Below are positions 1 to 64,000 of a stretch of DNA of 64,000 nt, one piece after another. The stretch spans positions 7,340,026 through 7,404,025 of the forward strand of contig JAAHII010000001.1 of NCBI GenBank assembly GCA_010671905.1, in the 5' to 3' direction. This DNA comes from Leptolyngbya sp. SIOISBB (lineage in GTDB: Bacteria > Cyanobacteriota > Cyanobacteriia > Phormidesmidales > Phormidesmidaceae). A model generated the notes under the pieces. It did no database searches. It saw only the letters and a list, made by a program, of their open reading frames with translations, and was not told the origin of the DNA. The translations under genes were made by a program, and so were the position numbers. Position 1 is the first letter of the stretch. Each line of letters opens with the position of its first letter.

Positions 1-339
1 GCGATCGATCAGGCGCGCCCCCAGCACATGCCCCCAACCGAGCGAGACCGCTAGCCCCAACTTTGATAATGCTCCCAACCCATAGCCCATTACCGCAAAG
101 GGCTTACGCTGCCCCACGCGATCGGACAGCCAGCCCGAATAGAGCTTAAGAATACTGGCGGTACTTTCAGCAATGCCCTCCACGACGCCCACCGTCCAGG
201 CCGGTGCCCCTAATACTCCCGTCAAAAAGATGGGCGTTAGGGGATACACCATTTTGCTGGCCAAGTCACTCAAAAGACTGACCAAGCCCAGGGCTGAAAC
301 CGTACGATTGAGCCTCTGCACCGAATCAGAGTGTTTCAT
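1..339 (-). CDS. MFS transporter, N-terminal part (runs off the window)
   Basis: Reading the minus strand from an ATG at 339 gives 113 uninterrupted codons to the window edge. The product starts MKHSDSVQRLNRTVSALGLV and is rich in hydrophobic stretches. A segment SGWLSDRVGQRKP matches the loop between helices 2 and 3 of major facilitator superfamily transporters (G-x-L-S/A-D-R-x-G-R-R/K), so this is very likely an inner-membrane secondary transporter. The substrate cannot be told from this fragment. The gene is divergent from the DoxX gene at 607, with about 267 bp between the two starts. The rest of the gene, including the C-terminal half, lies outside the window. Confidence 0.8.
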   Translation of the reverse strand, partial: MKHSDSVQRLNRTVSALGLVSLLSDLASKMVYPLTPIFLTGVLGAPAWTVGVVEGIAESTASILKLYSGWLSDRVGQRKPFAVMGYGLGALSKLGLAVSLGWGHVLGARLIDR

Positions 340-606
340 AAATTCGCGATCTGCAGTACAGCGCTGATGAAAATTGCTCTCAAAAATAACCCAGACCGAT
401 CCTGAAGCAGGACTCTCCAGCAGCAATATAACAGCCCTTACGCATTAGAGGTATCTTTTCTGGAATTGTCTAGAGCCCTTTACTCTAAGCCTTTGACCTT
501 AATTTTCATGCTCAACCGCTTGCCCAAGCCAGTTGCCGAATCTTTTTGTACTAATAGGAAATCATTGCAATAAGATTAGAGTGAAATCATTGATGAGATG
601 TAACGC

Positions 607-1095
607 ATGACAACTCTCACCCCTCGCCAACCGCCCAATATCCTAGTTCGGCTTCTCTTTCAATCCTTGACCAACGAAAGTCTTTGGCTCCAAGTCTTCT
701 GGCTCTTGATCAGGGTCAGTGCGGGTGGGTTGATGATTCACAATGGCCTGGATAAGTTAGCTGATGTTCAAGGCTTTGCTGACAATGTGGTGACCTATAT
801 CGGCCTGCCCTATCCGGTATTTTTCACCTACTGCGCTGCTTACACCGAGATCGTCGGGGCCATTTTACTCGCGTTGGGTTTACTGACTCGTCCGAGTGCG
901 GCGGCGCTGCTGGGCACCATGCTGGTCGCCATTTTCTTCCACATTAAAGGGAATGGGCTGAAAGTCACGCCGCTCGAAACAGCGGCTCTCTATGCCTCGT
1001 TTTATCTGTTCTTTTTGGTCAATGGTCCGGGCAAGTTCGCGATCGATACGTGGCTGTGGCAAAAGCTGACCCTCACCCCATCACCTAATTCATAA
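607..1095 (+). CDS. DoxX family membrane protein
   Basis: A 162-residue integral membrane protein with about four hydrophobic segments. The segment RVSAGGLMIHNGLDKLAD, followed by a Y-x-G-L-P-x-P stretch and an A-A-Y-T-E-I-V-G-A motif, is typical of the DoxX/DoxD-like family (small quinone-interacting or thiosulfate- or redox-linked membrane proteins whose exact role is often unknown). The ATG at 607 is the first start after an AT-rich stretch in which AAATCATTG is repeated twice 25 bp apart. The next gene starts 6 bp after its stop, so the two are probably cotranscribed. A clear paralogue lies at 16379-16918. The family call is firm; the function is not. Confidence 0.88.
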   Translation: MTTLTPRQPPNILVRLLFQSLTNESLWLQVFWLLIRVSAGGLMIHNGLDKLADVQGFADNVVTYIGLPYPVFFTYCAAYTEIVGAILLALGLLTRPSAAALLGTMLVAIFFHIKGNGLKVTPLETAALYASFYLFFLVNGPGKFAIDTWLWQKLTLTPSPNS

Positions 1096-1101
1096 GCTGC
1101 T

Positions 1102-1440
1102 ATGGCACAACTCTGGGTTTCGCATACGCTATTGATTGTAAGTATCATTCTCGGCCCAGTGTCTTGGTGCTGTGTGATGCTGTGGTTTGCCAGCCTCGCC
1201 TTGCAGGGACTGCATCGCCAGTTTGTGCAGATCCGGCAGATTCAGACCATCCCCTGTTATCGCTGTGCTTATTTTTCCGGAGATGAACAGCTGCGGTGTG
1301 CGGTCCATCCTTACTCCGCCCTGACTGCGTCAGCTAAAGACTGTCGAGACTTTACGCCAGCGACCTCACCCCAAGACGTTACCTGGATGATCACCCGCTT
1401 TAGTACAACTAACCCAGCAAATAATCCATTCAGCTCATAA
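1102..1440 (+). CDS. Small membrane-anchored Cys-rich protein, unknown function
   Basis: A 112-residue protein with one N-terminal hydrophobic helix (about residues 8-36), followed by a soluble tail holding four cysteines in the pattern C-Y-R-C-x(10)-C-x(14)-C-R-D-F. The spacing looks like a metal or disulfide site, and small cyanobacterial proteins of unknown function with this tail are known to me. It begins 6 bp after the DoxX stop and probably forms an operon with it, which hints at a redox or envelope role. This is inference only; I do not recognise a named family. Confidence 0.7.
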   Translation: MAQLWVSHTLLIVSIILGPVSWCCVMLWFASLALQGLHRQFVQIRQIQTIPCYRCAYFSGDEQLRCAVHPYSALTASAKDCRDFTPATSPQDVTWMITRFSTTNPANNPFSS

Positions 1441-1573
1441 CCCAGAGAGCTTTCAGATGTTCCGTTGGCGAACATAAATCAGCCCTGTTGTTTCAGGGGG
1501 TTGGGAAATCGCCACGTCAATTCTATGTGTAGTTCATTCAGGGAATTGGGATTACGCAGCGTTCCGCTTAAAT

Positions 1574-1621
1574 CCTTCCTTGCTGGGGAACTGTGACTCC
1601 GGTATTCCCCAGCAAGGAAGG
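1574..1621. terminator. Perfect 17-bp hairpin downstream of the DoxX operon
   Basis: The arms at 1574-1590 and 1605-1621 are perfectly complementary over 17 bp (CCTTCCTTGCTGGGGAA and its complement) around a 14-nt loop. No T-run follows, so it may be a terminator, an RNA-stabilising hairpin or a small palindromic repeat. It sits in the 367-bp space between the 112-residue protein and the Crp/Fnr gene, which otherwise holds nothing I can name. Confidence 0.55.
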
Positions 1622-1807
1622 GAACGGGGTTAACCCGAAGTCAGCGGCATCAGTCCTGCCGAGACAATAAGGATGTGTTATCCTACGAACAAATTATTGA
1701 GAAATATTGTCAATAGAAGCCGTCGGCATCGACTCAACTTTGTCCCTGAGGTGCTTGAACAATCGTTCTTACCTTAAGCAGTTTGCTCACAGTCAATCAT
1801 TCGTTCC

Positions 1808-2398
1808 ATGCATGATTCCACGCTCACCTTGTTACCGCCGAAACCAGCCTCAGTAAAGACATTCAAACGCCGAGACTATATTCCACTGCAAAAAGATACG
1901 CTGTGGCAGATTCGGACCGGTGCCGTGCGACTATGCGCGATCGCTGAAGACGGGGCGATCATTACGCTGGGCTTTTGGAGTACAGGCGATTTGGTGGGTC
2001 GTCTCTTGGTCGGTATCGAGTCTTGCCAGATTGAGTGTCTGACGGATGTAGAAGTTGTGCGGCTGGAGACCAGTCACTGTTGGAATTTGAATGAAGTTAT
2101 GTTGGCTCACATTAGCCAAATGCAAGAGCTGATTCGCATGCGTCATGGACACATTCTGCAGCGATTACGACTGCTCTTGGAGTGGTTAGCGGCCAAGTTT
2201 GGCAAAGCGACGGAACAAGGTTGCTTAATTACGCTGCGCTTAACTCATCAGCAAATTGCCGAAGTCGTGGGCACTTCTCGGGTCACGGTAACGCGCTTGC
2301 TGCTGGAACTAGAGCGTGACAACGAGATCTGCTATGCCAGAAAACAATGCATCACGCTCCAAAATGACAGTCAAAAAATGTTGATGAGTAGTTTTTAG
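1808..2398 (+). CDS. Crp/Fnr family transcriptional regulator
   Basis: A 196-residue DNA-binding regulator. Residues 20-100 form a cyclic-nucleotide-binding-like beta barrel that starts abruptly (VRLCAIAEDGAIITLGFW). Residues 105-135 give the dimerisation helix, and the C-terminal half carries a Crp-type helix-turn-helix, seen as LTHQQIAEVVGTSRVTVTRL. That recognition helix, with SRVTVTR, is diagnostic of the Crp/Fnr/NtcA family. At 196 residues it is shorter than NtcA or Crp (about 220), mainly at the N-terminus. There is no Cys cluster for an Fe-S centre, so it is not a classical Fnr. Its stop codon lies at the left edge of an interspersed repeat. Its targets are unknown. Confidence 0.9.
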   Translation: MHDSTLTLLPPKPASVKTFKRRDYIPLQKDTLWQIRTGAVRLCAIAEDGAIITLGFWSTGDLVGRLLVGIESCQIECLTDVEVVRLETSHCWNLNEVMLAHISQMQELIRMRHGHILQRLRLLLEWLAAKFGKATEQGCLITLRLTHQQIAEVVGTSRVTVTRLLLELERDNEICYARKQCITLQNDSQKMLMSSF

Positions 2399-2525
2399 GG
2401 GACGTCATCAATGAATCCCAGAAACCTTTAGGACTCGGCACACCCGCGCCCGCAGACACTCTATAGGTTAGGGACTGTCGCCCTTTCACCGTAAGGCTTT
2501 GGCCGCTCAATGATGACAGCCTCTA
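2396..2525 (+). repeat. Interspersed repeat family A, copy 1 (MITE-like)
   Basis: About 130 bp sharing the order of blocks CGTCATCAAT, CCCAGAAACCTTT, CACCCGCGCCCGCA, TAGG..GACTGTCG, TTTGGCCGC and GATGACAG with copies at 16095 and 17764. The ends form an imperfect inverted repeat (TTTAGGGGACGTCATCA against CTAGAGGCTGTCATCA). There is no coding capacity. This fits a non-autonomous element mobilised by a transposase elsewhere; the short YTAG-like ends suggest, weakly, an IS5-type source. Confidence 0.7.
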
Positions 2526-2575
2526 GTGTAGATGCATGAATACCTTTGATGATTGGGGGCGGATAGGGAGCAAGG

Positions 2576-2815
2576 ATGAGAGCAGGTGATTTCATCCGTT
2601 TGAAGCAGCCGTTTACACCCACATCCAACCGCATGAATGCCTACCGGTTTGGTCAGGTAGTGGCTCTAGCGACTGTGGACTTTGACCAGATGGTCCTCGT
2701 TCACCTCTGCGATCGCACGGGTGGTGCCATCTTAAGAGATGAACGAGGACAGCCCATTCTCTATGGGTTCTGGCACTATGAGGTCGAGCATTGGAGCGAT
2801 CGCTCGCCTGCGTAA
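2576..2815 (+). CDS. Small hypothetical protein
   Basis: A 79-residue soluble protein starting MRAGDFIRLKQPF, with a good ribosome-binding stretch (GGATAGGGAGCAAGG) just before the ATG. It reads like a small beta-rich domain (GQVVALATVDFDQMVLVHL). I do not recognise the family. There is no signal peptide or membrane segment. It stands alone between a repeat element and the ABC ATPase gene. The Shine-Dalgarno and balanced composition favour a real gene. Confidence 0.6.
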   Translation: MRAGDFIRLKQPFTPTSNRMNAYRFGQVVALATVDFDQMVLVHLCDRTGGAILRDERGQPILYGFWHYEVEHWSDRSPA

Positions 2816-2930
2816 AAGATGCTCACTGGCTCTAAAGAGTTGGTTGAGCGGTGCAGTATTTTGAAAACAGAGATTTGCTAAGGGTTGCTTGATTGTCTGG
2901 AAGACGCAGTATATTGACTATCAAGAATAA

Positions 2931-3827
2931 ATGTCATTAGGCAGGTTTATGCTGGAGATTCAAGGGCTGAGCAAGACCTACGACAACGGTATCCAGGCCC
3001 TGAAAAATATTTCTCTCAAAATTCCCCACGGCATTTTTGGCTTGCTCGGGCCAAATGGGGCTGGCAAATCATCCTTAATGCGGACATTAGCCACGCTGCA
3101 GACGGCGGATCAGGGTACCGTCACGCTGGACGGTATCGATCTGATCCGAGATCCGCAGCAAGCGCGGCGCTATTTGGGCTATCTACCGCAGGATTTTGGC
3201 GTGTATCCGCAAGTGTCTGCTGCTGAGTTGTTAAACCAGCTGGCCGTCTTTAAAGGCTTTGTCAATGCGCCAGAACGACGGGCAATTGTGGCAGAACAGT
3301 TGCAATTGGTAAACCTCTACGACCAGCGGGATCAGAAACTGGGCACATTCTCCGGGGGCATGCGGCAGCGCTTTGGCATTGCTCAAGCCCTGCTGGGTTC
3401 GCCACGCCTTGTTATTGTGGATGAACCCACCGCCGGGCTCGACCCCGCCGAGCGCATTCGGTTTCAGAATTTGCTGGCCACCATTAGCCGCGATCGCGTC
3501 CTTCTCCTTTCGACTCATATCGTCGAAGACGTCGCTGAACTTTGTCCCAAAATGGCCATCCTGAATCGAGGCAAGATCGTGCAGCAGGGCAGTCCTCGCA
3601 CCCTGATGGCGCATTTGCAAGGACGCGTGTGGATGTGCGAAGCCACGCCAGACCACCCCATCGATCCTCGGTGGGCAATCATTACCACTCGCATGGAACG
3701 CGGGGGACGCTGTATCCGAGTTCTCAGCGACACTCCCCCCGCTGCTGACTTTCAGCCTGTCGATCCCGACCTCAACGATGTTTACTTCACCGCGTTGATG
3801 GCGCAGCCAGTGGCGATCGCGGTCTAA
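2931..3827 (+). CDS. ABC transporter ATP-binding protein
   Basis: A 298-residue ABC ATPase. Walker A is GLLGPNGAGKSS, the Q-loop is YLPQDFG, the signature is FSGGMRQR and Walker B is RLVIVDEPTAGLDP, followed by the H-loop in LLSTHIVEDV. The short C-terminal extension is typical of ABC-2 or exporter-type ATPases. Two starts are possible: ATG 2931, or ATG 2949 (MLEIQGLSKTYDNG), which has a better ribosome-binding stretch (AGGCAGG). It lies 113 bp upstream of the large permease/M1-like gene and almost certainly energises that permease. Confidence 0.93.
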   Translation: MSLGRFMLEIQGLSKTYDNGIQALKNISLKIPHGIFGLLGPNGAGKSSLMRTLATLQTADQGTVTLDGIDLIRDPQQARRYLGYLPQDFGVYPQVSAAELLNQLAVFKGFVNAPERRAIVAEQLQLVNLYDQRDQKLGTFSGGMRQRFGIAQALLGSPRLVIVDEPTAGLDPAERIRFQNLLATISRDRVLLLSTHIVEDVAELCPKMAILNRGKIVQQGSPRTLMAHLQGRVWMCEATPDHPIDPRWAIITTRMERGGRCIRVLSDTPPAADFQPVDPDLNDVYFTALMAQPVAIAV

Positions 3828-3940
3828 TTCCTAAAAGGTTTGAATTTTGAGTTTTGAGTTTCAAGTTTTGAGCCCTCATTCAAAACTCAAAATTGAGAAT
3901 TCAAAATCCACCCCCCCCACTCCCCTACTCCCTCACACCC

Positions 3941-5860
3941 ATGTTCTCCGCCCCCGTTTTCACTTTCGAAAGCCGTTATCATCTGCGCCGCCCCACCTTT
4001 TGGGTAATTGCGCTGGTATTTTTTGCGATCGCCCTGACTGATATGGTGGCCAAGGGCAGCGAAGGTAACGCCTTTTTCTTCGTCAATAGTCCGCTGCAAA
4101 TCTTTCAAACGACGATTTGGTACACCATCTTTGGCATCTTGGCGGCGGCGGCGTTCGTGGCTGAGACCTTTGTGCGCGACACCCACAATCGGACAGAAGA
4201 ATTGATCCTGGCGACCCCCATTCGCAAGAGTCGCTATCTGGCCACCCGGTTTTGGGCCGCTTTTGGCATGGCGCTGCTAGCGTTTTCGGCGTACCTGCCG
4301 GGCATGGTGATTGGCAGCTTAATACCGGGGTTGAATTCCTATGCCATCGGGCCGCTGCGACTGGACGCCTATCTGCTTAGCTACGGTTTGATTGCGCTGC
4401 CCAATTTGTTTTTAGTGTCGGCGATCGCCTTTGGGCTGGCGGCTCGCACGCGCAATTTGGCTATCACCTATGCGGGCGCGATCGTACTGGTCATGTTTTA
4501 TCTGGCCTCGCTGCTAATGGTCGGGGTTGATGTGATCAACTTTGAGCAGTATCGGCTGTGGGCACTGGCCGATCCCTTTGGGTTTTACGCCTTAGAAGAG
4601 CAGGCCCTAGCTTGGACGGTGCATCAGTACAATACGCTGATACCACCCATCAGCGGCACGTTCATCGGCAATCGGCTGCTGTGGCTGGCGATCGCCACGG
4701 CCATCTGGCTCAGCAGTTATGTGGGCTATTCGCTCCAGCTCCCCAGCCATCAAGGGGGCAAATCGGCCATACGGCAGCGGTCCCAATCGCCCCTCAGCCA
4801 GCCCTTGCCCAGTGCCGCCGGGACGCCTCAGCAAGGTCGCATGGCGCGAGGGTATTGGGGCTACGCCAGCCTGGGCCAAGATGCAGAAGTGCGCTATCTG
4901 CGGTGGCGGCGACCGGCGCTCAAGGGTCGCGATCGCCTGCGTCAATGGCTGCACCGCAGTCGCTTTGAAACGGGCATGATTTTGCAGGGGCGAGCGTTTT
5001 TGCTGTTGACAGCGGGGGGATTGACCAGTCTGGTGATGGCCGCCATTGGCAGTCGCTCGTTCAACTATTCCAATCCCAGCACCGATATTCTGATTCACTC
5101 AGCCAATCTCTACTTTGAGTACATTCTGTTTGCCATTATTGTGGTTTATTCAGCGGAGGTGATGTGGCGCGATCGCACCCTGCGGCTGCAGTCGGTGATT
5201 GATGCGACGCCCGTAGCCAATGGGGTGCTGCTGCTAGCCAAGCTGACGGCGCTGTTCGTGATTATCACGCTGAATCTGCTGCTGGCGATGGCGGTGATGA
5301 TGGCCTATCAGCTCTTGAACGGCTACACCAACTTGCAGGTGCCGCTGTATTTACAGATGCTGTTTTTAGAGCATGGCCCCTACTTTTACATCACGGCAGC
5401 CTTAGCGCTATTCACCCAGGTCGTGACTCGCCGCAAATATCTGGGCATGGCGCTGGTGGTGTTGATTTCGCTATCTCACATTCCCCTGGATGCGCTGGGC
5501 TGGTACCACAACCTCTATCGCTTCGCCGCCACCAACGACATTGAATACTCGCCGATGAATGGCTACGGCGGCCTGTTTATCGGTCACCTCTGGTATGTGC
5601 TGTACTGGAGCCTGTTTGCTGCTGTGCTGATGCTGTTGGCGTTCATCGTTTGGCCACGGGGCACCGAGCAGACTCATCTCTGGCGCACCTGGCGACAGGG
5701 CTGGCGGCAGGCCCACCGCACTGTGAAGCGATCGCTGGCTGGACTGGTACTGCTTTTTTGCTGGGGTCGGCACCTGGATTGGCTACAACACGATGGTCGT
5801 GAACCCTTATCAGCCGGCGGGGAAAGAGGCAACGGCGGCGGCGATCGAAACCCGCTTTAA
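3941..5860 (+). CDS. ABC-2 type permease, N-terminal half of a permease/M1-peptidase-like fusion split by a frameshift
   Basis: The product from ATG 3941 (MFSAPVFTFESRYHLRRPTFW) is a large polytopic membrane protein with two blocks of about six helices each, separated by a basic loop. This matches the permease part of long ABC permease/M1-aminopeptidase-like proteins. A longer open frame back to a TTG at 3893 only adds AT-rich repeat sequence. The last 37 codons are out of frame. At the T6 run 5754-5759 one T too many turns the expected membrane helix into a charged tail. Deleting one T continues directly into the next reading frame (V-L-L-F-A-G-V-G-T-W-I-G-Y-N-T-M-V-V-N-P-Y-Q). Restored, the fusion runs 3941-7620. 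Confidence 0.85.
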   Translation: MFSAPVFTFESRYHLRRPTFWVIALVFFAIALTDMVAKGSEGNAFFFVNSPLQIFQTTIWYTIFGILAAAAFVAETFVRDTHNRTEELILATPIRKSRYLATRFWAAFGMALLAFSAYLPGMVIGSLIPGLNSYAIGPLRLDAYLLSYGLIALPNLFLVSAIAFGLAARTRNLAITYAGAIVLVMFYLASLLMVGVDVINFEQYRLWALADPFGFYALEEQALAWTVHQYNTLIPPISGTFIGNRLLWLAIATAIWLSSYVGYSLQLPSHQGGKSAIRQRSQSPLSQPLPSAAGTPQQGRMARGYWGYASLGQDAEVRYLRWRRPALKGRDRLRQWLHRSRFETGMILQGRAFLLLTAGGLTSLVMAAIGSRSFNYSNPSTDILIHSANLYFEYILFAIIVVYSAEVMWRDRTLRLQSVIDATPVANGVLLLAKLTALFVIITLNLLLAMAVMMAYQLLNGYTNLQVPLYLQMLFLEHGPYFYITAALALFTQVVTRRKYLGMALVVLISLSHIPLDALGWYHNLYRFAATNDIEYSPMNGYGGLFIGHLWYVLYWSLFAAVLMLLAFIVWPRGTEQTHLWRTWRQGWRQAHRTVKRSLAGLVLLFCWGRHLDWLQHDGREPLSAGGERGNGGGDRNPL

Positions 5861-7739
5861 GCAGTACGAAAATTTGCCCATGCCCGTCGTCACCGATACG
5901 CGGGTGACGATCGAGTTGTATCCCGACCAGCGCTACTTTCAGGCCCAGGGGCAATACACCCTGGAAAATCGCACCGACCAGCCCATCCGCGAAATTCACC
6001 TGCTCACCTTCATCAACCTGCAACTCGGCGAGGTGAACTACCCCGGTGCGACGCTGCGTGAAGCTCATCCGGAGTGGGGCTACTACATTTACGACCTGGC
6101 GACACCGCTCGTGCCCGGCGAACAGCAAGTGCTGCAGTTTCAGACCGCCACGGCACCCGCTCGGGGCTTTCGTAACCAGGTGGATAGCGATGACGTGTAC
6201 ATGGTTTATCCCAACGACGTCGTCCACAACGGTACCAACTTGTATAGCCCCTTCATGCTGCCGTTTGTCGGCTACACCAAAATGGTGGAACACAAGCAAG
6301 CCTGGCTGCGGGCCAATCTGGGATTGCCGCCCCTAGCAGAGCGGATGCGGGCCCACGACGACCCCAACGGGTTGGCCCAAGCTTTGATGGTGAGCCACTT
6401 GAGCTGGGGCAGTACGGATGTCACCATCGGTACCGCTGCTGACCAGACTGCTGTCACCGCTGGACGTTTGGTGGATGAATGGGTGGCGGGCGATCGCGCC
6501 TATTTTCGCTATCAGTCCACCACGCCGACGCGGGGCAAGTTCACTGTTTTCTCGGCCCGCTACGACACCTATCGCACCGAAGACTATCGCGTCCCCATCG
6601 AGATTTATCACCATCCCCAACATGCCGACAATGTGGCGTTAATTGCCCAGCAGGTGGGCGAGGCCCTCGCCTTCTACGAAGACACTTTTGGCCCCTATCC
6701 CTTTGAGCAAGTGCGGGTCGTGGAGTTTGTCTACTACGACGGCATGGTGTTCTCTGACGGTGGCACGGTGGGCATTCCTGAAGTGCTGGTGTGGAAGAGT
6801 GACGCTACCGGTGCCGGTCGTGAATCCCTGGTGGATTGGGTGAGCTATCTGCTGGCTCACGCCTGGTGGGAAGATCAGCTCATTGCTGCCGATGTCGCGG
6901 GTGGCATGACCATTCGCGAGGCCCTCAGTGCTTATGCCAGTGAGCTATACCAGCGATCGCAGCGCTCTTTCGAAGAACAGCGCTTAGCCAAGCAGCAGCT
7001 CATGCGCGACTATTTTCGCCAGCTGGGCAAAATCGACTTTCAAGAACCGCCCCTGGCCGATATCTACAATGAGTTACCGATTGCCCGTCACAAAGGCGGC
7101 ATGGTGCTGGAACTGATTGAACAGCAGATTGGCCAAGCGGCCATGCTCACTGCCCTTCGTAACTTCCTCGCGGATCATCGCTACCAGACTCCTCCCTATG
7201 CCACGGTACTGGACTTGCGGGATGCGATCGCGGCTCAAGCCCCCGAGGGCGATCAGGCCCTCATCAACGAACTGTTTGCCGAAGTCCTCACCTATCAAGT
7301 CGGCATCACCGACGCCACCTACGCACCGCTTGCCAACGGCCAATACCGGGTTCAACTCAACGTTGAAGCCCAAAAACTCATCACCACCAACCTCGGCCAG
7401 CAAACCACCGCACCGCTAGAGATGCCGGTGATGATTGCCCTGCAAAACCAAGATGGTGACGTGATCTACGAAGCAGAACATACCCTCGATGGCATGGAAA
7501 GTAGCGTTGAGATGACGGTGAGTGAGCTGCCTGCGGTGGCGGCGATCGACGGCGACTACATCCTGCCTTCCTCCTTCCTGCCAGACAACACTAAACCCGT
7601 CCCCCCCCCTCGAAGATTAGACATTAATTCAAGGGCAAGTCAAACCAGTTTCTATTTCTTGCCGATCCGCACTTTATACTGTTGCACTGGCTGTAATCCA
7701 GAAGTTTCGCCCGATCTCAGCTGCGTCATCACCGTATGA
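5793..7739 (+). CDS. M1-aminopeptidase-like periplasmic domain, C-terminal half of the split fusion
   Basis: An open frame of 648 codons that continues the permease after removal of one T at 5754-5759. It has an N-terminal beta domain and a thermolysin-like fold region. At the expected zinc site HExxH-W-W it reads Y-L-L-A-H-A-W-W-E-D (Y352-H356): the second His is kept, but the first His and the catalytic Glu are Tyr and Leu. A later R-E-A-L-S-A-Y keeps the third Glu ligand. It is therefore probably not an active peptidase. The true end is probably the TAG at 7618-7620: the C9 run 7601-7609 seems one base too long, and C8 would end the protein P-P-L-E-D. Restored fusion length is 1225 residues. 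Confidence 0.8.
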   Translation: MVVNPYQPAGKEATAAAIETRFKQYENLPMPVVTDTRVTIELYPDQRYFQAQGQYTLENRTDQPIREIHLLTFINLQLGEVNYPGATLREAHPEWGYYIYDLATPLVPGEQQVLQFQTATAPARGFRNQVDSDDVYMVYPNDVVHNGTNLYSPFMLPFVGYTKMVEHKQAWLRANLGLPPLAERMRAHDDPNGLAQALMVSHLSWGSTDVTIGTAADQTAVTAGRLVDEWVAGDRAYFRYQSTTPTRGKFTVFSARYDTYRTEDYRVPIEIYHHPQHADNVALIAQQVGEALAFYEDTFGPYPFEQVRVVEFVYYDGMVFSDGGTVGIPEVLVWKSDATGAGRESLVDWVSYLLAHAWWEDQLIAADVAGGMTIREALSAYASELYQRSQRSFEEQRLAKQQLMRDYFRQLGKIDFQEPPLADIYNELPIARHKGGMVLELIEQQIGQAAMLTALRNFLADHRYQTPPYATVLDLRDAIAAQAPEGDQALINELFAEVLTYQVGITDATYAPLANGQYRVQLNVEAQKLITTNLGQQTTAPLEMPVMIALQNQDGDVIYEAEHTLDGMESSVEMTVSELPAVAAIDGDYILPSSFLPDNTKPVPPPRRLDINSRASQTSFYFLPIRTLYCCTGCNPEVSPDLSCVITV

Positions 7740-7778
7740 CTCACCTCAACACGAGTAGTACAAATCAGAGTGGATTCG

Positions 7779-7948
7779 CTACTGCGCAGCCTGGAGCTGT
7801 TGGAGAAGATGTGGCGCATTCGGGCATTTACCGGACAGGTACTGGGGATAACGCTGTAGCACTAACTCCCGTGCTAGCTGGAGCGGAATGTAGTAACTGA
7901 GCACCGGATCGTCTTCTGGCAGGGGCGATCGGCAGGTGTCATCAGCAT
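7779..7948 (-). pseudogene. C-terminal fragment of an unrecognised gene cut by an IS element
   Basis: About 55 codons on the minus strand end in a stop at 7779 and read sensibly (PVLSYYIPLQLARELVLQRY then PQYLSGKCPNAPHLLQ). The frame runs straight into the terminal inverted repeat of the IS at 7949, so the fragment looks like the tail of a gene separated from its start by the insertion. I do not recognise the protein, and no matching 5' part is seen on the other side of the IS. Confidence 0.4.
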
Positions 7949-8960
7949 CAGGACTTACACAGTTGACGCAAGAGTGATCTTGGGAGCCGCTCAATAGGAT
8001 CGCACGGCGTCGCGAACAATCCTGAGCTTGGCCTCATACCAACTCACTCCGGTTGTGAAGCAGTGCATCTCTAGGCGCAGCAAGGCTCGAATCGCAAAGC
8101 CAATGTGATTACGCTGTGCCCGTGAGGAGCGTACTTGGGCGCTTTCGACCCCGCCTGTTTCAGACCGCGATGGTACTCCTCCATCGACCACTCGCAGTCA
8201 GCCCACTTCAGGCGCTGCAATTCATCCCTCTTCAGGTCATGAGTGGCCCAGTAATCAATGTCGCCGATCTTGAATACTCGGATCATGCCGTAGCCTTGGA
8301 GAGGCACCATTCGCCCTTGAACATCGAGCTCAATCTCGCTGATGGCCCGATGACCGCTGCGGTCAGGATTCACGAGACGATTGCCTTTCAGTCGGGTCAA
8401 CCAACGCCAGCCATAGCGAGCAATCAGCTTGAGATTGGCGAGCGCACTGAACCCACTATCGAAAGCCACACACTCTGGCCGCAAGCCCCGCTCATGAGCA
8501 GTCGTCAGCATCGCGCAAAAGTGATCATGCTTCGTGGCGCTATCCACCGCTTTCTCATACAGTCGATAGTCGTAAGGGATGTGTTTATCCCTATCGCTCC
8601 ACAGCAATTTGGACCACTCGCTTATGCTTGCCCGACCCCTGACGACTGGCCAGATCCAGACGCTGGGCGTAGAGCTTGTCTAGCATCGTGTCATCAAGAA
8701 CCAAGACGCCTCAATTCAACTCTAAATAGGGTTCTGCTTCCTGCCACAACTCTGTTGAACTAGGTGCGTGACGGTGTAGCAACCGATTGATGGCATCGTG
8801 AGCCGGAGGGCTCTCACTCGCTGGGTGAACCCGTGCGGCTTCGCAGCAACTGTAGGCTCACTGACTGGCAATCAGAAAGTTGATGTAGTCGATAGCTTGG
8901 TAGTTCGGAGGATTCATTCTCCTCTTCTCACCTATCCCCACATCAACTGCGTAACTCCTG
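7949..8960 (-). mobile_element. Decayed IS701-like insertion sequence
   Basis: The element is bounded by near-identical 18-bp inverted repeats: CAGGACTTACACAGTTGA at 7949-7966 and, complemented, CAGGAGTTACGCAGTTGA at 8943-8960 (two mismatches). The inside is filled by a broken minus-strand transposase. At about 1.0 kb it is shorter than intact relatives, as expected after deletions. No convincing target duplication is visible next to the ends. Confidence 0.8.
7991..8890 (-). pseudogene. IS701-family-like DDE transposase, broken
   Basis: Pieces of one transposase lie in successive minus-strand frames. Near 8700 is VLVLDDTMLDKLYAQ with the first DDE-type Asp. Next is the 8071-8607 frame with CVAFDSGFSALANLKLI and WLTRLKGNRLVNPD. 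Then comes WSMEEYHRGLKQ with the catalytic Glu motif (E-x(2)-H-R-G-L-K), and finally the tail IGFAIRALLRLEMHCF, which ends at 7991. At least two frameshifts and one in-frame stop (near 8725) separate them, and the N-terminus is barely readable. The motif order is that of IS701/IS4-type transposases in cyanobacteria. It cannot encode an active enzyme. Confidence 0.82.
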
Positions 8961-9363
8961 CATTGCTAAAGCACCCACCATCAAGCCGCAACTTCAATTG
9001 CAGTTCAAACGGAGTGAAGGGAAATCATCTAGTCGCTGGCATGTGACGATACCGCACTTTAATCAGGCATTTAAGGATGCACTGCAACCATTCACCTATG
9101 AGAGGGGTGATATCAGGTGTGTCTACACGCTTACGGACAATACGAAGATCATTGTCAATGCTAGGGATAAAGGGGAAGGAATTAGGGTTATTAGCTACCT
9201 ACAGCAGTTCGTTGAGTCTCAATACCAAGTGCCTGTAGCTAATACCTCATTCCATGAAATACCTGGTAGAGGAATCACTAAACAGCAGGTAGTGTCATCC
9301 TTTGCCAAGTATTTTGAGGGGACTTTAGAAGCACCTCCTCAGTGGACTCGTAGGCTTTCTTAG
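8961..9363 (+). pseudogene. Gene of unknown function, 5' end removed at the IS border
   Basis: The frame is open from the IS end and reads continuously (codons for I-A-K-A-P-T-I-K-P-Q-L-Q-L-Q-F-K-R-S-E-G onward) to a stop at 9363, giving about 133 residues. A TTG at 8998 could start a 121-residue product, but the residues before it look equally coding. The body (HVTIPHFNQAFKDALQPFTY) has no motif I recognise. Lower G+C and short-gene spacing here and in the following integrase differ from the flanking genes and suggest acquired DNA. Confidence 0.5.
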
Positions 9364-9387
9364 TCTCTCCTGTGGTTCAAGTAGAAG

Positions 9388-9474
9388 TTCTACTAGAAAA
9401 TAGAAACCTTAGAATTAATCACAAGCAATAAGCTTTAGGCTTATCCCCTAGTTCTAGTAGAAGTTGTAGTAGAA
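9388..9474. repeat. Near-palindromic TTCTACTAGAA sites
   Basis: TTCTACTAGAA at 9388-9398, its complement TTCTAGTAGAA at 9452-9462, and a degenerate copy at 9463-9474. The same word occurs twice in tandem in front of the integrase gene (11126-11148). A pair of short sites at each end of the integrase-bearing segment suggests binding sites for a recombination directionality factor or repressor. Confidence 0.5.
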
Positions 9475-9595
9475 ATTAGCCGAACAAAATAAAACCCCTC
9501 ACTTTACGGGTAAGGGGCGGTATTGAGGCACAAGAAAGCCCCAGCCAGAGCTAAGGGCTTAAATCCCCCCGTCCCATAGAAAGGGGCAAGGATCG

Positions 9596-9775
9596 TTACT
9601 TGCGATTGCTCCAATTTGTCAACCAACCCCCGGCAATAGCCCCGCTAAAGAAAGCAAGCGTAACTGGGTCAATCCCCGCCATAGGGAAGGTTTCCACTGT
9701 TGGCGGTGACAGTGGCGGCTGATGGTTAATCGAAGCTTTGAGGTGTTCAAACACCCCTGAATAAGCTAAAGTCAT
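9596..9775 (-). CDS. Possible 59-residue membrane protein of the integrase island
   Basis: From ATG 9775 to TAA 9596 the minus strand encodes a 59-residue product starting MTLAYSGVFEHLKASINHQP. It contains a Pro-rich stretch and a C-terminal hydrophobic segment (PVTLAFFSGAIAGGWL), ending T-N-W-S-N-R-K. A single short helix with a basic tail would suit a small phage- or island-encoded membrane protein. There is no strong ribosome-binding site before the ATG and I do not recognise a family, so this is tentative. Confidence 0.4.
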   Translation of the reverse strand: MTLAYSGVFEHLKASINHQPPLSPPTVETFPMAGIDPVTLAFFSGAIAGGWLTNWSNRK

Positions 9776-9985
9776 AGCGCTTAGGTTGTTAACTTCGTGT
9801 TGACGACTGGAAGGGGTGTGAGTGTGAACGACTCATGCCCCTTTTTGATGCACCTGTTACAAGGCTGCTATAGGCTACCCTGATCCGACGGGTTTTGGGG
9901 TCGTTTCTGAATTCTTTTAAGGTAGTGCGTGATCGAGATATGAATGTAAGGGTGATCTGCGATGCAATGTCCCGAGTGTGGAACC

Positions 9986-11095
9986 CTACAACTCCGGCAC
10001 ATCAAGGTTAGGATTCCTCCCTGCATAATGCCGATAGATCATTTCAGGGGAGTTTCCTACCCATTTAGCGACATCCTTGGCATCTATTCCCTTGTCTAGG
10101 CATAAGGTAATGAATGAATGCCTAGTCTGATAGAGCTTTCGATGTTTGATGCCTAAATCCTCTAAAGCTTTCTTCCAGTGACGTCTAGTGAAGTTGCTTA
10201 GGCTTAGTAGCTTTCCCTCAGGAGATTTGAAAACTAACCCCGTGGGATCTAAGTCTTTGGATTCCACCCATAGAAGTAACTCCTTCAGTTGCTCATTAAC
10301 GGGAAACCTTCTCATAGGCTCTGTCTTAGTTCCTTCCTGGATGGATTCTCCTGGTACTCCCTGAACTGCAACTTGATCGAAGACGATGCAGTGAGCGAAT
10401 ACGTTATCCCATTCCAGCGCGATCGCTTCAGAGGGTCTGCACCCAGTTAGGAATAGGAACTCGACGAAGGGGGCATAGTCAGGCTTCTCTGCGTAGAAAT
10501 AGCGTGTGATCCTATTTCTCTCATCTACGGTGAATGGATCGACACCCTTCTTGCCCCTTCTCTTCCTGTTGACCTTAATGGCAGTAGCTACCCCGTCAAA
10601 GGGATTCTCATCGCATAGACCCATGCTGACGCCCCACTTGAAAGCCGCTGATAGACGGGTGAGTATACGCCTGCTCATGTCTGGCGACTTATCCCGGTTG
10701 ATGGCCCTAGTTAGCCGATCAGAGTCCTCAATCTTCAATGACTTGAATGTAGTCAGGTAATTGTCTATGGGTTTGAACTGCTTGTGATAAGTACTGGCTT
10801 TTATGGTTTTCTTGTGTTCGCGTAGGTAGGCAGTCCACAGAGTGTAGATCGTGGTTAGTTTGTGATCTAGAGAGGCGTTGGCTTTAGGTTTCTTGATTCG
10901 ATAGCGTTCCAGGCTCTTATCGAAATTCTTTGCCAGGATGTCATTCTCGATCTGAGTTGCTGTAGCCTCTGCTCTTTTTCGCCCTCTAGAGTTATTGGTG
11001 AAGCCGTCCGACAAGGAAAAGCGTGTTCCCTGATATTTCCAGCGCAGTCTTAGGTACTTGCCTTTTTCTTCGATGAATATGTTGATCTGGGACAT
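9986..11095 (-). CDS. Tyrosine recombinase / phage-type integrase
   Basis: A 369-residue site-specific recombinase. Residues about 1-60 form an arm-binding-like N-terminus, about 75-165 the SAM-like core-binding domain, and about 185-360 the catalytic domain. Visible active-site residues are Arg in FLTGCRPSEAIALEW, the box II Arg in LYQTRHSF (usual His replaced by Tyr), Trp in KWVGNS, and the nucleophile Tyr in M-I-Y-R-H-Y-A-G. It lies beside the 3' end of a tRNA-Gly gene, the usual attachment position for such enzymes, with tandem TTCTACTAGAA sites upstream. It is probably the integrase of a now-reduced integrative element. Confidence 0.92.
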   Translation of the reverse strand: MSQINIFIEEKGKYLRLRWKYQGTRFSLSDGFTNNSRGRKRAEATATQIENDILAKNFDKSLERYRIKKPKANASLDHKLTTIYTLWTAYLREHKKTIKASTYHKQFKPIDNYLTTFKSLKIEDSDRLTRAINRDKSPDMSRRILTRLSAAFKWGVSMGLCDENPFDGVATAIKVNRKRRGKKGVDPFTVDERNRITRYFYAEKPDYAPFVEFLFLTGCRPSEAIALEWDNVFAHCIVFDQVAVQGVPGESIQEGTKTEPMRRFPVNEQLKELLLWVESKDLDPTGLVFKSPEGKLLSLSNFTRRHWKKALEDLGIKHRKLYQTRHSFITLCLDKGIDAKDVAKWVGNSPEMIYRHYAGRNPNLDVPEL

Positions 11096-11125
11096 GTTTG
11101 AGTGGTGTGATTACCACTCTGCCAG

Positions 11126-11148
11126 TTCTACTAGAAGTTCTACTAGAA
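11126..11148. promoter_or_regulatory. Tandem TTCTACTAGAA sites upstream of the integrase
   Basis: Two copies of the near-palindrome TTCTACTAGAA (11126-11136 and 11138-11148) lie 12 bp apart, 31 bp upstream of the integrase start and between it and the tRNA-Gly gene. The same word occurs about 1.7 kb away at 9388 and 9452. The position fits an operator or an integrase/excisionase arm site; no function has been shown. Confidence 0.5.
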
Positions 11149-11195
11149 GGGGCCAGGAAGGGGCTGGAATACCCCATAACAGACCTGAAACCTAA

Positions 11196-11266
11196 GCGGG
11201 TGAACGGACTCGAACCGTCGACATTCAGCTTGGGAAGCTGACGTTCTACCACTGAACTACACCCGC
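11196..11266 (-). tRNA. tRNA-Gly (CCC anticodon)
   Basis: The complement folds as a 71-nt cloverleaf. The acceptor stem pairs GCGGGTG with CACCCGC, the D arm is GTTC/GAAC, and the anticodon stem TCAGC/GCTGA encloses the loop TTCCCAA. The T arm carries TTCGAGT. Reading positions 34-36 of the loop gives CCC. CCA is not encoded. Its 3' end faces the integrase gene, consistent with use as an attachment site. Confidence 0.93.
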
Positions 11267-11286
11267 AGTGAGTTCACATTATACGA

Positions 11287-14200
11287 CTATTTCCCAATGG
11301 GAGTTTTGTAAGGTTCTAACACTTTGTGAAGGGACTTCGTGTCATCGCCTTTAAGACGACGGATAAGACGCCCGATCGCACTCTGGAACCCATCGATGTA
11401 GGTAAAGAACACCGGCACAACGACCAGCGTCAGTAGGGTAGAAGTGGTGAAACCACCAATGACCGCGATCGCCATGGGACTCCGAGTTTCCGTTCCTGAC
11501 CCGAGCTCTAGCGCGATGGGTACCATCCCCGCCATGGTTGAAATCGAGGTCATCAGAATGGGCCGTAAACGAGTCGTACCGGCTTCCATGACGGCTTGTC
11601 GGCGTGACTTACCTTGCTGTTTAGCCATCAGGGCGTAGTCCACCAGCAGAATGGCGTTTTTGGTCACCAAGCCCATGAGCAGGACAATCCCAATTAGAGC
11701 AAAGAGACCCAACGGTTTTTTGGGTGATGAGTAGGCCCATCAATGCGCCCCCCAACGGAGAGAGGTAGGGCGGCCATGACCGCTAAGGGATACAGGAAGT
11801 TGTTGTAGAGCAGTACCAGTACGGCGTAAATCATCAAGACCGCTGTCCCCAAGGCGAGGGCAAAACGGCTGAAGATTTCGGCCATGATTTCGGCATCGCC
11901 TGCTGGCTGTTGCTGGACATCATCTGGCAAATTTCTCAACGCTGGGAGTTCGTTAACCAGGGCGAGACCTTGTCCCAACGTAATCCCTTGCAGGTTGCCG
12001 CCAATCGTTACTTGACGCGAGCGATCAAAGCGGTCAATTTGAGCTGGGCCACTCCCAAAGGCGACATCGGCAACGGCGATCAGCGGAAAGAGGTTGCCAT
12101 TTTCTCCCGGTACTTTGAGCTGGCGCAAGGTGTCGATCTGGTTCCGTTCTTCAGGGTCGATCTGAACTCGAATCGGAATTTGGCGATCGCCCAGCGTAAA
12201 CTCGGCCAAGTTCGATTCGGTATCGCCTAGGGTCGCGAGGAAAGCGGTAGTCGCGATCGCTTGTACAGAAACTCCCAAGTCTGCCGCTCGCAGCGGATCG
12301 GGGGTAATGAGGATTTCCGGTTGCACCAAGCTAGCACTAGAGGTTACTTCGACGAGTCCCGGTAGTTCTCGCATTTGCTTGGTGAGGGCATTAGCAGTTC
12401 CTAAGAGGGCATTAGGATTATCGCCTTTCAGGATGATCGTGAGGTCTTTGCTTTCACCGCCCGCCCCCTGACTTTCAAAACTAAGCCGAGCTCCCGGAAT
12501 CGTCTGAAACACTTGCCGGGCATCTTGTTCAAAGCCATCTTGTGAGGCTGACCGCTCATTTTTAGGTTTGAGATTAACAAAGAGCGTGGCGGTATTGATG
12601 CCATCCGAGCCCTCGGAAGATAACACCGAGGCCACGGCCTCGTGCTCTTGCAATTCTGTTGTCAGTCGTTCTGTCACTTGATGAGTGTTGGCTAGCGTTG
12701 AACCAGGAGACAATTCAACATTGATAATCGAGAGTCCGGTGTCGCCCGCATCAAACAGGCTGGTAGGAATGTAAGGTACCAGCATCAAGCTGCCAATAAA
12801 GAACATGACAGCCAGGGTGATGGTCAATAATCGATGACGCAATCCGGCACTTAGCAGAGTCTGATAGGGATGAAATTTTGGAGATGACTGGCCGTAGCCA
12901 TTCAGTTGCCCCTTCCCGTTGCCGTTCCCGTTAACGCTAGTATGGCCATTGCCGTTCCCGTTGCCATTCGAGAACGGGGCTACAGCTCCCGGCTTCCCCT
13001 TCAGCAAATAGGCCGCCATCATCGGTGTCATCAAGCGCGCTACTAGCGTCGAAAACATCGTGGCAGTCGCGACCGTGACGCCAAAGGGTTTGAAGAATTG
13101 ACCGGGAATACCGCCCATAAAAGCAACGGGGATAAACACGGCCACAATGGTCGCCGTCGTGGTGATGACCGCTAATCCGACTTCTGAGGTGGAATCCAGG
13201 GCGGCCTGAAATGGGGGCTTGCCCATGCGAATGTGGCGCTCAACGTTTTCGATTTCGACGATCGCATCATCCACCAAGTTCCCCACTGCCAGCGTTAACC
13301 CCAATAGCGACATGCTGTTGAGGGTGTAGCCAAACCATTCCAACACGAGAAACGTGGGGATAATGGATAGGGGAAGGGCGGTCGCCGTGATCAGCGTGGC
13401 TCGCCAGTCGCGCAAAAAGACACCGACCACAACCACGGCTAGCACGCAGCCCAAGATGAGGGCTTCAATCGACGCCTGGTAAGAATCGCGAATTTCGGTC
13501 GCGCGAGTGAAGATCAACTCAAACTCAATGTCTTCTGGCAGAGTCTCTTCCAGTTCCGCGATTTGAGCGGTCACGCCTTCTTCCACTGATACCAAAACAC
13601 TGCCGGTGCTGCGCAATACCGAGAATGCCACTACGCCCTGGTTGTTGAAATAAGCAGCTTGACGGGTTTCCGCAATCCCTTGTTCGACAGTCCCCAAGCT
13701 TTCTAACGGCACGGCGGTGCCATTGGGGAGCTGAATCTGATAGTTGGCCAAGGCCTCGACGGTGGGGGCACTGCCGAGGGTACGGAGCCCTTGCTCTTGT
13801 TCGCCTACGGTGGCTCGACCGCTGGGTAGATTAATATTTAAGGCTCGGATTTGATCGTTAACTTGGGTGGCGGTAATGCCAAGGGCATCGAGCTGTTTCG
13901 AGTCGAGCTCCACGCGCACTTCGGGGTCAACGCCGCCAATCCGGTTAACCTGCGCCACTCCCTTAACAGATAGCAGGTTACGGCTAATCTCTTCATCAAC
14001 GAGTTCACTTAACTCTTCAACCGATCGCTGCTCTGACTTAACGGCATAGGTCAAAATCGACCCACCTTCAAAGTTAAGTCGACGCACGATGGGATCGCGG
14101 GCGTCTGCGGGCAGGTCAGAGCGAATCCGAGCGATAGCATCGCGGACATCGTTGGTGGCGCGATCGCTGTCGGTACCCAGCACAAAACTGATGACCGTTT

Positions 14201-14474
14201 GAGAACTGCCATCGCTCACCGTGGAGCGCAGCTCGTCAATATTCCCCAATCCCGCAACGGCGTCTTCTACCTTTTTGGTCACCTGGGTTTCCAATTCCTC
14301 TGGTCCCGCTCCGGTTTGATTGACCGTCACAATCACGGCGGGAAAATCAATGTTGGGGTTTAGGTCGACCCCTAAGCGGCCAAACGAAACCAGTCCCGCC
14401 AAAGTCAGTACCAGAAAGAGCACCAGCGTGGGAATAGGGCGTCGGATAGACCAGCCAGAAACGTTAGAAGACAT
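11287..14474 (-). pseudogene. RND (HAE1/AcrB-type) efflux transporter, two apparent frameshifts
   Basis: An inner-membrane proton-driven efflux pump. Minus-strand frame 14474-11694 carries the N-terminus (MSSNVSGWSIRRPIPTLVLF), porter domains and most helices. Frame 11712-11287 carries the last helices (GIVLLMGLVTKNAILLVDYA). Between them the C6 run 11748-11753 and the T6 run 11716-11721 each seem one base too long. Removing one base from each gives GGALMGLLITQKPLGLFALIG and a 1061-residue protein, the normal length for the family. A Gly/Asn repeat lies in the central cytoplasmic loop. The adaptor gene is 59 bp upstream. Substrate specificity is unknown. Confidence 0.9.
12898..12972 (-). repeat. 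Gly-Asn coding repeat in the central loop of the RND pump
   Basis: The minus strand encodes a run of Asn-Gly dipeptides (N-G-N-G-N-G-N-G-H-T-S-V-N-G-N-G-N-G-K-G) from repeated GGCAACGGGAAC-like units. It lies between TM6 and the next cytoplasmic segment, where AcrB-type pumps have a poorly conserved linker. Confidence 0.7.
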
Positions 14475-14533
14475 AGAAAGGGGTTATAGAGGTCGTGATT
14501 AAGGATGAGCGGAGGGGTTAGATGATGTCATCG

Positions 14534-15829
14534 CTATTCCGTGACGGTTACAACGTCACCTTCCTGAACGAAGCCAGCGCCGGCGGTGATGACTTGTTCC
14601 CCAGCTTCTAATCCCTGGAGCACTTCGACGCGATCGCCCGCTTCATCACCACCCGGAATGAGGGCACCGGCCTCAATGGTGCGGGCGATCGCTGTTTGCT
14701 CTGGCCCTACCACGTAGACGCGAAAAGAACTATCCGACTGTGGAAGCACTGCGTTTGCTGGCACCGTCAATCCAGCCCGCTGGCCAGATTGAATCTCAGC
14801 CGTCAAAAACATGCCTGACCGCAAGCGATCGCTCACCGGCAAGCGAATGACCACCTGCGCTGTACGCGTTTGAGGATCAACCAAAGGCTGAATTTCTTGC
14901 ACCGTGCCCTCAACTTGCACATTGGGGTCAGTGCTCGACGTCACCCTGACGGGTGCCCCCACCTGTACTTGCGACAGCTGAGATTGTGGCACTTCAGCCA
15001 GCAGTTCCAGCTGATCACCTTGAATCAGCGACACCACGGCGTTGCTAGTCGACGACACACTGCCGATGCTCGCGGGGCGTTCCGCTACGGTACCGGCCAG
15101 GGGTGCGGCTACCGTGGTTTGGCCCAGTTGAGTTTGCAACCGAGCTAAGGCCGATTGCTGACTGCGGACATTGGCTTCGGCGCTGGCGACACTGGCAGCT
15201 GCGACGCCCACATCCTCACGGGCCGTCAGCGCTTGAGTGGTGCGACTGATGAGTTCTTCACCGCTGACGGCCCCCTGATCTGCCAGAGACTGATAGCGCT
15301 GGCGATTGGCTTCCGCCTCTACGGCACGGGCTTGGCTTTGAGACAAACCTGCTTGCTGTTGGTTCAACTGGGCTTGAGCGACCTCAACCTGAGCCTGAGC
15401 CTGCTGGATTTGAGTCCGCAATTCGGTGTCGTCTAAAATAACGAGCGGTTGTCCAGCCTGGACAAAATCCCCTTCATCGACCAGCACATCCTGAATTTGC
15501 AAACCACTAATCTGGGGCGTTACGGCCAGCAAATCGGCTGCGTTGACCGTACCAGTTACGGTCAACGTCTCGGCGACTTGCCCAGTTTGCACTGGCGCAA
15601 CTGCGACCGTCTGTGCACTAACTTGAGTCGGCGTTTCTGCGGCCGGTGACTCTTCTGACGGATTGGGATTGCCAGCAAAAAAACGCGGGCCAATCAGAGC
15701 GATCGCGACCCCAAGGCCGACCCCAACTAGTAACTTGCCATAGCCACGGGTGGGCTTGCTCAAGCCTTTAGGCAAGGATGTCTCGATACTGTTAGGCGCA
15801 GCCAAATTTGAATCTTGTAATGATGTCAC
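14534..15829 (-). CDS. Periplasmic adaptor (membrane fusion protein) of RND efflux pump
   Basis: A 431-residue adaptor from GTG 15829 (VTSLQDSNLAAPNS); the open frame extends to 15961 but the extra codons look non-coding. Order of parts: one N-terminal membrane anchor (LLVGVGLGVAIALIGPRFF), first lipoyl half (GLQIQDVLVDEGDFVQAGQP), a long Gln/Ala-rich coiled-coil hairpin, second lipoyl half (TTVAAPLAGTVAERPASIG), then beta-barrel and membrane-proximal domains. It links the RND pump to an outer-membrane channel; no TolC-type gene is in the window. It starts the operon, with the pump following 59 bp on. Confidence 0.92.
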   Translation of the reverse strand: MTSLQDSNLAAPNSIETSLPKGLSKPTRGYGKLLVGVGLGVAIALIGPRFFAGNPNPSEESPAAETPTQVSAQTVAVAPVQTGQVAETLTVTGTVNAADLLAVTPQISGLQIQDVLVDEGDFVQAGQPLVILDDTELRTQIQQAQAQVEVAQAQLNQQQAGLSQSQARAVEAEANRQRYQSLADQGAVSGEELISRTTQALTAREDVGVAAASVASAEANVRSQQSALARLQTQLGQTTVAAPLAGTVAERPASIGSVSSTSNAVVSLIQGDQLELLAEVPQSQLSQVQVGAPVRVTSSTDPNVQVEGTVQEIQPLVDPQTRTAQVVIRLPVSDRLRSGMFLTAEIQSGQRAGLTVPANAVLPQSDSSFRVYVVGPEQTAIARTIEAGALIPGGDEAGDRVEVLQGLEAGEQVITAGAGFVQEGDVVTVTE

Positions 15830-16094
15830 AGTGAAACCCCGCGCTTGGAAAGCACTCCTTTCAATGAAACCGCCATTAAGAAGTGTAAATTCATTATGAC
15901 TTAAGATTTGCTGGATGAGCGGGTGAGCAATGCGGTGACGCTGATTGATCAAAAGCGTCATATCAAAATGTGCAAAGTCTAGGGTTTTTGCTATGCGCGG
16001 TCTCCCTCACTGATAGTGTGACGCTTTTTGAAGGACAAAGTTGCCGATCTGGAATGGTGCCAGGGAAATTTCGCCTGAGCGGACTTCTGGTAGC

Positions 16095-16229
16095 CTGGGG
16101 CGCATCATCAATTAATTCCAGAAACCTTTGGGGCGAAGCACACCCGCGCCCGCATTCCCTCAACAGTTTAAGGGCTAGCATTCCTTTGATAAGAGGATTT
16201 GATCGCGACCGGATGACAGGTCCTAGGAC
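16095..16229 (+). repeat. Interspersed repeat family A, copy 2
   Basis: Same block order and orientation as the copies at 2396 and 17764: CATCATCAATTAATTCCAG, AAACCTTTGGGGC, CACCCGCGCCCGCATTC, TTCCTTTGAT and GCGACCGGATGACAG. It occupies much of the 549-bp space upstream of the adaptor gene. Nothing else was recognised there apart from the terminator at 16302. Confidence 0.7.
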
Positions 16230-16301
16230 CTCTGCCTTCAACTTTCTAGGGAGCCATTGTCCTGTAAGGGTGGCTGAATTTGCAGCTGAATTTTTAAATG
16301 A

Positions 16302-16339
16302 AGAAAGGGAAGAAGAGCGGCGGCCCTTCTTCCCTTTCT
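16302..16339 (-). terminator. Hairpin terminator of the second DoxX gene
   Basis: A perfect 14-bp stem (AGAAAGGGAAGAAG with its complement at 16326-16339) and a 10-nt GC-rich loop. On the minus strand it is followed by TCATTTAAAAATT, moderately T-rich, 40 bp downstream of the DoxX stop. Confidence 0.65.
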
Positions 16340-16378
16340 AAGGATTAGCTAGAGGTAAGTGTAGTAGTAACGCAGAGG

Positions 16379-16918
16379 CTACGCGGCCATGTCTTTGTTC
16401 TTAACCGCTTCAGAAGCTTCGTAGGAACTCTCAAGACGCATGATTTGCTTCTCTTTCATCGATAGGGAAGCACTATCTAGCTGGTTAGCAATTAAAGCGT
16501 CAAAGGAGTAAAGCCCGCCACCATTGACTAAAAGGAATAAGAAAGACGCAGCGTAGATTGCAGAAAGCTCCAAGTAAGGTAGGCTGAGTCCAGCTACAGA
16601 GATGTGATGGTACATCGCGACACACATTGTGCCAAACAAACCTAAGGAAGCAAAGCGAGTAAACAATCCCATGGCGACTAGCGGGGCGCCAATTAACTCG
16701 GTATAAGCCGCGACATAACTCAAGAAGATAGGAAACGGCAAGCCGAGATACTCAACATAAGCGTGGGCAAAACTTTCGATGTCGGCCAGCTTGTCAAAAC
16801 CGTTGTGCACCATCATCACCCCGAGGGTGACTCTCAGAATTGCAAAGGTTGCTTGAGAAAGCGTATTGGCAGAAATATTAGGTCTAAAGAGCTTGGCAGC
16901 AGTGGCGGTAAGTTGCAT
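16379..16918 (-). CDS. DoxX family membrane protein (second copy)
   Basis: A 179-residue protein from ATG 16918 (MQLTATAAKLFRPN). It shares the DoxX signature with the protein at 607: LRVTLGVMMVHNGFDKLADI, a Y-L-G-L-P-F-P stretch and A-A-Y-T-E-L-I-G-A. It has four predicted membrane segments and a charged C-terminal tail of about 35 residues (SMKEKQIMRLESSYEASEAV) that the first copy lacks. It is a monocistronic gene with its own terminator-like hairpin. Its role is unknown. The shared core shows the two are paralogues. Confidence 0.87.
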   Translation of the reverse strand: MQLTATAAKLFRPNISANTLSQATFAILRVTLGVMMVHNGFDKLADIESFAHAYVEYLGLPFPIFLSYVAAYTELIGAPLVAMGLFTRFASLGLFGTMCVAMYHHISVAGLSLPYLELSAIYAASFLFLLVNGGGLYSFDALIANQLDSASLSMKEKQIMRLESSYEASEAVKNKDMAA

Positions 16919-17072
16919 GGGAATCAATAAGAAGGATAAAAAATTCTGGCGGTATATTTATAACTTAACAAAGTTATTTAAGAAATGTGAATCGTGGCGC
17001 TACAAATTTCTCATTCTCCCCGCAATATTTCCATTTGGGGGAGATTGTAGGGTGGCTGGATTCAGATGACGC

Positions 17073-17102
17073 TGGCAGGTTGATCACAGGAGCAACCTGC
17101 CA
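17073..17102 (-). terminator. Hairpin between grxC and the second DoxX gene
   Basis: Arms TGGCAGGTTG (17073-17082) and CAACCTGCCA (17093-17102) pair perfectly around a 10-nt loop, 54 bp past the glutaredoxin stop on the minus strand. There is no clear T-run, so its efficiency as a terminator is doubtful. Confidence 0.45.
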
Positions 17103-17155
17103 CCAGCTTTAAGTGCCGTGAAGCATCGGTATCTCAAAATTGGCTGGATGGTGAT

Positions 17156-17473
17156 TTAAGCCGTTTTGGGTTGCTGCAATCGGCCATCCAACTGACCCTG
17201 ACGATCGAGGTCATACAAGTCGTCACAGCCACCGATATGCTCGTTATTGATGAAAATTTGCGGTACCGATCGACGCCCATTGGCTCGCTCGGCCATGCGA
17301 ACCCGCGCGGCCCCATTGCCGTCAATTTTGTACTCTTGGTAGTCAACGCCCTTCCACCACAGCAGCAACTTCGCCCGGATACAGTACGGGCAAGTCTGCC
17401 AGGTATAGATTTCAACCTCTGCCTGGACATCAGCGGAACGACGATCGAAAAGGCGCGTTAAAGACGACAGCAT
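17156..17473 (-). CDS. grxC: Glutaredoxin
   Basis: A 105-residue dithiol glutaredoxin. After a short non-conserved leader, the thioredoxin-fold core begins EIYTWQTCPYCIRAKLLL with the C-P-Y-C active site. The cis-Pro motif SVPQIFIN and the glutathione-binding G-G-C-D-D-L follow. It should reduce disulfides or deglutathionylate proteins in the cytoplasm using glutathione. Length and motifs are normal for GrxC. It stands alone between the DoxX gene and a tRNA. Confidence 0.93.
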   Translation of the reverse strand: MLSSLTRLFDRRSADVQAEVEIYTWQTCPYCIRAKLLLWWKGVDYQEYKIDGNGAARVRMAERANGRRSVPQIFINNEHIGGCDDLYDLDRQGQLDGRLQQPKTA

Positions 17474-17599
17474 TGGCAGTGGTGGTAATTGTTTTGAAGA
17501 AATTATTTCTTAGCATGACGCATCTGCCCGATCGCGACAAGCAAGCTCATCTCCGATCAGCGATCGCTCATGCAGGCTGAGAATTTCAGCTGTAAAAGT

Positions 17600-17671
17600 C
17601 CAGGGTACAGGAGTCGAACCTGTCTAAGGCGAATTATGAGTTCGCTGCCTAATCCGCTCGGCCAACCCTGG
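17600..17671 (-). tRNA. tRNA with CAU anticodon (tRNA-Ile2 or tRNA-Met)
   Basis: A 72-nt cloverleaf on the minus strand: acceptor CCAGGGT/ACCCTGG, D arm around GCCGAGCGGATTAGGC, anticodon stem GCGAA/TTCGC with loop CTCATAA (CAU), and T arm ACAGG-TTCGACT-CCTGT. The D-arm pattern (G-G-C-C-G-A-x-C-G-G) resembles the isoleucine tRNA whose CAU is read as AUA after lysidine modification more than elongator tRNA-Met. The identity remains open. Confidence 0.85.
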
Positions 17672-17763
17672 TAAGCGATCCTATTTTAGGCGACAAGCTT
17701 AGTTTGTCACCCTGTTAGTCGTAATTCGCTGCCGGTAGCCTGCTTCTTTAAGCCATCATGGAC

Positions 17764-17899
17764 TTTAGGGCGCGTCATCAATTAATCCCAGAAGCCTTTG
17801 GGGCAAAGCATTTCCGGGCCCGCATTCACTCCATAGGCGAGGGGCTGTCGTTCCTTTGCTGAAAGGGTTTGGCCGCGACCGGATGACAGTCCCTAGAGC
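17764..17899 (+). repeat. Interspersed repeat family A, copy 3
   Basis: The best-preserved ends of the three copies: CTTTAGGGCGCGTCATCAAT on the left and GGATGACAGTCCCTAGAGC on the right form imperfect inverted repeats. Internal blocks match copies 1 and 2 in order and orientation. It lies between the CAU tRNA and rsgA. Confidence 0.72.
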
Positions 17900-17916
17900 A
17901 GTTAGAGGACAAGGCC

Positions 17917-17992
17917 AGCTCAAGGTTGGAAGGCCGTCTTCCCTTGAGCTAAGGCATGGATGCTGAAAAGTGATTGCTGCAATCACTTTTCA
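17917..17992 (-). terminator. Two hairpins downstream of rsgA
   Basis: One hairpin pairs TGAAAAGTGATTG (17964-17976) with CAATCACTTTTCA (17980-17992): 13 perfect pairs and a 3-nt loop, 20 bp past the rsgA stop on the minus strand. A second pairs AGCTCAAGG (17917-17925) with CCTTGAGCT (17942-17950). They probably act as terminator structures. Confidence 0.55.
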
Positions 17993-18011
17993 ACACTTGT
18001 CCCGACTCGGC

Positions 18012-19085
18012 TTACTGTAGATGCTGATGTCGTTGGCGAATCATTTTGGTGCGTTGCTTCCACCGACGTTTAGAGTTCGCGCGGACCTGGCTATCCTGTC
18101 GGTGTTCGATCCACTGTTGCTCGCGTTGCAGCTTTTGATAACTCTGCAGGCGTTTGGCGCTGAGTTGCCCCATGGCGATCGCTGCCTGCACCGCACAGCC
18201 CGGCTCTTGAGCATGTTGGCAATCACTAAACTTACAGTCCTCAGCTAGGTCAACAATATCGGTAAAGGTTTCCTGTAAACCTGTACCAGTCTGCCAAAGC
18301 TGGAGTTCGCGCATACCCGGAGTATCGATCAGTAATGCTCCCGATGGTAGTGGTAGGAGTTGACGATGGCTGGTGGTATGCCGCCCTCGACTGTCATCGT
18401 CTCTGACGGCCTGGATGGCCTGATGCTGATGACCTAACAAGTAGTTGGTTAGAGTCGACTTACCGACCCCCGAGGACCCGATCAACGCAACCGTTTTACC
18501 GGGCTGCAGATAAGCGTCAAGGACCGCCAATCCCTGACCGATCGCCGCACTAATGGTGTGAATGGGCACTCCGGCTGCGATCGCTTCAACTTGGGCGACC
18601 ACCCCCTCCAGATCTTCACAGAGATCGGCCTTATTCAAAACAATCACCGGTTTGGCTCCACTATCCCAAGCCGTCACCAAATAACGCTCAATTCGCCGGA
18701 GATTGAAATCGCCATCTAAACCCGACATCAGAAACACCGTATCAACGTTGGCGGCGACGACCTGTCCCACGGTTAAAGTGCCAGCAGCTTTGCGCACAAA
18801 CTGACTCGTGCGTGGCAATATCTGATGAATCGTCGCGAGGGTGTGCCCCCGATGGAGCTCAATGGCAACCCAATCACCGACGGCAGGTAACATCGATGGA
18901 TCAGCTGCGCGATGGCGAAACTGTCCCGTAATTTGAGCCGTCAATGCTGCTGTTGCGGTTTGGACTTGATACGCGCCGCGCTGCTCGGACACGACGCGAG
19001 CCACCATAAATCCTGTTTGCTTGAACTCAGCAAACGCCAAATCGAAGCTGCTGCCTGAGCACCAGCCAAACTTTTCTAAATTCAA
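18012..19085 (-). CDS. rsgA: Ribosome small-subunit-dependent GTPase A
   Basis: A 357-residue circularly permuted GTPase that acts in late 30S subunit maturation. An N-terminal OB fold (GDWVAIELHRG) is followed by the permuted motifs in order: G4 VLNKADL, G1 LIGSSGVGKSTLTNYLLG, the switch region RGRHTT, and G3 DTPGMREL. The C-terminal zinc motif reads C-K-F-S-D-C-Q-H-A-x(5)-C. A basic C-terminal tail (RRWKQRTKMIRQR) fits rRNA contact. Length and motif order are normal. It is followed by two hairpins. Confidence 0.95.
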   Translation of the reverse strand: MNLEKFGWCSGSSFDLAFAEFKQTGFMVARVVSEQRGAYQVQTATAALTAQITGQFRHRAADPSMLPAVGDWVAIELHRGHTLATIHQILPRTSQFVRKAAGTLTVGQVVAANVDTVFLMSGLDGDFNLRRIERYLVTAWDSGAKPVIVLNKADLCEDLEGVVAQVEAIAAGVPIHTISAAIGQGLAVLDAYLQPGKTVALIGSSGVGKSTLTNYLLGHQHQAIQAVRDDDSRGRHTTSHRQLLPLPSGALLIDTPGMRELQLWQTGTGLQETFTDIVDLAEDCKFSDCQHAQEPGCAVQAAIAMGQLSAKRLQSYQKLQREQQWIEHRQDSQVRANSKRRWKQRTKMIRQRHQHLQ

Positions 19086-19426
19086 GGTCTTATCCTCAAA
19101 GAAACCAATTGCTAGGCAAGGTTCTAAGGAGATTTACAACCATCCATGAAGAAGCAGGGGCTTCTAAACCTTGCCGATGAAATCAAAAATTGTGGAGCAA
19201 TTGATTACCGACTCAGTCATAGAATCCTCTCTGGCTAATCAAAAGGGATAAAGTCAGCATAACAAGTTAGCTCTGCGAAAGAATGCTCTGGCGTGCCGGT
19301 CGAGAAAAAATCTTCAAGATTGGTCGGCTTCACCCCAAATGAATCCTGAAGCAGCACGCTACTGACACGCCATAGGCGGGCATCACTGCTGTTCAAGCAG
19401 ATGGACCCATCGCCTCTCAGACCTGC

Positions 19427-22400
19427 TTAAAAAGATGTCCGATATTCAAGGCGCACTTCCGTGTCGTTGAGATTGGAAGAACCGCGCAACTGTAATTCAT
19501 CGGTAATGCGATATTGCAAACCGAGCTGGGGCGGATTGCCGCTGTTGAGAATTTCCAGCACGCTGATGCCGATGCTGTTGCCGATCGCAAACGAGGCTTC
19601 AACGCCGATACCGACACCGGCGGTACTTTCTGTCGAAGTATCAGTGGTGGGGAAGACGCTAAACGATCGCAGTCCGAGGGTATCGGCCAAATTATTGCCA
19701 AACCCGGCTAAACTACCGGCCCCTAAGAAGCCTGCAAACTGCGTCAAACTGGCATTAATTAAGCCGCCAGCTACATTACTGCCTAGCAGGGCGACGAGTT
19801 CTTCTTGGCTACGGGCAGGGGTACTTGTTAAGGCCAAACTCTGGTTTAACTCGCTGGCGTAGCCGATGGCCACGGCTCGAACATTAATAAACTCGACATC
19901 CCCCACCGATTGAATGTCGTTATCACTAATTTCAGAACTGGTAAAGCCATCATTAGTCGGCGGAATGCGAGTAACATCGGTTTCTTGAATCCGAGCCTCT
20001 AACACCACATTGACATAAGGGTTAAGGCTATCTTCGGGGGTAAAGACGGCAGAATTGGGCGCATTGGAATCTAACCGAAACTGCGCTGAGAACAGATTAA
20101 TCCAACCTGTGCGGAGGTCAATTTCGCCCTCCGGTTTTAGATCAGATATCGTGCCGTTAATGGTCAGGCCACCATCTGCCGTGAGGTTGTAAAACGGTTG
20201 TCCGTCAATCACGAGGCGATCGCTAAAGACGACTGTAAAGTCTTTGAGCGATACCTTGTCTAAGAATCCAGTCGGCTTGCTAACAAGCGGTGGAGCAAAG
20301 GGATCAATCCCCAAATACTGAGCCCGATAGGGGTTGATCTGTTCCACTTCTTCAGGGGTCGGAAGATTCAAGGCCCCAGCTTGTTGCAAGAGTTGATTAG
20401 CGCGTACATAGCCCTCATCCAACTCAACTGCACCGCTAATCGTTGGGGATAAAACAGCACCAGCAATAGTCACTTGTCCATCAAGCTGCAAATCGACAAT
20501 TCCTTGGTAATCGAGGGGTAACTCGCCCAGGGCAATCAGGATGCCATCGTTGATAGCGGTGTCAGGCGTGGCTGCTTGTTTGGCTTGGGCCTGGGCTAAG
20601 AGTGATTCACCCGAGAGCTGTAGGGGTAACTGTCCGACCACCGCTAGCGTACCGTCTCCCATTTGGGCCTGCAGGCGTGGAATGCGCACCGCTTCGAGAT
20701 TAAACTGCACCTGACCATTGATATCGGTGAGGGGTTCCCCTAATTCGGCGCTGCTGACAATGCCATCTTGGAATGTGGCGGTCCCTGCGATCGCGGGATT
20801 CGCTAGCGTGCCCCTGACTCGGACCACGATTTCGCCCTCGCCCCCTTCCCACCGCACCTCGTCATCAGTGAAGACATTCACAAAATCAAAGGTGTCGTCG
20901 GGTACCACAGCTGTCAGTTCGATCTGGTCAGTGGCAGGCCGTACGGTCATAAAGGGCAACCCATAGGGAACTGTGCCCTGCACGGTCATCGGCGCTTCAT
21001 TGGGATCAATTGCGGCAACGCCATCCACTGCTAACACGGCATTGCGATAGCCAAAGGTCGCGGCTACCCGTTCCAGAGGCTGCTCAGCAATTTGCGGATT
21101 CGCCACCAATAACTCACCGGCCACCTGAGGATTGGCCAAACTGCCAGAGAACTGGGTTGTCACATCCAACTCGCCATCCACAGCGACTGGCAAAGGATAA
21201 AAGGCTGAGGCCAGTTCAACGGGCAAATTATCGACTAACAGATCGCCCTCTAAGCGTTCTAGATTGCCGCTGCCAGAGAGGTTCACGACCGTTTCGGCGA
21301 CAATAACTGACACCGGATCGAGGACGACAGTCCCCTGTTGGACATTGCCGCTGATGATGAACTGGTTGGTGGGCTCATAGGGACCCCACGTCCAACTTTG
21401 TCCTTGGAAATTGAAATCAGCGGTCAGAGCATTCAAATCGAGCGATCGCCCTGCCACGGTTAGTCCACCCGCAAATTCGCCGTTGAGGGTGTCTAGCGGC
21501 GGCAGGGCGAACTGGTTCTCCAGATCCGGATCAGCCTCAGGTTGGGCAGCTTCAAAAGCGATGAACGCTTCCAATTGCTCTAAAAAGGAGGCCTGGGGCA
21601 AGCGGATCGATTGGATATCCAGGTCAGTGGCCCGCCCCGTGGGAGAACGACGCCCTAGGCCAAATCGTAAAGCATCCACATCAATCGCTTCGGCGATCGC
21701 GACGAGATCTTCGACATGTCCTTCGGCAACGGTGAGCTGGCCCGTGTAGGTCAGCTCCGGCTGCAGAGAGGCACTGCCTGCAAGCAAAATCCGGCTGTCG
21801 TCAAAGATCAGTTCCCCTTGATCTAGCGTGGCGGTGCCATCGGCATAGCGAAAACCAGCGGTAAAGAGTTCAGCCCCAACTGGATCAAGTCCAGGGTCAC
21901 GGACGGTGAGGGTGCCGCTGGCGATCGGATTTTGAAAATCGGCCAAATCAGCTGTGACCTTCATATCCACCAGACCGGAGACGGTGCCAAAACCATAATT
22001 GGCAGCAGGCTGCACCGCGAGTTGATCGAGGGGGAACTGCTGAATGTCGGCCTCAAGGCGCCGACCCGCGCCGATGCCCGAGGCGACGAAGTCTTGATTG
22101 CGGATTTCAAAAGTGGTGGGCCAGAGGTCAGAATTGACGGTCAGCGCCACGCGATCGCCCCCACGACTCTGCAGATCCAACCGTCCGCCTTGGGCTAGCG
22201 ATAGATCAACGGGGCCAGTCAAGGGTTCAAAGGCAAATTCATTCAGCGCTAAATCCACCAAGCGAGCATCCCCAGTCAATTGAGGATTATCGAGGGTGCC
22301 GGTGAGCTGACCGTCGAAGCTGGTGAATCCAACCAGTTGCCCGTATTCCCGCACTGTGTCGGGTGCAAAGCGGTTGAGTGGCTGCAGATCATAGTCTTGC

Positions 22401-24388
22401 AGAGCTACATTTAACGCCAGCGCCCCAATGGGAATCGCCTGGTTAAAGTCCACGCCAATGGTGCCGTCAGCTCGAATATTGGGAGCAGTGAAGCGGTTGA
22501 CCGCGATGCGATCGCCGAGCCATTCAAATTCCGTCGTCCAGTCTCCCTGAGGGAGCAGCGGCTCGGCTGTTGAAATGGGTTGCACCAGGGCATCAGCGAT
22601 CGTCGCGTCGCCCCCAGCCTGAATGGTGGCCAGATCAAAGTCGTAGAGATTACCCGAAGCCTTGAGGTTAGCAGTCAATAGGCCCTGGGCTTGGTTGGTG
22701 AACTCCTCTACTGGGACTTGGTCAGTCGTGGCAGTGGCTTGCCAGTCGCCCGTGGTTAAATCCGCGATCGCTGTGGCATTAATCGTGCCATCGGCCACTT
22801 GTAAACGGGTGGGGTCGAGCACGAGTTGATTATCCGCCAGGGTCAACTCGCCCGCACCGGGAAACGAAGAATTCGCCAACTGCCACTGGGCCGCTGCCGT
22901 TTGGGACTCTAGGGTGCCCGCCGCTTGGACATCGGCGGTCAAATCGCCAATCACGATGTCCTCTGGCAAGGTAACCCCGTAAAGCCCGGTATATGCATCA
23001 ACGGGGACATCGACTTGAGCTGTGAGTTGAACTTGAGGGTTGGTTAAATCGGTGAGATCAGCTTCGCCCTGGGCCAATACAACCCCACCAGCTTCTGGCA
23101 CAATCCGCAGCTCAGCTAGATCAAACTGTTCTAGGTTCAACGCAAAGTCGGCAACTAGGGTGGCGATCGCGACTTGGTCTACCTGCACTGCCTCGCGATT
23201 GCTCAGGCGTCCCCGAACTTGTGGATCGAGCAAATCACCCGTCACCTCCGCCTCAAGCTGAAAAGTGCCGTTGGCGTCGATGGGTAATTCCAGATCAGCG
23301 AGGGATTGGATATCGGCGATCGCGATCGCTGGAATTTGTGCCCGCAGGTTATGTCCTTCCTGCAAATGCACCTGGCCATCTGTCATCAACGTGATGTCTT
23401 CGAGCTGCAGACCCGTTTCTTCCAACGTGACCTGCTGCCCCTGAAACCGTAAGCGACTGTTAATGTTGCGAATCGGTGCAGGCAAACCCTGCACCTGCAC
23501 TTCCCCGTCGCGGAATCGAGCGGTGCCCTGCACATCGACCGACTCCAGATCGATCTGATAGTCCTCGGTGAGCGCCGCCGCCGCTGTGAGATTCGTATTC
23601 AGCACGCCACCGCTAATGCCGACGAGAGCCGGTAGCACCAGATTCCCCCCGGTCACTGGCAGATCTTGCAGTTGTACATTCGCTTGCAGAGCGAGCTGCT
23701 CTAAATCGGCCTCCCCTTGCATCTCAAAGCGACCGGTATCGACGTCGCCAGACACCTCAAAGGCGACTTCTTTAGAGGCTTCCCCCGCAAAGATCGCATT
23801 GACATCGACGTCCTCGATCACCACCGGGACTGACGGTACGACCGCCTCGGCATCTTGGCTCTCCGTCGCTATAGTGATCTGGGCATCACGCACTTCAACA
23901 TGCTGAAGTTCTAGTTCAAAGGGCGGATCTTCCACCGCTTCGGGCAGGTCCAGTTCAATCCACTGGCCGTCGACTGCCTGCACTAGATTGATGTCCGGAC
24001 TAATTAAAATAATGTCTGGCTGAATTTCACGATGAAAGAGTAGGGCTCCTAAGTTAATCTGCACTCGCACTTCTTCGACCGTGGCAGTGGTGGCATCGGT
24101 CTCAGTCGGTGGCAACGCACTTTGGCCCAAGCGAATGCCCCAAAACGAGAGCCCTTTGACTTCACCAATCTCCACTGGCCGACCAATGGTAGTCTCGACT
24201 TCTTCTTCAACAATAGGAATGACTTGAGACTCGATTAAGCGATCGCCCCAAACGACCGCCACGAGGCCTCCGGCTGCAGCAATCACCCCCAACCCAGTCG
24301 CAACTTTGAGCAGGGGTGGAAATGAGCGACGGGTAGAACGGTCCTCATTCGACGGTTCGGGAGGATTGGGAGCCGGTGAATTCGACAT
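19427..24388 (-). CDS. tamB: TamB/DUF490-type inter-membrane protein
   Basis: A 1653-residue protein from ATG 24388 (MSNSPAPNPPEPSN), after excluding 31 upstream codons. One N-terminal membrane anchor (LLKVATGLGVIAAAGGLVAV) is followed by a very long beta-rich periplasmic region with repeated A/L-G-x-L and L-x-G-x-A patterns. The C-terminal DUF490 domain includes the stretch DGGLTINGTISDLKPEGEID and a final aromatic residue (YRTSF). Such proteins span the periplasm as beta-taco bridges, carrying phospholipids or helping outer-membrane assembly. Cyanobacterial versions are this large. No Omp85 gene is adjacent. The family is firm; the gene symbol is by analogy. Confidence 0.88.
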   Translation of the reverse strand: MSNSPAPNPPEPSNEDRSTRRSFPPLLKVATGLGVIAAAGGLVAVVWGDRLIESQVIPIVEEEVETTIGRPVEIGEVKGLSFWGIRLGQSALPPTETDATTATVEEVRVQINLGALLFHREIQPDIILISPDINLVQAVDGQWIELDLPEAVEDPPFELELQHVEVRDAQITIATESQDAEAVVPSVPVVIEDVDVNAIFAGEASKEVAFEVSGDVDTGRFEMQGEADLEQLALQANVQLQDLPVTGGNLVLPALVGISGGVLNTNLTAAAALTEDYQIDLESVDVQGTARFRDGEVQVQGLPAPIRNINSRLRFQGQQVTLEETGLQLEDITLMTDGQVHLQEGHNLRAQIPAIAIADIQSLADLELPIDANGTFQLEAEVTGDLLDPQVRGRLSNREAVQVDQVAIATLVADFALNLEQFDLAELRIVPEAGGVVLAQGEADLTDLTNPQVQLTAQVDVPVDAYTGLYGVTLPEDIVIGDLTADVQAAGTLESQTAAAQWQLANSSFPGAGELTLADNQLVLDPTRLQVADGTINATAIADLTTGDWQATATTDQVPVEEFTNQAQGLLTANLKASGNLYDFDLATIQAGGDATIADALVQPISTAEPLLPQGDWTTEFEWLGDRIAVNRFTAPNIRADGTIGVDFNQAIPIGALALNVALQDYDLQPLNRFAPDTVREYGQLVGFTSFDGQLTGTLDNPQLTGDARLVDLALNEFAFEPLTGPVDLSLAQGGRLDLQSRGGDRVALTVNSDLWPTTFEIRNQDFVASGIGAGRRLEADIQQFPLDQLAVQPAANYGFGTVSGLVDMKVTADLADFQNPIASGTLTVRDPGLDPVGAELFTAGFRYADGTATLDQGELIFDDSRILLAGSASLQPELTYTGQLTVAEGHVEDLVAIAEAIDVDALRFGLGRRSPTGRATDLDIQSIRLPQASFLEQLEAFIAFEAAQPEADPDLENQFALPPLDTLNGEFAGGLTVAGRSLDLNALTADFNFQGQSWTWGPYEPTNQFIISGNVQQGTVVLDPVSVIVAETVVNLSGSGNLERLEGDLLVDNLPVELASAFYPLPVAVDGELDVTTQFSGSLANPQVAGELLVANPQIAEQPLERVAATFGYRNAVLAVDGVAAIDPNEAPMTVQGTVPYGLPFMTVRPATDQIELTAVVPDDTFDFVNVFTDDEVRWEGGEGEIVVRVRGTLANPAIAGTATFQDGIVSSAELGEPLTDINGQVQFNLEAVRIPRLQAQMGDGTLAVVGQLPLQLSGESLLAQAQAKQAATPDTAINDGILIALGELPLDYQGIVDLQLDGQVTIAGAVLSPTISGAVELDEGYVRANQLLQQAGALNLPTPEEVEQINPYRAQYLGIDPFAPPLVSKPTGFLDKVSLKDFTVVFSDRLVIDGQPFYNLTADGGLTINGTISDLKPEGEIDLRTGWINLFSAQFRLDSNAPNSAVFTPEDSLNPYVNVVLEARIQETDVTRIPPTNDGFTSSEISDNDIQSVGDVEFINVRAVAIGYASELNQSLALTSTPARSQEELVALLGSNVAGGLINASLTQFAGFLGAGSLAGFGNNLADTLGLRSFSVFPTTDTSTESTAGVGIGVEASFAIGNSIGISVLEILNSGNPPQLGLQYRITDELQLRGSSNLNDTEVRLEYRTSF

Positions 24389-24830
24389 AGAGTCAAGGGG
24401 ACTAAGTGCTAGCGCTGGCAACGCAAACAAAGGCAACTGTGTAAAGAAGAAAAAGCCGGTTGTGTCAGTCGTTCGGAACAACGCCTAAACACCCACCTGA
24501 TTAGTCGAATCCATCCTTAAAGCTCTGGCATCTGCTCCGTAAAATCGCTGAATTAACATTGCCAAGCAAATAATATCGTGCTCGCCGCGATCGCGAAATG
24601 CCCTTATCTGTCCAGTGCCGAAACCAACTCGACAGGGTCTTGATTAAAAAGTTTGAGGGAAGTCATCGCATCCGACTGCTGTTGCGATCGTCCGTGCCGG
24701 TTTTTCTGGGTCAGATGCCTGATTACTGCGCCCCAACTGCCCTGACCACTGGTGAGACTAAAATGGCTGAACAGCCAGGCAATACAGCCGTTCACAATGA
24801 TGCGAGAGGGGAAATTTAACTGGCACTTCG

Positions 24831-24846
24831 ATTGATTTAAGTCAAT
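24831..24846. promoter_or_regulatory. FNR/CRP-like inverted repeat upstream of the transketolase-like gene
   Basis: ATTGATTTAAGTCAAT is a near-perfect inverted repeat resembling the FNR box TTGAT-N4-ATCAA (one mismatch). It lies about 180 bp upstream of the ATG at 25028 in a 639-bp gap between divergent genes, where nothing else was recognised. The window encodes one Crp/Fnr-type regulator (1808), but no link is shown. Confidence 0.3.
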
Positions 24847-25027
24847 CCAAGTGGAGTTTTCGATTTATAATTACCGTAGCTAGTAAAATTTAGGCTACTG
24901 GAAATTCTATCGACGCTTGCTGCACGAATGTTCTGTATCCGTGCAACATAATTCATGCAACGATCAGTATCAGTAGGACGAAATTAATTTTGAGCGCTGC
25001 TCTGTTGACGCACAAAGGTATCTGGAC

Positions 25028-27235
25028 ATGACCGCAGTTACTTCTAAACCCACGGCTCCCGCATTTTGTGAAGGTATTCAGCATTTTGCTGAGTCTTTAC
25101 CCAACTTCGACACCTATGGACAAGCACCGGTCATTGGCGAGGGTCAGGCCGCGATCGCGGATCCTGCCGACGCGGCTGCAGTTTATCAAACGATGTTGGC
25201 GGCGGATGCACTGCGGTATCTCACCCTGCAAGTCACTGCCAGTAAGCAGTCTGGGCACCCCGGTGGCTTTGCCAGCATCGCCGATGGGATTGCGGCCCTA
25301 ACGATGCTGGGCCACAAAAACATCGTGACTGAAGTGGGTCACCACGCCCCCGGCTTCTACAGCACGGTATTTATGGATCGCTCTTTGGAAGCGATGGGCA
25401 TTGAGACCGTCCAGCAGATGTGCGATCGCTTTCGGGAAACTCATGGTCTATTGGGCCACCTCTCTGGCCAAATTCCTGGTTTGCTCAGTCCAGCAGGGCC
25501 GTTGGGTCAGGGCCAGCATTTTGCGATGGCGGGGGCCAAGCTCCATCCTGGCATTCTCTTTCCCGTGACGATTGGCGACGGCGGCTTGGGCGAGCCCTAC
25601 ATTATGAGCAGCTTTGGCCACTTCCACACGGCCTATCCGCAAGTGACGAACTTCTTGCCCGTACTGGTGTGGAATGGCTATTCCCAAGAGCACCATAGTA
25701 TGGTGTCTACCCAGTCCAACGCCACCATGACCACTTACTGGAGCGCTAACGGCTTTGAAGAAGTGATTTTGGTTGATGCGAAGGACTTTGATGATGCCAA
25801 TCAAGCGGGCGCTTACGTTGACAGCACCCAGTTTTCTCAGCAGCAACGGCTAGCCTTTACCCAAGCGGTACTCGAAGCCGCGGATAAGGCTGCAAAATCG
25901 GCTCTGGGTGGCACCTTGACTGTGCTGATCATTAAGCAACTCAAGGGTGCGGGGGTTCACAAACGCGGTGCTAAATCCCACAACTTGTACCCCGGCGATA
26001 GCCTGGAAAAAGACTATATTGTTGAGGCTCTGAAAGCTCGCGCCCTGACGCCCGCTGCTTGGGACTTGGTGCGGACCAACTGGGTGCGCTCTAATGGGGG
26101 GCCGGGGTCATCGACCGCTGTCACCGAATCCGTTTTGGCCTTGCCTGACTTAGGGACGCTGCCGCTGGAAGAATTTGCCGTCGGCGGGGACAAAAAAGTC
26201 GCCACGACCGCGATGGGGGCCTTGGTTGGCTATGTGGGACAACAAGATCCGCAATTCATTGTGACGAATGCTGATGGCAATGCGGCATCCGGTATCAACA
26301 ACATCAACCAGGCGCTCAAAATCATTCACCCCACCACGGATGAAATTTACTTTCAGCAGCCCCAAGGCCAAGTTTACGAACCACTAAGTGAAGATGCCTG
26401 TTCAGGGCTGGCGGCAGCGCAAGCATTGTTTGGGGCGCGATCGCTCTGGTGTTCCTACGAGTCGTTTGCGATTAATGGTCTCCCGATCTGGCAGACGGTT
26501 ACCCAAGCTATGGCCGAGTTGCGCCGTCCCACCCCGTCCACCATCACCCTATTTACCGCCGGGGCGCTAGAGCAGGGCCGTAACGGCTGGACCCACCAAC
26601 GTCCTGAAATCGAGAACTATTTCGCGGGGATGATGCGTAACGGCAATATCTTTCCCCTCTTCCCGATCGATGCCAACAGCATTCAAGCCTGCTACGAGTG
26701 GGCACTGGGCACCTTTAACAAAGGGGTGACGATCACCGCGAGTAAGTCACCGTTACCCGTGCGCACCACCTTCGAACAAACGCGCACAGCGTTGCAAAAA
26801 GGCGCGATTGAACTCAGTGCCACGACGGGCAGCAAAACCGTGATCTTTGCGGTGATTGGCGATATGACGCTGATTCCGGTGATGGAAGCGGCTGAACAGC
26901 TTACCGCTGCGGGTATTGGTGTTCGGGTGGTGGCTGTGGTCAATCCCCGACGGCTGTATCGCCCCAGCGATGTCGCTTGGGATATGGCCTCTGAGCCTGA
27001 TGATGGCTTCCTGAGCGATGCCGAATTTGCTCAACTCTTTGACGGCGATGCGCTCATTGGTGTGACTGGTGGTTCATCGGCCATGCTGGAACCGATTATG
27101 CTGCGGAGCAATTCTCCCCGCGATACCTTCGCTTGGAAACGCGGGGAAACGGCAGGTAGCGCCGCTCAAATCATGGCCCTGAATGGCATTACCGCCGATA
27201 ACTTTGTTGGCCGTGCTAAGACCCTGTTGGGATAA
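25028..27235 (+). CDS. ThDP-dependent transketolase-like enzyme (cyanobacterial family often named xylulose 5-phosphate 3-epimerase)
   Basis: A 735-residue three-domain thiamine-diphosphate enzyme. The N-terminal part has SKQSGHPGGFAS, as in transketolase, then GQGQHFAMAGA and the diphosphate loop region GDGGLGEPYIMSS. The middle pyrimidine domain contains EDACSGLAAAQALFG and YESFAINGLPIWQTV. The C-terminal domain has VVNPRRLYRP and a G-V-T-G-G-S-S-A-M-L stretch. Databases give this cyanobacterial family the name xylulose 5-phosphate 3-epimerase or phosphoketolase-family protein; that is recall, and I see nothing decisive for the reaction. The ATG at 25028 fits the family's N-terminus. The gene is monocistronic. 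Confidence 0.8.
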   Translation: MTAVTSKPTAPAFCEGIQHFAESLPNFDTYGQAPVIGEGQAAIADPADAAAVYQTMLAADALRYLTLQVTASKQSGHPGGFASIADGIAALTMLGHKNIVTEVGHHAPGFYSTVFMDRSLEAMGIETVQQMCDRFRETHGLLGHLSGQIPGLLSPAGPLGQGQHFAMAGAKLHPGILFPVTIGDGGLGEPYIMSSFGHFHTAYPQVTNFLPVLVWNGYSQEHHSMVSTQSNATMTTYWSANGFEEVILVDAKDFDDANQAGAYVDSTQFSQQQRLAFTQAVLEAADKAAKSALGGTLTVLIIKQLKGAGVHKRGAKSHNLYPGDSLEKDYIVEALKARALTPAAWDLVRTNWVRSNGGPGSSTAVTESVLALPDLGTLPLEEFAVGGDKKVATTAMGALVGYVGQQDPQFIVTNADGNAASGINNINQALKIIHPTTDEIYFQQPQGQVYEPLSEDACSGLAAAQALFGARSLWCSYESFAINGLPIWQTVTQAMAELRRPTPSTITLFTAGALEQGRNGWTHQRPEIENYFAGMMRNGNIFPLFPIDANSIQACYEWALGTFNKGVTITASKSPLPVRTTFEQTRTALQKGAIELSATTGSKTVIFAVIGDMTLIPVMEAAEQLTAAGIGVRVVAVVNPRRLYRPSDVAWDMASEPDDGFLSDAEFAQLFDGDALIGVTGGSSAMLEPIMLRSNSPRDTFAWKRGETAGSAAQIMALNGITADNFVGRAKTLLG

Positions 27236-27438
27236 GCGATTGGTCGCCTGAGTGTAAAGTCTAGTGAGGGTATTGGGGTGCCGTGCAGAGTCACTTCTCA
27301 CTTCCCCCCGATATCCTGCTATTTCAATCCTGCAGACAGGCTCCGTCATCCCCCCTGCCGTTCACAATTCTGCTAATCATCGCTTGAGATTGTTCGCCTG
27401 GGTGAGACAATGTAACGGTTGCAATCCAGGATCCCGGA

Positions 27439-27996
27439 ATGAAGCGTACTTTATTCGCGTTCTGTCTCGCTGCTCTGCTGTGGTTGGGCCTTTCTCAGCC
27501 TAGCTGGGCAGCGATTCAAGAAGACATCGACTTGTTGAAGGAAACTAATGAGTGTCCTGTCTGTATCTTGGATGAAGCGGATTTGAGTGGCCTGGATTTA
27601 AGCGGTGCCAACCTCAAAATTGCAACACTGACGGATGCTAACCTCAGCGGTGCCAATTTGACGAAAGCTAACTTCATTTTGGCGTTTATGGACAATGTCA
27701 ACCTGAGTGGTGCCAATCTGCAAGGAGTTCAGATGACTGGGACACAGTTGTCAAAAGCCAACTTCTCTGGGGCGGACTTGCGAGGCGCCGACCTGTCTCA
27801 GTCCAACTTGTTAGACGCCGATCTGTCAAACGCCAATTTGGAAGGGGCGGTACTGCTAGCCGTCAAACTGGGGCAGGCTAATTTGAAGGGGGCCAACCTT
27901 AAGGATGCCAACCTCCGGGGTGTGAACCGGAGCATGGTGTTGTTTTGCGATACGGTCATGCCGGATGGTTCACTCGCGAATCGCGACTGCGAGTGA
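27439..27996 (+). CDS. Secreted pentapeptide-repeat protein
   Basis: A 185-residue protein with a signal peptide (MKRTLFAFCLAALLWLGLSQ, cleavage near SWAA) and then about 20 tandem A(D/N)Lxx pentapeptides from residue 48 onward (SGLDLSGANLKIATLTDANL). These fold as a right-handed four-sided beta helix. Two cysteines before the repeats (ECPVC) and two near the end (LFCDT, NRDCE) could form disulfides, and such exported proteins occur in the cyanobacterial lumen or periplasm. The binding partner is unknown. The ATG follows a short GGATCCCGGA leader. Confidence 0.9.
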   Translation: MKRTLFAFCLAALLWLGLSQPSWAAIQEDIDLLKETNECPVCILDEADLSGLDLSGANLKIATLTDANLSGANLTKANFILAFMDNVNLSGANLQGVQMTGTQLSKANFSGADLRGADLSQSNLLDADLSNANLEGAVLLAVKLGQANLKGANLKDANLRGVNRSMVLFCDTVMPDGSLANRDCE

Positions 27997-28052
27997 TATG
28001 AGGCGCTATCACAATAGGCTGCACCGCCGCTAAGCTTTGGGTGGCTATGATC

Positions 28053-28178
28053 TCAGGGTAAAGATGGGCTCGATAAATAAACCCAATAAGGAGTGATGAG
28101 CTTGCCAATGAGTGCAGCCCCTCGTCGCCATTCATAAACTTTATGATGGAAAAGGTAGTAACTCGATAACAGCTTCAT
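28053..28178 (-). pseudogene. Possible small gene or gene fragment, minus strand
   Basis: The minus strand reads M-K-L-L-S-S-Y-Y-L-F-H-H-K-V-Y-E-W-R-R-G from ATG 28178 to a TGA at 28053 (41 residues). The frame stays open and protein-like upstream (IEGDRVTPSIKSDIERYQPR) to an in-frame TAG near 28260, without a usual start codon. It may be the tail of a decayed gene or an unannotated small protein. I do not recognise it. The rest of the 323-bp gap holds nothing evident. Confidence 0.3.
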
Positions 28179-28319
28179 CGGTCGAGGTTGATAGCGCTCA
28201 ATGTCCGACTTGATAGAAGGGGTAACGCGATCGCCCTCGATGAGGCACTCATTGTCCTAACCTGCAGTTTTCATTGCTGATCAACCGTCAAAATCCCGAA
28301 TGAGAGAGGGAATAAAGCC

Positions 28320-30037
28320 GTGACCACAACCCAACCGCGCGATGTGCAGACGCTGGCGATCGCTGCCGATACCGAAGCGATGCGATCGCGCAGTTGGCAA
28401 CGACTACGCTTCGAAATTGAGTATGCGCTGGAGCGGGGCACGACTTCTAATAGCTATCTGATTCGAGGCGATCGCCTCGCGCTAATTGACTTTCCGGGAG
28501 AGTCGTTTACCGACAGTTTTTTTGACGACCCTGGAGCAACAAGTGAATCCAGCCGAACTGGATTACATTATCTTGGGGCACGTCAACCCTAACCGGGCGA
28601 CCACGCTCAAGGTCTTGCTGGAGAAAGCGCCAAATGCGGTCGTGGTGTGTTCTAACCCAGCGGCTAAAGCCCTGGAAGACCTGCTGCCAGACCAGCTGCC
28701 GAAGATCCAGGTGGTTAGAGGGGGCGAAGCGGAAATTGATCTGGGTAAAGGCCATCGTCTCCGGTTTATCCCTGTACCGACTCCGCGCTGGCCGGAAGCC
28801 CTGTGGACCTACGACGAATACACGCAGGTGCTGTACAGCAACAAGTTTTTTGGCATGCACCTCTGCGACAACGCCGTCTATGACCTGAGTTGGCAGGACT
28901 TGTTGAGCGATCGCCGCCACTATTACGACTGCCTGATGGCTCCCAATGCGCGCCAGGTGACGGCGGCGCTAGAAAAACTATCCGCTTTTACAGTCAGGAT
29001 GTTTGCCCCGGTTCACGGGCCAGTCGTCCGCTACCACACCCGTGAGCTCCTCCACACCTATCAAGAGTGGAGTCAGCAGCAAAAGGGTAAAGAACTCGCC
29101 GTTACCCTGATTTACGCCTCTGCCTATGGCAACACGGCGACCATCGCTCAAACCCTGGCCCACGGCATTACCAAGGCGGGGGTGGCGGTAGAGTCCATCA
29201 ATGCCGAGCAAGCCGACCCGGAAGACATTAAGACGGCATTGGAAAAATCTGCCGGATTTTTGATTGGGTCACCCACCTTGGGAGGGCACGCCCCGACCCA
29301 AATTCAAACGGCACTGGGCATCATTCTGTCCACTGCCTCGAAGACCCAACTGGCTGGGGTTTTTGGTTCCTTTGGCTGGAGTGGCGAAGCGATCGACCTG
29401 TTGGAAAATAAGCTCAAAGATGGTGGCTATAGCCTGGCGTTTGACCCCATTCGCGTCAAATTCAAGCCGACGGAATCAACGCTGCAATATTGTGAGGAAG
29501 TCGGCACCGACTTTGCCCAAGCACTCAAAAAAGTGAAGCGTGCGAAGGCTCCCCGCACACCGGCCAGCTCAGTAGAGCAGGCAGTGGGTCGACTGGTGGG
29601 TTCCCTTTGCGTCGTGACCACTCGCAAGGGCGATGCCAGCAGCGCCATGTTGGCCTCTTGGGTTTCGCAAGCGACATTCACGCCTCCCTGGCTTTACCGT
29701 GGCGGTGGCAAAAGACCGGGCCATCGAATCCCTGATGTACCCTGGCAATCCTTTCGTGCTCAATATTTTGGCCGAAGGCAGTCATCTCGGCCCGATGAAG
29801 CATTTTTTGAAACCGTTTGGCCCTGGCGAAGATCGCTTTGCTGGAATTGACATCCAAGATGCTGAGAATGGCTGTCCAGTGATCAAAGATGCGATCGCTT
29901 ACCTGGAATGCGAAGTGGCTAACCGGATGGAATGTGGAGACCACTGGGTCGTCTATGCCACCATCAACAATGGCGAGTTGTTGAAAGCCGACGCTAAAAC
30001 CGCTGTCCATTTTCGCAAAACCGGCACCCACTATTAA
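28320..30037 (+). pseudogene. flv1: Flavodiiron protein, Flv1-like class C, two apparent frameshifts
   Basis: Class C flavodiiron proteins pass electrons from photosystem I to oxygen as heterodimers. Starting at GTG 28320, the gene has a metallo-beta-lactamase-like domain, a flavodoxin domain (YASAYGNTATIAQTLAHGI) and a flavin reductase domain (DRAIESLMYPGNPFVLNI). The diiron motif H-x-E-x-D-H reads G-H-V-N-P-N-R and the later ligand Asp is Asn (YSNKFFG), the non-canonical pattern of the Flv1/FlvA partner. The reading frame shifts at the T7 run 28517-28523 and near CCC 29686-29688, each one base too long. Corrected, the protein has 571 residues, close to the family length. No partner gene is in the window. 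Confidence 0.88.
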
Positions 30038-30082
30038 ACTGGGGCAGCGGGCTTACCGTGTGCTCAAGAGTCAACCATTGAG

Positions 30083-31123
30083 ATGTCTGAGGTCAATTCT
30101 CCCCCCGCCGCAATTCCTGAAATGGTGCACGTGGGCATTGTCTTAGCGACCTACAACTGCGATCGCGCTCATTTTGCCGCTCAGATTCATTCGATTCAAC
30201 ATCAAGATTTTCAGCGCTGGCGCTGCTTGATTACCGACGACGGCTCAAAACCCGAAATTCAGCAGTACATGGCTGATTTGATTGCGGACGATCCACGCTT
30301 TATTGTTCAAATTCAACCGCAGAATCTCGGCTCTTATCACAACTTCGAATCTGGCCTCAACTTTTTTCGCCAAGATGAAGCGATCACCCACATTGCTTTT
30401 GCCGATCAGGATGATGTCTGGCAACCGCAAAAACTCACTCATTTACTGAGGGCAATGATCCGTAGTGATGCGCTATTAGCACACTCGGACTTGTCCTTGA
30501 TCGATGATCAGGGGCAAACGCTACATCCTTCCGTTTGGCAATATGAACAGCGTCATCCTGAACAATTGGATGCCGAATTACTACTGTTGCGCAATACCGT
30601 GACGGGCTGTTCGACGATAATTGCTCGCCAGCTTCTAGAGGCGGCTTTACCCTTTCCGCCGCAGCAAAAAACCGGAGACTGGTATCACGACCATTGGCTC
30701 GCGATCGTGGCTGCCCACAAAGGTTGCATTGCCCATGTGCGTGAACCCTTGGTGCAATATCGCCAGCACGGTGAGAACGTGGTTGGGGCCGAAAAACAAG
30801 CCGGTAGTGTTCGCACTGAAATTGTTCTGTGGCTGCAAAAAAAAGGGCGGCTGACCCTGCAGAGTTATCGAATTCATCGCGACCTCAGCCAAGCCTTTTT
30901 TCAGCGGTTCTATCCCCTAGAAACTATCGACCAGCGCAATCCCTTTGCGGCAAAACGACTCGATTTTGGCTGGGCAATTTTACGACTAGGCTTACGCAGC
31001 CTCTGGTGTGGCTATGGCTCCCAGGGCATCACACTGCGCCTCTGGCTGAACAAGTTCATCTTCGACTGTCGCCGAGTTGGCCAATGGTTCAGTCCTCGAT
31101 CTCGTAGGCAGGATGTCCCATGA
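30083..31123 (+). CDS. Family 2 glycosyltransferase
   Basis: A 346-residue GT-A-fold glycosyltransferase. The N-terminal Rossmann-like half shows VGIVLATYNCDRAHFAAQI, the first Asp motif ITDDGS, and the metal-binding region FADQDDVWQPQKL. The acceptor part follows with KTGDWYHDHWLAIVA. There is no membrane segment apart from a weak C-terminal amphipathic stretch. The 3' end overlaps the next gene by ATGA (31120-31123), so both are translated as a unit. They probably add sugars to an exopolysaccharide or lipopolysaccharide; the donor and acceptor cannot be read from sequence. Confidence 0.9.
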   Translation: MSEVNSPPAAIPEMVHVGIVLATYNCDRAHFAAQIHSIQHQDFQRWRCLITDDGSKPEIQQYMADLIADDPRFIVQIQPQNLGSYHNFESGLNFFRQDEAITHIAFADQDDVWQPQKLTHLLRAMIRSDALLAHSDLSLIDDQGQTLHPSVWQYEQRHPEQLDAELLLLRNTVTGCSTIIARQLLEAALPFPPQQKTGDWYHDHWLAIVAAHKGCIAHVREPLVQYRQHGENVVGAEKQAGSVRTEIVLWLQKKGRLTLQSYRIHRDLSQAFFQRFYPLETIDQRNPFAAKRLDFGWAILRLGLRSLWCGYGSQGITLRLWLNKFIFDCRRVGQWFSPRSRRQDVP

Positions 31124-31956
31124 GTGCCATGCAGGTTTCCATCATTATCGTGAACTATAACGGCGGCGATGTGATTGTTGACTGTCTAGCGTCAATTTTT
31201 CAACATTTTACCCAGCCTCAAGTGGAAATCATTGTGGTCGATAATGATTCCCGCGATGGCAGTCCTGAATTAATTGAGCAGCAATTTCCTCAGGTGAAAC
31301 TTTTGCGTCAGTCCAACAATTTAGGCTTTGGTGCGGCCAACAATATCGGCGCCAACCAGGCTCAGGGCACTTATTTATTGCTGCTGAATTCTGACACGCT
31401 GATTCCGGCGAATATCTTGCCAGCTTTAATTAACAAGCTGGAATCGCTACCCGACATGGGCATTGTGGGGCCGCGATTGTTGAATCCCGATGGCAGTTTC
31501 CAATTATCCACAGCTTATGAAATTGGGCTTTGGGGAGAATGGCAAACGCTGCAAGAAGTAAGGCAGTATCGACAGCCGGCCAATCGACCGGCTTTGGCCC
31601 AGCAATATGGTACCGATCAGTTCGTTGAGATTGTGGTGGGGGCCGCGATGTTGATGCGGCGATCGCACTTTTTTCAAATCGGCGGCTTTGACGAGTCATT
31701 CTTTATGTACTTCGAAGAATCCGATTTGTGCCAGCGATTTCGCGATGCGGGCTATCGACTGCTCTACACCCCAGACGTTTCGCTGATCCACATTGGGGGC
31801 TATTCTGTGGCTCAGGTCGCCGGTAAAATGGCTGCCGAATACCGCCGCAGTCAGCGTTATTACTACGCCAAGCATCGTCCCAATTGGGAGCAGTGGGTAC
31901 TGCATCGCTACCTAGCGTTCAAACAGTGGCGACAGGCACGGCGCGATGATGCCTAG
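31120..31956 (+). CDS. Family 2 glycosyltransferase (rhamnosyltransferase-like)
   Basis: A 278-residue GT2 enzyme whose start overlaps the previous stop. Motifs: VSIIIVNYNGGDVIVDCL, VVDNDSRDGSPELI, NLGFGAANNIGANQA, LLLNSDTLIPANIL and the C-terminal GGFDESFFMYFEESDLCQR. The N-x-G-F-x-x-A-x-N plus F-F-M-Y-x-E-D/E-x-D-L-C pattern is typical of WcaA/rhamnosyltransferase-type proteins. It works with the upstream enzyme in building a surface glycan. An export protein of the Wza type is encoded about 3 kb downstream, which fits an exopolysaccharide context, though the genes are not contiguous. Confidence 0.9.
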   Translation: MSAMQVSIIIVNYNGGDVIVDCLASIFQHFTQPQVEIIVVDNDSRDGSPELIEQQFPQVKLLRQSNNLGFGAANNIGANQAQGTYLLLLNSDTLIPANILPALINKLESLPDMGIVGPRLLNPDGSFQLSTAYEIGLWGEWQTLQEVRQYRQPANRPALAQQYGTDQFVEIVVGAAMLMRRSHFFQIGGFDESFFMYFEESDLCQRFRDAGYRLLYTPDVSLIHIGGYSVAQVAGKMAAEYRRSQRYYYAKHRPNWEQWVLHRYLAFKQWRQARRDDA

Positions 31957-32070
31957 TTCCCAATCTTGAAGTCGTAACCTCATCTTGACCTTGCCTGGAT
32001 AGCCTTTCTGGTATGGCGCTTCAGGGAATGCGCCACATTGTCAAACCCCTTTTTCAACCTGAGTTTCTGG

Positions 32071-32163
32071 TATACAGCAAGTCACGGTTTGATCAGATCG
32101 CCCTGGATTGTTGAAACTGTTTTCTGGCAGGCCTTTCAATTCCGTATTCCGCATTCTGCTATA
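32071..32163 (+). repeat. Interspersed repeat family B, copy 1 (TATAGCA ends)
   Basis: Begins TATACAGCAAGTCACGGTTT and ends with CCGCATTCTGCTATA. The internal GATCAGATCGCCCTGGATTG matches the copy at 34382 (GATCAGGTCGCCCTGGATTG). It lies in the 314-bp space upstream of aroC, which otherwise holds nothing recognised. Confidence 0.75.
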
Positions 32164-32270
32164 GACACCAGGCTTCTCAGACTGTACTAGGATGGAGTTT
32201 TGGAACTGAACGCAAAATTGCACGTTGGTTCACTCTTACGCACACTCTCTGCTGGGCAATCTTAGGCTTT

Positions 32271-33362
32271 ATGGGTAACACATTTGGACATCTCTTTCGC
32301 ATCACCACCTTTGGCGAATCCCATGGCGGAGCCGTTGGGGTTGTCATCGACGGGTGTCCTCCCCAGATTGAAATTACACCAGAAGAAATTCAGGTAGAAC
32401 TAGACCGCCGCCGCCCAGGACAGAGCAAGATCACTACCCCGCGCAAAGAAGCCGATCGCTGCGAGATTTTGTCGGGGGTCTTTCAGGGCAAAACATTGGG
32501 CACGCCGATTTCTATCACGGTGCGCAACAAAGATACCCGACCTCAAGACTACAGTGAGATGGCCACGACCTATCGCCCCTCCCACGCTGATGCCACCTAT
32601 GACAGCAAATATGGCTTTCGTAACTATCAAGGCGGCGGGCGCTCTTCGGCGCGGGAGACGATCGGTCGCGTTGCGGCGGGGGCGATCGCCAAAAAGATTC
32701 TCAAGCAATATGCGGGCGTCGAAATTATCGGTTACGTTAAACGCATCCAAGATTTAGAAAGCGTGATTGATCCCAACACGGTCACGCTGGAGCAGGTCGA
32801 GAGCAACATTGTGCGCTGCCCCGATGCCGAAGCAGCTGAGCGCATGATTGAGCGGATCGAGCAAATTCGTGATCAGGGTGATTCCATCGGCGGTGTTGTG
32901 GAATGTGTGGCCCGGAGCGTTCCCAAAGGCTTAGGAGCCCCAGTCTTCGACAAATTGGAGGCCGATCTCGCGAAGGGCGTCATGTCTCTCCCGGCTAGCA
33001 AAGGCTTTGAGTTGGGGTCGGGATTTGCCGGTACCCTCCTCACCGGTAGCCAGCATAATGACGAATACTATACCGACGACGATGGCAACTGGCGCACCCG
33101 CACGAATCGGTCTGGCGGTACCCAGGGCGGCATTAGCAATGGTGAAAGCATCATCATTCGCGCTGCGTTCAAGCCCACGGCCACCATTCGCAAGGAACAA
33201 AAAACCGTGACTAACGCCGGGGAAGAAACCGTCCTTGCCGCTCGCGGTCGCCATGACCCCTGTGTCTTGCCCCGAGCCGTCCCCATGGTCGAGGCCATGA
33301 TGGCCCTTGTGCTCTGTGATCATTTACTGCGCCACCATGGTCAGTGCCGACTCTTTGATTAA
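32271..33362 (+). CDS. aroC: Chorismate synthase
   Basis: A 363-residue FMN-dependent enzyme that converts 5-enolpyruvylshikimate 3-phosphate to chorismate, the last shared step to aromatic amino acids, folate and quinones. The start [20 protein letters not shown] is the family signature 1. Further motifs are [32 protein letters not shown] and the C-terminal [15 protein letters not shown] with its conserved R-H-D. Length is normal. It is monocistronic, with a family-B repeat just upstream. Confidence 0.97.
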
Positions 33363-33502
33363 GCCATGCGGTTACGCCAAGTCCTAGAACCTCACACCTG
33401 AGCCCTAAAATCCCTCCCTCACCCCATCTTCAATTCGTGTCTGGTCATTTGTTCGAGGCAAAGAGACGTATCATTCTGGGGTGAGGCGAATGGTTGGAAA
33501 TT

Positions 33503-34282
33503 ATGAGTCTGTTGCGTATTTGGGTCGTCGCTACGAATGTCTTCAAAGAGGTTATTCGCGATCGCGTCTTGTACCTAACGGGCCTGTATGCCGTTCTGTT
33601 ATTCGCGGCAGCCGCCTTACTCCCCAGTGTCGCGGCCAATGCCCAAGACAAAATCATCCTTGACATCGGATTGGCTGGAATTCACTTGATGGGCTTAGTG
33701 GTCACGGTATTTGTCGGTACTAGCCTGATCAACAAAGAAATTGAGAAACGGACTGTCTTAGTGCTGATTGCCAAACCAGTCAGCCGCTTAGAATTCATCC
33801 TGGGTAAACACCTTGGCCTCTCTGGTGTCTTGGCAGTTTTGCTGGGCGGATTAACCGCAATTTATTTTGGGGTTTTAGCCCTTAACCAGATTGAGTTTAC
33901 CGGGTTCAGTCTGCTGCTAGCCATTTTCTACACCTTTGTGGAATTGATGTTGTTGACCGCTGCTGCCTTGCTATTCGGCGTCTTTACCAGTTCATTGCTC
34001 GCGACGTTATTCACTATCGGGGTCTACCTAATGGGGCACCTGAGTCAGGATATTGTGGCTTTTGGCCAACTGACCGACAGCGCCCTCTTTCAGCGAGTGA
34101 CTAACGGCATGTACCTGGTTCTGCCTGATTTAGAGCGTCTAAACTTGCGCAATGAGGCGGTTTATGGCACGGCGCTGTTTCCCGCCCCGCCTGAACTAAT
34201 CGGTGATTTACTTTATGGTCTGCTATACACGGCACTACTGTTAACCGTTGCAGTGTTTATTTTTGCCCGTCGCCAATTTTAG
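33503..34282 (+). CDS. ABC-2 type transporter permease
   Basis: A 259-residue inner-membrane protein from ATG 33503 (MSLLRIWVVATNVFKEVIRD); a TTG three codons earlier is less likely. About six membrane segments are visible. The motif FVGTSLINKEIEKRTVLVLI with VLIAKPVSRLEFILGKHLG is typical of ABC-2 permeases that pair with a separate ATPase. No ATPase gene is next to it. The substrate is unknown; multidrug or lipid-type exporters are common in this group. Confidence 0.85.
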   Translation: MSLLRIWVVATNVFKEVIRDRVLYLTGLYAVLLFAAAALLPSVAANAQDKIILDIGLAGIHLMGLVVTVFVGTSLINKEIEKRTVLVLIAKPVSRLEFILGKHLGLSGVLAVLLGGLTAIYFGVLALNQIEFTGFSLLLAIFYTFVELMLLTAAALLFGVFTSSLLATLFTIGVYLMGHLSQDIVAFGQLTDSALFQRVTNGMYLVLPDLERLNLRNEAVYGTALFPAPPELIGDLLYGLLYTALLLTVAVFIFARRQF

Positions 34283-34381
34283 GCTCCAGCTCTAATACAC
34301 AACATTCACCATGGCTGCACCAGCATGACGATCTGGCTCAGACTGGCAGTAACTTGAGTGTTAGAAATGGACCAGCGAAGA

Positions 34382-34486
34382 TATAGTAAGCCGCAGTTTG
34401 ATCAGGTCGCCCTGGATTGTCGAAACTGCTTTCTAGCCTGCATTTCAATTCCGCATTCCGACCTCCGCATTCCGCATTCTGCTATA
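34382..34486 (+). repeat. Interspersed repeat family B, copy 2
   Basis: Best-preserved copy: TATAGTAAGCCGCAGTTTGA at the left, CCGCATTCTGCTATA at the right, 105 bp long. The ends form inverted repeats (TATAG.A / TGCTATA), as expected for Tc1/IS630-like non-autonomous elements that target TA. It lies in the 603-bp space upstream of the Wza-like gene. Confidence 0.78.
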
Positions 34487-34885
34487 GCTGGTTCATCCAT
34501 AGAGCAGCCGCTTGTATGTAAATCATCCGTATTTTTCGTGAATCTTCCTTAAAGATTGTATAAACTCGCGCGAATAGAAATATTCAACAGTGACCGGCAG
34601 ATACTAACGTATGCAAGTGATGCAAAGCTGCGATCGCAGTCCACAGGATAAAGATGAACACAATAAGAGACGTCATTCTCGCCTCCCCTTGGTGGCTATT
34701 ACCCTAAGGTCTTAATTGGCTAAGATACAAGGCTTGACTGACCTTTGTACTTTTGGCAAGGCTGCTGGGAACTCTGCTTGATAAAGCGATGTCGATGCAC
34801 TGAGAACAGTATTGAGTGCTAGCTAGATTAACTAGGTGAGAAGTCCTCTTGAGTTACATAATGATTTGCTATGTGGAGTGATGAT

Positions 34886-36124
34886 ATGAGTACTTTTCTG
34901 ATGCTAGAGCGATCCCGACTACCCATTTCTGCTTTGCTAATCGCTCAGTTAGTGGCTTTGGGATGTATTCGTCCATCATTGGCACAATCGCTGCCAGATA
35001 GCAGTATTCGCGAAGAATCTGCACCCGATGTCTTTGCACCGTTAGAGCCGCCCACGCCGAATCGCTTCCCGACCCGGCGTGAAACCAGACAAGCTAATCC
35101 TTCACAGAATATCCCTCTTTACTTGCTAGGGCCAGGAGATGACATTCGCTTCGATGTCTTTAATGTCCCAGAACTCACCAACGACGAAAGCGGCAACCGC
35201 TTGGTGACCGACAATATTTATCGCGTTCTCGCCGATGGCACCATCAGCCTGCCCTGGATTGGGAGCGTCTATGTTACGGGTCTGAGCTTGGAACAGGCAG
35301 CGGCGGCTGTTGCCAGGGAATACGAAGCCTTTATCTTTGACCCAGTCGTAACATTTTCCTTGTCGGCCCCTCGACCGATCCGCATTGCCGTCGCCGGTGA
35401 AGTTGACACCCCTGGCGCTTATACCACCCGTCAAGAAGGGGCCGTTTCGACTGAGGTTTCAGTCGCTGAACTCCGCACCGTTGCCCAAGCGATTCAAAAT
35501 GCAGGGGGCATTACTCAACTCGCTGATATTCGCAATATTGAACTGATCCGGCCCCAACCAGATGGCACTAGAGACGTCATTCCCATCGACTTTTTTGCCC
35601 TATTAGTCGAGGGTGACCAATCTCAGAATGCGTTGTTGAGAGATGGTGATACTGTTTTTGTCCCCAAAGCGATCGCTCTCACGCCTGAAGAAGCTCGCAC
35701 CTTAGCCACTGCTAGCTTTGCTCAAGATTTTATTTTGGTTGATGTAGTCGGTGAAGTTGATGCCCCAGGACGGATTGAACTCGAACCGAACTCGACACTT
35801 AACCAGGCAATCGTAGCGGCTGGCGGTTTTGCTGATGCTCGGGCCCGCACCGCCGAAGTTACCTTCATCCGCGTTAACCCCAATGGCACCGTTGACAAAC
35901 GGGACATCTCAATCGATTTAGCAGCCGGTATCGATGGCGAGAACAATCCACCGCTTCGTGAGAATGACATTGTCATTGTTTCGCGATCGGGGGTTGCTCA
36001 AGCCTCCGACTTCCTAGAGCTGATCGGCACAGCGGCCTCTAGCATCTTGGATCCTGTTCTCGGCGTCTTCAATATCCTCAATATTTTGGATAATATTAAC
36101 GATGACGATGACGACAACAACTAA
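34886..36124 (+). CDS. Polysaccharide export protein (Wza-like, SLBB domains)
   Basis: A 412-residue periplasmic/outer-membrane protein from ATG 34886 (GGAG ribosome-binding site). The signal peptide runs to about SLAQS. Then comes the polysaccharide-export domain (YLLGPGDDIRFDVFNVPELT with ISLPWIGSVYVTGLSLEQAA) and two SLBB beta-grasp domains (VAGEVDTPGAYTT and VVGEVDAPGRIELEPNSTLN, near residues 165 and 285). A hydrophobic segment and an acidic tail (INDDDDDNN) close it. It forms a channel for exopolysaccharide secretion. There is no lipobox Cys at the usual place. Two glycosyltransferase genes lie 3 kb upstream. Confidence 0.9.
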   Translation: MSTFLMLERSRLPISALLIAQLVALGCIRPSLAQSLPDSSIREESAPDVFAPLEPPTPNRFPTRRETRQANPSQNIPLYLLGPGDDIRFDVFNVPELTNDESGNRLVTDNIYRVLADGTISLPWIGSVYVTGLSLEQAAAAVAREYEAFIFDPVVTFSLSAPRPIRIAVAGEVDTPGAYTTRQEGAVSTEVSVAELRTVAQAIQNAGGITQLADIRNIELIRPQPDGTRDVIPIDFFALLVEGDQSQNALLRDGDTVFVPKAIALTPEEARTLATASFAQDFILVDVVGEVDAPGRIELEPNSTLNQAIVAAGGFADARARTAEVTFIRVNPNGTVDKRDISIDLAAGIDGENNPPLRENDIVIVSRSGVAQASDFLELIGTAASSILDPVLGVFNILNILDNINDDDDDNN

Positions 36125-37151
36125 AGAAAATAGGCCGTTGCCGAGATCAGGGAATCAGGAATAATGTTTGCTCTGGGTTGAGTCTGGATGACAGAATCCG
36201 TGGCATCTCAGAATTCAGCCATGCCCTTTTTCTTTTTTATCCATGTGATCGGCGAGGTTCAAATGGCTGAAGAAAATCTTCTCATCAGAATCGTCCCTCT
36301 CGCTGTGTTGCCCCCCCAAGAAGTCAAGTGCTTAGCCTGGGCTTGAGCGGATTTGGCTAATCTTCAGTCCCTAGCTCATATCCTTCAGCCCGATCGCAGT
36401 TATGGGCGCACTGGCGCTTCGACAACAAGGCTACATCAGCCGTGGCCATGGGCTATTGTGAATTCCCACTCCTAACTCATGAACTCTTGATTCTCCAAGG
36501 GCTTCAATCAATCGCCTCTTAACAGCTTAGTGATCTCCGTTTAGGTGGGTCTAAAGATCCCATCTAAACTTGTAATTACTCGACTACAAGAAGTGGGGGG
36601 CATAGTGTCAACAAAATAGGGCCAAGCTGAGAATGCTAAATACGTGTAAATACGCAACAAAAAAGCTCTTAAATTTACCACTACTTTTTCAGTTTTATCT
36701 GCATTAGCTAGCCTTGATAGAGCACAAATAATTTATCAAGTGAGGCAATAAAAGACGTTTCAGGTTATGCAATTTCATCTCAATAATTCGAAAAGCCATC
36801 TTTAGGAGATAACTATTGCCCATCGAATGTCGCCGGTAGCATGAGGAGTATAGAATCCTCCTGTTACAAGCTTCTCAACGGATGCTTTTGACTGATCAGG
36901 CTTAATCATTGCTGCGAAAAAACTGTCGAAGGCTGAAATGCTTCTTGCCAAAAGCTTTCTGCTTTACTTCCTCAGTCAGAAATTTCAAAATCAAGCAGTT
37001 CAATCTAGAAGGTGTTGAATTCTTATAAGGACTGGGCAACATAAATCTGTGCAAAACACGAAATGTGTTGTTCACGCTACATAATTCTTATGGGTCGCTG
37101 ACCAATAGGTTTTGCATTTCCTTACCCAAACATATTTTGAGGTTTATCACT
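36125..37151. other. Long non-coding region upstream of gvpA
   Basis: A 1027-bp stretch without a convincing gene. Near its start a weak hairpin (GGCAT..ATGCC, 36202-36227) is followed by CTTTTTCTTTTTT, a likely terminator of the Wza-like gene. The second half is AT-rich and probably holds the gvpA promoter and a long 5' leader. A GAGG at 37138 lies 10 bp before the gvpA ATG. I could not assign -10/-35 elements with confidence. Confidence 0.5.
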
Positions 37152-37370
37152 ATGGCTGTTGAAAAAGTAAACTCTTCGTCCAGTTTGGCTGAAGTTGTCG
37201 ATCGCATTCTTGATAAAGGTATTGTGGTGGATGCTTGGGTTCGCGTATCTCTGGTCGGTATTGAACTGTTGGCAATTGAGGCACGGGTCGTAATCGCATC
37301 TGTTGATACCTACCTGAAGTATGCCGAAGCTGTCGGTTTGACTGCCCAAGCTGCGGTTCCTGCTTCATAG
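37152..37370 (+). CDS. gvpA: Gas vesicle major structural protein GvpA
   Basis: A 72-residue protein that assembles into the ribbed gas-permeable shell giving buoyancy. The sequence [20 protein letters not shown], then [20 protein letters not shown] and [20 protein letters not shown], is the strongly conserved GvpA fold (helix, two beta strands, helix). The open frame begins at 37065, but the ATG at 37152 matches the family start exactly. A single gvpA copy is present; many cyanobacteria have several. gvpC follows after 305 bp. Confidence 0.98.
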
Positions 37371-37401
37371 TTCGGTTGGCGATTTTAATTCACTCAGTTT
37401 G

Positions 37402-37446
37402 GGAGGAACTAGCGGTGAGGCAGCTTTCCTCTCAGACATTTATTTT
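37402..37446 (+). terminator. Possible attenuating hairpin between gvpA and gvpC
   Basis: GAGGAA at 37403-37408 can pair with TTCCTC at 37426-37431, and a T-rich stretch (TTTATTTTTTC) follows at 37438-37448. A partial terminator here would let gvpA RNA exceed gvpC RNA, as known in other cyanobacteria. The stem is short. Confidence 0.35.
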
Positions 37447-37675
37447 TTCAAATTTGTTGACTGTATTTCACCTTTTTGAAATTGGAATGTTGGGTTGATC
37501 AGCGCAACGTTGTCTGCTGGTTGAGGCACATTTGGTTGTCTGAGCACAACTTATGGCTGAATCTCAATTTGCTTCAAAAACGCGATATCTCGTATTCCTA
37601 CTCCAAAGTGAATTTTTAAGTCCGATAGAAATTCGATAGAGATCTTTTAACACAATTGCAGAGCTTTAAAGGGAG

Positions 37676-38662
37676 ATGACGGCGATGGCGGCACTCCAAG
37701 AACAATGGGAAATGGCGCGAAAAGCGCGCCAACAAGAAATCGTTCAGCGCCAGCAAGCAGTGCAGGAAACGCTGGCTCACTGTCAGCAAAACCGTGAAGC
37801 AAATGCGGTAGACATGCGGGCAAAACTCGCAGCCTATTACGGTTCTGTGCAAGACGAAACGAAACTGTATCTGACGCAGGTTGAGCAACAGCGGCGAGTC
37901 ATGGCGCAGCAAACTGCTCAACAACTGCAGGTCTTTGATGCGGAATTGCGAGCAGTCGTTGCTGAGCTAAGAGCGGCGAACCAAGCAGACATGGCAGAAC
38001 TGCAACAGGTGACCCAAGAAGTGTTGGCTACTTACCAGCGCGATCGCGCTGTGATGCGCGACCAACAGCAGCAGGTGTTGTCTGAGTATGTTGATGAGCT
38101 TCAAGGAGCAGTGGCTGACTGTTTGGCCGAAATTGCCGGTAATCGACGGGCGATGGCAGTGGTTGACCAAGCTCAGCGCCACCGTGATCGCGAAGCCCTG
38201 ACCGATGATGTCGAAGCCTTACGCGAGGAATTCGCCATCTATCGGGAGCAAATGCGTGACTTTCGCGAAAATTTGAGGCAATCCGTTTGGGGAGACGCCA
38301 GTCCTACTGTGGCAACTCCTGCCAAGACCACGACTGATTCTAAAGCCTCGTCCCGCAATTCTCGTACTAGAGTTCAAGCGGGGGCGACCACCAAAGCTAA
38401 ATCAGCGGCTGCAACTAAGGGTGCTAAAGCTCCGGCACCAGTCGGGAAAAAGGCATCCCCAGCGAAATCAATGGTGCCGACCGAAGAAGCCGTATTTAAC
38501 TATTTGCAAGCCCATCATGATGGGGCGCGATTGACCGCAATTGAGTCAACTTTAGGCATTAATCGATTTCAGGCGGTTGACGCCCTACGATCGCTCATCC
38601 AAAAAGAGCTCATCGTTCAAAAAGATAGAACCTACCGTATCCAAGAGGAAGCCGTTCTGTGA
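37676..38662 (+). CDS. gvpC: Gas vesicle protein GvpC with an added C-terminal winged-helix-like domain
   Basis: A 328-residue protein; ATG 37676 or 37685. Residues about 10-206 are one long charged helix of Gln/Arg/Glu-rich, roughly 33-residue repeats, ending [12 protein letters not shown], which matches the C-terminal end of Anabaena GvpC. GvpC binds the outside of the shell and stiffens it. Residues 208-267 are a Thr/Ala/Lys linker. Residues 268-325 form a small helical domain ([20 protein letters not shown] then [11 protein letters not shown]) that looks like a winged helix and is nearly repeated at the end of GvpN. Ordinary GvpC lacks such a domain. The stop overlaps the gvpN start by 4 nt. 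Confidence 0.88.
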
Positions 38663-39912
38663 GCACCGTTTTACAAGCCCGCCCCCGTAACTTTGTCAGC
38701 ACCCCCGCGGTCGAACGCATTGCCCGCCGAGCCTTACGGTACCTCCAATCCGGTTATTCGGTGCATCTACGCGGCCCGGCGGGTACTGGCAAAACCACCC
38801 TGGCTCTGCATCTCGCAGATTTATTGAGTCGGCCCATCATGCTGGTGTTTGGCGACGATGAGTTTAAAACCTCTGATCTGATCGGTAATCAATCCGGCTA
38901 TACCCGTAAAAAGGTTGTCGACAACTTCATCCATAGCGTCGTCAAGGTGGAAGATGAACTGCGCCACAATTGGGTAGATTCGCGACTAACGCTGGCCTGC
39001 CGAGAAGGGTTCACGCTGGTCTATGACGAGTTCAACCGCTCGCGACCAGAAGTTAATAATGTGCTGCTGTCGGCCCTAGAAGAAAAGCTTCTGGTGTTGC
39101 CACCGAGCGGTCATCGCCCTGAATATCTACGAGTGAATCCCCATTTTCGCGCTATTTTTACGTCCAATCCAGAAGAATATGCGGGTGTGCATGGTACGCA
39201 GGATGCTCTGTTGGATCGGCTGATTACGATTCACATGCCGGAGCCCGATGAACTCACTCAGCAACAAATCCTGGTGCAAAAAGTCGGTATCGACTCAGCT
39301 GATGCGTTATTGGTTGTACGCCTCGTCAAAGCTTTTCATACCGAAATCGGTAGTCAAATAGCGACGAGTCTCCGGCCCAGCTTGATGATTGCCAATATCT
39401 GTCATGAGCACGGTGTGCCGATGATGACCGAAGATGCTGATTTTCGAGATGTGTGTAGCGATGTCTTGTTGTCTCGCATTACGAATGAGCTATCCACAGC
39501 GACTCAGGCTTTATGGGATGTCTTTAATGAATTGACCCTGGGCGTAGCGGTAACATCGACGGCGGCAGGGGCGATCGCAGCAACGGCTCAGCCAGACTCT
39601 AAATTGCCAAAAACTGGTTCGACTGGCTCTGAGAAACCTAAGTCTGCCACCAAAAAGGCAAAAGCTACCAATAGCACTAAATCGCCCGCCTCTGACGAAA
39701 CCGCTGAAGCAGCAGTTTTAGGAGAAATTGAATCTAGCATTTTGACCTTTTTGACCGCTAAAGACTCAGCCTCGCTGACAGAAATTGAATCAGAGTTGTC
39801 TTTGACTCGATTCAAAGCTGTAGATGCTCTGCGATCGCTGATCGAAATGGGCTATTTGCAAAAGCAGAATACTTCCGGTAAACCCGCTATCTATCGTTTG
39901 CAAGATAACTAG
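38659..39912 (+). CDS. gvpN: Gas vesicle AAA+ ATPase GvpN with an added C-terminal domain
   Basis: A 417-residue MoxR-type AAA+ ATPase from GTG 38659. Walker A is [14 protein letters not shown] (39-46), Walker B is [14 protein letters not shown], sensor 1 is [11 protein letters not shown], and the arginine-finger region is [15 protein letters not shown]. GvpN is needed for efficient gas-vesicle enlargement. The AAA core ends near residue 300. A Lys/Ser/Thr-rich linker (311-352) and a 60-residue domain (353-415: [20 protein letters not shown]) follow, closely matching the end of GvpC. It is translationally coupled to gvpC. An imperfect hairpin follows. Confidence 0.95.
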
Positions 39913-39967
39913 CCAACTGGCTTCTCGCCCAGCGCGGGTTGTCAGCAATTGGCGAGAAACTAGCTGG
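39913..39967 (+). terminator. Imperfect hairpin between gvpN and gvpJ
   Basis: CCAACTGGCTTCTCGCC (39913-39929) pairs with GGCGAGAAACTAGCTGG (39951-39967) over 17 positions with three mismatches, right after the gvpN stop. There is no clear T-run. It may separate gvpJ expression from gvpACN or stabilise the upstream RNA. Confidence 0.4.
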
Positions 39968-40178
39968 ATTCACTCGATCAACGGTCGCCAGGGAGCGTTT
40001 GCACTACTCTGCTAATTCCCTTAAGTCCGGTAAATGATGGTCGATCATTCTGGGTGAGTGGCTCACAATTGAAGCGATCGCACACAATTAGGCTAAACGC
40101 AGACATCGGCCAGGCTTGGCATGATAGCTTGCAATGACATCTGCAGGATCTGTGCCACTGCTGCACAAAGGGACAACT

Positions 40179-40541
40179 ATGACCGGCCAATCAATATCCC
40201 GCGCCTCAGGTACTAACCGCCCAATGGCCACAGCTACCCAAGGGTCAACCTTAGTAGATGTTTTGGAACGGGTATTAGACAAAGGCATCGTCATCGCTGG
40301 CGATATCTCCGTTTCTGTCGGCTCGACCGAATTGCTCACGATTCGCATTCGCTTGCTGGTAGCGTCAGTCGATAAAGCCCGCGAAATGGGGATTAATTGG
40401 TGGGAAAACGATCCCTATTTGAGTGCGCGATCGCAAGAACTCTTAACGGCTAACGAACAACTGCAAGCCCGAATTGAGAACTTAGAACAAGAGTTGAAAC
40501 TCTTGCGTGCTCAAGACGAAAGCGATGATGAGCATACCTGA
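40179..40541 (+). CDS. gvpJ: Gas vesicle protein GvpJ
   Basis: A 120-residue GvpA-related minor shell protein. It starts at ATG 40179, supported by AAAGGGAC upstream; an ATG at 40134 is possible. The core TLVDVLERVLDKGIVIAGDI and TIRIRLLVASVDKAREMGIN parallels GvpA, followed by the GvpJ-specific WWENDPYLS and a coiled-coil tail (LLTANEQLQARIENLEQELK). GvpJ likely caps or nucleates the vesicle. It ends the cluster; the next gene converges 30 bp away, so gvpK, gvpF/L, gvpG, gvpV and gvpW are not adjacent. Confidence 0.93.
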   Translation: MTGQSISRASGTNRPMATATQGSTLVDVLERVLDKGIVIAGDISVSVGSTELLTIRIRLLVASVDKAREMGINWWENDPYLSARSQELLTANEQLQARIENLEQELKLLRAQDESDDEHT

Positions 40542-40571
40542 TGGATGCGCCAGTAGACTAACAGCGCTGGA

Positions 40572-41276
40572 TCAGATTTGCTGCACCATGATTTCAACAT
40601 CGGTGGGGTTGTCTTGGGTGATCACTGGATACGCAGTTGTACTCGTCCAGCTGAGGTCGCCGTCGTAGAAAATCTGAGCACGTACAACGTAACGATTTTG
40701 CGGCACAATGTCGGCGGGGTCATAGGTGACTGAGTAAGGAATTGGCACTTGCTGCCCCGAAGTGTGGATGATGTCTCCAGCGATTACGGTGGAGTGGGTG
40801 TCTGCTCGACTCACGTCTTCTAAAGTAACCACGACAGTGGCATCAGGGGGCAGCGCAATGCGCTCTCGGTAGGTGACAGTGCCGGTAATCGCTGATGCCG
40901 CTTGTGACTCACAGGCTATTCTCACCGCGCCAAGGAGCCACGCACCGGGTTGAGGGGCTAATCCGCCAGGATTATCGATGATATTTTGCCAACCATAGCC
41001 TTCGGCATCGTATTGCATCATGTTGGAGCGCATAGCTTCTAAGTCAGTGATGACGTTCTGACGACTTGTATCTAGTAATGACAAAAACTCATCAGTGTTT
41101 TCCGCATTGGGCATCGAAGTCACAATAGCGCATACTTCAGCACTGCTGGGAGACATATGGGCATCTGCCAGCAAGGGGGGAGCAGCGACTACTGCATGAG
41201 ACAACAAAGACATCATCGATAGGGTAACTGCCGCAGCCACCCCGACAAAGGCCAACCAAATCTTCTTGATCATCAT
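40572..41276 (-). CDS. Secreted protein with a YbaY-like domain
   Basis: A 234-residue exported protein. The signal peptide is MMIKKIWLAFVGVAAAVTLS with cleavage near VVAAP. Residues 20-125 are an unrecognised helical region with two cysteines (EVCAIV and RIACES). Residues about 130-232 form a beta sandwich: ITGTVTYRERIALPPDATVV, then VTLEDVSRAD, PIPYSVTYDPADI and the closing IMVQQI, the pattern of YbaY/YscW lipoprotein-like domains. There is no lipobox. Its function is unknown. It converges on gvpJ but is probably unrelated to buoyancy. Confidence 0.75.
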   Translation of the reverse strand: MMIKKIWLAFVGVAAAVTLSMMSLLSHAVVAAPPLLADAHMSPSSAEVCAIVTSMPNAENTDEFLSLLDTSRQNVITDLEAMRSNMMQYDAEGYGWQNIIDNPGGLAPQPGAWLLGAVRIACESQAASAITGTVTYRERIALPPDATVVVTLEDVSRADTHSTVIAGDIIHTSGQQVPIPYSVTYDPADIVPQNRYVVRAQIFYDGDLSWTSTTAYPVITQDNPTDVEIMVQQI

Positions 41277-41423
41277 GCTTGCGCCCAGCCTCTTCCAGAA
41301 TATTGAAGACTTTTCGCGCAGATCTTATCCCCTCATCTCGGCGGCAACGTTTTCCACCAGAAGAAATTTAGGTTTTGTGCTGAGATAAAGAGAACTGTTC
41401 AGTTCGAAGAGGGGCGATTGCCC

Positions 41424-43061
41424 CTAAAGATTGAGCACCAGTTGATTGACCGGAGACTCGGTTTGATGCTTCCGAACTTTGGGCGGTGTAACGTCGACGT
41501 GGGCAACAAACCAAGTGCGCAGGGCGATCGCCTGTTGAGCATCCAGGGCCGTTAGGTCTAACGCAGCGGGAAACAGCGATTCTGTTGGCAACTGTGCCCA
41601 AGTAATTTCGCTGCTATGGCGATCGCTGCCAAAGGGGGTGAGGTCATTGGGTAAATGGGCCAGATGGGGCACCACATTGACTCGACTGAGAAAGCGGCTG
41701 CGCTGTTTTTCGAGCTGTTTAACTCGCTTTTGCCGGGCTTGACGATAATCCAAAATCGGGGTGGGATAGCCTTTCATCGGGGGTGGACTACCGAGTTGGG
41801 AAGGGGCAAGGTGAGCTAGTTCAGGTACCCAATGTTTGATGAAAGCGCCGTCGGGGTCGCAGCGATCGACCGCCACCTGACCGGGATTGTAAATGCGCGT
41901 CCAGGTCTTATCGAGACAGTGGGTCACGCCAGACTGCATGGCCCATTGGTAATGGTCGATGGGACAGTCACCATCAATCAGATGCCGCATGAAATGGAGT
42001 GCGCCGAAGCGCCAGTCCATGCCCAACAGATTGCTTAAGAAGCTGGCATAAATCGCTCGGGCACGAAAGTTCAGCGCCTGCCATCCCCCAGTTGCGCTTA
42101 AGCAGCGGGCTGCCGCATCCACAATAGGAAAGCCAGTTTGCCCCTCTTGCCAGGCTTGGTACAAGTCTTCGTCAAAGGCCCAACCGTCCTCGTCAAACAC
42201 GGTGTAGAGCGATCGCAGTTCTAACTGGGGCAAATACCGAAACCGTTGGGCAAAGCCACTACCCCAGCGCAGGCGCGCAATCAACTGCTGGTGGCTGCGA
42301 CGAATACGAAAGTCACCTTGATCCGGCGTTTGCTGAATCGTTTGCACACATTCCCGCACGGAAATCGCCCCAAATTTGATGTGGGGACTCAGGCCCGTTG
42401 TTGCTTCGGCACTGGGATAAGACAACTGCCAGTAATAGCGATCGCTCTTATCGCTGAGAAAATCTGCTAGCAACTTCCTTGCGGCGGCGGTGCCCCCAAG
42501 GGGAATCGGTTTGCTGTCGGCGATGTGCTCTAAGGCTTGCAGACTGGGGAGAACGTCACTGGCAATATCGGGGGGGACCTCGACGCGGGCAGGGGTGGGC
42601 ACCAACGGCGCTGACATATCGCGAAACCAGCGCGATCGATAGCGAGGATATGGAATCAACTCAGCCAAACTGGCAGGCGGTTCGAACCAGCGAATTTTCA
42701 TGCCCTGGTCAGCTAGCACCTGATTGAGTCGGGCATCGCGCACCCGACCGTAAATGCGTTCGCAGTCGGTGTGGGCGTAAATCCCTTCAGCAGCCGTTTC
42801 CCGAATCAGCTCAGGTAACACCTGCACCGGATCGCCGCCTCGTAGAATAAGTCGGCCGCCTCGCGCTTGCAGATCCGCATCTAGTGCAGCAAGGCAGTCG
42901 AGCATAAAAGCCACCCGCCCCGCACCCGTTTCAGGATGCTTGAGCAGTGCCCGGTCGAAGATAAAGACAGGAACTACCCAGCCGCGTCGTGCCGCTCGAA
43001 AGAGCGGCTCATGATCGCTGATGCGCAAATCTCGGCGAAACCAAACCAGGGTGCGATTCAT
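41424..43061 (-). CDS. Photolyase/cryptochrome family FAD-binding protein
   Basis: A 545-residue flavoprotein. The N-terminal alpha/beta domain begins MNRTLVWFRRDLRISDHEPL. The C-terminal FAD domain shows LSPHIKFGAISVRECV, TGFPIVDAAARCLSATGGWQ, ASFLSNLLGMDWRFG and TRIYNPGQVAVDRCDPDGAF. Around the FAD ring the usual N-x-G-x-W-Q-W is D-H-Y-Q-W-A-M-Q-S-G-V-T, which sets it in a less-studied subgroup rather than the classical CPD photolyases. It may repair DNA in light or act as a photoreceptor. A C-terminal tail of about 90 residues adds no known motif. It is monocistronic. Confidence 0.88.
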   Translation of the reverse strand: MNRTLVWFRRDLRISDHEPLFRAARRGWVVPVFIFDRALLKHPETGAGRVAFMLDCLAALDADLQARGGRLILRGGDPVQVLPELIRETAAEGIYAHTDCERIYGRVRDARLNQVLADQGMKIRWFEPPASLAELIPYPRYRSRWFRDMSAPLVPTPARVEVPPDIASDVLPSLQALEHIADSKPIPLGGTAAARKLLADFLSDKSDRYYWQLSYPSAEATTGLSPHIKFGAISVRECVQTIQQTPDQGDFRIRRSHQQLIARLRWGSGFAQRFRYLPQLELRSLYTVFDEDGWAFDEDLYQAWQEGQTGFPIVDAAARCLSATGGWQALNFRARAIYASFLSNLLGMDWRFGALHFMRHLIDGDCPIDHYQWAMQSGVTHCLDKTWTRIYNPGQVAVDRCDPDGAFIKHWVPELAHLAPSQLGSPPPMKGYPTPILDYRQARQKRVKQLEKQRSRFLSRVNVVPHLAHLPNDLTPFGSDRHSSEITWAQLPTESLFPAALDLTALDAQQAIALRTWFVAHVDVTPPKVRKHQTESPVNQLVLNL

Positions 43062-43266
43062 GAGGCAAAGATTAGCAATGGCAAGGTGAAAGACTAAAGC
43101 ACCCTATTGATCACCTTAGCAAAACTTCAAGTTCAGCGATCTCTTTACCGCGTAGAACAATTGTACTATATTTGTACTAGGCCTCATTTGCAGCGAATCT
43201 TTCTTCCTCTGAATACCTGTCGAAGGCCTCGCAAACCCCCTTATGTCGTTGTCGAGGAGGGCAATT

Positions 43267-43908
43267 ATGACCCACTCCACCCCGCAATCACCATCCAGAA
43301 GTCAATACAGTTCGTACTATCGTGGCCCGCAGCCGACCCGCATACAGTTCGGTGATTTTGCTCCTCGCCGCTCGCCTAGCCAGTCTTCTCAAACCCATTA
43401 TCAGAGGCAGTATCGGCCGGTTCAGGTACCGCCAACTACTCACGCCTCACAGGCTGCTGCCGCTTATGGGCGTCCTCCAGTGCCGCAAGTTCGCCGTCAA
43501 CCTCGGCGACGCAAGCGCTACGTGCGGCGATCGCCTCGGAGTTATTTGTTAGCGGGGGGCAGCATGTTGGCGCTGGCAGCGCTAATGGTGGGGCCAAGGC
43601 CCATGATGGATCAGAGCGCCGATCAATCCTCGGCCAAGGTCGCTTGTCAAGAAACGACTCAAGCGAAGTCGGTGTTGTCGCGGGCGGAATTGTCGGAATT
43701 GCTGGCCATTTCGGAGCGGGCTCCCAAGGCTGATGTCCAAGCGGTCATTGAAGAACCTTACTGCACCTTGCTCCCAGTTGAAGTGCGAGAAGGCGTCACT
43801 GCGCAGCGGGTGGCCTATCCACTGGAGTTTAATCCTGAAACTTGGCTCATCGTGCTCTATGAAGGTGAAGAGTACGCTGGGTTTGACTTCAGTTTTTCGC
43901 GCGAGTAA
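43267..43908 (+). CDS. Hypothetical single-span membrane protein
   Basis: A 213-residue protein from ATG 43267, set by the strong ribosome-binding site GAGGAGG at 43254-43260; the open frame extends to 43243. The first 95 residues are Ser/Pro/Gln/Arg-rich and probably disordered, ending in a very basic patch (RRQPRRRKRYVRRSPRSYLL). One hydrophobic segment (LLAGGSMLALAALMVG) follows. The outer part of about 100 residues contains two Cys (KVACQ and EPYCTLL). The positive-inside rule puts the basic part in the cytoplasm. I do not recognise the family. Confidence 0.75.
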   Translation: MTHSTPQSPSRSQYSSYYRGPQPTRIQFGDFAPRRSPSQSSQTHYQRQYRPVQVPPTTHASQAAAAYGRPPVPQVRRQPRRRKRYVRRSPRSYLLAGGSMLALAALMVGPRPMMDQSADQSSAKVACQETTQAKSVLSRAELSELLAISERAPKADVQAVIEEPYCTLLPVEVREGVTAQRVAYPLEFNPETWLIVLYEGEEYAGFDFSFSRE

Positions 43909-43963
43909 TGGTTGTCCCGAGAAGGTCTCCTGAAAAAGTTTGAGCGTTTATCCAGGTGTCGTC

Positions 43964-44449
43964 ATGCGATCGCGTCTACCGTTGTCATTGTCTTGTCTCA
44001 AAGTCTTGCCTTTAATCGGAGTGCTGGGCTTGGGAGCCTGTGGCCTGACCCAAGCTCAGGTACCGCCGCGCCAGATTCCGGTGCAACAAAGCTGGACTCT
44101 GCAGCCAGGGAGTGAAGTCGGTGGCTTTAAGGTGATGGGTGGCCTAGGGGATATTTCCATTGATGTGCAGGGCGGCAAAATAAAAGCCCCGTTCGATGGC
44201 CAACTGCAACCCACTGACAGCGAAACTTGTGTGGCATTCACCAGTCCAGAAGTTCCAGCTTATCTTTTCCGCTTGTGTGGGGTAACCAAGCCTCGTTTGG
44301 GAGATGTGGCCGCAGGACAGGTCATGGGGCGTAGCCAAGTCTTACAGTTTGCCGCCATGCGCCGCCAACCCGATGGTCAGTGGGCGATCGTCGAGCCCGC
44401 CACTGACATTTTGGAAAAGACGCTCGGTAAATCAGCTTCCAGCAAGTAA
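43964..44449 (+). CDS. Putative lipoprotein of unknown function
   Basis: A 161-residue protein from ATG 43964 (MRSRLPLSLSCLKVLPLIGV) with a lipoprotein-type signal ending LGLGAC-G. The mature part includes GGLGDISIDVQGGKIKAPFD, a segment reminiscent of the beta-hairpins in peptidase M23-like folds but without their metal motifs. Two further cysteines (ETCVAF and RLCGV) may pair. It lies 55 bp after the previous membrane protein in the same direction and may be cotranscribed. It is probably an envelope protein; the function is not known. Confidence 0.7.
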   Translation: MRSRLPLSLSCLKVLPLIGVLGLGACGLTQAQVPPRQIPVQQSWTLQPGSEVGGFKVMGGLGDISIDVQGGKIKAPFDGQLQPTDSETCVAFTSPEVPAYLFRLCGVTKPRLGDVAAGQVMGRSQVLQFAAMRRQPDGQWAIVEPATDILEKTLGKSASSK

Positions 44450-44887
44450 GCTAAAACCCATCGACTTTGCGTATTTGGATAACAGGGAAAACTCGTTAGA
44501 TAGGCGTCCTCGCCTGTCCCACCCCACCTAAAGTTGAGCAGTTGTGCAAATTAAAGGGCAAGCAGCTTAACCCATGGCAAAAAATCCGGGGCTTAGCTTA
44601 TGGGTGCGAGGTTTTAGGTATTAGTTAGTGTCCTTAGTATTTCGCCACCTGGATAGCCGCTCATTAAATCACTTCAAAGCATTGCTAGATCAGCATCTAG
44701 ACTCCGCCAGCGTGGGTGAACCTCACCGCTTGCGGCACCTCTCCTTGTCAAGGCTACGGTTTATACACATCTCGTAAAGCCGCTCAAACACGGCATTGCG
44801 CCCCTTTGTTCCCCCAATTCTGATACCGCTGGCGAAGTCAACATTTAGAAACACTGGCTGGTAGCAACCGTTTTCGAGGCCCCCCAG

Positions 44888-45038
44888 CCCCCAACTTTGG
44901 GGGAGCAAGGGTCAGAAGTCCCCCGAAGTCGGGGGGATTTAGGGGGCAGATGAGGTGTGGGTCAGTTTACGAAATATTTCGCCAGCAGTATCAATTCTGG
45001 GGGAAGACCGGAGTTCACAGTCCCCCCAATTTTGGGGG
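44888..45038. repeat. Cluster of CCCCCRA-NN-TYGGGGG palindromes
   Basis: Three 16-nt hairpins with 7-bp stems and 2-nt loops: CCCCCAACTTTGGGGG (44888-44903), CCCCCGAAGTCGGGGG (44920-44935) and CCCCCAATTTTGGGGG (45023-45038). Each is embedded in related flanks such as GGGGGATTTAGGGGGC. They lie in the 813-bp non-coding space between the lipoprotein and the transport operon; nothing else there is recognised. Confidence 0.65.
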
Positions 45039-45262
45039 ATGTAGAGGGCTAGGTCTCTGGAAACGACCAACCAGAAACTTATGCATAAGCGGCAGCCTTC
45101 AGAAGGAGAGGCTAGATGGGGGTCTACAACCTGTGACACTCCAGGCGTAACTCAGGTGGCGCATACATTGAGACACCAACGGTATTAGATTTCTAGAAAC
45201 TAAAACTGAGTTCATTTCCCTATGGTGGGAAACGAACTTGTATTGGGATACCTTGAACTGAA

Positions 45263-46073
45263 TTAATTTTGCTGGCGACGATTTAAGCGGCTGACACTGA
45301 TGTACGCGATGATGATCATCGTGAACGAGAAGAGGGTCGTCAATGTACCCAGGGCATAGAGAGCGGGCGAGGTGACGTTGGTCGTCATCCCAAAAAATCT
45401 CTAAGGGCAAAGTATTGTATTGACCTGACACTAATGATGTCCGGGTGAATTCGTCGTAGGACAGGGTGAAGGTGAGTAAGCTGACGCCAATCAAACTCGG
45501 CAAAATGAGCGGTAAGACGATTTCCCAGAAGGCTTTAGGGTCATTGGCACCAAGATCCTTCGCCGCTTCCTCATAGGAGGGATTAAAGCGGTTGAATATG
45601 CCCAACATGATCAGAAACGCGACAGGTAGCGTCCAAGTCAGATGGGCGCCCAGTCCCGAAGTCATCCAACTTGTGGACCAGCCTAAGATTTGAAACATAA
45701 TCCCCAACCCCAGGGAAATTAAAATGCTGGGGACGATCAGCGCCGAAATGGTGAGGTAGAAAAACACGGTTGAGCCGCGAAATTTTTGCCGAAAGGCCAT
45801 CGCTGAGAGCGTAGCCATGCTGGCGACCAAGACTGTAACGATCGCCCCTAGTGCTACCGAGCGCTGAAATGGCTCCACAAAATTGCCGACGCGCTGTTCT
45901 TGAAATACTTGCCCCAGCCAGTAAAAGCCAAAACTGCGAATCGGGAACGTGAGTGTGCCGTCTGGCCCCTGCAAAGACAGGATGAAAATCGTGATCATCG
46001 GGCCGTAGAGAAACAGCACGAATAGCCCAAAGAAAGCCGCTAATAAGTAAAAGGAAAGTGATCTTTTTTTCAT
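45263..46073 (-). pseudogene. potC: PotC-type ABC permease with one apparent frameshift
   Basis: Inner-membrane permease of a spermidine/putrescine-type importer. From ATG 46073 (MKKRSLSFYLLAAFFGLFVL) it has six helices and the EAA loop EEAAKDLGANDPKAFWEIVL. The frame then shifts at the A6 run 45392-45397, where one A seems extra. Removing it gives G-M-T-T-N-V-T-S-P-A-L-Y-A and a normal last helix ending N-R-R-Q-Q-N at TAA 45263, for 269 residues. Uncorrected, the frame runs out of character to 45099. It is the last gene of the operon, 151 bp after potB. Confidence 0.85.
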
Positions 46074-46224
46074 CGATTGGAAGCCCAGTTAGGGCACTAA
46101 AGGAGGGCATCATTTGGTGATTAAATTTTTGCTGTGATGGGGTTACAGCCCCTCTTTTGTGAAATGAATACAGGCACGGTGATGTTTAATCCTCAAGGTT
46201 TCTGAGATTAAACGATGGCGTGCT

Positions 46225-47139
46225 CTAAAGCTCTTTGCGAATATTCACAACGCGTAAAATGGAGAACACCAACATCAAAGTCACGATTAGCAAGAGCATA
46301 GCGTTGGCCGCCGCCAACGGGTATTGCAAGCTGCCAATCTGAGTCTGAATCAATTTGCCGACTGAGGCCGCTTGCCCGCCACCCATCAGGCGCACGGTAA
46401 TAAATTCGCCCATGACCAGCGTCACAATAAAAATCGACCCAATGGCAATACCCGGTGCGGATAAGGGCAACACAATTTCCTTAAAGACTTCGAAGCCAGA
46501 TGCCCCCATATCTTCAGCGGCGGTAATGAGGGTGCGATCAATGCGCATCAGGCTGTTAAAAATCGGCGCAATCATAAAAATGATGTAGAGATGCACCATA
46601 CCCAGCACCACAGCAAAGTCCGAATACAGCAGAAATTCTAGAGGCGCATCAATCAGTCCAATGCCCATGAGTAATTGGTTGACCAAGCCCTCCTTGCCTA
46701 AGAGCGGCACCCAAGAAATCATCCGAATGATGTTGGAGGTCCAAAAGGGGATAGTGCAGATGAGAAATAACAGTACCTGCCACTTCAGCTTCTTGATGTG
46801 GAACGACAAGAAATAGGCGACAGGATACCCAGTCAGTAGGGTTGCCAGCCACACCATCGCTACGAATTTGAACGTATTGAGATAAGTTTTGAGGGTGACC
46901 GTCGACGAAAAAACGCTTTTGTAATTAGCCAGCGTAAAGGCAGGCGTCATGGAGAAGCCGTTGAATTCCCAAAAACTGACGACGCCAATCAACAGAATCG
47001 GGAAGATGAGGAACACTGCGAGGGCGATCGCTTGCGGAGCTGCCAAAAAATACGGTTTGAGGGTTGCCCAGTTTTTAGAGATCGCCGGTGGTATCGCCAA
47101 AACACTAAATTTTGAGGACTTTTGGAGGGTACTGCTCAT
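46225..47139 (-). CDS. potB: PotB-type ABC permease
   Basis: A 304-residue inner-membrane permease of the polyamine/iron/opine class. Six membrane helices start at LAAPQAIALAVFLIFPILLI. The EAA loop AAEDMGASGFEVFKEIVLPL contacts the ATPase. It pairs with the PotC-type protein. Upstream in the same direction lie an amino-acid-type binding protein and its two permeases, separating potB from its ATPase and binding-protein genes. Substrate is inferred only from family. Confidence 0.92.
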   Translation of the reverse strand: MSSTLQKSSKFSVLAIPPAISKNWATLKPYFLAAPQAIALAVFLIFPILLIGVVSFWEFNGFSMTPAFTLANYKSVFSSTVTLKTYLNTFKFVAMVWLATLLTGYPVAYFLSFHIKKLKWQVLLFLICTIPFWTSNIIRMISWVPLLGKEGLVNQLLMGIGLIDAPLEFLLYSDFAVVLGMVHLYIIFMIAPIFNSLMRIDRTLITAAEDMGASGFEVFKEIVLPLSAPGIAIGSIFIVTLVMGEFITVRLMGGGQAASVGKLIQTQIGSLQYPLAAANAMLLLIVTLMLVFSILRVVNIRKEL

Positions 47140-47297
47140 AGGGATTGGGTAACTTTCTGCGATCGTCGAAATTAGGTTTCACTAAGTGGATGTCAGAGCG
47201 AGAGGCGCTCTTTGGCTGTAGGAGAGTTAACCACTAATAACATGGGCGATTTTGCTCTGACATCACTCATCTAAAATAATGCCAATCTCTGACGGGT

Positions 47298-48161
47298 CTA
47301 GAATGCTGGCAGTTCTGGTAAGGGTTCGCCTAACCAAGTTTGGGAAAAGTCATCTAACTCGCCCCCGAGACGCTTGTGATACACAAAGGTATTAACCCAT
47401 TGCAACAGATCCACTTCGCCCCGTCGTAATCCGATGTGAGCCGGAGATTCTTTGATAATAAACTTGCTTTCAATATTCTCATCCGGATTGTTCTTGGCTA
47501 ACTCTGAGGCGACCACATTACCCGTGGCAATCAGATCCACTTGGCCAGAGATTAAAGAAGAGGCGGTCAGACTATTGTCAGCAAATCGCTCAATTTCGAC
47601 GTCCTCACCAACGGCATCGCTCAGTTCCAAATCTTCCAAGGTGCCTTGAGTAACACCCACTCTGTAGCCACCCAAATCACCAAAGCTTTCGACATCAGCA
47701 ATCTCTGCTGAGCCGTAAAGGCCTGAGAAAAAGGGCGCATAGGGAATTGAGAAGAAAATCGATTTAGCCCTTTCTGGGTTGGCCCCCATGCTAGAGATCA
47801 CTAGGTCAGCTTTGTTGGTTTGTAAAAACGGAATGCGGTTGTCGCTGGTGACGGGCACTAATTCCAGTTCTACGCCCAGGTCTTCGGCGATCAAGTTGGC
47901 GACATCGATGTCATAGCCTTCTAAATCGCCATTGGCATCGACCGACCCAAAGGGCGCAAAATCTTGAGGCACCGCAATGCGAATCGTGCCCGCTTCGATA
48001 ATGTTATCTAAACTCGAAAAGGCAGCTGCGGCCTCATCTTGGGCCGTCACGCTAGGGCCACCGCCACTATTCACACAGGCCACGGCAATGAGCGAAAAGA
48101 CACAGGCAAAGCTGGCAATCAGGAAATTTTTCAACCATTTTGGCCAAGCAAATCGATTCAT
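47298..48161 (-). CDS. Amino-acid-type ABC transporter substrate-binding lipoprotein
   Basis: A 287-residue solute-binding protein from ATG 48161 (MNRFAWPKWLKNFLIASFAC). The lipoprotein signal ends IAVAC-V. The type II binding fold shows IRIAVPQDFAPFGSVDANGD, LEGYDIDVANLIAEDLGVEL, NKADLVISSMGANPERAK and the C-terminal LLQWVNTFVYHKRLGGEL. This is the polar amino acid (family 3) class. It is encoded just downstream of two amino-acid-type permeases and upstream of potB, so it sits inside a mixed operon. Confidence 0.92.
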   Translation of the reverse strand: MNRFAWPKWLKNFLIASFACVFSLIAVACVNSGGGPSVTAQDEAAAAFSSLDNIIEAGTIRIAVPQDFAPFGSVDANGDLEGYDIDVANLIAEDLGVELELVPVTSDNRIPFLQTNKADLVISSMGANPERAKSIFFSIPYAPFFSGLYGSAEIADVESFGDLGGYRVGVTQGTLEDLELSDAVGEDVEIERFADNSLTASSLISGQVDLIATGNVVASELAKNNPDENIESKFIIKESPAHIGLRRGEVDLLQWVNTFVYHKRLGGELDDFSQTWLGEPLPELPAF

Positions 48162-48227
48162 TATGGTCATCCTTATAGTGCAAAGACGTTGAGTCAGCAA
48201 CTTGAGCGATCGCTATCGCCACTCTGG

Positions 48228-48873
48228 CTAATAGGCCAGAGACTTTTCTAAGCGCCGACTAAAGACAGAAATTGGAAAACAGATAGCAAAGTAAATTACG
48301 GCTGTCACCAGGTAGACAAAAAACGGCTCAAAGGTAACGTTCGTAATATTCGTGGCCGATCGTGCCAGCTCGATAAAACCAATGGCTGAGGCTAACGACG
48401 TGCCCTTAATCACCTGGGCCAAAAAAGCCGACGGTGGGGGCAATGGACAGTCGCACTGCTTGGGGCAAAATCACCAACCCCAACTGTTGAAAATAGTTGA
48501 AGCTCATGGCTCGTGCCGCTTCCCACTGGCTGACGGGGATAGATTCCACTGCCCCCCGCCAGATATCACTGAGAAAAGCGCCGGTAAAGGCCGTTAGCGC
48601 CAGCGTCGCCGAAGCCCAAGGACTTAACTCAATGCCCAGAATACTTAACCCAAAAAAGGCCAGCAAAAACTGGATGAGTAACGGTGTTCCTTGAATGATT
48701 TCAGCCACCCCTCGACTGGCATAACGCAAAGGGCGCAACGGTGAAATCCGCATTAGCATCAATCCAAAACCGGTAATGCCTCCACAGATAAAGGCCACGA
48801 GGGAGAGCAACAGTGTCCAGCGAGCGGCCCAAATCAGCGCCAAGACGATATCGATGTAACTGAAATCTCGCAT
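48228..48873 (-). pseudogene. Polar amino acid ABC permease with one apparent frameshift
   Basis: A His/Glu/Gln-type permease from ATG 48873 (MRDFSYIDIVLALIWAARWT). The first frame has QGTPLLIQFLLAFFGLSILG and the EAA-type loop SQWEAARAMSFNYFQQLGLV, then ends abruptly after VGFFGPGD. The A6 run 48421-48426 seems one base too long. Removing it joins V-G-F to LAQVIKGTSLASAIGFIELA and gives a normal 214-residue protein ending S-R-R-L-E-K-S-L-A-Y at 48228. It pairs with the permease at 48908. Confidence 0.87.
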
Positions 48874-48907
48874 GGAACACGGGGATGGTAGAGCAAATAA
48901 GCGGAGT

Positions 48908-49579
48908 TTAGAGATAACGGGTGAAGTGAAATAAGCGGCGGTGCAGGAGTTGCGCCGTGAGCTTAAACAACAGCGTTAGCAGAATGTAGATAACGGCGAC
49001 TGCTGAAAACACCTCAAAGTCTCGAAAGGTGCGCGATCGCAAAAAATTGCCCGTAAAGGTCAATTCTTCTGCTGAAATCTGAGAGACAACACTAGAGAGC
49101 AGCATCAGCAACACAATTTGACCAATTAACGCCGGATAGATGCTGGCGATCGCTGGTTTGAGCACGACCAAACGAAATATTTTGAGTTGATTCAGCCCCA
49201 AAGATTTCCCTGCTTCAATCTGACCAGGACTGATGGATTCAATGCCAGCTCGAATGATCTCTGTAGCATAGGCGCCGAAGTTGATCGTCAATGCGAGCAA
49301 CGCGGCCTGCTCATTCCCTAAGGTTGGCCCTAAACTTGAGATGCCAAAGAAGATGAACAATAGCTGCACCAGAAAAGGGGTATTCCGAATCGCTTCCACA
49401 TAAACTGTGGCCAGCGATCGCAAGACTCGCTGGCCAGAAATTCTGCATAACGCGCCCACCGTGCCAACTAGCAACCCCAGTACCGTTGCCCCAACTGACA
49501 GCTGAAGGGTCAGCCAGACTCCTTCCAGCAACAGCGGCCAGTTATCCCAAATCACTTGAAATTGGAACCGGTAGGTCAT
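48908..49579 (-). CDS. Polar amino acid ABC permease
   Basis: A 223-residue permease from ATG 49579 (MTYRFQFQVIWDNWPLLLEG); the open frame extends to 49639 but the extra part looks non-coding. Features: five or so helices, the family motif EAIRNTPFLVQLLFIFFGI and the loop GQIEAGKSLGLNQLKIFRLV. With the next gene it makes the heteromeric channel of a family-3 importer. No family-3 ATPase lies in the operon. Confidence 0.92.
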   Translation of the reverse strand: MTYRFQFQVIWDNWPLLLEGVWLTLQLSVGATVLGLLVGTVGALCRISGQRVLRSLATVYVEAIRNTPFLVQLLFIFFGISSLGPTLGNEQAALLALTINFGAYATEIIRAGIESISPGQIEAGKSLGLNQLKIFRLVVLKPAIASIYPALIGQIVLLMLLSSVVSQISAEELTFTGNFLRSRTFRDFEVFSAVAVIYILLTLLFKLTAQLLHRRLFHFTRYL

Positions 49580-49678
49580 GGTCAAACAGAAAAGTCCGCA
49601 GGTAAGGGTGAAGCCAGAGAAGCTGGCCCGTGGCTTCACCCAGAGAACAAGTAAATCGGGCTCAATCAGCTCGCTCGC

Positions 49679-50986
49679 TTACGAAGCGATGAACTCATTC
49701 CACTTCTGTACCAGGTAAGTGTTTTCGGCCATGGTGGAGTTCCAGCAGACGATGTTGCCAAAGCGCTCCTTAAAGGAACCGCCATCGCGTACGACCCCTG
49801 ACTTGGCTAAGGTTTTGCCAAAGGGGTCAACCATGTCTTCAGAAGCAGGCTGCCCTTCGTACCAGAACGCCCACTCGGCCTCAGACATGTATTGCTTCGA
49901 GTTTTCGGGGGCGGCACTGTAGTAGCCTTGGCGGCCTAAGAAAGCCCCCACCCAGCCTTCCAGCATCCAATTGAGATACTCATAAGCGGCATCGAGTTGC
50001 ATGCCTTCCAAGTTCTTCGACAAACCAACGCCGCCGCCCCAGCCGCGATAGCCCTCTTTGAGGGGGGCGTAAACGCAATCAATGCCTTTGGACTGGACCG
50101 CTGTCACCGCTGGGGACCACATCGACTGCAGCACGACTTCCCCAGAAGACATCAGGTTCACCGACTCATCAAAGGTCTTCCAGAAAGCGCGGAATTGCCC
50201 TGCCGCCTTTTGCTCTTTGAGGATGTCGATGATTTGATCAATTTCGGCCTGGGTCATGTTGCCTTTGTCGGCAAAGGTCATCAGTCCCAGCGATTCGGCC
50301 ACCATCGCGGCATCCATAATGCCAATTTGGGGAATATCGAGGATGGAGGTTTTACCCCGAAATTCTTCGTTGAACAATTCACCCCAGGTTTCGATCGGGC
50401 GCCCCACCAAGTCGGGACGATAGCCCAAGGTATCGGCGTTGTACTGGAAAGGAATGAGGGTGGCGAAATCCGTCGGGGTCGGCGAGAACTCGGTGGAGTC
50501 AGGGCCAGTCAGATACATGACCTTATAGGGCGCGGTCCCTTGGGACGCCTCCACCGGCATGCCTTCGTATTTACCGGTGGTAAAGAAGGAGACAATCTTG
50601 TCCCAATCTTTGATCTTGGCGATCTCGACGGGACGCAGGTTGCCAGAAGGCACCACGAGCGGCAGGCTGAAATACTCCCCATCAAAGATGTCGTATTGAT
50701 CGGGCTGGGTAATCGCGATTTGATTGTTTTCTTCGGTGCTGAGGGCCCGCATCTCCAGCTTAAAGCCCAAGTCCTCTTGAGCTTTGTCGCGAATTTCGTT
50801 GATTTGAGAAACGCCCGTACCAATCAATCGCAGCGTCACATCTTTGCTGGCATTGGTATTGACCTCTGGCCCCGGTGCCGGATTGTTGGGGGTGCCTTCG
50901 GGGGCACCGCTACAGCGAGCCGCCGCGATCGCGGCCCCAGCGGCGAGGCCCGTGCGAATCATGTAGCGTCGTGAAATATTTGGCAT
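49679..50986 (-). CDS. potD: PotD-type substrate-binding protein with twin-arginine signal
   Basis: A 435-residue solute-binding protein of the spermidine/putrescine class (type I of the large PotD/FbpA cluster). The N-terminus M-P-N-I-S-R-R-Y-M-I-R-T-G-L-A is a Tat-type signal, followed by a possible lipobox near A-A-A-R-C-S. The mature part shows IPFQYNADTLGYRPDLVGRP, TWGELFNEEFRGKTSILDIP and EVVLQSMWSPAVTAVQSKGI. The order suits spermidine/putrescine or other cationic or iron substrates; the exact ligand cannot be read. It is encoded 65 bp downstream of the ATPase. Confidence 0.88.
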   Translation of the reverse strand: MPNISRRYMIRTGLAAGAAIAAARCSGAPEGTPNNPAPGPEVNTNASKDVTLRLIGTGVSQINEIRDKAQEDLGFKLEMRALSTEENNQIAITQPDQYDIFDGEYFSLPLVVPSGNLRPVEIAKIKDWDKIVSFFTTGKYEGMPVEASQGTAPYKVMYLTGPDSTEFSPTPTDFATLIPFQYNADTLGYRPDLVGRPIETWGELFNEEFRGKTSILDIPQIGIMDAAMVAESLGLMTFADKGNMTQAEIDQIIDILKEQKAAGQFRAFWKTFDESVNLMSSGEVVLQSMWSPAVTAVQSKGIDCVYAPLKEGYRGWGGGVGLSKNLEGMQLDAAYEYLNWMLEGWVGAFLGRQGYYSAAPENSKQYMSEAEWAFWYEGQPASEDMVDPFGKTLAKSGVVRDGGSFKERFGNIVCWNSTMAENTYLVQKWNEFIAS

Positions 50987-51051
50987 CTTTGTCTCCTGTC
51001 AGAATTTTGTTGATTTTAAGAGCAGATTAAGGAAAATCGTCAACAACTTAA

Positions 51052-52257
51052 TCAATAGGGCAGAAAAACGCAATCACGAGCGGCCCATCGTAAGGTCACC
51101 ACCTGGCCTTCACTCAGGCCAGATTGAGACCACTCCACCGTACGCACTTTATAAAGCAGTTCTTGCCCCGTCGCTTCAGCCAGCAGGGAAACCCTGGTGA
51201 CATACCCGGTCAGTTCAACATCGACAATGCGAGCAGGCAAATGGTTGGCGGGGGAAGAGGACGTACCCTCGGTGTCATGAGCCACGATCATCAACAAATC
51301 AGGCCGCACGGAGCAGGCTGCCGTCTGGCCCACGGGCACCGCATGACCGCGACTAAAGACGGAGCCGAGGCCCTCGACCGCGAGCTCAATTAGTTCTAAG
51401 CCGTCGCTATCCGGCACCGCTTTCGTCACCTGGCCTTCGAAAATGTTGTTGTCACCAATAAATTTGGCCACGAACTGAGACGCGGGGGCATCAAACAACT
51501 CACTGGGGGTCGCCACCTGATCAATATGGCCGTGATCCATCACCACAATCTGGTCTGAGAGCGAAAAAGCTTCTTCGACATGGTGGGTGACTTGGATAAA
51601 GGTCAACCCAAACTGCTTTTGAATGTTGCGCAGTTCACTCCGCATTCGCACCCGTAGATTTTCATCTAAGGCACTAAGGGGCTCGTCGAGCATGAGTACC
51701 TGAGGACGGGTGACGAGGGCGCGAGCTAGGGCAATTCGCTGTTGCTGACCGCCACTCAGTTGATCGGGCTTGCGATCGCTGGTATGACTGAGTCCCACTA
51801 ATTCCAAAATCTCACCCACGCGTTGCCGACGCTCCGCCTTGGGAACTTTATGCATCCGCAGTCCAAATTCGACATTTTGCCAGACCGTCTTATGGGGAAA
51901 CAGCGCGTAGTTCTGAAACATCATGGCGGTGTTACGCTTGGCCGGAGGCAATTCATTCACTCGGCGATCGCCAATGTAAATATCGCCACTCGTAATCGTT
52001 TCGTGACCGGCAATCATCCGCAAGGTGGTCGTTTTGCCACAACCACTAGGGCCTAATAGGCAACAGTAAGAACCTGGCGGAATATCCAAAAATAGATTTT
52101 CGACCGCCGTAAACTGTCCGTACTGCTTTGTCACTGACTGCAAAGAGACGCCAGCTGCACCTTGAGACAGCACCTGCTGAATATCATCTTGCTTCGCTAG
52201 TTGGGGTGACGAGGCCTGGGCAGGCGTCATATTCGGAGCATCCAGTGCCATCGGCAT
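51052..52257 (-). CDS. potA: PotA-type ABC transporter ATP-binding protein
   Basis: A 401-residue ATPase from ATG 52257 (MPMALDAPNMTPAQ). Walker A is GPSGCGKTTTL, the Q-loop is MMFQNYALFPH, the signature is QLSGGQQQRIALARAL, Walker B is VLMLDEPLSALD, and the H-loop is IQVTHHVEEA. The C-terminal TOBE/OB part includes SVRPDLLMIV. This is the PotA/CysA class. It is the only ATPase in a seven-gene operon that also holds an amino-acid-type permease pair, and it is the first gene, with a 520-bp upstream region. Confidence 0.93.
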   Translation of the reverse strand: MPMALDAPNMTPAQASSPQLAKQDDIQQVLSQGAAGVSLQSVTKQYGQFTAVENLFLDIPPGSYCCLLGPSGCGKTTTLRMIAGHETITSGDIYIGDRRVNELPPAKRNTAMMFQNYALFPHKTVWQNVEFGLRMHKVPKAERRQRVGEILELVGLSHTSDRKPDQLSGGQQQRIALARALVTRPQVLMLDEPLSALDENLRVRMRSELRNIQKQFGLTFIQVTHHVEEAFSLSDQIVVMDHGHIDQVATPSELFDAPASQFVAKFIGDNNIFEGQVTKAVPDSDGLELIELAVEGLGSVFSRGHAVPVGQTAACSVRPDLLMIVAHDTEGTSSSPANHLPARIVDVELTGYVTRVSLLAEATGQELLYKVRTVEWSQSGLSEGQVVTLRWAARDCVFLPY

Positions 52258-52284
52258 CACTCGCTGCTTTAAAAAACAAGTCAA

Positions 52285-52804
52285 AGACTATAAAACCACT
52301 GCTCAACGTCTCACAGACCAGAAACATGAATCTGTAACATTTACAGCAACTCATTCGAAAATATTAAAGCCTTCCTTAATGACTCATCTCCTCATCTGAC
52401 GCTGAATCTTTGGAAAATTAGGTGCACTCAGTCAACAGGTGCATACTGTATGCAATTCTCGGCAAAAATATCGTATTTCGTGATACAGATCACAGTCTGT
52501 GTGAAAGAAACTGTCTAGCGAGTCCGACGCCACCTGGATGCCAACTAAGCGGAGCATTCATATCGAGCGGTCACCAAAGTTGAGCGCGTGTTGAGTAAAT
52601 GCAGGCGCGATGATGTCGGATTCTAAAGACTTCTGAGGTTGATTGATAATAGATCCTAAAGATTCCCAGACTCAGAACTCATTGATAGAGTTAGCGGTAA
52701 ATCTTTCCCACCTGTTTCAATGGCGAAGGATAACAGTTACTACACGGTCTCTTTGGTTGTTCAATGGCTGTGTTGGCTTAGCCCGTAGTCAGGGTGGCTC
52801 AGAC
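52285..52804. other. Intergenic region upstream of the transport operon
   Basis: A 520-bp space between the convergent-looking end of the 240-residue protein (52805) and the potA-type start. It must contain the operon promoter. I saw no strong hairpin, tRNA or credible small ORF. Short AT-rich stretches near 52330-52380 could hold the promoter. Confidence 0.4.
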
Positions 52805-53527
52805 CTACCACCAGGCAGCGTTCGGATCTTCAATCCAGTAACGACCACCACCAGGAGCAACTTCCAGGCCTGGACGGGGTAAGTTTTCGCCCGTTGCGGT
52901 ATTCTGGCCATCTGGCATTAATAAGTCGCTTTCGGCAGCCGCAATATCGTCGATGAGTACCCGGCGAAAGCCTGACAGTAACTCAATCGTATTGGGGTCG
53001 AGATAGCGAAACTCTAAAGCATCATCAGGTAGATGCTGACGGTTGGCATAGCGCTCAATGGAGAGGCGATCGCTGGGGCGGAAGCTCACAGTAAATAGTC
53101 TGGGTTGCAGTATTGGCCCGAGTCCTCGCAATTGCCCCTGGTGATCGCTCAAGCTGGCCAAGCCTTGCTTTAAATGGGTGATAAAGAGGGGAGTGTCGTG
53201 GACTAAACCGTAACTATCCGGCAACTCTAGATCACCGGCTGTCTTGTTTGCCTCGATGGACTCTTGATGATTGGCCAAATCAGCCTCGTCGAGCGTAATT
53301 GCCGTCTGACTGCCCTGCCAGGCCGCAATATAGTCTTGATAAGCAGGCATCGACCAGCGATTGCTGTCCACGCTCCCTGGTGAGCTACCTACCAATATCG
53401 GCAAGAGCGGTTGCCAAGAGACTTGAAACGTTACTCGGGGCTGCTGCCGTTCCGTATTTAAGTAGAGGGATACTACGGCAAATAGGGAAATTACTGAACC
53501 GCCCAGTGTCAACCACGACTTTTGCAT
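52805..53527 (-). CDS. Hypothetical exported or membrane-anchored protein
   Basis: A 240-residue protein from ATG 53527 with an N-terminal hydrophobic anchor (MQKSWLTLGGSVISLFAVVS) and a soluble remainder without known motifs. Recognisable features are a conserved-looking DSYGLVHDTPLFITHLKQGL and a Gly-rich end (APGGGRYWIEDP). It may be tethered to the membrane and face the periplasm. Flanked by the operon promoter and repeat copy B3, it stands alone. No function can be given. Confidence 0.65.
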   Translation of the reverse strand: MQKSWLTLGGSVISLFAVVSLYLNTERQQPRVTFQVSWQPLLPILVGSSPGSVDSNRWSMPAYQDYIAAWQGSQTAITLDEADLANHQESIEANKTAGDLELPDSYGLVHDTPLFITHLKQGLASLSDHQGQLRGLGPILQPRLFTVSFRPSDRLSIERYANRQHLPDDALEFRYLDPNTIELLSGFRRVLIDDIAAAESDLLMPDGQNTATGENLPRPGLEVAPGGGRYWIEDPNAAWW

Positions 53528-53795
53528 GCTTTAAAAGTGCATCACAAGCTTAAACGTCAGCAGTAGAAACCCTGAGAAGAGACCTTTTTACTCTAAAGGT
53601 CTCTATAGCTACACACTATAGGGTAAGTAAATACTCTGAGCACAGCCTAGGTAGTTGAGTTCACAGTAACTTTAAGAAGTTCATGACGAGAGGCCTGGTA
53701 TCGAACCAAACAAGGTCCAGGCAAAAGCGTGAGAACTCTGATGCGGTTGATTCTCGAAGCATCATGTTGCAGTCGCTAGCAATTCTTGATGAAGG

Positions 53796-53900
53796 TATAG
53801 CGGAAGTCGGAATGCGGAAGTCGGAATGCAGAATCGAAATACCTGTCAGATAAAGGTCACAGCAACTTAGGGTGACCTGATCAAACTGCGGCTTGCTATA
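53796..53900 (-). repeat. Interspersed repeat family B, copy 3
   Basis: Inverted relative to copies 1 and 2: TATAGCGGAAGTCGGAATGC at the left, GATCAAACTGCGGCTTGCTA at the right. It is 105 bp long with the same internal order when complemented. It fills part of the 566-bp gap before the second exbD gene. Confidence 0.75.
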
Positions 53901-54093
53901 CCTACAGATTGAGCACTTGAGTCAAGTGCTCCTGTCGGCAATGGGTGCGACCCTATGGCAGCTTCATTTGCGTAAAGATTTGCAGTGGTGGCACGGAGCA
54001 TTTGTATCCCTGCAGTCGCCAAGGGCGATCGCGCTCGACTTAAGGAGCGATCCTGCTGCGGCAATGTCTAAGCACCTTAAAAGGCAATGCGGT

Positions 54094-54510
54094 TTATTCC
54101 ACTGCTAGAGAAACTCGATTGCCGCCAATATCTCGCAAATCTGTCAAGAAAACAGCCACTTCATCGTAGGGTAAATCTTTGTCTGCTTTAAGCAGCAGCG
54201 TGCCTTCTGGATTTTCGGAGAAATAAGTCCGAATTCGCTGAGTGAGTTGTTGAAAACTAATCTGCTGATCTTCAAAGACGATATTGCCGTTACTGTCCAA
54301 GCCAATAATGAGAGAGGTGGCTTGCACTTCAGCATTGACTTCTTCATCCACCCCTTCGACGTCATTGGGGATATCAATGCCAATCAACTGCCGCCCGGTC
54401 AGCGTCATCGAAATGATGATGAAGAATGTCAGTACCGTCATCAACACATCCATCATGGGGACGAGATTGACTTCGGGAATTTTAGAGCCGGATGAGCGAC
54501 GGGAGCGCAT
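54094..54510 (-). CDS. exbD: ExbD/TolR-type biopolymer transport protein (second)
   Basis: A 138-residue protein with one N-terminal membrane helix carrying the essential proton-path Asp (VNLVPMMDVLMTVLTFFIII), followed by a periplasmic ExbD domain (TLLLKADKDLPYDEVAVFLT). It works with ExbB to turn proton-motive force into energy for TonB- or Tol-type outer-membrane processes. It is the third gene of the exbB-exbD-exbD operon, 117 bp after the first exbD. Confidence 0.92.
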   Translation of the reverse strand: MRSRRSSGSKIPEVNLVPMMDVLMTVLTFFIIISMTLTGRQLIGIDIPNDVEGVDEEVNAEVQATSLIIGLDSNGNIVFEDQQISFQQLTQRIRTYFSENPEGTLLLKADKDLPYDEVAVFLTDLRDIGGNRVSLAVE

Positions 54511-54626
54511 AGAAGTTGAGGGGTGGAGGTGAAGGTGGGGAATCGTTGGAGGGTGCAGGATATCTCTGCAATGATGCCGGTTCTGAGTGCTGACAATTCA
54601 ATGTTGGGTACGGCCTCTTAAACACG

Positions 54627-55040
54627 CTATTCTTCGATCGCGAGTGAGACGCGATCGCCGCCAATGCCGCGCATTTCGCCAAGAAACTGAATCACTTGCT
54701 CATAGGGCAATTCGCGATCGGGCAGCAGATAAACCACATGATCAGCGTTTTCGGCGAGATAAGCTTCCATCTGGACTTTTAAAGTTTCTTTGTCAATGGG
54801 AGTCGTGTTGACCCTAAAGCCCCCATTAGCATCCATTTCAACGATGAAAGGCTGAGTCGTGATCGGCGCAGGTGGCTGATCTTCCGGTTGGGCCGCGGGT
54901 AGCTTCATATCAATTTTTTCTTCGCTGCCCAAGGTCAGGGTAACGACGACAAAAAAAGCTAAGACCCCCATCATGACCGTCAGCATGGGAATCAGGTCAA
55001 CTTGTGGCGGTGCAGTATCTTTGGTTTCGCGAAAGCGCAT
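54627..55040 (-). CDS. exbD: ExbD/TolR-type biopolymer transport protein (first)
   Basis: A 137-residue protein. The membrane helix is VDLIPMLTVMMGVLAFFVVV. The periplasmic part ends FLGEMRGIGGDRVSLAIEE, very like the other ExbD. At the position of the usual Asp (PMxD) this copy has PMLT, so the proton-carrying Asp is replaced by Thr. It is encoded 24 bp downstream of exbB. Confidence 0.92.
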   Translation of the reverse strand: MRFRETKDTAPPQVDLIPMLTVMMGVLAFFVVVTLTLGSEEKIDMKLPAAQPEDQPPAPITTQPFIVEMDANGGFRVNTTPIDKETLKVQMEAYLAENADHVVYLLPDRELPYEQVIQFLGEMRGIGGDRVSLAIEE

Positions 55041-55063
55041 AGCAACAAGATGGATAACTAGCT

Positions 55064-55762
55064 TCAGTAGCGTTCAGCGGCAAAAGGTTGGGAGCGCGGG
55101 ATATTAGGCGGGTTGTCTTCGAGCGCTGACAAAGCTGGTTCGTACCAATATTGTCGGTAAATGAGTTCCAACTCGTTGCCAGCTTCCGAAAAGTAATCCA
55201 TTTGCTGGCCTTGAAACGTAACCATGATCCGGAATACTAGCAGCGCCATGATTGCGACCACCATGCCCGCTGCCGTGGTAATCAAGGCTTCACCAATACC
55301 AGCGGCAGCTTGGGAGGTATCAGTGTTGCCCCCACTGCCAATATTGAGGTTGTTAAAAGTCGCAATCAAACCAGTGACTGTTCCCAGCAGACCCAGCAGG
55401 GGGGCAACGGCAACAATGGTTTCAAGAATTTTATCCCCTCGCCGCATCTGCACAAATTCCTTGTCACCCGCATTTTCCAGCGCTAGGCGAAAGGTCTCTG
55501 GGGAAGGGTTTTTGAGTCGCAACGGCGCTAATAAAAACCGCCCAACGGGAGTATCGTCAGCTTGCGCTGCGATCGCGGCAGCTTCATCCAAATCTCGTCG
55601 AGCCGCATCCAACACTTCATTTACGACTTGGCTTTCACGCTTCAGCAAGCTCGTCCAAAACCAGGCCCGTTCCATTGCTGTAGCGATTGTTAAGACTGAG
55701 CAGCCTAAAATCGGCACCATTACTGGGCCACCTCTTGCCAAAAAGTCAAATACAGTTGTCAT
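55064..55762 (-). CDS. exbB: ExbB/TolQ/MotA-type proton channel protein
   Basis: A 232-residue inner-membrane protein with three helices: the first near GPVMVPILGCSVLTIATAME and the conserved pair in VAPLLGLLGTVTGLIATFNN and GIGEALITTAAGMVVAIMAL. This is the ExbB/TolQ signature region. It should form a pentameric channel around an ExbD dimer. Operon order is exbB-exbD-exbD; no TonB gene is adjacent. A 493-bp gap with nothing recognised separates it from the hydrolase gene at 56256. Confidence 0.93.
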   Translation of the reverse strand: MTTVFDFLARGGPVMVPILGCSVLTIATAMERAWFWTSLLKRESQVVNEVLDAARRDLDEAAAIAAQADDTPVGRFLLAPLRLKNPSPETFRLALENAGDKEFVQMRRGDKILETIVAVAPLLGLLGTVTGLIATFNNLNIGSGGNTDTSQAAAGIGEALITTAAGMVVAIMALLVFRIMVTFQGQQMDYFSEAGNELELIYRQYWYEPALSALEDNPPNIPRSQPFAAERY

Positions 55763-56255
55763 AAAAGGGGCTCAAATGAAAGCGGCAACTACGAGTCATA
55801 TGGGCAGGAGCCAGGCAGACTTCCTCCCAGCACCTGGCCGAGCAGCAATCTGCACTGAAAGTCAGAATAGCGAAAGTCCTTAAGTCAAAGATTAACAGAA
55901 GTCATTGATGCATTTAATTCCCGTTTAAGGCGCGCCATCGCGCAGCATCATGACAGCATGTACGGCTAAGAAAGGCGTTCAGAGTGCGAAGTACCTTATG
56001 AAAAAGCGTCAGATACCGTGACCCTGCGTTCGCTGAAAGCGTTCCCGAAGGATTAGAGAACCTATCCAGTTCAGGGGCGCAGAACTGACTAAACTAATGG
56101 GCGGCTGCAAGTATTTGAACTGTGCTGCCTGCTCGGGAATAGCGATATCTCCACAAGGTAGATTACCCTTGAGAACAAGAGCCCTCAAGGGTATGACGAT
56201 AGACATAGAAAAAAGTCTCAGTCTGACGCTATGCCGCGGGTGTCGTTAGTCGTTA

Positions 56256-57152
56256 TTAAAGGGTCTGCAACCAATCAATAATAAGCGGATTGATCACCTC
56301 GGGACGCTCATCATGGGGACAGTGACCCGTGTCCGCGATCGCGTGAAACGTGACCGGGGGGGCGATCGCCTTGTCGGCTTCGCTCAATTCTTGATAAACA
56401 GCAGCCCCTTTAATGGGGGTCCAGGGATCATCTTCTCCCCACAGCACGAGCAGTGGTTGCTGGATCTGCGGCAACAGTTCAGTCGGCTTCGGCCCAGGAG
56501 GCGCTGCCAGAATAGAGGCAAAGACCTTTTGGGCACCCGAATCACAAGATGGCCGATATAAAATTTCCACCAAGTCGTCGGTAATCGCTGCGCGATTGCC
56601 ATACACCTGTTGGAGCGAGCCCCGAATCCGGAACTTACGGCGGACTTCGTTAAATACCAAGGGGCCGATCAGGTCAGAGTTCACCACTTTGCTAAAGGTG
56701 CCCATGACCATTCGTAGGGGTAAATTCAATTCTTCAGGACGATGGTTCAGACCACCTGCACAGTTGAGTAGAACTCCCGCCTGGGCCATTTCTGGAGCGT
56801 GAGCCAGCATCATCAGAGTCATTAAGCCGCCGATGGAATTACCCACAAACACGGCTGGACGACCGATATGTTCACGCCAGTAGTCCTGTAACAGAGATTC
56901 CCAAAGCTCTAGGGTGTACTCCAACGGGGGCTTGTCAGAGGCTCCAAATCCCAACAGATCGAGCGCATGAACTTCATAACCCGCGGCGGCAAGTACGGGG
57001 ATGTTCTTACGCCAGTGCCCAATCGAAGCGCCAAACCCATGCACCAGAACTAGGGGTTGGCCGCTGCCTTGAATCGTGTGGCAAATACGATGGCTTTGCC
57101 AGGTCCAAGTCAGTTTTTCCAAGCTGTCTGGAGCGGTAAGTTGAGCAGTCAT
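56256..57152 (-). CDS. Alpha/beta hydrolase, possibly chlorophyll dephytylase/pheophytinase-like
   Basis: A 298-residue alpha/beta-hydrolase. The oxyanion region is LVLVHGFGASIGHWRKNIPV, then YEVHALDLLGFGASDKP. The nucleophile elbow is FVGNSIGGLMTLM (Ser), the acid lies in WGEDDPWTPIKGA, and the His is in ADTGHCPHDERPE. The GNSIGG elbow and the F-G-A-S-x-G-H-W-R-K-N segment resemble plant pheophytinase and CLD1 relatives found in cyanobacteria, so hydrolysis of a chlorophyll phytyl ester is plausible but unproven. It is monocistronic. Confidence 0.85.
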   Translation of the reverse strand: MTAQLTAPDSLEKLTWTWQSHRICHTIQGSGQPLVLVHGFGASIGHWRKNIPVLAAAGYEVHALDLLGFGASDKPPLEYTLELWESLLQDYWREHIGRPAVFVGNSIGGLMTLMMLAHAPEMAQAGVLLNCAGGLNHRPEELNLPLRMVMGTFSKVVNSDLIGPLVFNEVRRKFRIRGSLQQVYGNRAAITDDLVEILYRPSCDSGAQKVFASILAAPPGPKPTELLPQIQQPLLVLWGEDDPWTPIKGAAVYQELSEADKAIAPPVTFHAIADTGHCPHDERPEVINPLIIDWLQTL

Positions 57153-57475
57153 AAGGGAAAAAGGAGGATGATAAACTTTTGTTGCTGACTCTTAACAGTA
57201 TAGGGCTGAAGCTGGGTTCCGGAGTTCCGCGCAAGAGTAGATGGTTATCACCGTCGGTTCAGGCGATCGGTTCGTTGTGTGGGGTGACTGGTTGACTTCA
57301 CGGTGCTGTGGCCAAGGCAAAGGAGAGCTGTTAATGCTGCGAGTGATTTGACAGGTCGGTACAGCAAGTTGCCATGGGTTTAGACGATATAAGCTTGCTA
57401 AAACGCTTGCTCAGTAAGCTTTCTACTAACGAATTTCGCCCTCTAATTATCTGTCAGTTCGACGGCTTTGCGAAA

Positions 57476-57578
57476 TATAGGAAGCCGCAGTGTGATCAAG
57501 TCACTCCAGATGCCTGTAATTATCATCCTGTGAGTGGTCTAACTCCGACTTCCGACTTCGGCATTCCGAATTCTGCTA
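57476..57578 (+). repeat. Interspersed repeat family B, copy 4 (diverged)
   Basis: TATAGGAAGCCGCAGTGTGA at the left and GGCATTCCGAATTCTGCTA at the right, about 103 bp. It is more diverged inside than copies 1-3 (ATCAAGTCACTCCAGATGCC). It lies in the 536-bp gap between the alpha/beta hydrolase and the MBL hydrolase; nothing else is recognised there. Confidence 0.65.
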
Positions 57579-57688
57579 AGTGACTATGCGTCAGTCCTAC
57601 AATAGCCATTGCTGGATTGTCATTTCAGGAGACGAGAGTATGAGATTTCCTAGAGCCGTGACCTGTTTGGGCAACGATGAGAGTTGTC

Positions 57689-58690
57689 CTAAAGGGCCTG
57701 TAGCTCTGGGGGTTGGTGCGCAAAATAGCCTTGAATGGACGCGGCATCATCCTGCCCAAGCGTGATCTGCTGATAAGCCGTGGACAGATTGCTGGAGAAG
57801 AGGCCTTGAAAGAGATAGTCGGTATACTCGTCCGCAATTATCGTTTGAGCGATCGCGTCTTCTTCCGAGAGTCCTTGCTCTTTCCAGTCCAAAGCCAGGG
57901 TTTCTAAATACGCGAGATAGTCCTTCAGGACGTCGAAATCCGCGCGATCGCTAATCGGGCCGTGGCCCGGTAACACAATTGCCGTCGGATATGTTTCAGC
58001 GAGCTGTTCTAGATTGGTCTGCCAAACCCGCAGGTTGCCGTCGGCGGCATAGGGCAACCGTTGCGTAAACAGCAAATCGCCCGTCATTAGCACATCCACA
58101 TCGGGCACATAGATTACTAAGTCAGTACCTCCCGTGTGCCCTTCAAATGCGGCTAGCTGCACAGCGCGATCGCCCAGCCACAGCTCCCCAGGACCATTCA
58201 CAATCACATCCGGTGGTGTGGGATTTGGATCCGAGTCGACGTTGCGCGTCAGCATCCAGTCCCGAATCGGGCCGCGCCCTAGCGTGGCATAGCCCAAGGC
58301 ATCGCCAGCGGGATTGCCCCCCGTGTGATCAAAATGATAGTGAGAATTGATCACGTAGCGAATCGGCTGGTCGGTCAAGGTGGCAACCGTCTCATACAAC
58401 AGTGTTGCCAACGCTTCGTTATGGAAAGGATCGACCACCAACACACCATCTGAGCCAATCACGATGCCCCCATTGCAAATGGCTGTCGTCGCCGGTTCAG
58501 CCGGTGGGAAATCGGTGCTGGCAATCAGACCATACACGCCATCGGCCAGCTCTTCTACCGTCAGCCCGGCGACTTCCAAGGTTAGGTCAGTCGGCGTTTG
58601 AGCAGGGGTCGCCAGCTGCAGCCCCACAATCGTGGCGAGGGTCGCTACTGCCGCTGATAAGCTCATAACCCATCGGCGCAAATGCTTCAT
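57689..58690 (-). CDS. Secreted MBL-fold metallo-hydrolase
   Basis: A 333-residue protein from ATG 58690 (MKHLRRWVMSLSAAVATLAT) with a signal peptide ending near TPAQT. The metallo-beta-lactamase fold shows NSHYHFDHTGGNP (HxHxDH), AFEGHTGGTDLVIY (His), VLMTGDLLFTQRL (Asp) and VLPGHGPISD (His), so the dinuclear zinc site is complete. The C-terminal 70 residues are helical. This is the class of exported quinoprotein-relay or beta-lactamase-like hydrolases; the substrate is unknown. The open frame extends to 58768, but that part lacks a signal. Confidence 0.88.
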   Translation of the reverse strand: MKHLRRWVMSLSAAVATLATIVGLQLATPAQTPTDLTLEVAGLTVEELADGVYGLIASTDFPPAEPATTAICNGGIVIGSDGVLVVDPFHNEALATLLYETVATLTDQPIRYVINSHYHFDHTGGNPAGDALGYATLGRGPIRDWMLTRNVDSDPNPTPPDVIVNGPGELWLGDRAVQLAAFEGHTGGTDLVIYVPDVDVLMTGDLLFTQRLPYAADGNLRVWQTNLEQLAETYPTAIVLPGHGPISDRADFDVLKDYLAYLETLALDWKEQGLSEEDAIAQTIIADEYTDYLFQGLFSSNLSTAYQQITLGQDDAASIQGYFAHQPPELQAL

Positions 58691-58944
58691 TTGATTACCT
58701 GATCCTTGAGGATTGGTGGTGAGTTTTTTATTGTTTCTATTGATACTACGCGGATGGGCGGATGGCAATCGCGACCGTCGAGCTGAATCATCGCAGCAAT
58801 TGTAAATTCAAAATTCTTAAGGATAGAACCCCTTGATTCCTGGCTTAGATCAGGACCTATCGAGAGATGCTAATTGGCTGAAACAGCGTAAACTCATTCC
58901 GACTTTATTTTGCTGGATTCCCAACAACAGGCTGACAGACGGTA

Positions 58945-61215
58945 TTAGGAAATCGATTGTCGCATGGCTGTTTCTGCTTGCTGGATAATTTGGGTTGTCA
59001 GTTCTAAAACAGAGACGTCGACGGAGATGCCTGCAATCTGTTGCTGTACGGCAGCGGTGATAAATTCCGGGTGATGGGTGGGTGACGCACCGCATAAATA
59101 GCAAGCGATATCTGTCTGATGGGCCTTGTCAATGAGTTGAGCGATCGCCATTTGTACCGCTGGGTGAGTTTCATCATAAGGAGCGGTAAAAATAGCCTGG
59201 TCGCGATCGATGCCCAACAGCAATTGCGTTAAATCATGGGTGCCAATGGCAATACCCTGAATGCCCGCAGCAACATATTGCGGTAAGAGAAACAAGACTG
59301 AGGGCACTTCAGCCATCATCCACAACGCAAAATCAGGATGATGATGTAATCCCACTGTTTCCACCAGACTGCGACAGTGGATGACCTCCTCCACCGTGCG
59401 CACAAACGGCAAGATTAGCTGGATGTTGCCATACCCTTCGTCTTGCAACCGTTTTAACAGTTCGAGTTCTAACAAAAAGAATTGAGGCTGCAGATGATAG
59501 CTAAAAGTGCCACGGGCGCCCAGCATCGGATTGGGTTCCACCGCTGGAGCCCCAATGAGTTGGGCAAACTCGCTAGTGCGAATGTCAAGGGTGCGATAGC
59601 GTACCGGACGTGGGGTAAAGGCCTCAAGGATGGGGCGCAGTTGCTTTACAAGGCGCTTAAGCAACAATTCTTTTTGCCCGGTGGCTAGCCAGTGATAGGG
59701 ATGCTGGCGTTCTAGGGTGGGCAACATGAGCCATTCCGATCGCAATAAGCCTACACCGGCTAGTGGGAGAGCGGCGATCGCGGCAGCGGTTTCTGGCTGA
59801 CTCAGGTTTACCCAAATCTGGGTCTGGGTCGGTTCAAAGCTGGATTTTCCTCTGGATGGTGTGTTTGTGGTATCGGGCAGATCTGGCAATCGGTTAATCA
59901 ACCCGCGATCACCATCAACGGCAAGCGCTTCACCAGGGCGAAAACGCTCGGTCGCATTCTGAACGCCAATAATTGCGGGTAGTCCCAGTTCTCGCGCCAG
60001 TACGGCCGCGTGACACGTCAGTCCGCCTTGTTCAGAAACAATGCCACGCGCCGTTTTTAAAAGGGGTAACCAGTCAGGCGCGACCTCAGCGGCAATGATG
60101 ATTTGCTGGTGTGCTGACAACGGCAACGGCTGCTCTCGCGATAGCACCAGTGCTCGCCCTTGACCTTGGCCGGGGGCAGCCGCTCGACCCGTGATTACGT
60201 CAGGGTTGTCAGTTGGGGGCGCGATCGCATGGGCAGCATAGGCACACAATGGCCACCCATGCACTTGAGCAATGTGTAGCGCCCCACTCTCTGCGTTGAT
60301 GCTCCATTCAATTTGCGTGGGGGCATCTGACCAAGTGGTCAACCACTGGGCCACAGACCATAGCTGTTGCTCAACCGTATCAGGAATAGTCAACTGGGCC
60401 TGCGATCGGCTGACTTTATAGAGACTGGCCTCGATTGAAGGGGTTGATTGAATATTGGTTGGTTGGCGGGGACGATATAACGATTCTTGAAAGCCTGCTT
60501 GCCAAGCAAAGTGAGGTATATAAGGTAACTCGCCGACAAAGGTCGCTGGACAGCACTCATCCAATGCCGGGGATACCCCCTCAACTGCCGCGATCTCTAC
60601 CGCTGATTGTCGGACGGTCAAGGTTCCCGAAAAAGCCGCCGTCTCCACCGCTTGCACGATGACTGCCAGATTAATCGTGGCAGGATAGTGCGCCCCAGTA
60701 TTTGCTTGAGCAGAGCGCCACAAACGCCAGAAGGTCAGGCTTTTGGCATCTAAGGCAGAGAGCCAAACTTGTTTGAGCGCAGTCTCTAGCGCTTCTGGTT
60801 CAGCCCAACAAAGAGGGGCAGCCAGCATTTGCCCCCAGGGTATCGTGGCAATTCCTTCTCCCAACCAAAGTGAGGGGCATAGACGCACGATAGGGGTGTC
60901 GATCGCGGACAGCAGATCGGTCCAGGGGAAATTGAGCGGCAAATTGAACAATGGCCGATGGAGGCGCCGCGCAATCTGCTGAACAGGATAGCCAGGTCTA
61001 TGGTCCGGTTGCCACAGCAGCTGTGGCCAGTCAGCAAATAGCGGTTCTCGGGCTACCAACTTGTGTAACGTCTCATCGAAGCAAGTAGCTGGAATAACCC
61101 AACTACGGGGCACGATTTGCCCTGCCTGCTGCACTCGACAGAGTTGCCATGCCGATTCCCCAATTTGAGAAGCCTTGGTTTCGGCCAAGGTGTTGAGTGA
61201 GAGAAAACAGGACAT
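58945..61215 (-). CDS. PEP-synthase/PPDK-like protein with a degenerate ATP-binding part
   Basis: A 756-residue protein from ATG 61215. The swivelling phospho-His domain is clear: GGLTCHAAVLARELGLPAII. The C-terminal PEP/pyruvate barrel shows GVGLLRSEWLML, NPMLGARGTFSYH, ILPFVRTVEEV, IGTHDLTQLLLGIDRDQ and C-G-A-S-P-T-H-H-P-E-F with the catalytic Cys. The N-terminal ATP-grasp part is altered: the usual G-G-K-x-A reads E-T-K-A-S, and the Q-x-R-P at its end reads Q-V-H-G-W-P. In the barrel the usual S/A-N-D-L is T-H-D-L. It may not be a normal PEP synthase. Confidence 0.85.
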   Translation of the reverse strand: MSCFLSLNTLAETKASQIGESAWQLCRVQQAGQIVPRSWVIPATCFDETLHKLVAREPLFADWPQLLWQPDHRPGYPVQQIARRLHRPLFNLPLNFPWTDLLSAIDTPIVRLCPSLWLGEGIATIPWGQMLAAPLCWAEPEALETALKQVWLSALDAKSLTFWRLWRSAQANTGAHYPATINLAVIVQAVETAAFSGTLTVRQSAVEIAAVEGVSPALDECCPATFVGELPYIPHFAWQAGFQESLYRPRQPTNIQSTPSIEASLYKVSRSQAQLTIPDTVEQQLWSVAQWLTTWSDAPTQIEWSINAESGALHIAQVHGWPLCAYAAHAIAPPTDNPDVITGRAAAPGQGQGRALVLSREQPLPLSAHQQIIIAAEVAPDWLPLLKTARGIVSEQGGLTCHAAVLARELGLPAIIGVQNATERFRPGEALAVDGDRGLINRLPDLPDTTNTPSRGKSSFEPTQTQIWVNLSQPETAAAIAALPLAGVGLLRSEWLMLPTLERQHPYHWLATGQKELLLKRLVKQLRPILEAFTPRPVRYRTLDIRTSEFAQLIGAPAVEPNPMLGARGTFSYHLQPQFFLLELELLKRLQDEGYGNIQLILPFVRTVEEVIHCRSLVETVGLHHHPDFALWMMAEVPSVLFLLPQYVAAGIQGIAIGTHDLTQLLLGIDRDQAIFTAPYDETHPAVQMAIAQLIDKAHQTDIACYLCGASPTHHPEFITAAVQQQIAGISVDVSVLELTTQIIQQAETAMRQSIS

Positions 61216-61239
61216 AAAAGACTGCGAGTGAGTCAACAC

Positions 61240-61473
61240 TTAGACAACTAAAGCAATCGTGCTATCTGGTGGGGCAAGTTTAATGACTAACTGCATGAGG
61301 TCACGTTCACTGACCATAATTCGTAAAGACTCTAGAGCGACTAAGCTACTGAGAGTCAGTTGGCCAACCGATATCGTTATTTTTACCCTAGGCTCCAGAG
61401 CGGGACTGTCAAGACAATAGTAGGTATCACAGCAATCCGTTAGGGCAATGTGACACGCTTCTACTAAATTCAT
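61240..61473 (-). CDS. Small hypothetical protein
   Basis: A 77-residue protein from ATG 61473 (MNLVEACHIALTDCCDTYYC), a Cys-rich beginning with four cysteines in 20 residues followed by a beta-rich part (RVKITISVGQLTLSSLVALE). It ends 25 bp before the PEP-synthase-like start, so the two are likely an operon. comF starts divergently only 5 bp from this ATG, so promoters overlap. I do not recognise the family. Confidence 0.55.
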   Translation of the reverse strand: MNLVEACHIALTDCCDTYYCLDSPALEPRVKITISVGQLTLSSLVALESLRIMVSERDLMQLVIKLAPPDSTIALVV

Positions 61474-61478
61474 CAACC

Positions 61479-62171
61479 ATGTTGATTCAGTCGTTAAAGT
61501 CAGTCACTAATCTGTTTTTACAGCAGCCCTGCCCATTATGTGATCGCCCATCATCGCAGTCATTGTGCCCAGCTTGTTGGGCTCAGGTTAGCTCCTGCAC
61601 TCACTCTCAGCATAACCAAACTGCACCGCAGGCCCTGCCGGTAATGGCTTGGGGACCTTACGAGGGCGCGCTGAAACGAGCGATCGCCGCGCTGAAATAT
61701 GAGCAACACCCCGAATTGGCAGTGCCGCTAGGGCGAGCTTTAGGAAAACACTGGCAGCAGTCGCCCCTCACTCAGCGATCGCCGTTGGTAGTGCCGATTC
61801 CCATGTTCGTTGAAAAACAGCGTCAACGGGGTTACGACCAGGCTGAACTCATCGCCCAAGCCTTTTGTACACAAACCGGGTTGCCCTTAGTTCGTCATGG
61901 GCTCATGCGCCAGCGGGCGACTGCCCCACAATTCGGTCTGGGAGTCCAAGCGCGTCAACAAAACCTGTCGGGTGCCTTCACATTAGGTAAAGCGTTCCAG
62001 CAGCGGCCCTGTAAACCCGTTTTATTGTTGGACGATATCTACACTACTGGGATAACGGTACAGGTAGCGGCTAGCGAACTACGTCGTTGCGGTATCTCTG
62101 TCTGTGGCGTGGTCACAGTCGCTCGCGCCTGGATGGAAACTATCAGATCAGCAGAGCCTTGCTCCCCTTAA
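61479..62171 (+). CDS. comF: ComF-like phosphoribosyltransferase
   Basis: A 230-residue protein. An N-terminal zinc-ribbon-like C-P-L-C-D-R-x(6)-C-P-A-C-W is followed by a type I phosphoribosyltransferase domain (YDQAELIAQAFCTQTGLPLV) whose PRPP loop reads VLLLDDIYTTGITV. ComF proteins take part in natural transformation by handling incoming single-stranded DNA. Length and motifs are normal. It is divergent from the small gene at 61473; a hairpin element lies 70 bp downstream. Confidence 0.93.
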   Translation: MLIQSLKSVTNLFLQQPCPLCDRPSSQSLCPACWAQVSSCTHSQHNQTAPQALPVMAWGPYEGALKRAIAALKYEQHPELAVPLGRALGKHWQQSPLTQRSPLVVPIPMFVEKQRQRGYDQAELIAQAFCTQTGLPLVRHGLMRQRATAPQFGLGVQARQQNLSGAFTLGKAFQQRPCKPVLLLDDIYTTGITVQVAASELRRCGISVCGVVTVARAWMETIRSAEPCSP

Positions 62172-62243
62172 ACCTCTCCATTAAGCTGGGATGAGAAATT
62201 CAGAGCCATGCCATAGGAATCGCGACTCAAACCCTCAAATAGT

Positions 62244-62336
62244 GGTAACCGTCCCCTGAGCGAAGTCGAAGGGGACATTCTGGTTGGGTTTTGGCTTCGA
62301 CTTCGCTCAGCCAGCATAATTCCTGGGACGGTTACC
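62244..62336. mobile_element. 93-bp hairpin MITE with apparent target duplication
   Basis: GGTAACCGTCCC at the left and GGGACGGTTACC at the right are perfect inverted repeats, followed inward by CTGAGCGAAGTCGAAG and its complement CTTCGACTTCGCTCAG. The direct repeat CAAATAGTGG occurs at both edges (62236-62245 and 62336-62345), so the minimal duplication is AAATAGT. Removing the element would restore ACCCTCAAATAGTGGCTCC. This looks like a recent insertion. Confidence 0.75.
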
Positions 62337-62757
62337 AAATAGTGGCTCCTTGAGCGTTGCAGTTATCTTGCCGCTAATGAGTAACTATCGATTATGAGCT
62401 GTATTTGCTGCTGTTGAGTGACGGTGTCTCGCCATCGGCAAATGCGTATCGTCTCGTTAAAATTACTCGATACATCTGTTACTACTGTTATCGTTCGAGT
62501 GATGTCAGGCCTTGAACGCATCATGAGAAACCGAGCGATCGCCAGTCACTGGGAGGGCGTTGGTTGTCCCACGACCGACTCTATTGGCCTTATTTACGAA
62601 AATCAACAAAACCTTGCTACTCTGCTCATTTGAGCGAAAAGTTAAGCAATAATGAAGCAAGCAATGACCAAGTCGAGTCAGCGGCATTGCCTAGGTTGCT
62701 AGATGACTCGACTCAAGTTTGAATTTCTCTGAATCGCAAAAGGATCGGTAATCGGCA

Positions 62758-63579
62758 ATGCTAACTGGTGTAGACATTATTTTGTTTGCAGGGTTAGGAC
62801 TAACCGCAGGAATTCTGTCTGGCCTCTTTGGCATTGGCGGCGGCATGGTAATTGTACCGGGCCTGTTTTACCTGTTCCGAATCATTAATTTGCCCCATGA
62901 ATGGGTAATGCATTTAGCCGCCGGAAGTTCGATGTGCATCATGGTGTTCACGTCAGCATCATCAGCTTGGTCGCACCATTTACGAGGCGATGTGCAATGG
63001 CCAATTTTTCAGCGGATTTTACCGGCGATCGCGATCGGTGTCATCTTTGGCAAGTTAGTGTCTTATCGTTTGAATTCAGATTATTTAGAATTTATCTTTG
63101 GCGCCTTTCTGGTCTTTGTGTCCCTCAAAATATTGTTTGACTGGCTCCCCAAACCTGACCAACCAGGAGAACCTGATGGCCAATTAATCAAAACAGTAGG
63201 AACCGTCCTAGGCTTCAAATCGGGCGTACTCGGAATCGGCGGCGGTGCCATTAGTGTGCCGTTTTTACTCTATTCAGGGTTGCCCATGAGCCAGGCTAGC
63301 GGTACATCAGCCTCCTTTACCTTACCGATCGCCCTGGTAGGAACACTAAGCTGTCTGAGCTTATCTACCCACGGATTAGATATCCCCTTAGCAATCGGGA
63401 CAATTTATTGGCCTGCAGTACTCCTGGTGGCCCCATTTACGATGCTGGGCGCTCCTCTTGGCACCCAACTTTGTCATCAAATTGCCTCACGGATACTCAA
63501 GCGCTGTTTTGCCCTATTTTTATTGACGTTGGGATTGCGCCTCTTATTTGAGGTGGCTGAAACTTTTGTCAGCGGCTAA
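62758..63579 (+). CDS. TauE/SafE family membrane transporter
   Basis: A 273-residue protein with about eight helices in two repeated halves. Each half begins with the family motif: LTAGILSGLFGIGGGMVIVP at residues 14-33 and FKSGVLGIGGGAISVPFLLY near 155. These are permeases for sulfite, sulfonates or other organic anions. The substrate here is unknown. Length is normal. The ATG at 62758 follows AAGGATCGGTAATCGGCA. It is monocistronic, followed by a family-B repeat. Confidence 0.93.
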   Translation: MLTGVDIILFAGLGLTAGILSGLFGIGGGMVIVPGLFYLFRIINLPHEWVMHLAAGSSMCIMVFTSASSAWSHHLRGDVQWPIFQRILPAIAIGVIFGKLVSYRLNSDYLEFIFGAFLVFVSLKILFDWLPKPDQPGEPDGQLIKTVGTVLGFKSGVLGIGGGAISVPFLLYSGLPMSQASGTSASFTLPIALVGTLSCLSLSTHGLDIPLAIGTIYWPAVLLVAPFTMLGAPLGTQLCHQIASRILKRCFALFLLTLGLRLLFEVAETFVSG

Positions 63580-63660
63580 AGCAGAGCTTCCATCCCAACC
63601 TGAATCTATGTCTGGTGAGTCATCAGGACGCCTGCAATATGTGTCCTGAATGTCACGAGC

Positions 63661-63788
63661 TATAGCAGAATTCGGAATACTGAGGTCGGAATACCCTTCG
63701 GGAAGGGCCAGCCCTACGGAATTGAAAGGTTTGTCAAACGTCGATTACAGCGATCTGGAGCAATCTAACCAAACTACGGTTTGCTATA
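63661..63788 (-). repeat. Interspersed repeat family B, copy 5
   Basis: TATAGCAGAATTCGGAATAC at the left, CAAACTACGGTTTGCTATA at the right; 128 bp, longer than the others because of an internal segment (CCCTTCGGGAAGGGCCAGCC) that is itself a small hairpin. It is inverted relative to copies 1, 2 and 4. The rest of the 421-bp window end holds nothing recognised. Confidence 0.75.
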
Positions 63789-64000
63789 GGTCAAGTCGGA
63801 TGAGATATACCTTGCAATCACAATTGCAACACCTTGCATGTCGAACGAAGACCATGAGGTTGAAATGTCTACAATGCCATGAATTTACGTCTAGCGTCTC
63901 TCTCGATAATTATCCACGGCACAAAAGAATGGTTAGAAAACACCTTCGTCATTCAAGCCTCAAATCCTAATCATTAAGCTGTGCCGCAGGCCCAAATAAC

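Follow-up and report, generated by a model that had tools for sequence, protein, structure and literature searches.

GvpC and GvpN, encoded side by side in a gas-vesicle gene cluster of Leptolyngbya sp. SIOISBB, both end in a small winged-helix domain (here called the tail), which is joined to the rest of the protein by a linker. The pair was found in the window, the whole stretch of 64,000 nucleotides that was analysed, and sequence comparison and structure prediction support a single fold and a common descent for the two tails. Tailed GvpC and GvpN are a widespread and old variant, and no description of the tails was found in the open-licence gas-vesicle literature searched. The best explanation, put forward tentatively and from sequence, is that they are tethered protein-docking modules which would bring the AAA+ protein GvpN to GvpC on the shell.

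The window genes run in the order gvpA-C-N-J on the forward strand, with gvpC positioned between gvpA and gvpN and overlapping the latter by 4 bases. The shell-protein gene gvpA (37152..37370) was recognised by its matches to NF006874 GvpA (138 bits) and Pfam Gas_vesicle (60.7 bits). gvpC (37676-38662, 328 aa) encodes a core that aligns with classical GvpC in hhalign (residues 1-206, 37676..38293), a 58-aa linker of Ala, Lys, Thr, Ser and Pro (38294..38467, net charge +10) and the winged-helix domain (residues 268-328, 38477..38659). gvpN (38659-39912, 417 aa) has a GTG start; its AAA+ body (residues 12-274, 38692..39480) is followed by a linker of about 63-65 aa, the borders of which are approximate (39526..39714, net charge +2), and by the C-terminal winged-helix domain (residues 353-417, 39715..39909). 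GvpN matches all 262 positions of the TIGR02640 model with 385.9 bits, above the curated cut-off of 266.8 bits, and its tail falls outside the model; the added linker and winged helix distinguish it from TIGR02640 GvpN. Its 417 aa compare with 308-388 aa for those tailless GvpN open frames that were examined. The gvpJ-like gene (40134..40541) matches Pfam Gas_vesicle with 56.9 bits; its top NCBIfam match, halo_gas_GvpJ, scores 58 bits, below the cut-off of 125. The start given is the first ATG and the real start may be 40179. Further gas-vesicle genes are scattered elsewhere in the genome: gvpK is found together with one gvpF/L gene at 5.67 Mb (G000:C1:5665802-5666987) and a second gvpF/L gene lies at 4.87 Mb (4869096-4869761), all well away from the gvpA-C-N-J cluster, which is at 7.38 Mb.

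The sequence-only reading had proposed that GvpC residues of about 268-325 and GvpN residues of about 353-415 match closely, and that both form a winged-helix-like domain. Both statements hold. The two tails are homologous, with 47% identity over 60 residues (E 5e-14) in a single pairwise comparison, and a search of the whole genome (8.34 Mb, 96.7% complete) with the GvpN tail gave, at E <= 1, no match other than itself and the GvpC tail (1.6e-6). The GvpN tail scores 27-28 bits against Pfam TrmB (PF01978), above the gathering cut-off of 25.6, which the GvpC tail, with 17 bits, does not reach; in the family alignments a TrmB match at E <= 0.01 was obtained for 33 of 39 tails from GvpC and 29 of 33 from GvpN. 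Using these alignments (39 and 33 rows, respectively), AlphaFold2 predicted the same fold for both tails, three helices H1-H2-H3 followed by a two-stranded wing as assigned by DSSP, with a mean pLDDT of 87.5 for GvpC and 86.7 for GvpN. Foldseek matched both models to many kinds of winged-helix proteins, some entries, such as ZitR 5yhz and 6fi9, being common to both lists; the closest solved folds are chiefly transcription factors, some with DNA. A sequence search of solved structures with the tails gave nothing significant. The likeness to winged helices of the TrmB/MarR/IclR type (PF01978 and relatives) is one of fold and sequence profile, and the difference is that the tails sit, via long linkers, on a shell protein and an ATPase. 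Residues E290, F/V298 and V301 (numbered here and below as in window GvpC), which are common to both tails, are presumably not part of the TrmB consensus.

The rest of the window GvpC was compared with classical GvpC. An alignment of 25 tail-bearing cores, the window core among them (as L008), matched one of 12 classical GvpC proteins with a probability of 99.3 and E 2.6e-20 in hhalign, and the alignment extends to a common C-terminal motif of both GvpC types. The window core ends in an 11-residue motif equivalent to FRQDLFVSIFG of classical GvpC. All 12 classical proteins end within 5 residues of this motif, whereas in window GvpC the linker and winged helix come next. The 33-residue GvpC repeats described by Pfam PF01304 were not matched in window GvpC or in its core; the same model matches the classical GvpC of L148 (250 bits) and L127 (125 bits). 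The tail-bearing core is thus, as judged by sequence, homologous to classical GvpC (PF01304), with which it shares its gene place and the helical core up to the end motif; it differs in having no detected repeats and in carrying the added linker and winged helix.

In the window's order, gvpN is present in 31 of 63 genomes and the domain in exactly those 31. Two matches, one to each tail, were found in 27 of these and a single match in four: in G024, G028 and G035 the locus begins at a contig end before gvpC (L021, L031 and L024), and in G029 the gvpN frame is broken, with tail pieces in other frames. In a sample of the phylum gvpN was present in 56 of 386 genomes, 19 of which have both tails, six the GvpN tail only (E <= 0.01) and none the GvpC tail only. 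The remaining 31 scored as having no tail, which is an upper bound because the best 15 candidates per genome were scored; one of them, G084, gave a weak GvpN tail in a later search of open frames. Genomes with both tails belong to nine family codes (f1, f4, f5, f7, f8, f11, f15, f28 and f29), so the suggestion that the pair is a local oddity of this operon was not borne out. The earlier statement that neither protein normally carries such a domain is correct for the Pfam and NCBIfam models and for the classical-GvpC clade, and wrong for cyanobacteria at large; likewise, both proteins regularly include the domain in many cyanobacteria, yet it is a long-known component neither in the family models scanned nor in the literature searched.

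The domain has little apparent use outside gas-vesicle genes. The phylum search matched 72 genomes, 47 of them beyond those described above: G132 and 46 genomes with weak matches (E 2.8e-6 or worse) in families f30 and f31. The latter were taken to be generic winged helices; the one that was examined is an iron-dependent repressor. Among the 26 matched genomes of the window's class, two weak non-gvp matches were seen, one in G132 (E 0.0011, three stops inside) and one on G274:C138, the third match in that genome (E 0.0056, outside the gvp cluster). A pattern scan of GTDB gave 41 loci, all in records titled cyanobacteria and including Leptolyngbya, Nodosilinea, Halomicronema, Oculatella and Stenomitos; as one short pattern was used, absence elsewhere is not implied, and 13 of the 54 pattern-matching stretches encoded no relative. 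gvpN adjoins 40 of the 41 loci, and at the exception, L188, the contig ends next to gvpC.

Several clusters depart from the arrangement of the window. In four genomes of family f7 (G394, G338, G436 and G187) some 6 kb separate gvpN from the tailed gvpC, which lies downstream of it at the far end of the cluster. A weak GvpN tail, scoring 29-37 bits, is retained in these genomes; the relocated gvpC (L122 89-2677, L123 29-2612) stands beside what appear by eye to be response-regulator genes. G322 has two gvp clusters (L131 and L132), one with tailed GvpC and GvpN and the other combining classical GvpC with a GvpN whose tail is divergent, and offers a natural comparison of both cluster types within one cell. 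A single cluster of G380 (L160) contains a pair of gvpN genes separated by about 4 kb; both are tailless, with closely similar C-termini.

The linkers vary greatly in length, from 25 to 145 aa in GvpC (n = 64, L138 being left out as the core-end motif was not found there) and from 17 to 398 aa in GvpN (n = 58), and the GvpN domain itself ends 0-43 residues from the C-terminus. The longest belong to G034 and G038 (L016 and L017), where a strongly acidic linker of 389-398 residues (net charge -100 and -106) between AAA+ body and winged helix brings GvpN to 762-770 aa. Linkers had been predicted for both window proteins, and both are present. Their description as Lys-rich suits the window and fails for the family, in which the GvpN linker is acidic (median charge -14.5, negative in 55 of 58 GvpC-GvpN pairs) and the GvpC linker mildly basic (median +5; 47 of 64 positive and 12 negative). 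The opposite charges are weak evidence for an interaction, since the C-termini of tailless GvpN are acidic too (17 of 19).

The history of the tails was followed on two trees. On a tree of 72 tails (64 columns) GvpC and GvpN tails group by type, with 5 changes compared with 24 in shuffles; two clean clades were not resolved, and the tree is consistent with one origin or more per tail type. The proposal that the domain spread by duplication within the operon fails for a recent event, as does gene conversion: the mean identity between the GvpC and GvpN tails of one genome (0.358) is no higher than that between tails of different genomes (0.338-0.368). The second tree, of 90 GvpN bodies, covered the order except for G045 (30 of 31 gvpN loci), 40 of the 56 gvpN genomes in the phylum sample and 21 of the 41 named loci; the remaining named loci were judged to duplicate the order set or to be closely related to it. 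L145 and L146 were omitted as copies of L014 and L006. An earlier tree, of 60 rows, lacked 26 rows that a narrow pattern had missed. For the 16 phylum-sample gvpN genomes outside the tree, tail status comes from the genome-wide profile search alone.

The 90 rows comprise 58 with both tails, 15 with neither, eight with the GvpN tail only, four with the GvpC tail only, four in which GvpC was not seen (contig ends) and one with a broken GvpN. At least 6 changes are needed to explain the distribution of the GvpC tail and 11 for that of the GvpN tail; a single clade of all rows lacking a GvpC tail is rejected (AU p 7e-5). One clade of 17 rows, with support of 100, has no GvpC tail; its GvpN tail is absent in 10 rows and weak in seven, and classical GvpC lies upstream of gvpN in 16 of the 17, L128 being the exception. 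We take GvpC of the Anabaena flos-aquae and Microcystis types to belong to this clade. Outside it, the GvpC tail is missing from L144, L158, L159, L160 (two genes) and L161, and for L159-L161 no GvpC was found by pattern. At L144 (G315) gvpN is preceded by two gvpC-like open frames, each of which ends shortly after the core and is tailless; G219 and G322, of the same genus code, have the full tail. Both tails are old, and the absence or decay of the domain in the classical-GvpC lineage may explain why it was overlooked.

Conservation is very strong in the GvpC tail, where E290, R297, R318 and Y320 occur in 63 of 63 sequences and F/V298 in 61. In the 58 GvpN tails from genomes with a GvpC tail the figures are 51 for E290, 57 for R297, 45 for F/V298, 54 for V/I301 and 49 for Y/F320. 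The eight GvpN tails from clusters lacking a GvpC tail are different: E290 is kept in one, R297 in four, F/V298 in one and V/I301 in none, while L304, L307 and Y/F320 are kept in all eight. In GvpN tails from clusters where GvpC is tailless, therefore, the core is held and most of the H2-H3 motif common to both tails is gone, which is to be expected if the GvpC tail, or a partner of both, was lost. These are not eight independent events, as seven belong to the 17-row clade; the eighth, L144 (G315), is the sole keeper of E290. The sister-pair tests lacked power both for tail co-loss and for covariation at position 298, where GvpC changed just three times on the tree, too few for a covariation test, and a partial Mantel correlation of 0.31 (0/2000) still contains phylogeny.

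The proposed mechanism treats GvpC and GvpN as an ancient paired module, each with a small winged-helix domain near the C-terminus on a linker of very variable length that is probably flexible and would act as a tether. Classical GvpC is reported on the outside of the shell (PMC9372576), elongation in other systems depends on GvpN, an AAA+ ATPase (PMC9372576, PMC11445434, PMC7204071), and ATPase activity was shown for GvpN of PCC 7120 (PMC7204071). As GvpC is bound outside the gas vesicle, its tails would project from the shell, and GvpN would probably form a ring from which its tails hang. The domains are most likely protein-protein docking modules: the GvpN tail would imitate the GvpC tail and join the same contact, either tail to tail or via a common partner, through an H2-H3 face made up of E290, R297, F/V298 and V301, which we expect to be exposed. 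This might hold the ATPase on the GvpC-coated surface, at the place of GvpA insertion or GvpC loading. A functional parallel is the C-terminal domain of Halobacterium salinarum GvpC, which is bound by GvpN and GvpO according to PMC9372576; the likeness proposed is one of function, and homology is not implied.

Homology, predicted fold, pairing, conservation and the erosion of the motif where the GvpC tail is absent were all observed, and homotypic or shared-partner docking fits best among the readings of the paired tails. A small domain repeated on both GvpC and GvpN at the end of a long, variable arm has the design of a docking module. Pairing points the same way, with the domain confined to the gvpN genomes of the order, no genome of the phylum sample having the GvpC tail only, and gvpN beside all but one of the GTDB loci; both proteins are still tailed in the four genomes with gvpC at the far end of the cluster, and the erosion of the GvpN motif agrees. 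Against docking stand the four genomes with a strong GvpC tail and no GvpN tail (L173, L191, L192 and L196), a genome search of which gave weak other matches in two (E 0.003 with a stop inside; E 0.013). The GvpC tail must act there without a GvpN tail. Furthermore, GvpN of L122-L125 (29-37 bits) has lost E290 despite the presence of a GvpC tail, E290 and R297 could form an internal salt bridge, and the nearest solved folds are those of transcription factors. This last point bears on a role in binding DNA or RNA, whether in tethering vesicles to the nucleoid or to mRNA or in regulating gvp genes, which would suit the winged-helix fold, the similarity to Pfam TrmB/MarR/IclR, the nucleic-acid binding of several top folds (AspA, Z-alpha), the mildly basic GvpC linker and the GvpC wing, which has mostly R/K at 316 (43 of 58) and R318 in 58 of 58. 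The charge of the tails themselves argues otherwise: the median net charge is -1.5 for GvpC and -1 for GvpN, negative in 36 of 64 and 33 of 58 tails and positive in 19 and 13, respectively, and a value of about -1 is unusual in DNA-binding domains. In addition, the third helix, which in true regulators reads DNA, carries D/N at 302 and hydrophobic F/V at 298, positions of that helix in TrmB-type domains being usually polar or basic. Near-neutral to acidic tails with hydrophobic and acidic or amide residues on this helix favour protein contact, and a nucleic-acid role is less favoured than docking and on the whole rather improbable.

Which protein would be contacted is a separate matter. The two tails might never touch and instead share a third protein as their binding partner, either a further Gvp or some factor of the cell. 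This is somewhat unlikely, though it agrees with the persistence of the GvpC tail in the four genomes above and with the seemingly greater conservation of GvpC tails (mean column identity 54% in alignment A3, against 36% for GvpN tails in alignment A2, which includes four rows, L126, L127, L128 and L131, from clusters without a GvpC tail); loss of such a partner would account for the eroded GvpN motif just as well, so that the erosion cannot separate this possibility from direct contact of the tails. It is unlikely that GvpC tails chiefly pair with one another, cross-linking ribs or neighbouring vesicles into gas vacuoles, with the GvpN tail joining or competing. Such pairing would account for the near-invariant GvpC tail and for its occurrence without a GvpN tail, and PMC9372576 places GvpC of H. 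salinarum and cyanobacteria on the outer surface, in larger amounts than GvpN, and reports a GvpC/C interaction in H. salinarum; but alone it leaves unexplained the GvpN tail found in 58 of the 62 scorable rows with a GvpC tail. That the tails are mere solubility or folding appendages with no partner is very improbable: the GvpN tail is indeed absent in several lineages, as its 11 changes on the tree attest, but specific residues are strongly kept over deep divergence beside linkers of widely varying length.

Returning to docking, its most specific form is that many cyanobacterial gas vesicles have a homotypic winged-helix 'velcro', by which GvpN would be loaded onto the GvpC coat through imitation of its tail, and that the classical-GvpC lineage lost this link; this is possible, if doubtful. 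GvpN is needed for vesicle growth past small bicones in other systems, and we know of no mechanism for how it reaches the shell. The laboratory models seem, as far as we can judge, to belong to the classical-GvpC lineage, and if the velcro idea is true the targeting of cyanobacterial GvpN has been studied only where the link is missing. Since coat and motor have a module in common, for which a candidate surface is defined and natural losses exist, the recruitment of GvpN can be tested directly, and the tail is a conserved handle that may sit outside gas vesicles and be of use for engineering. The vesicles of the classical-GvpC lineage may be a reduced version of the cyanobacterial system.
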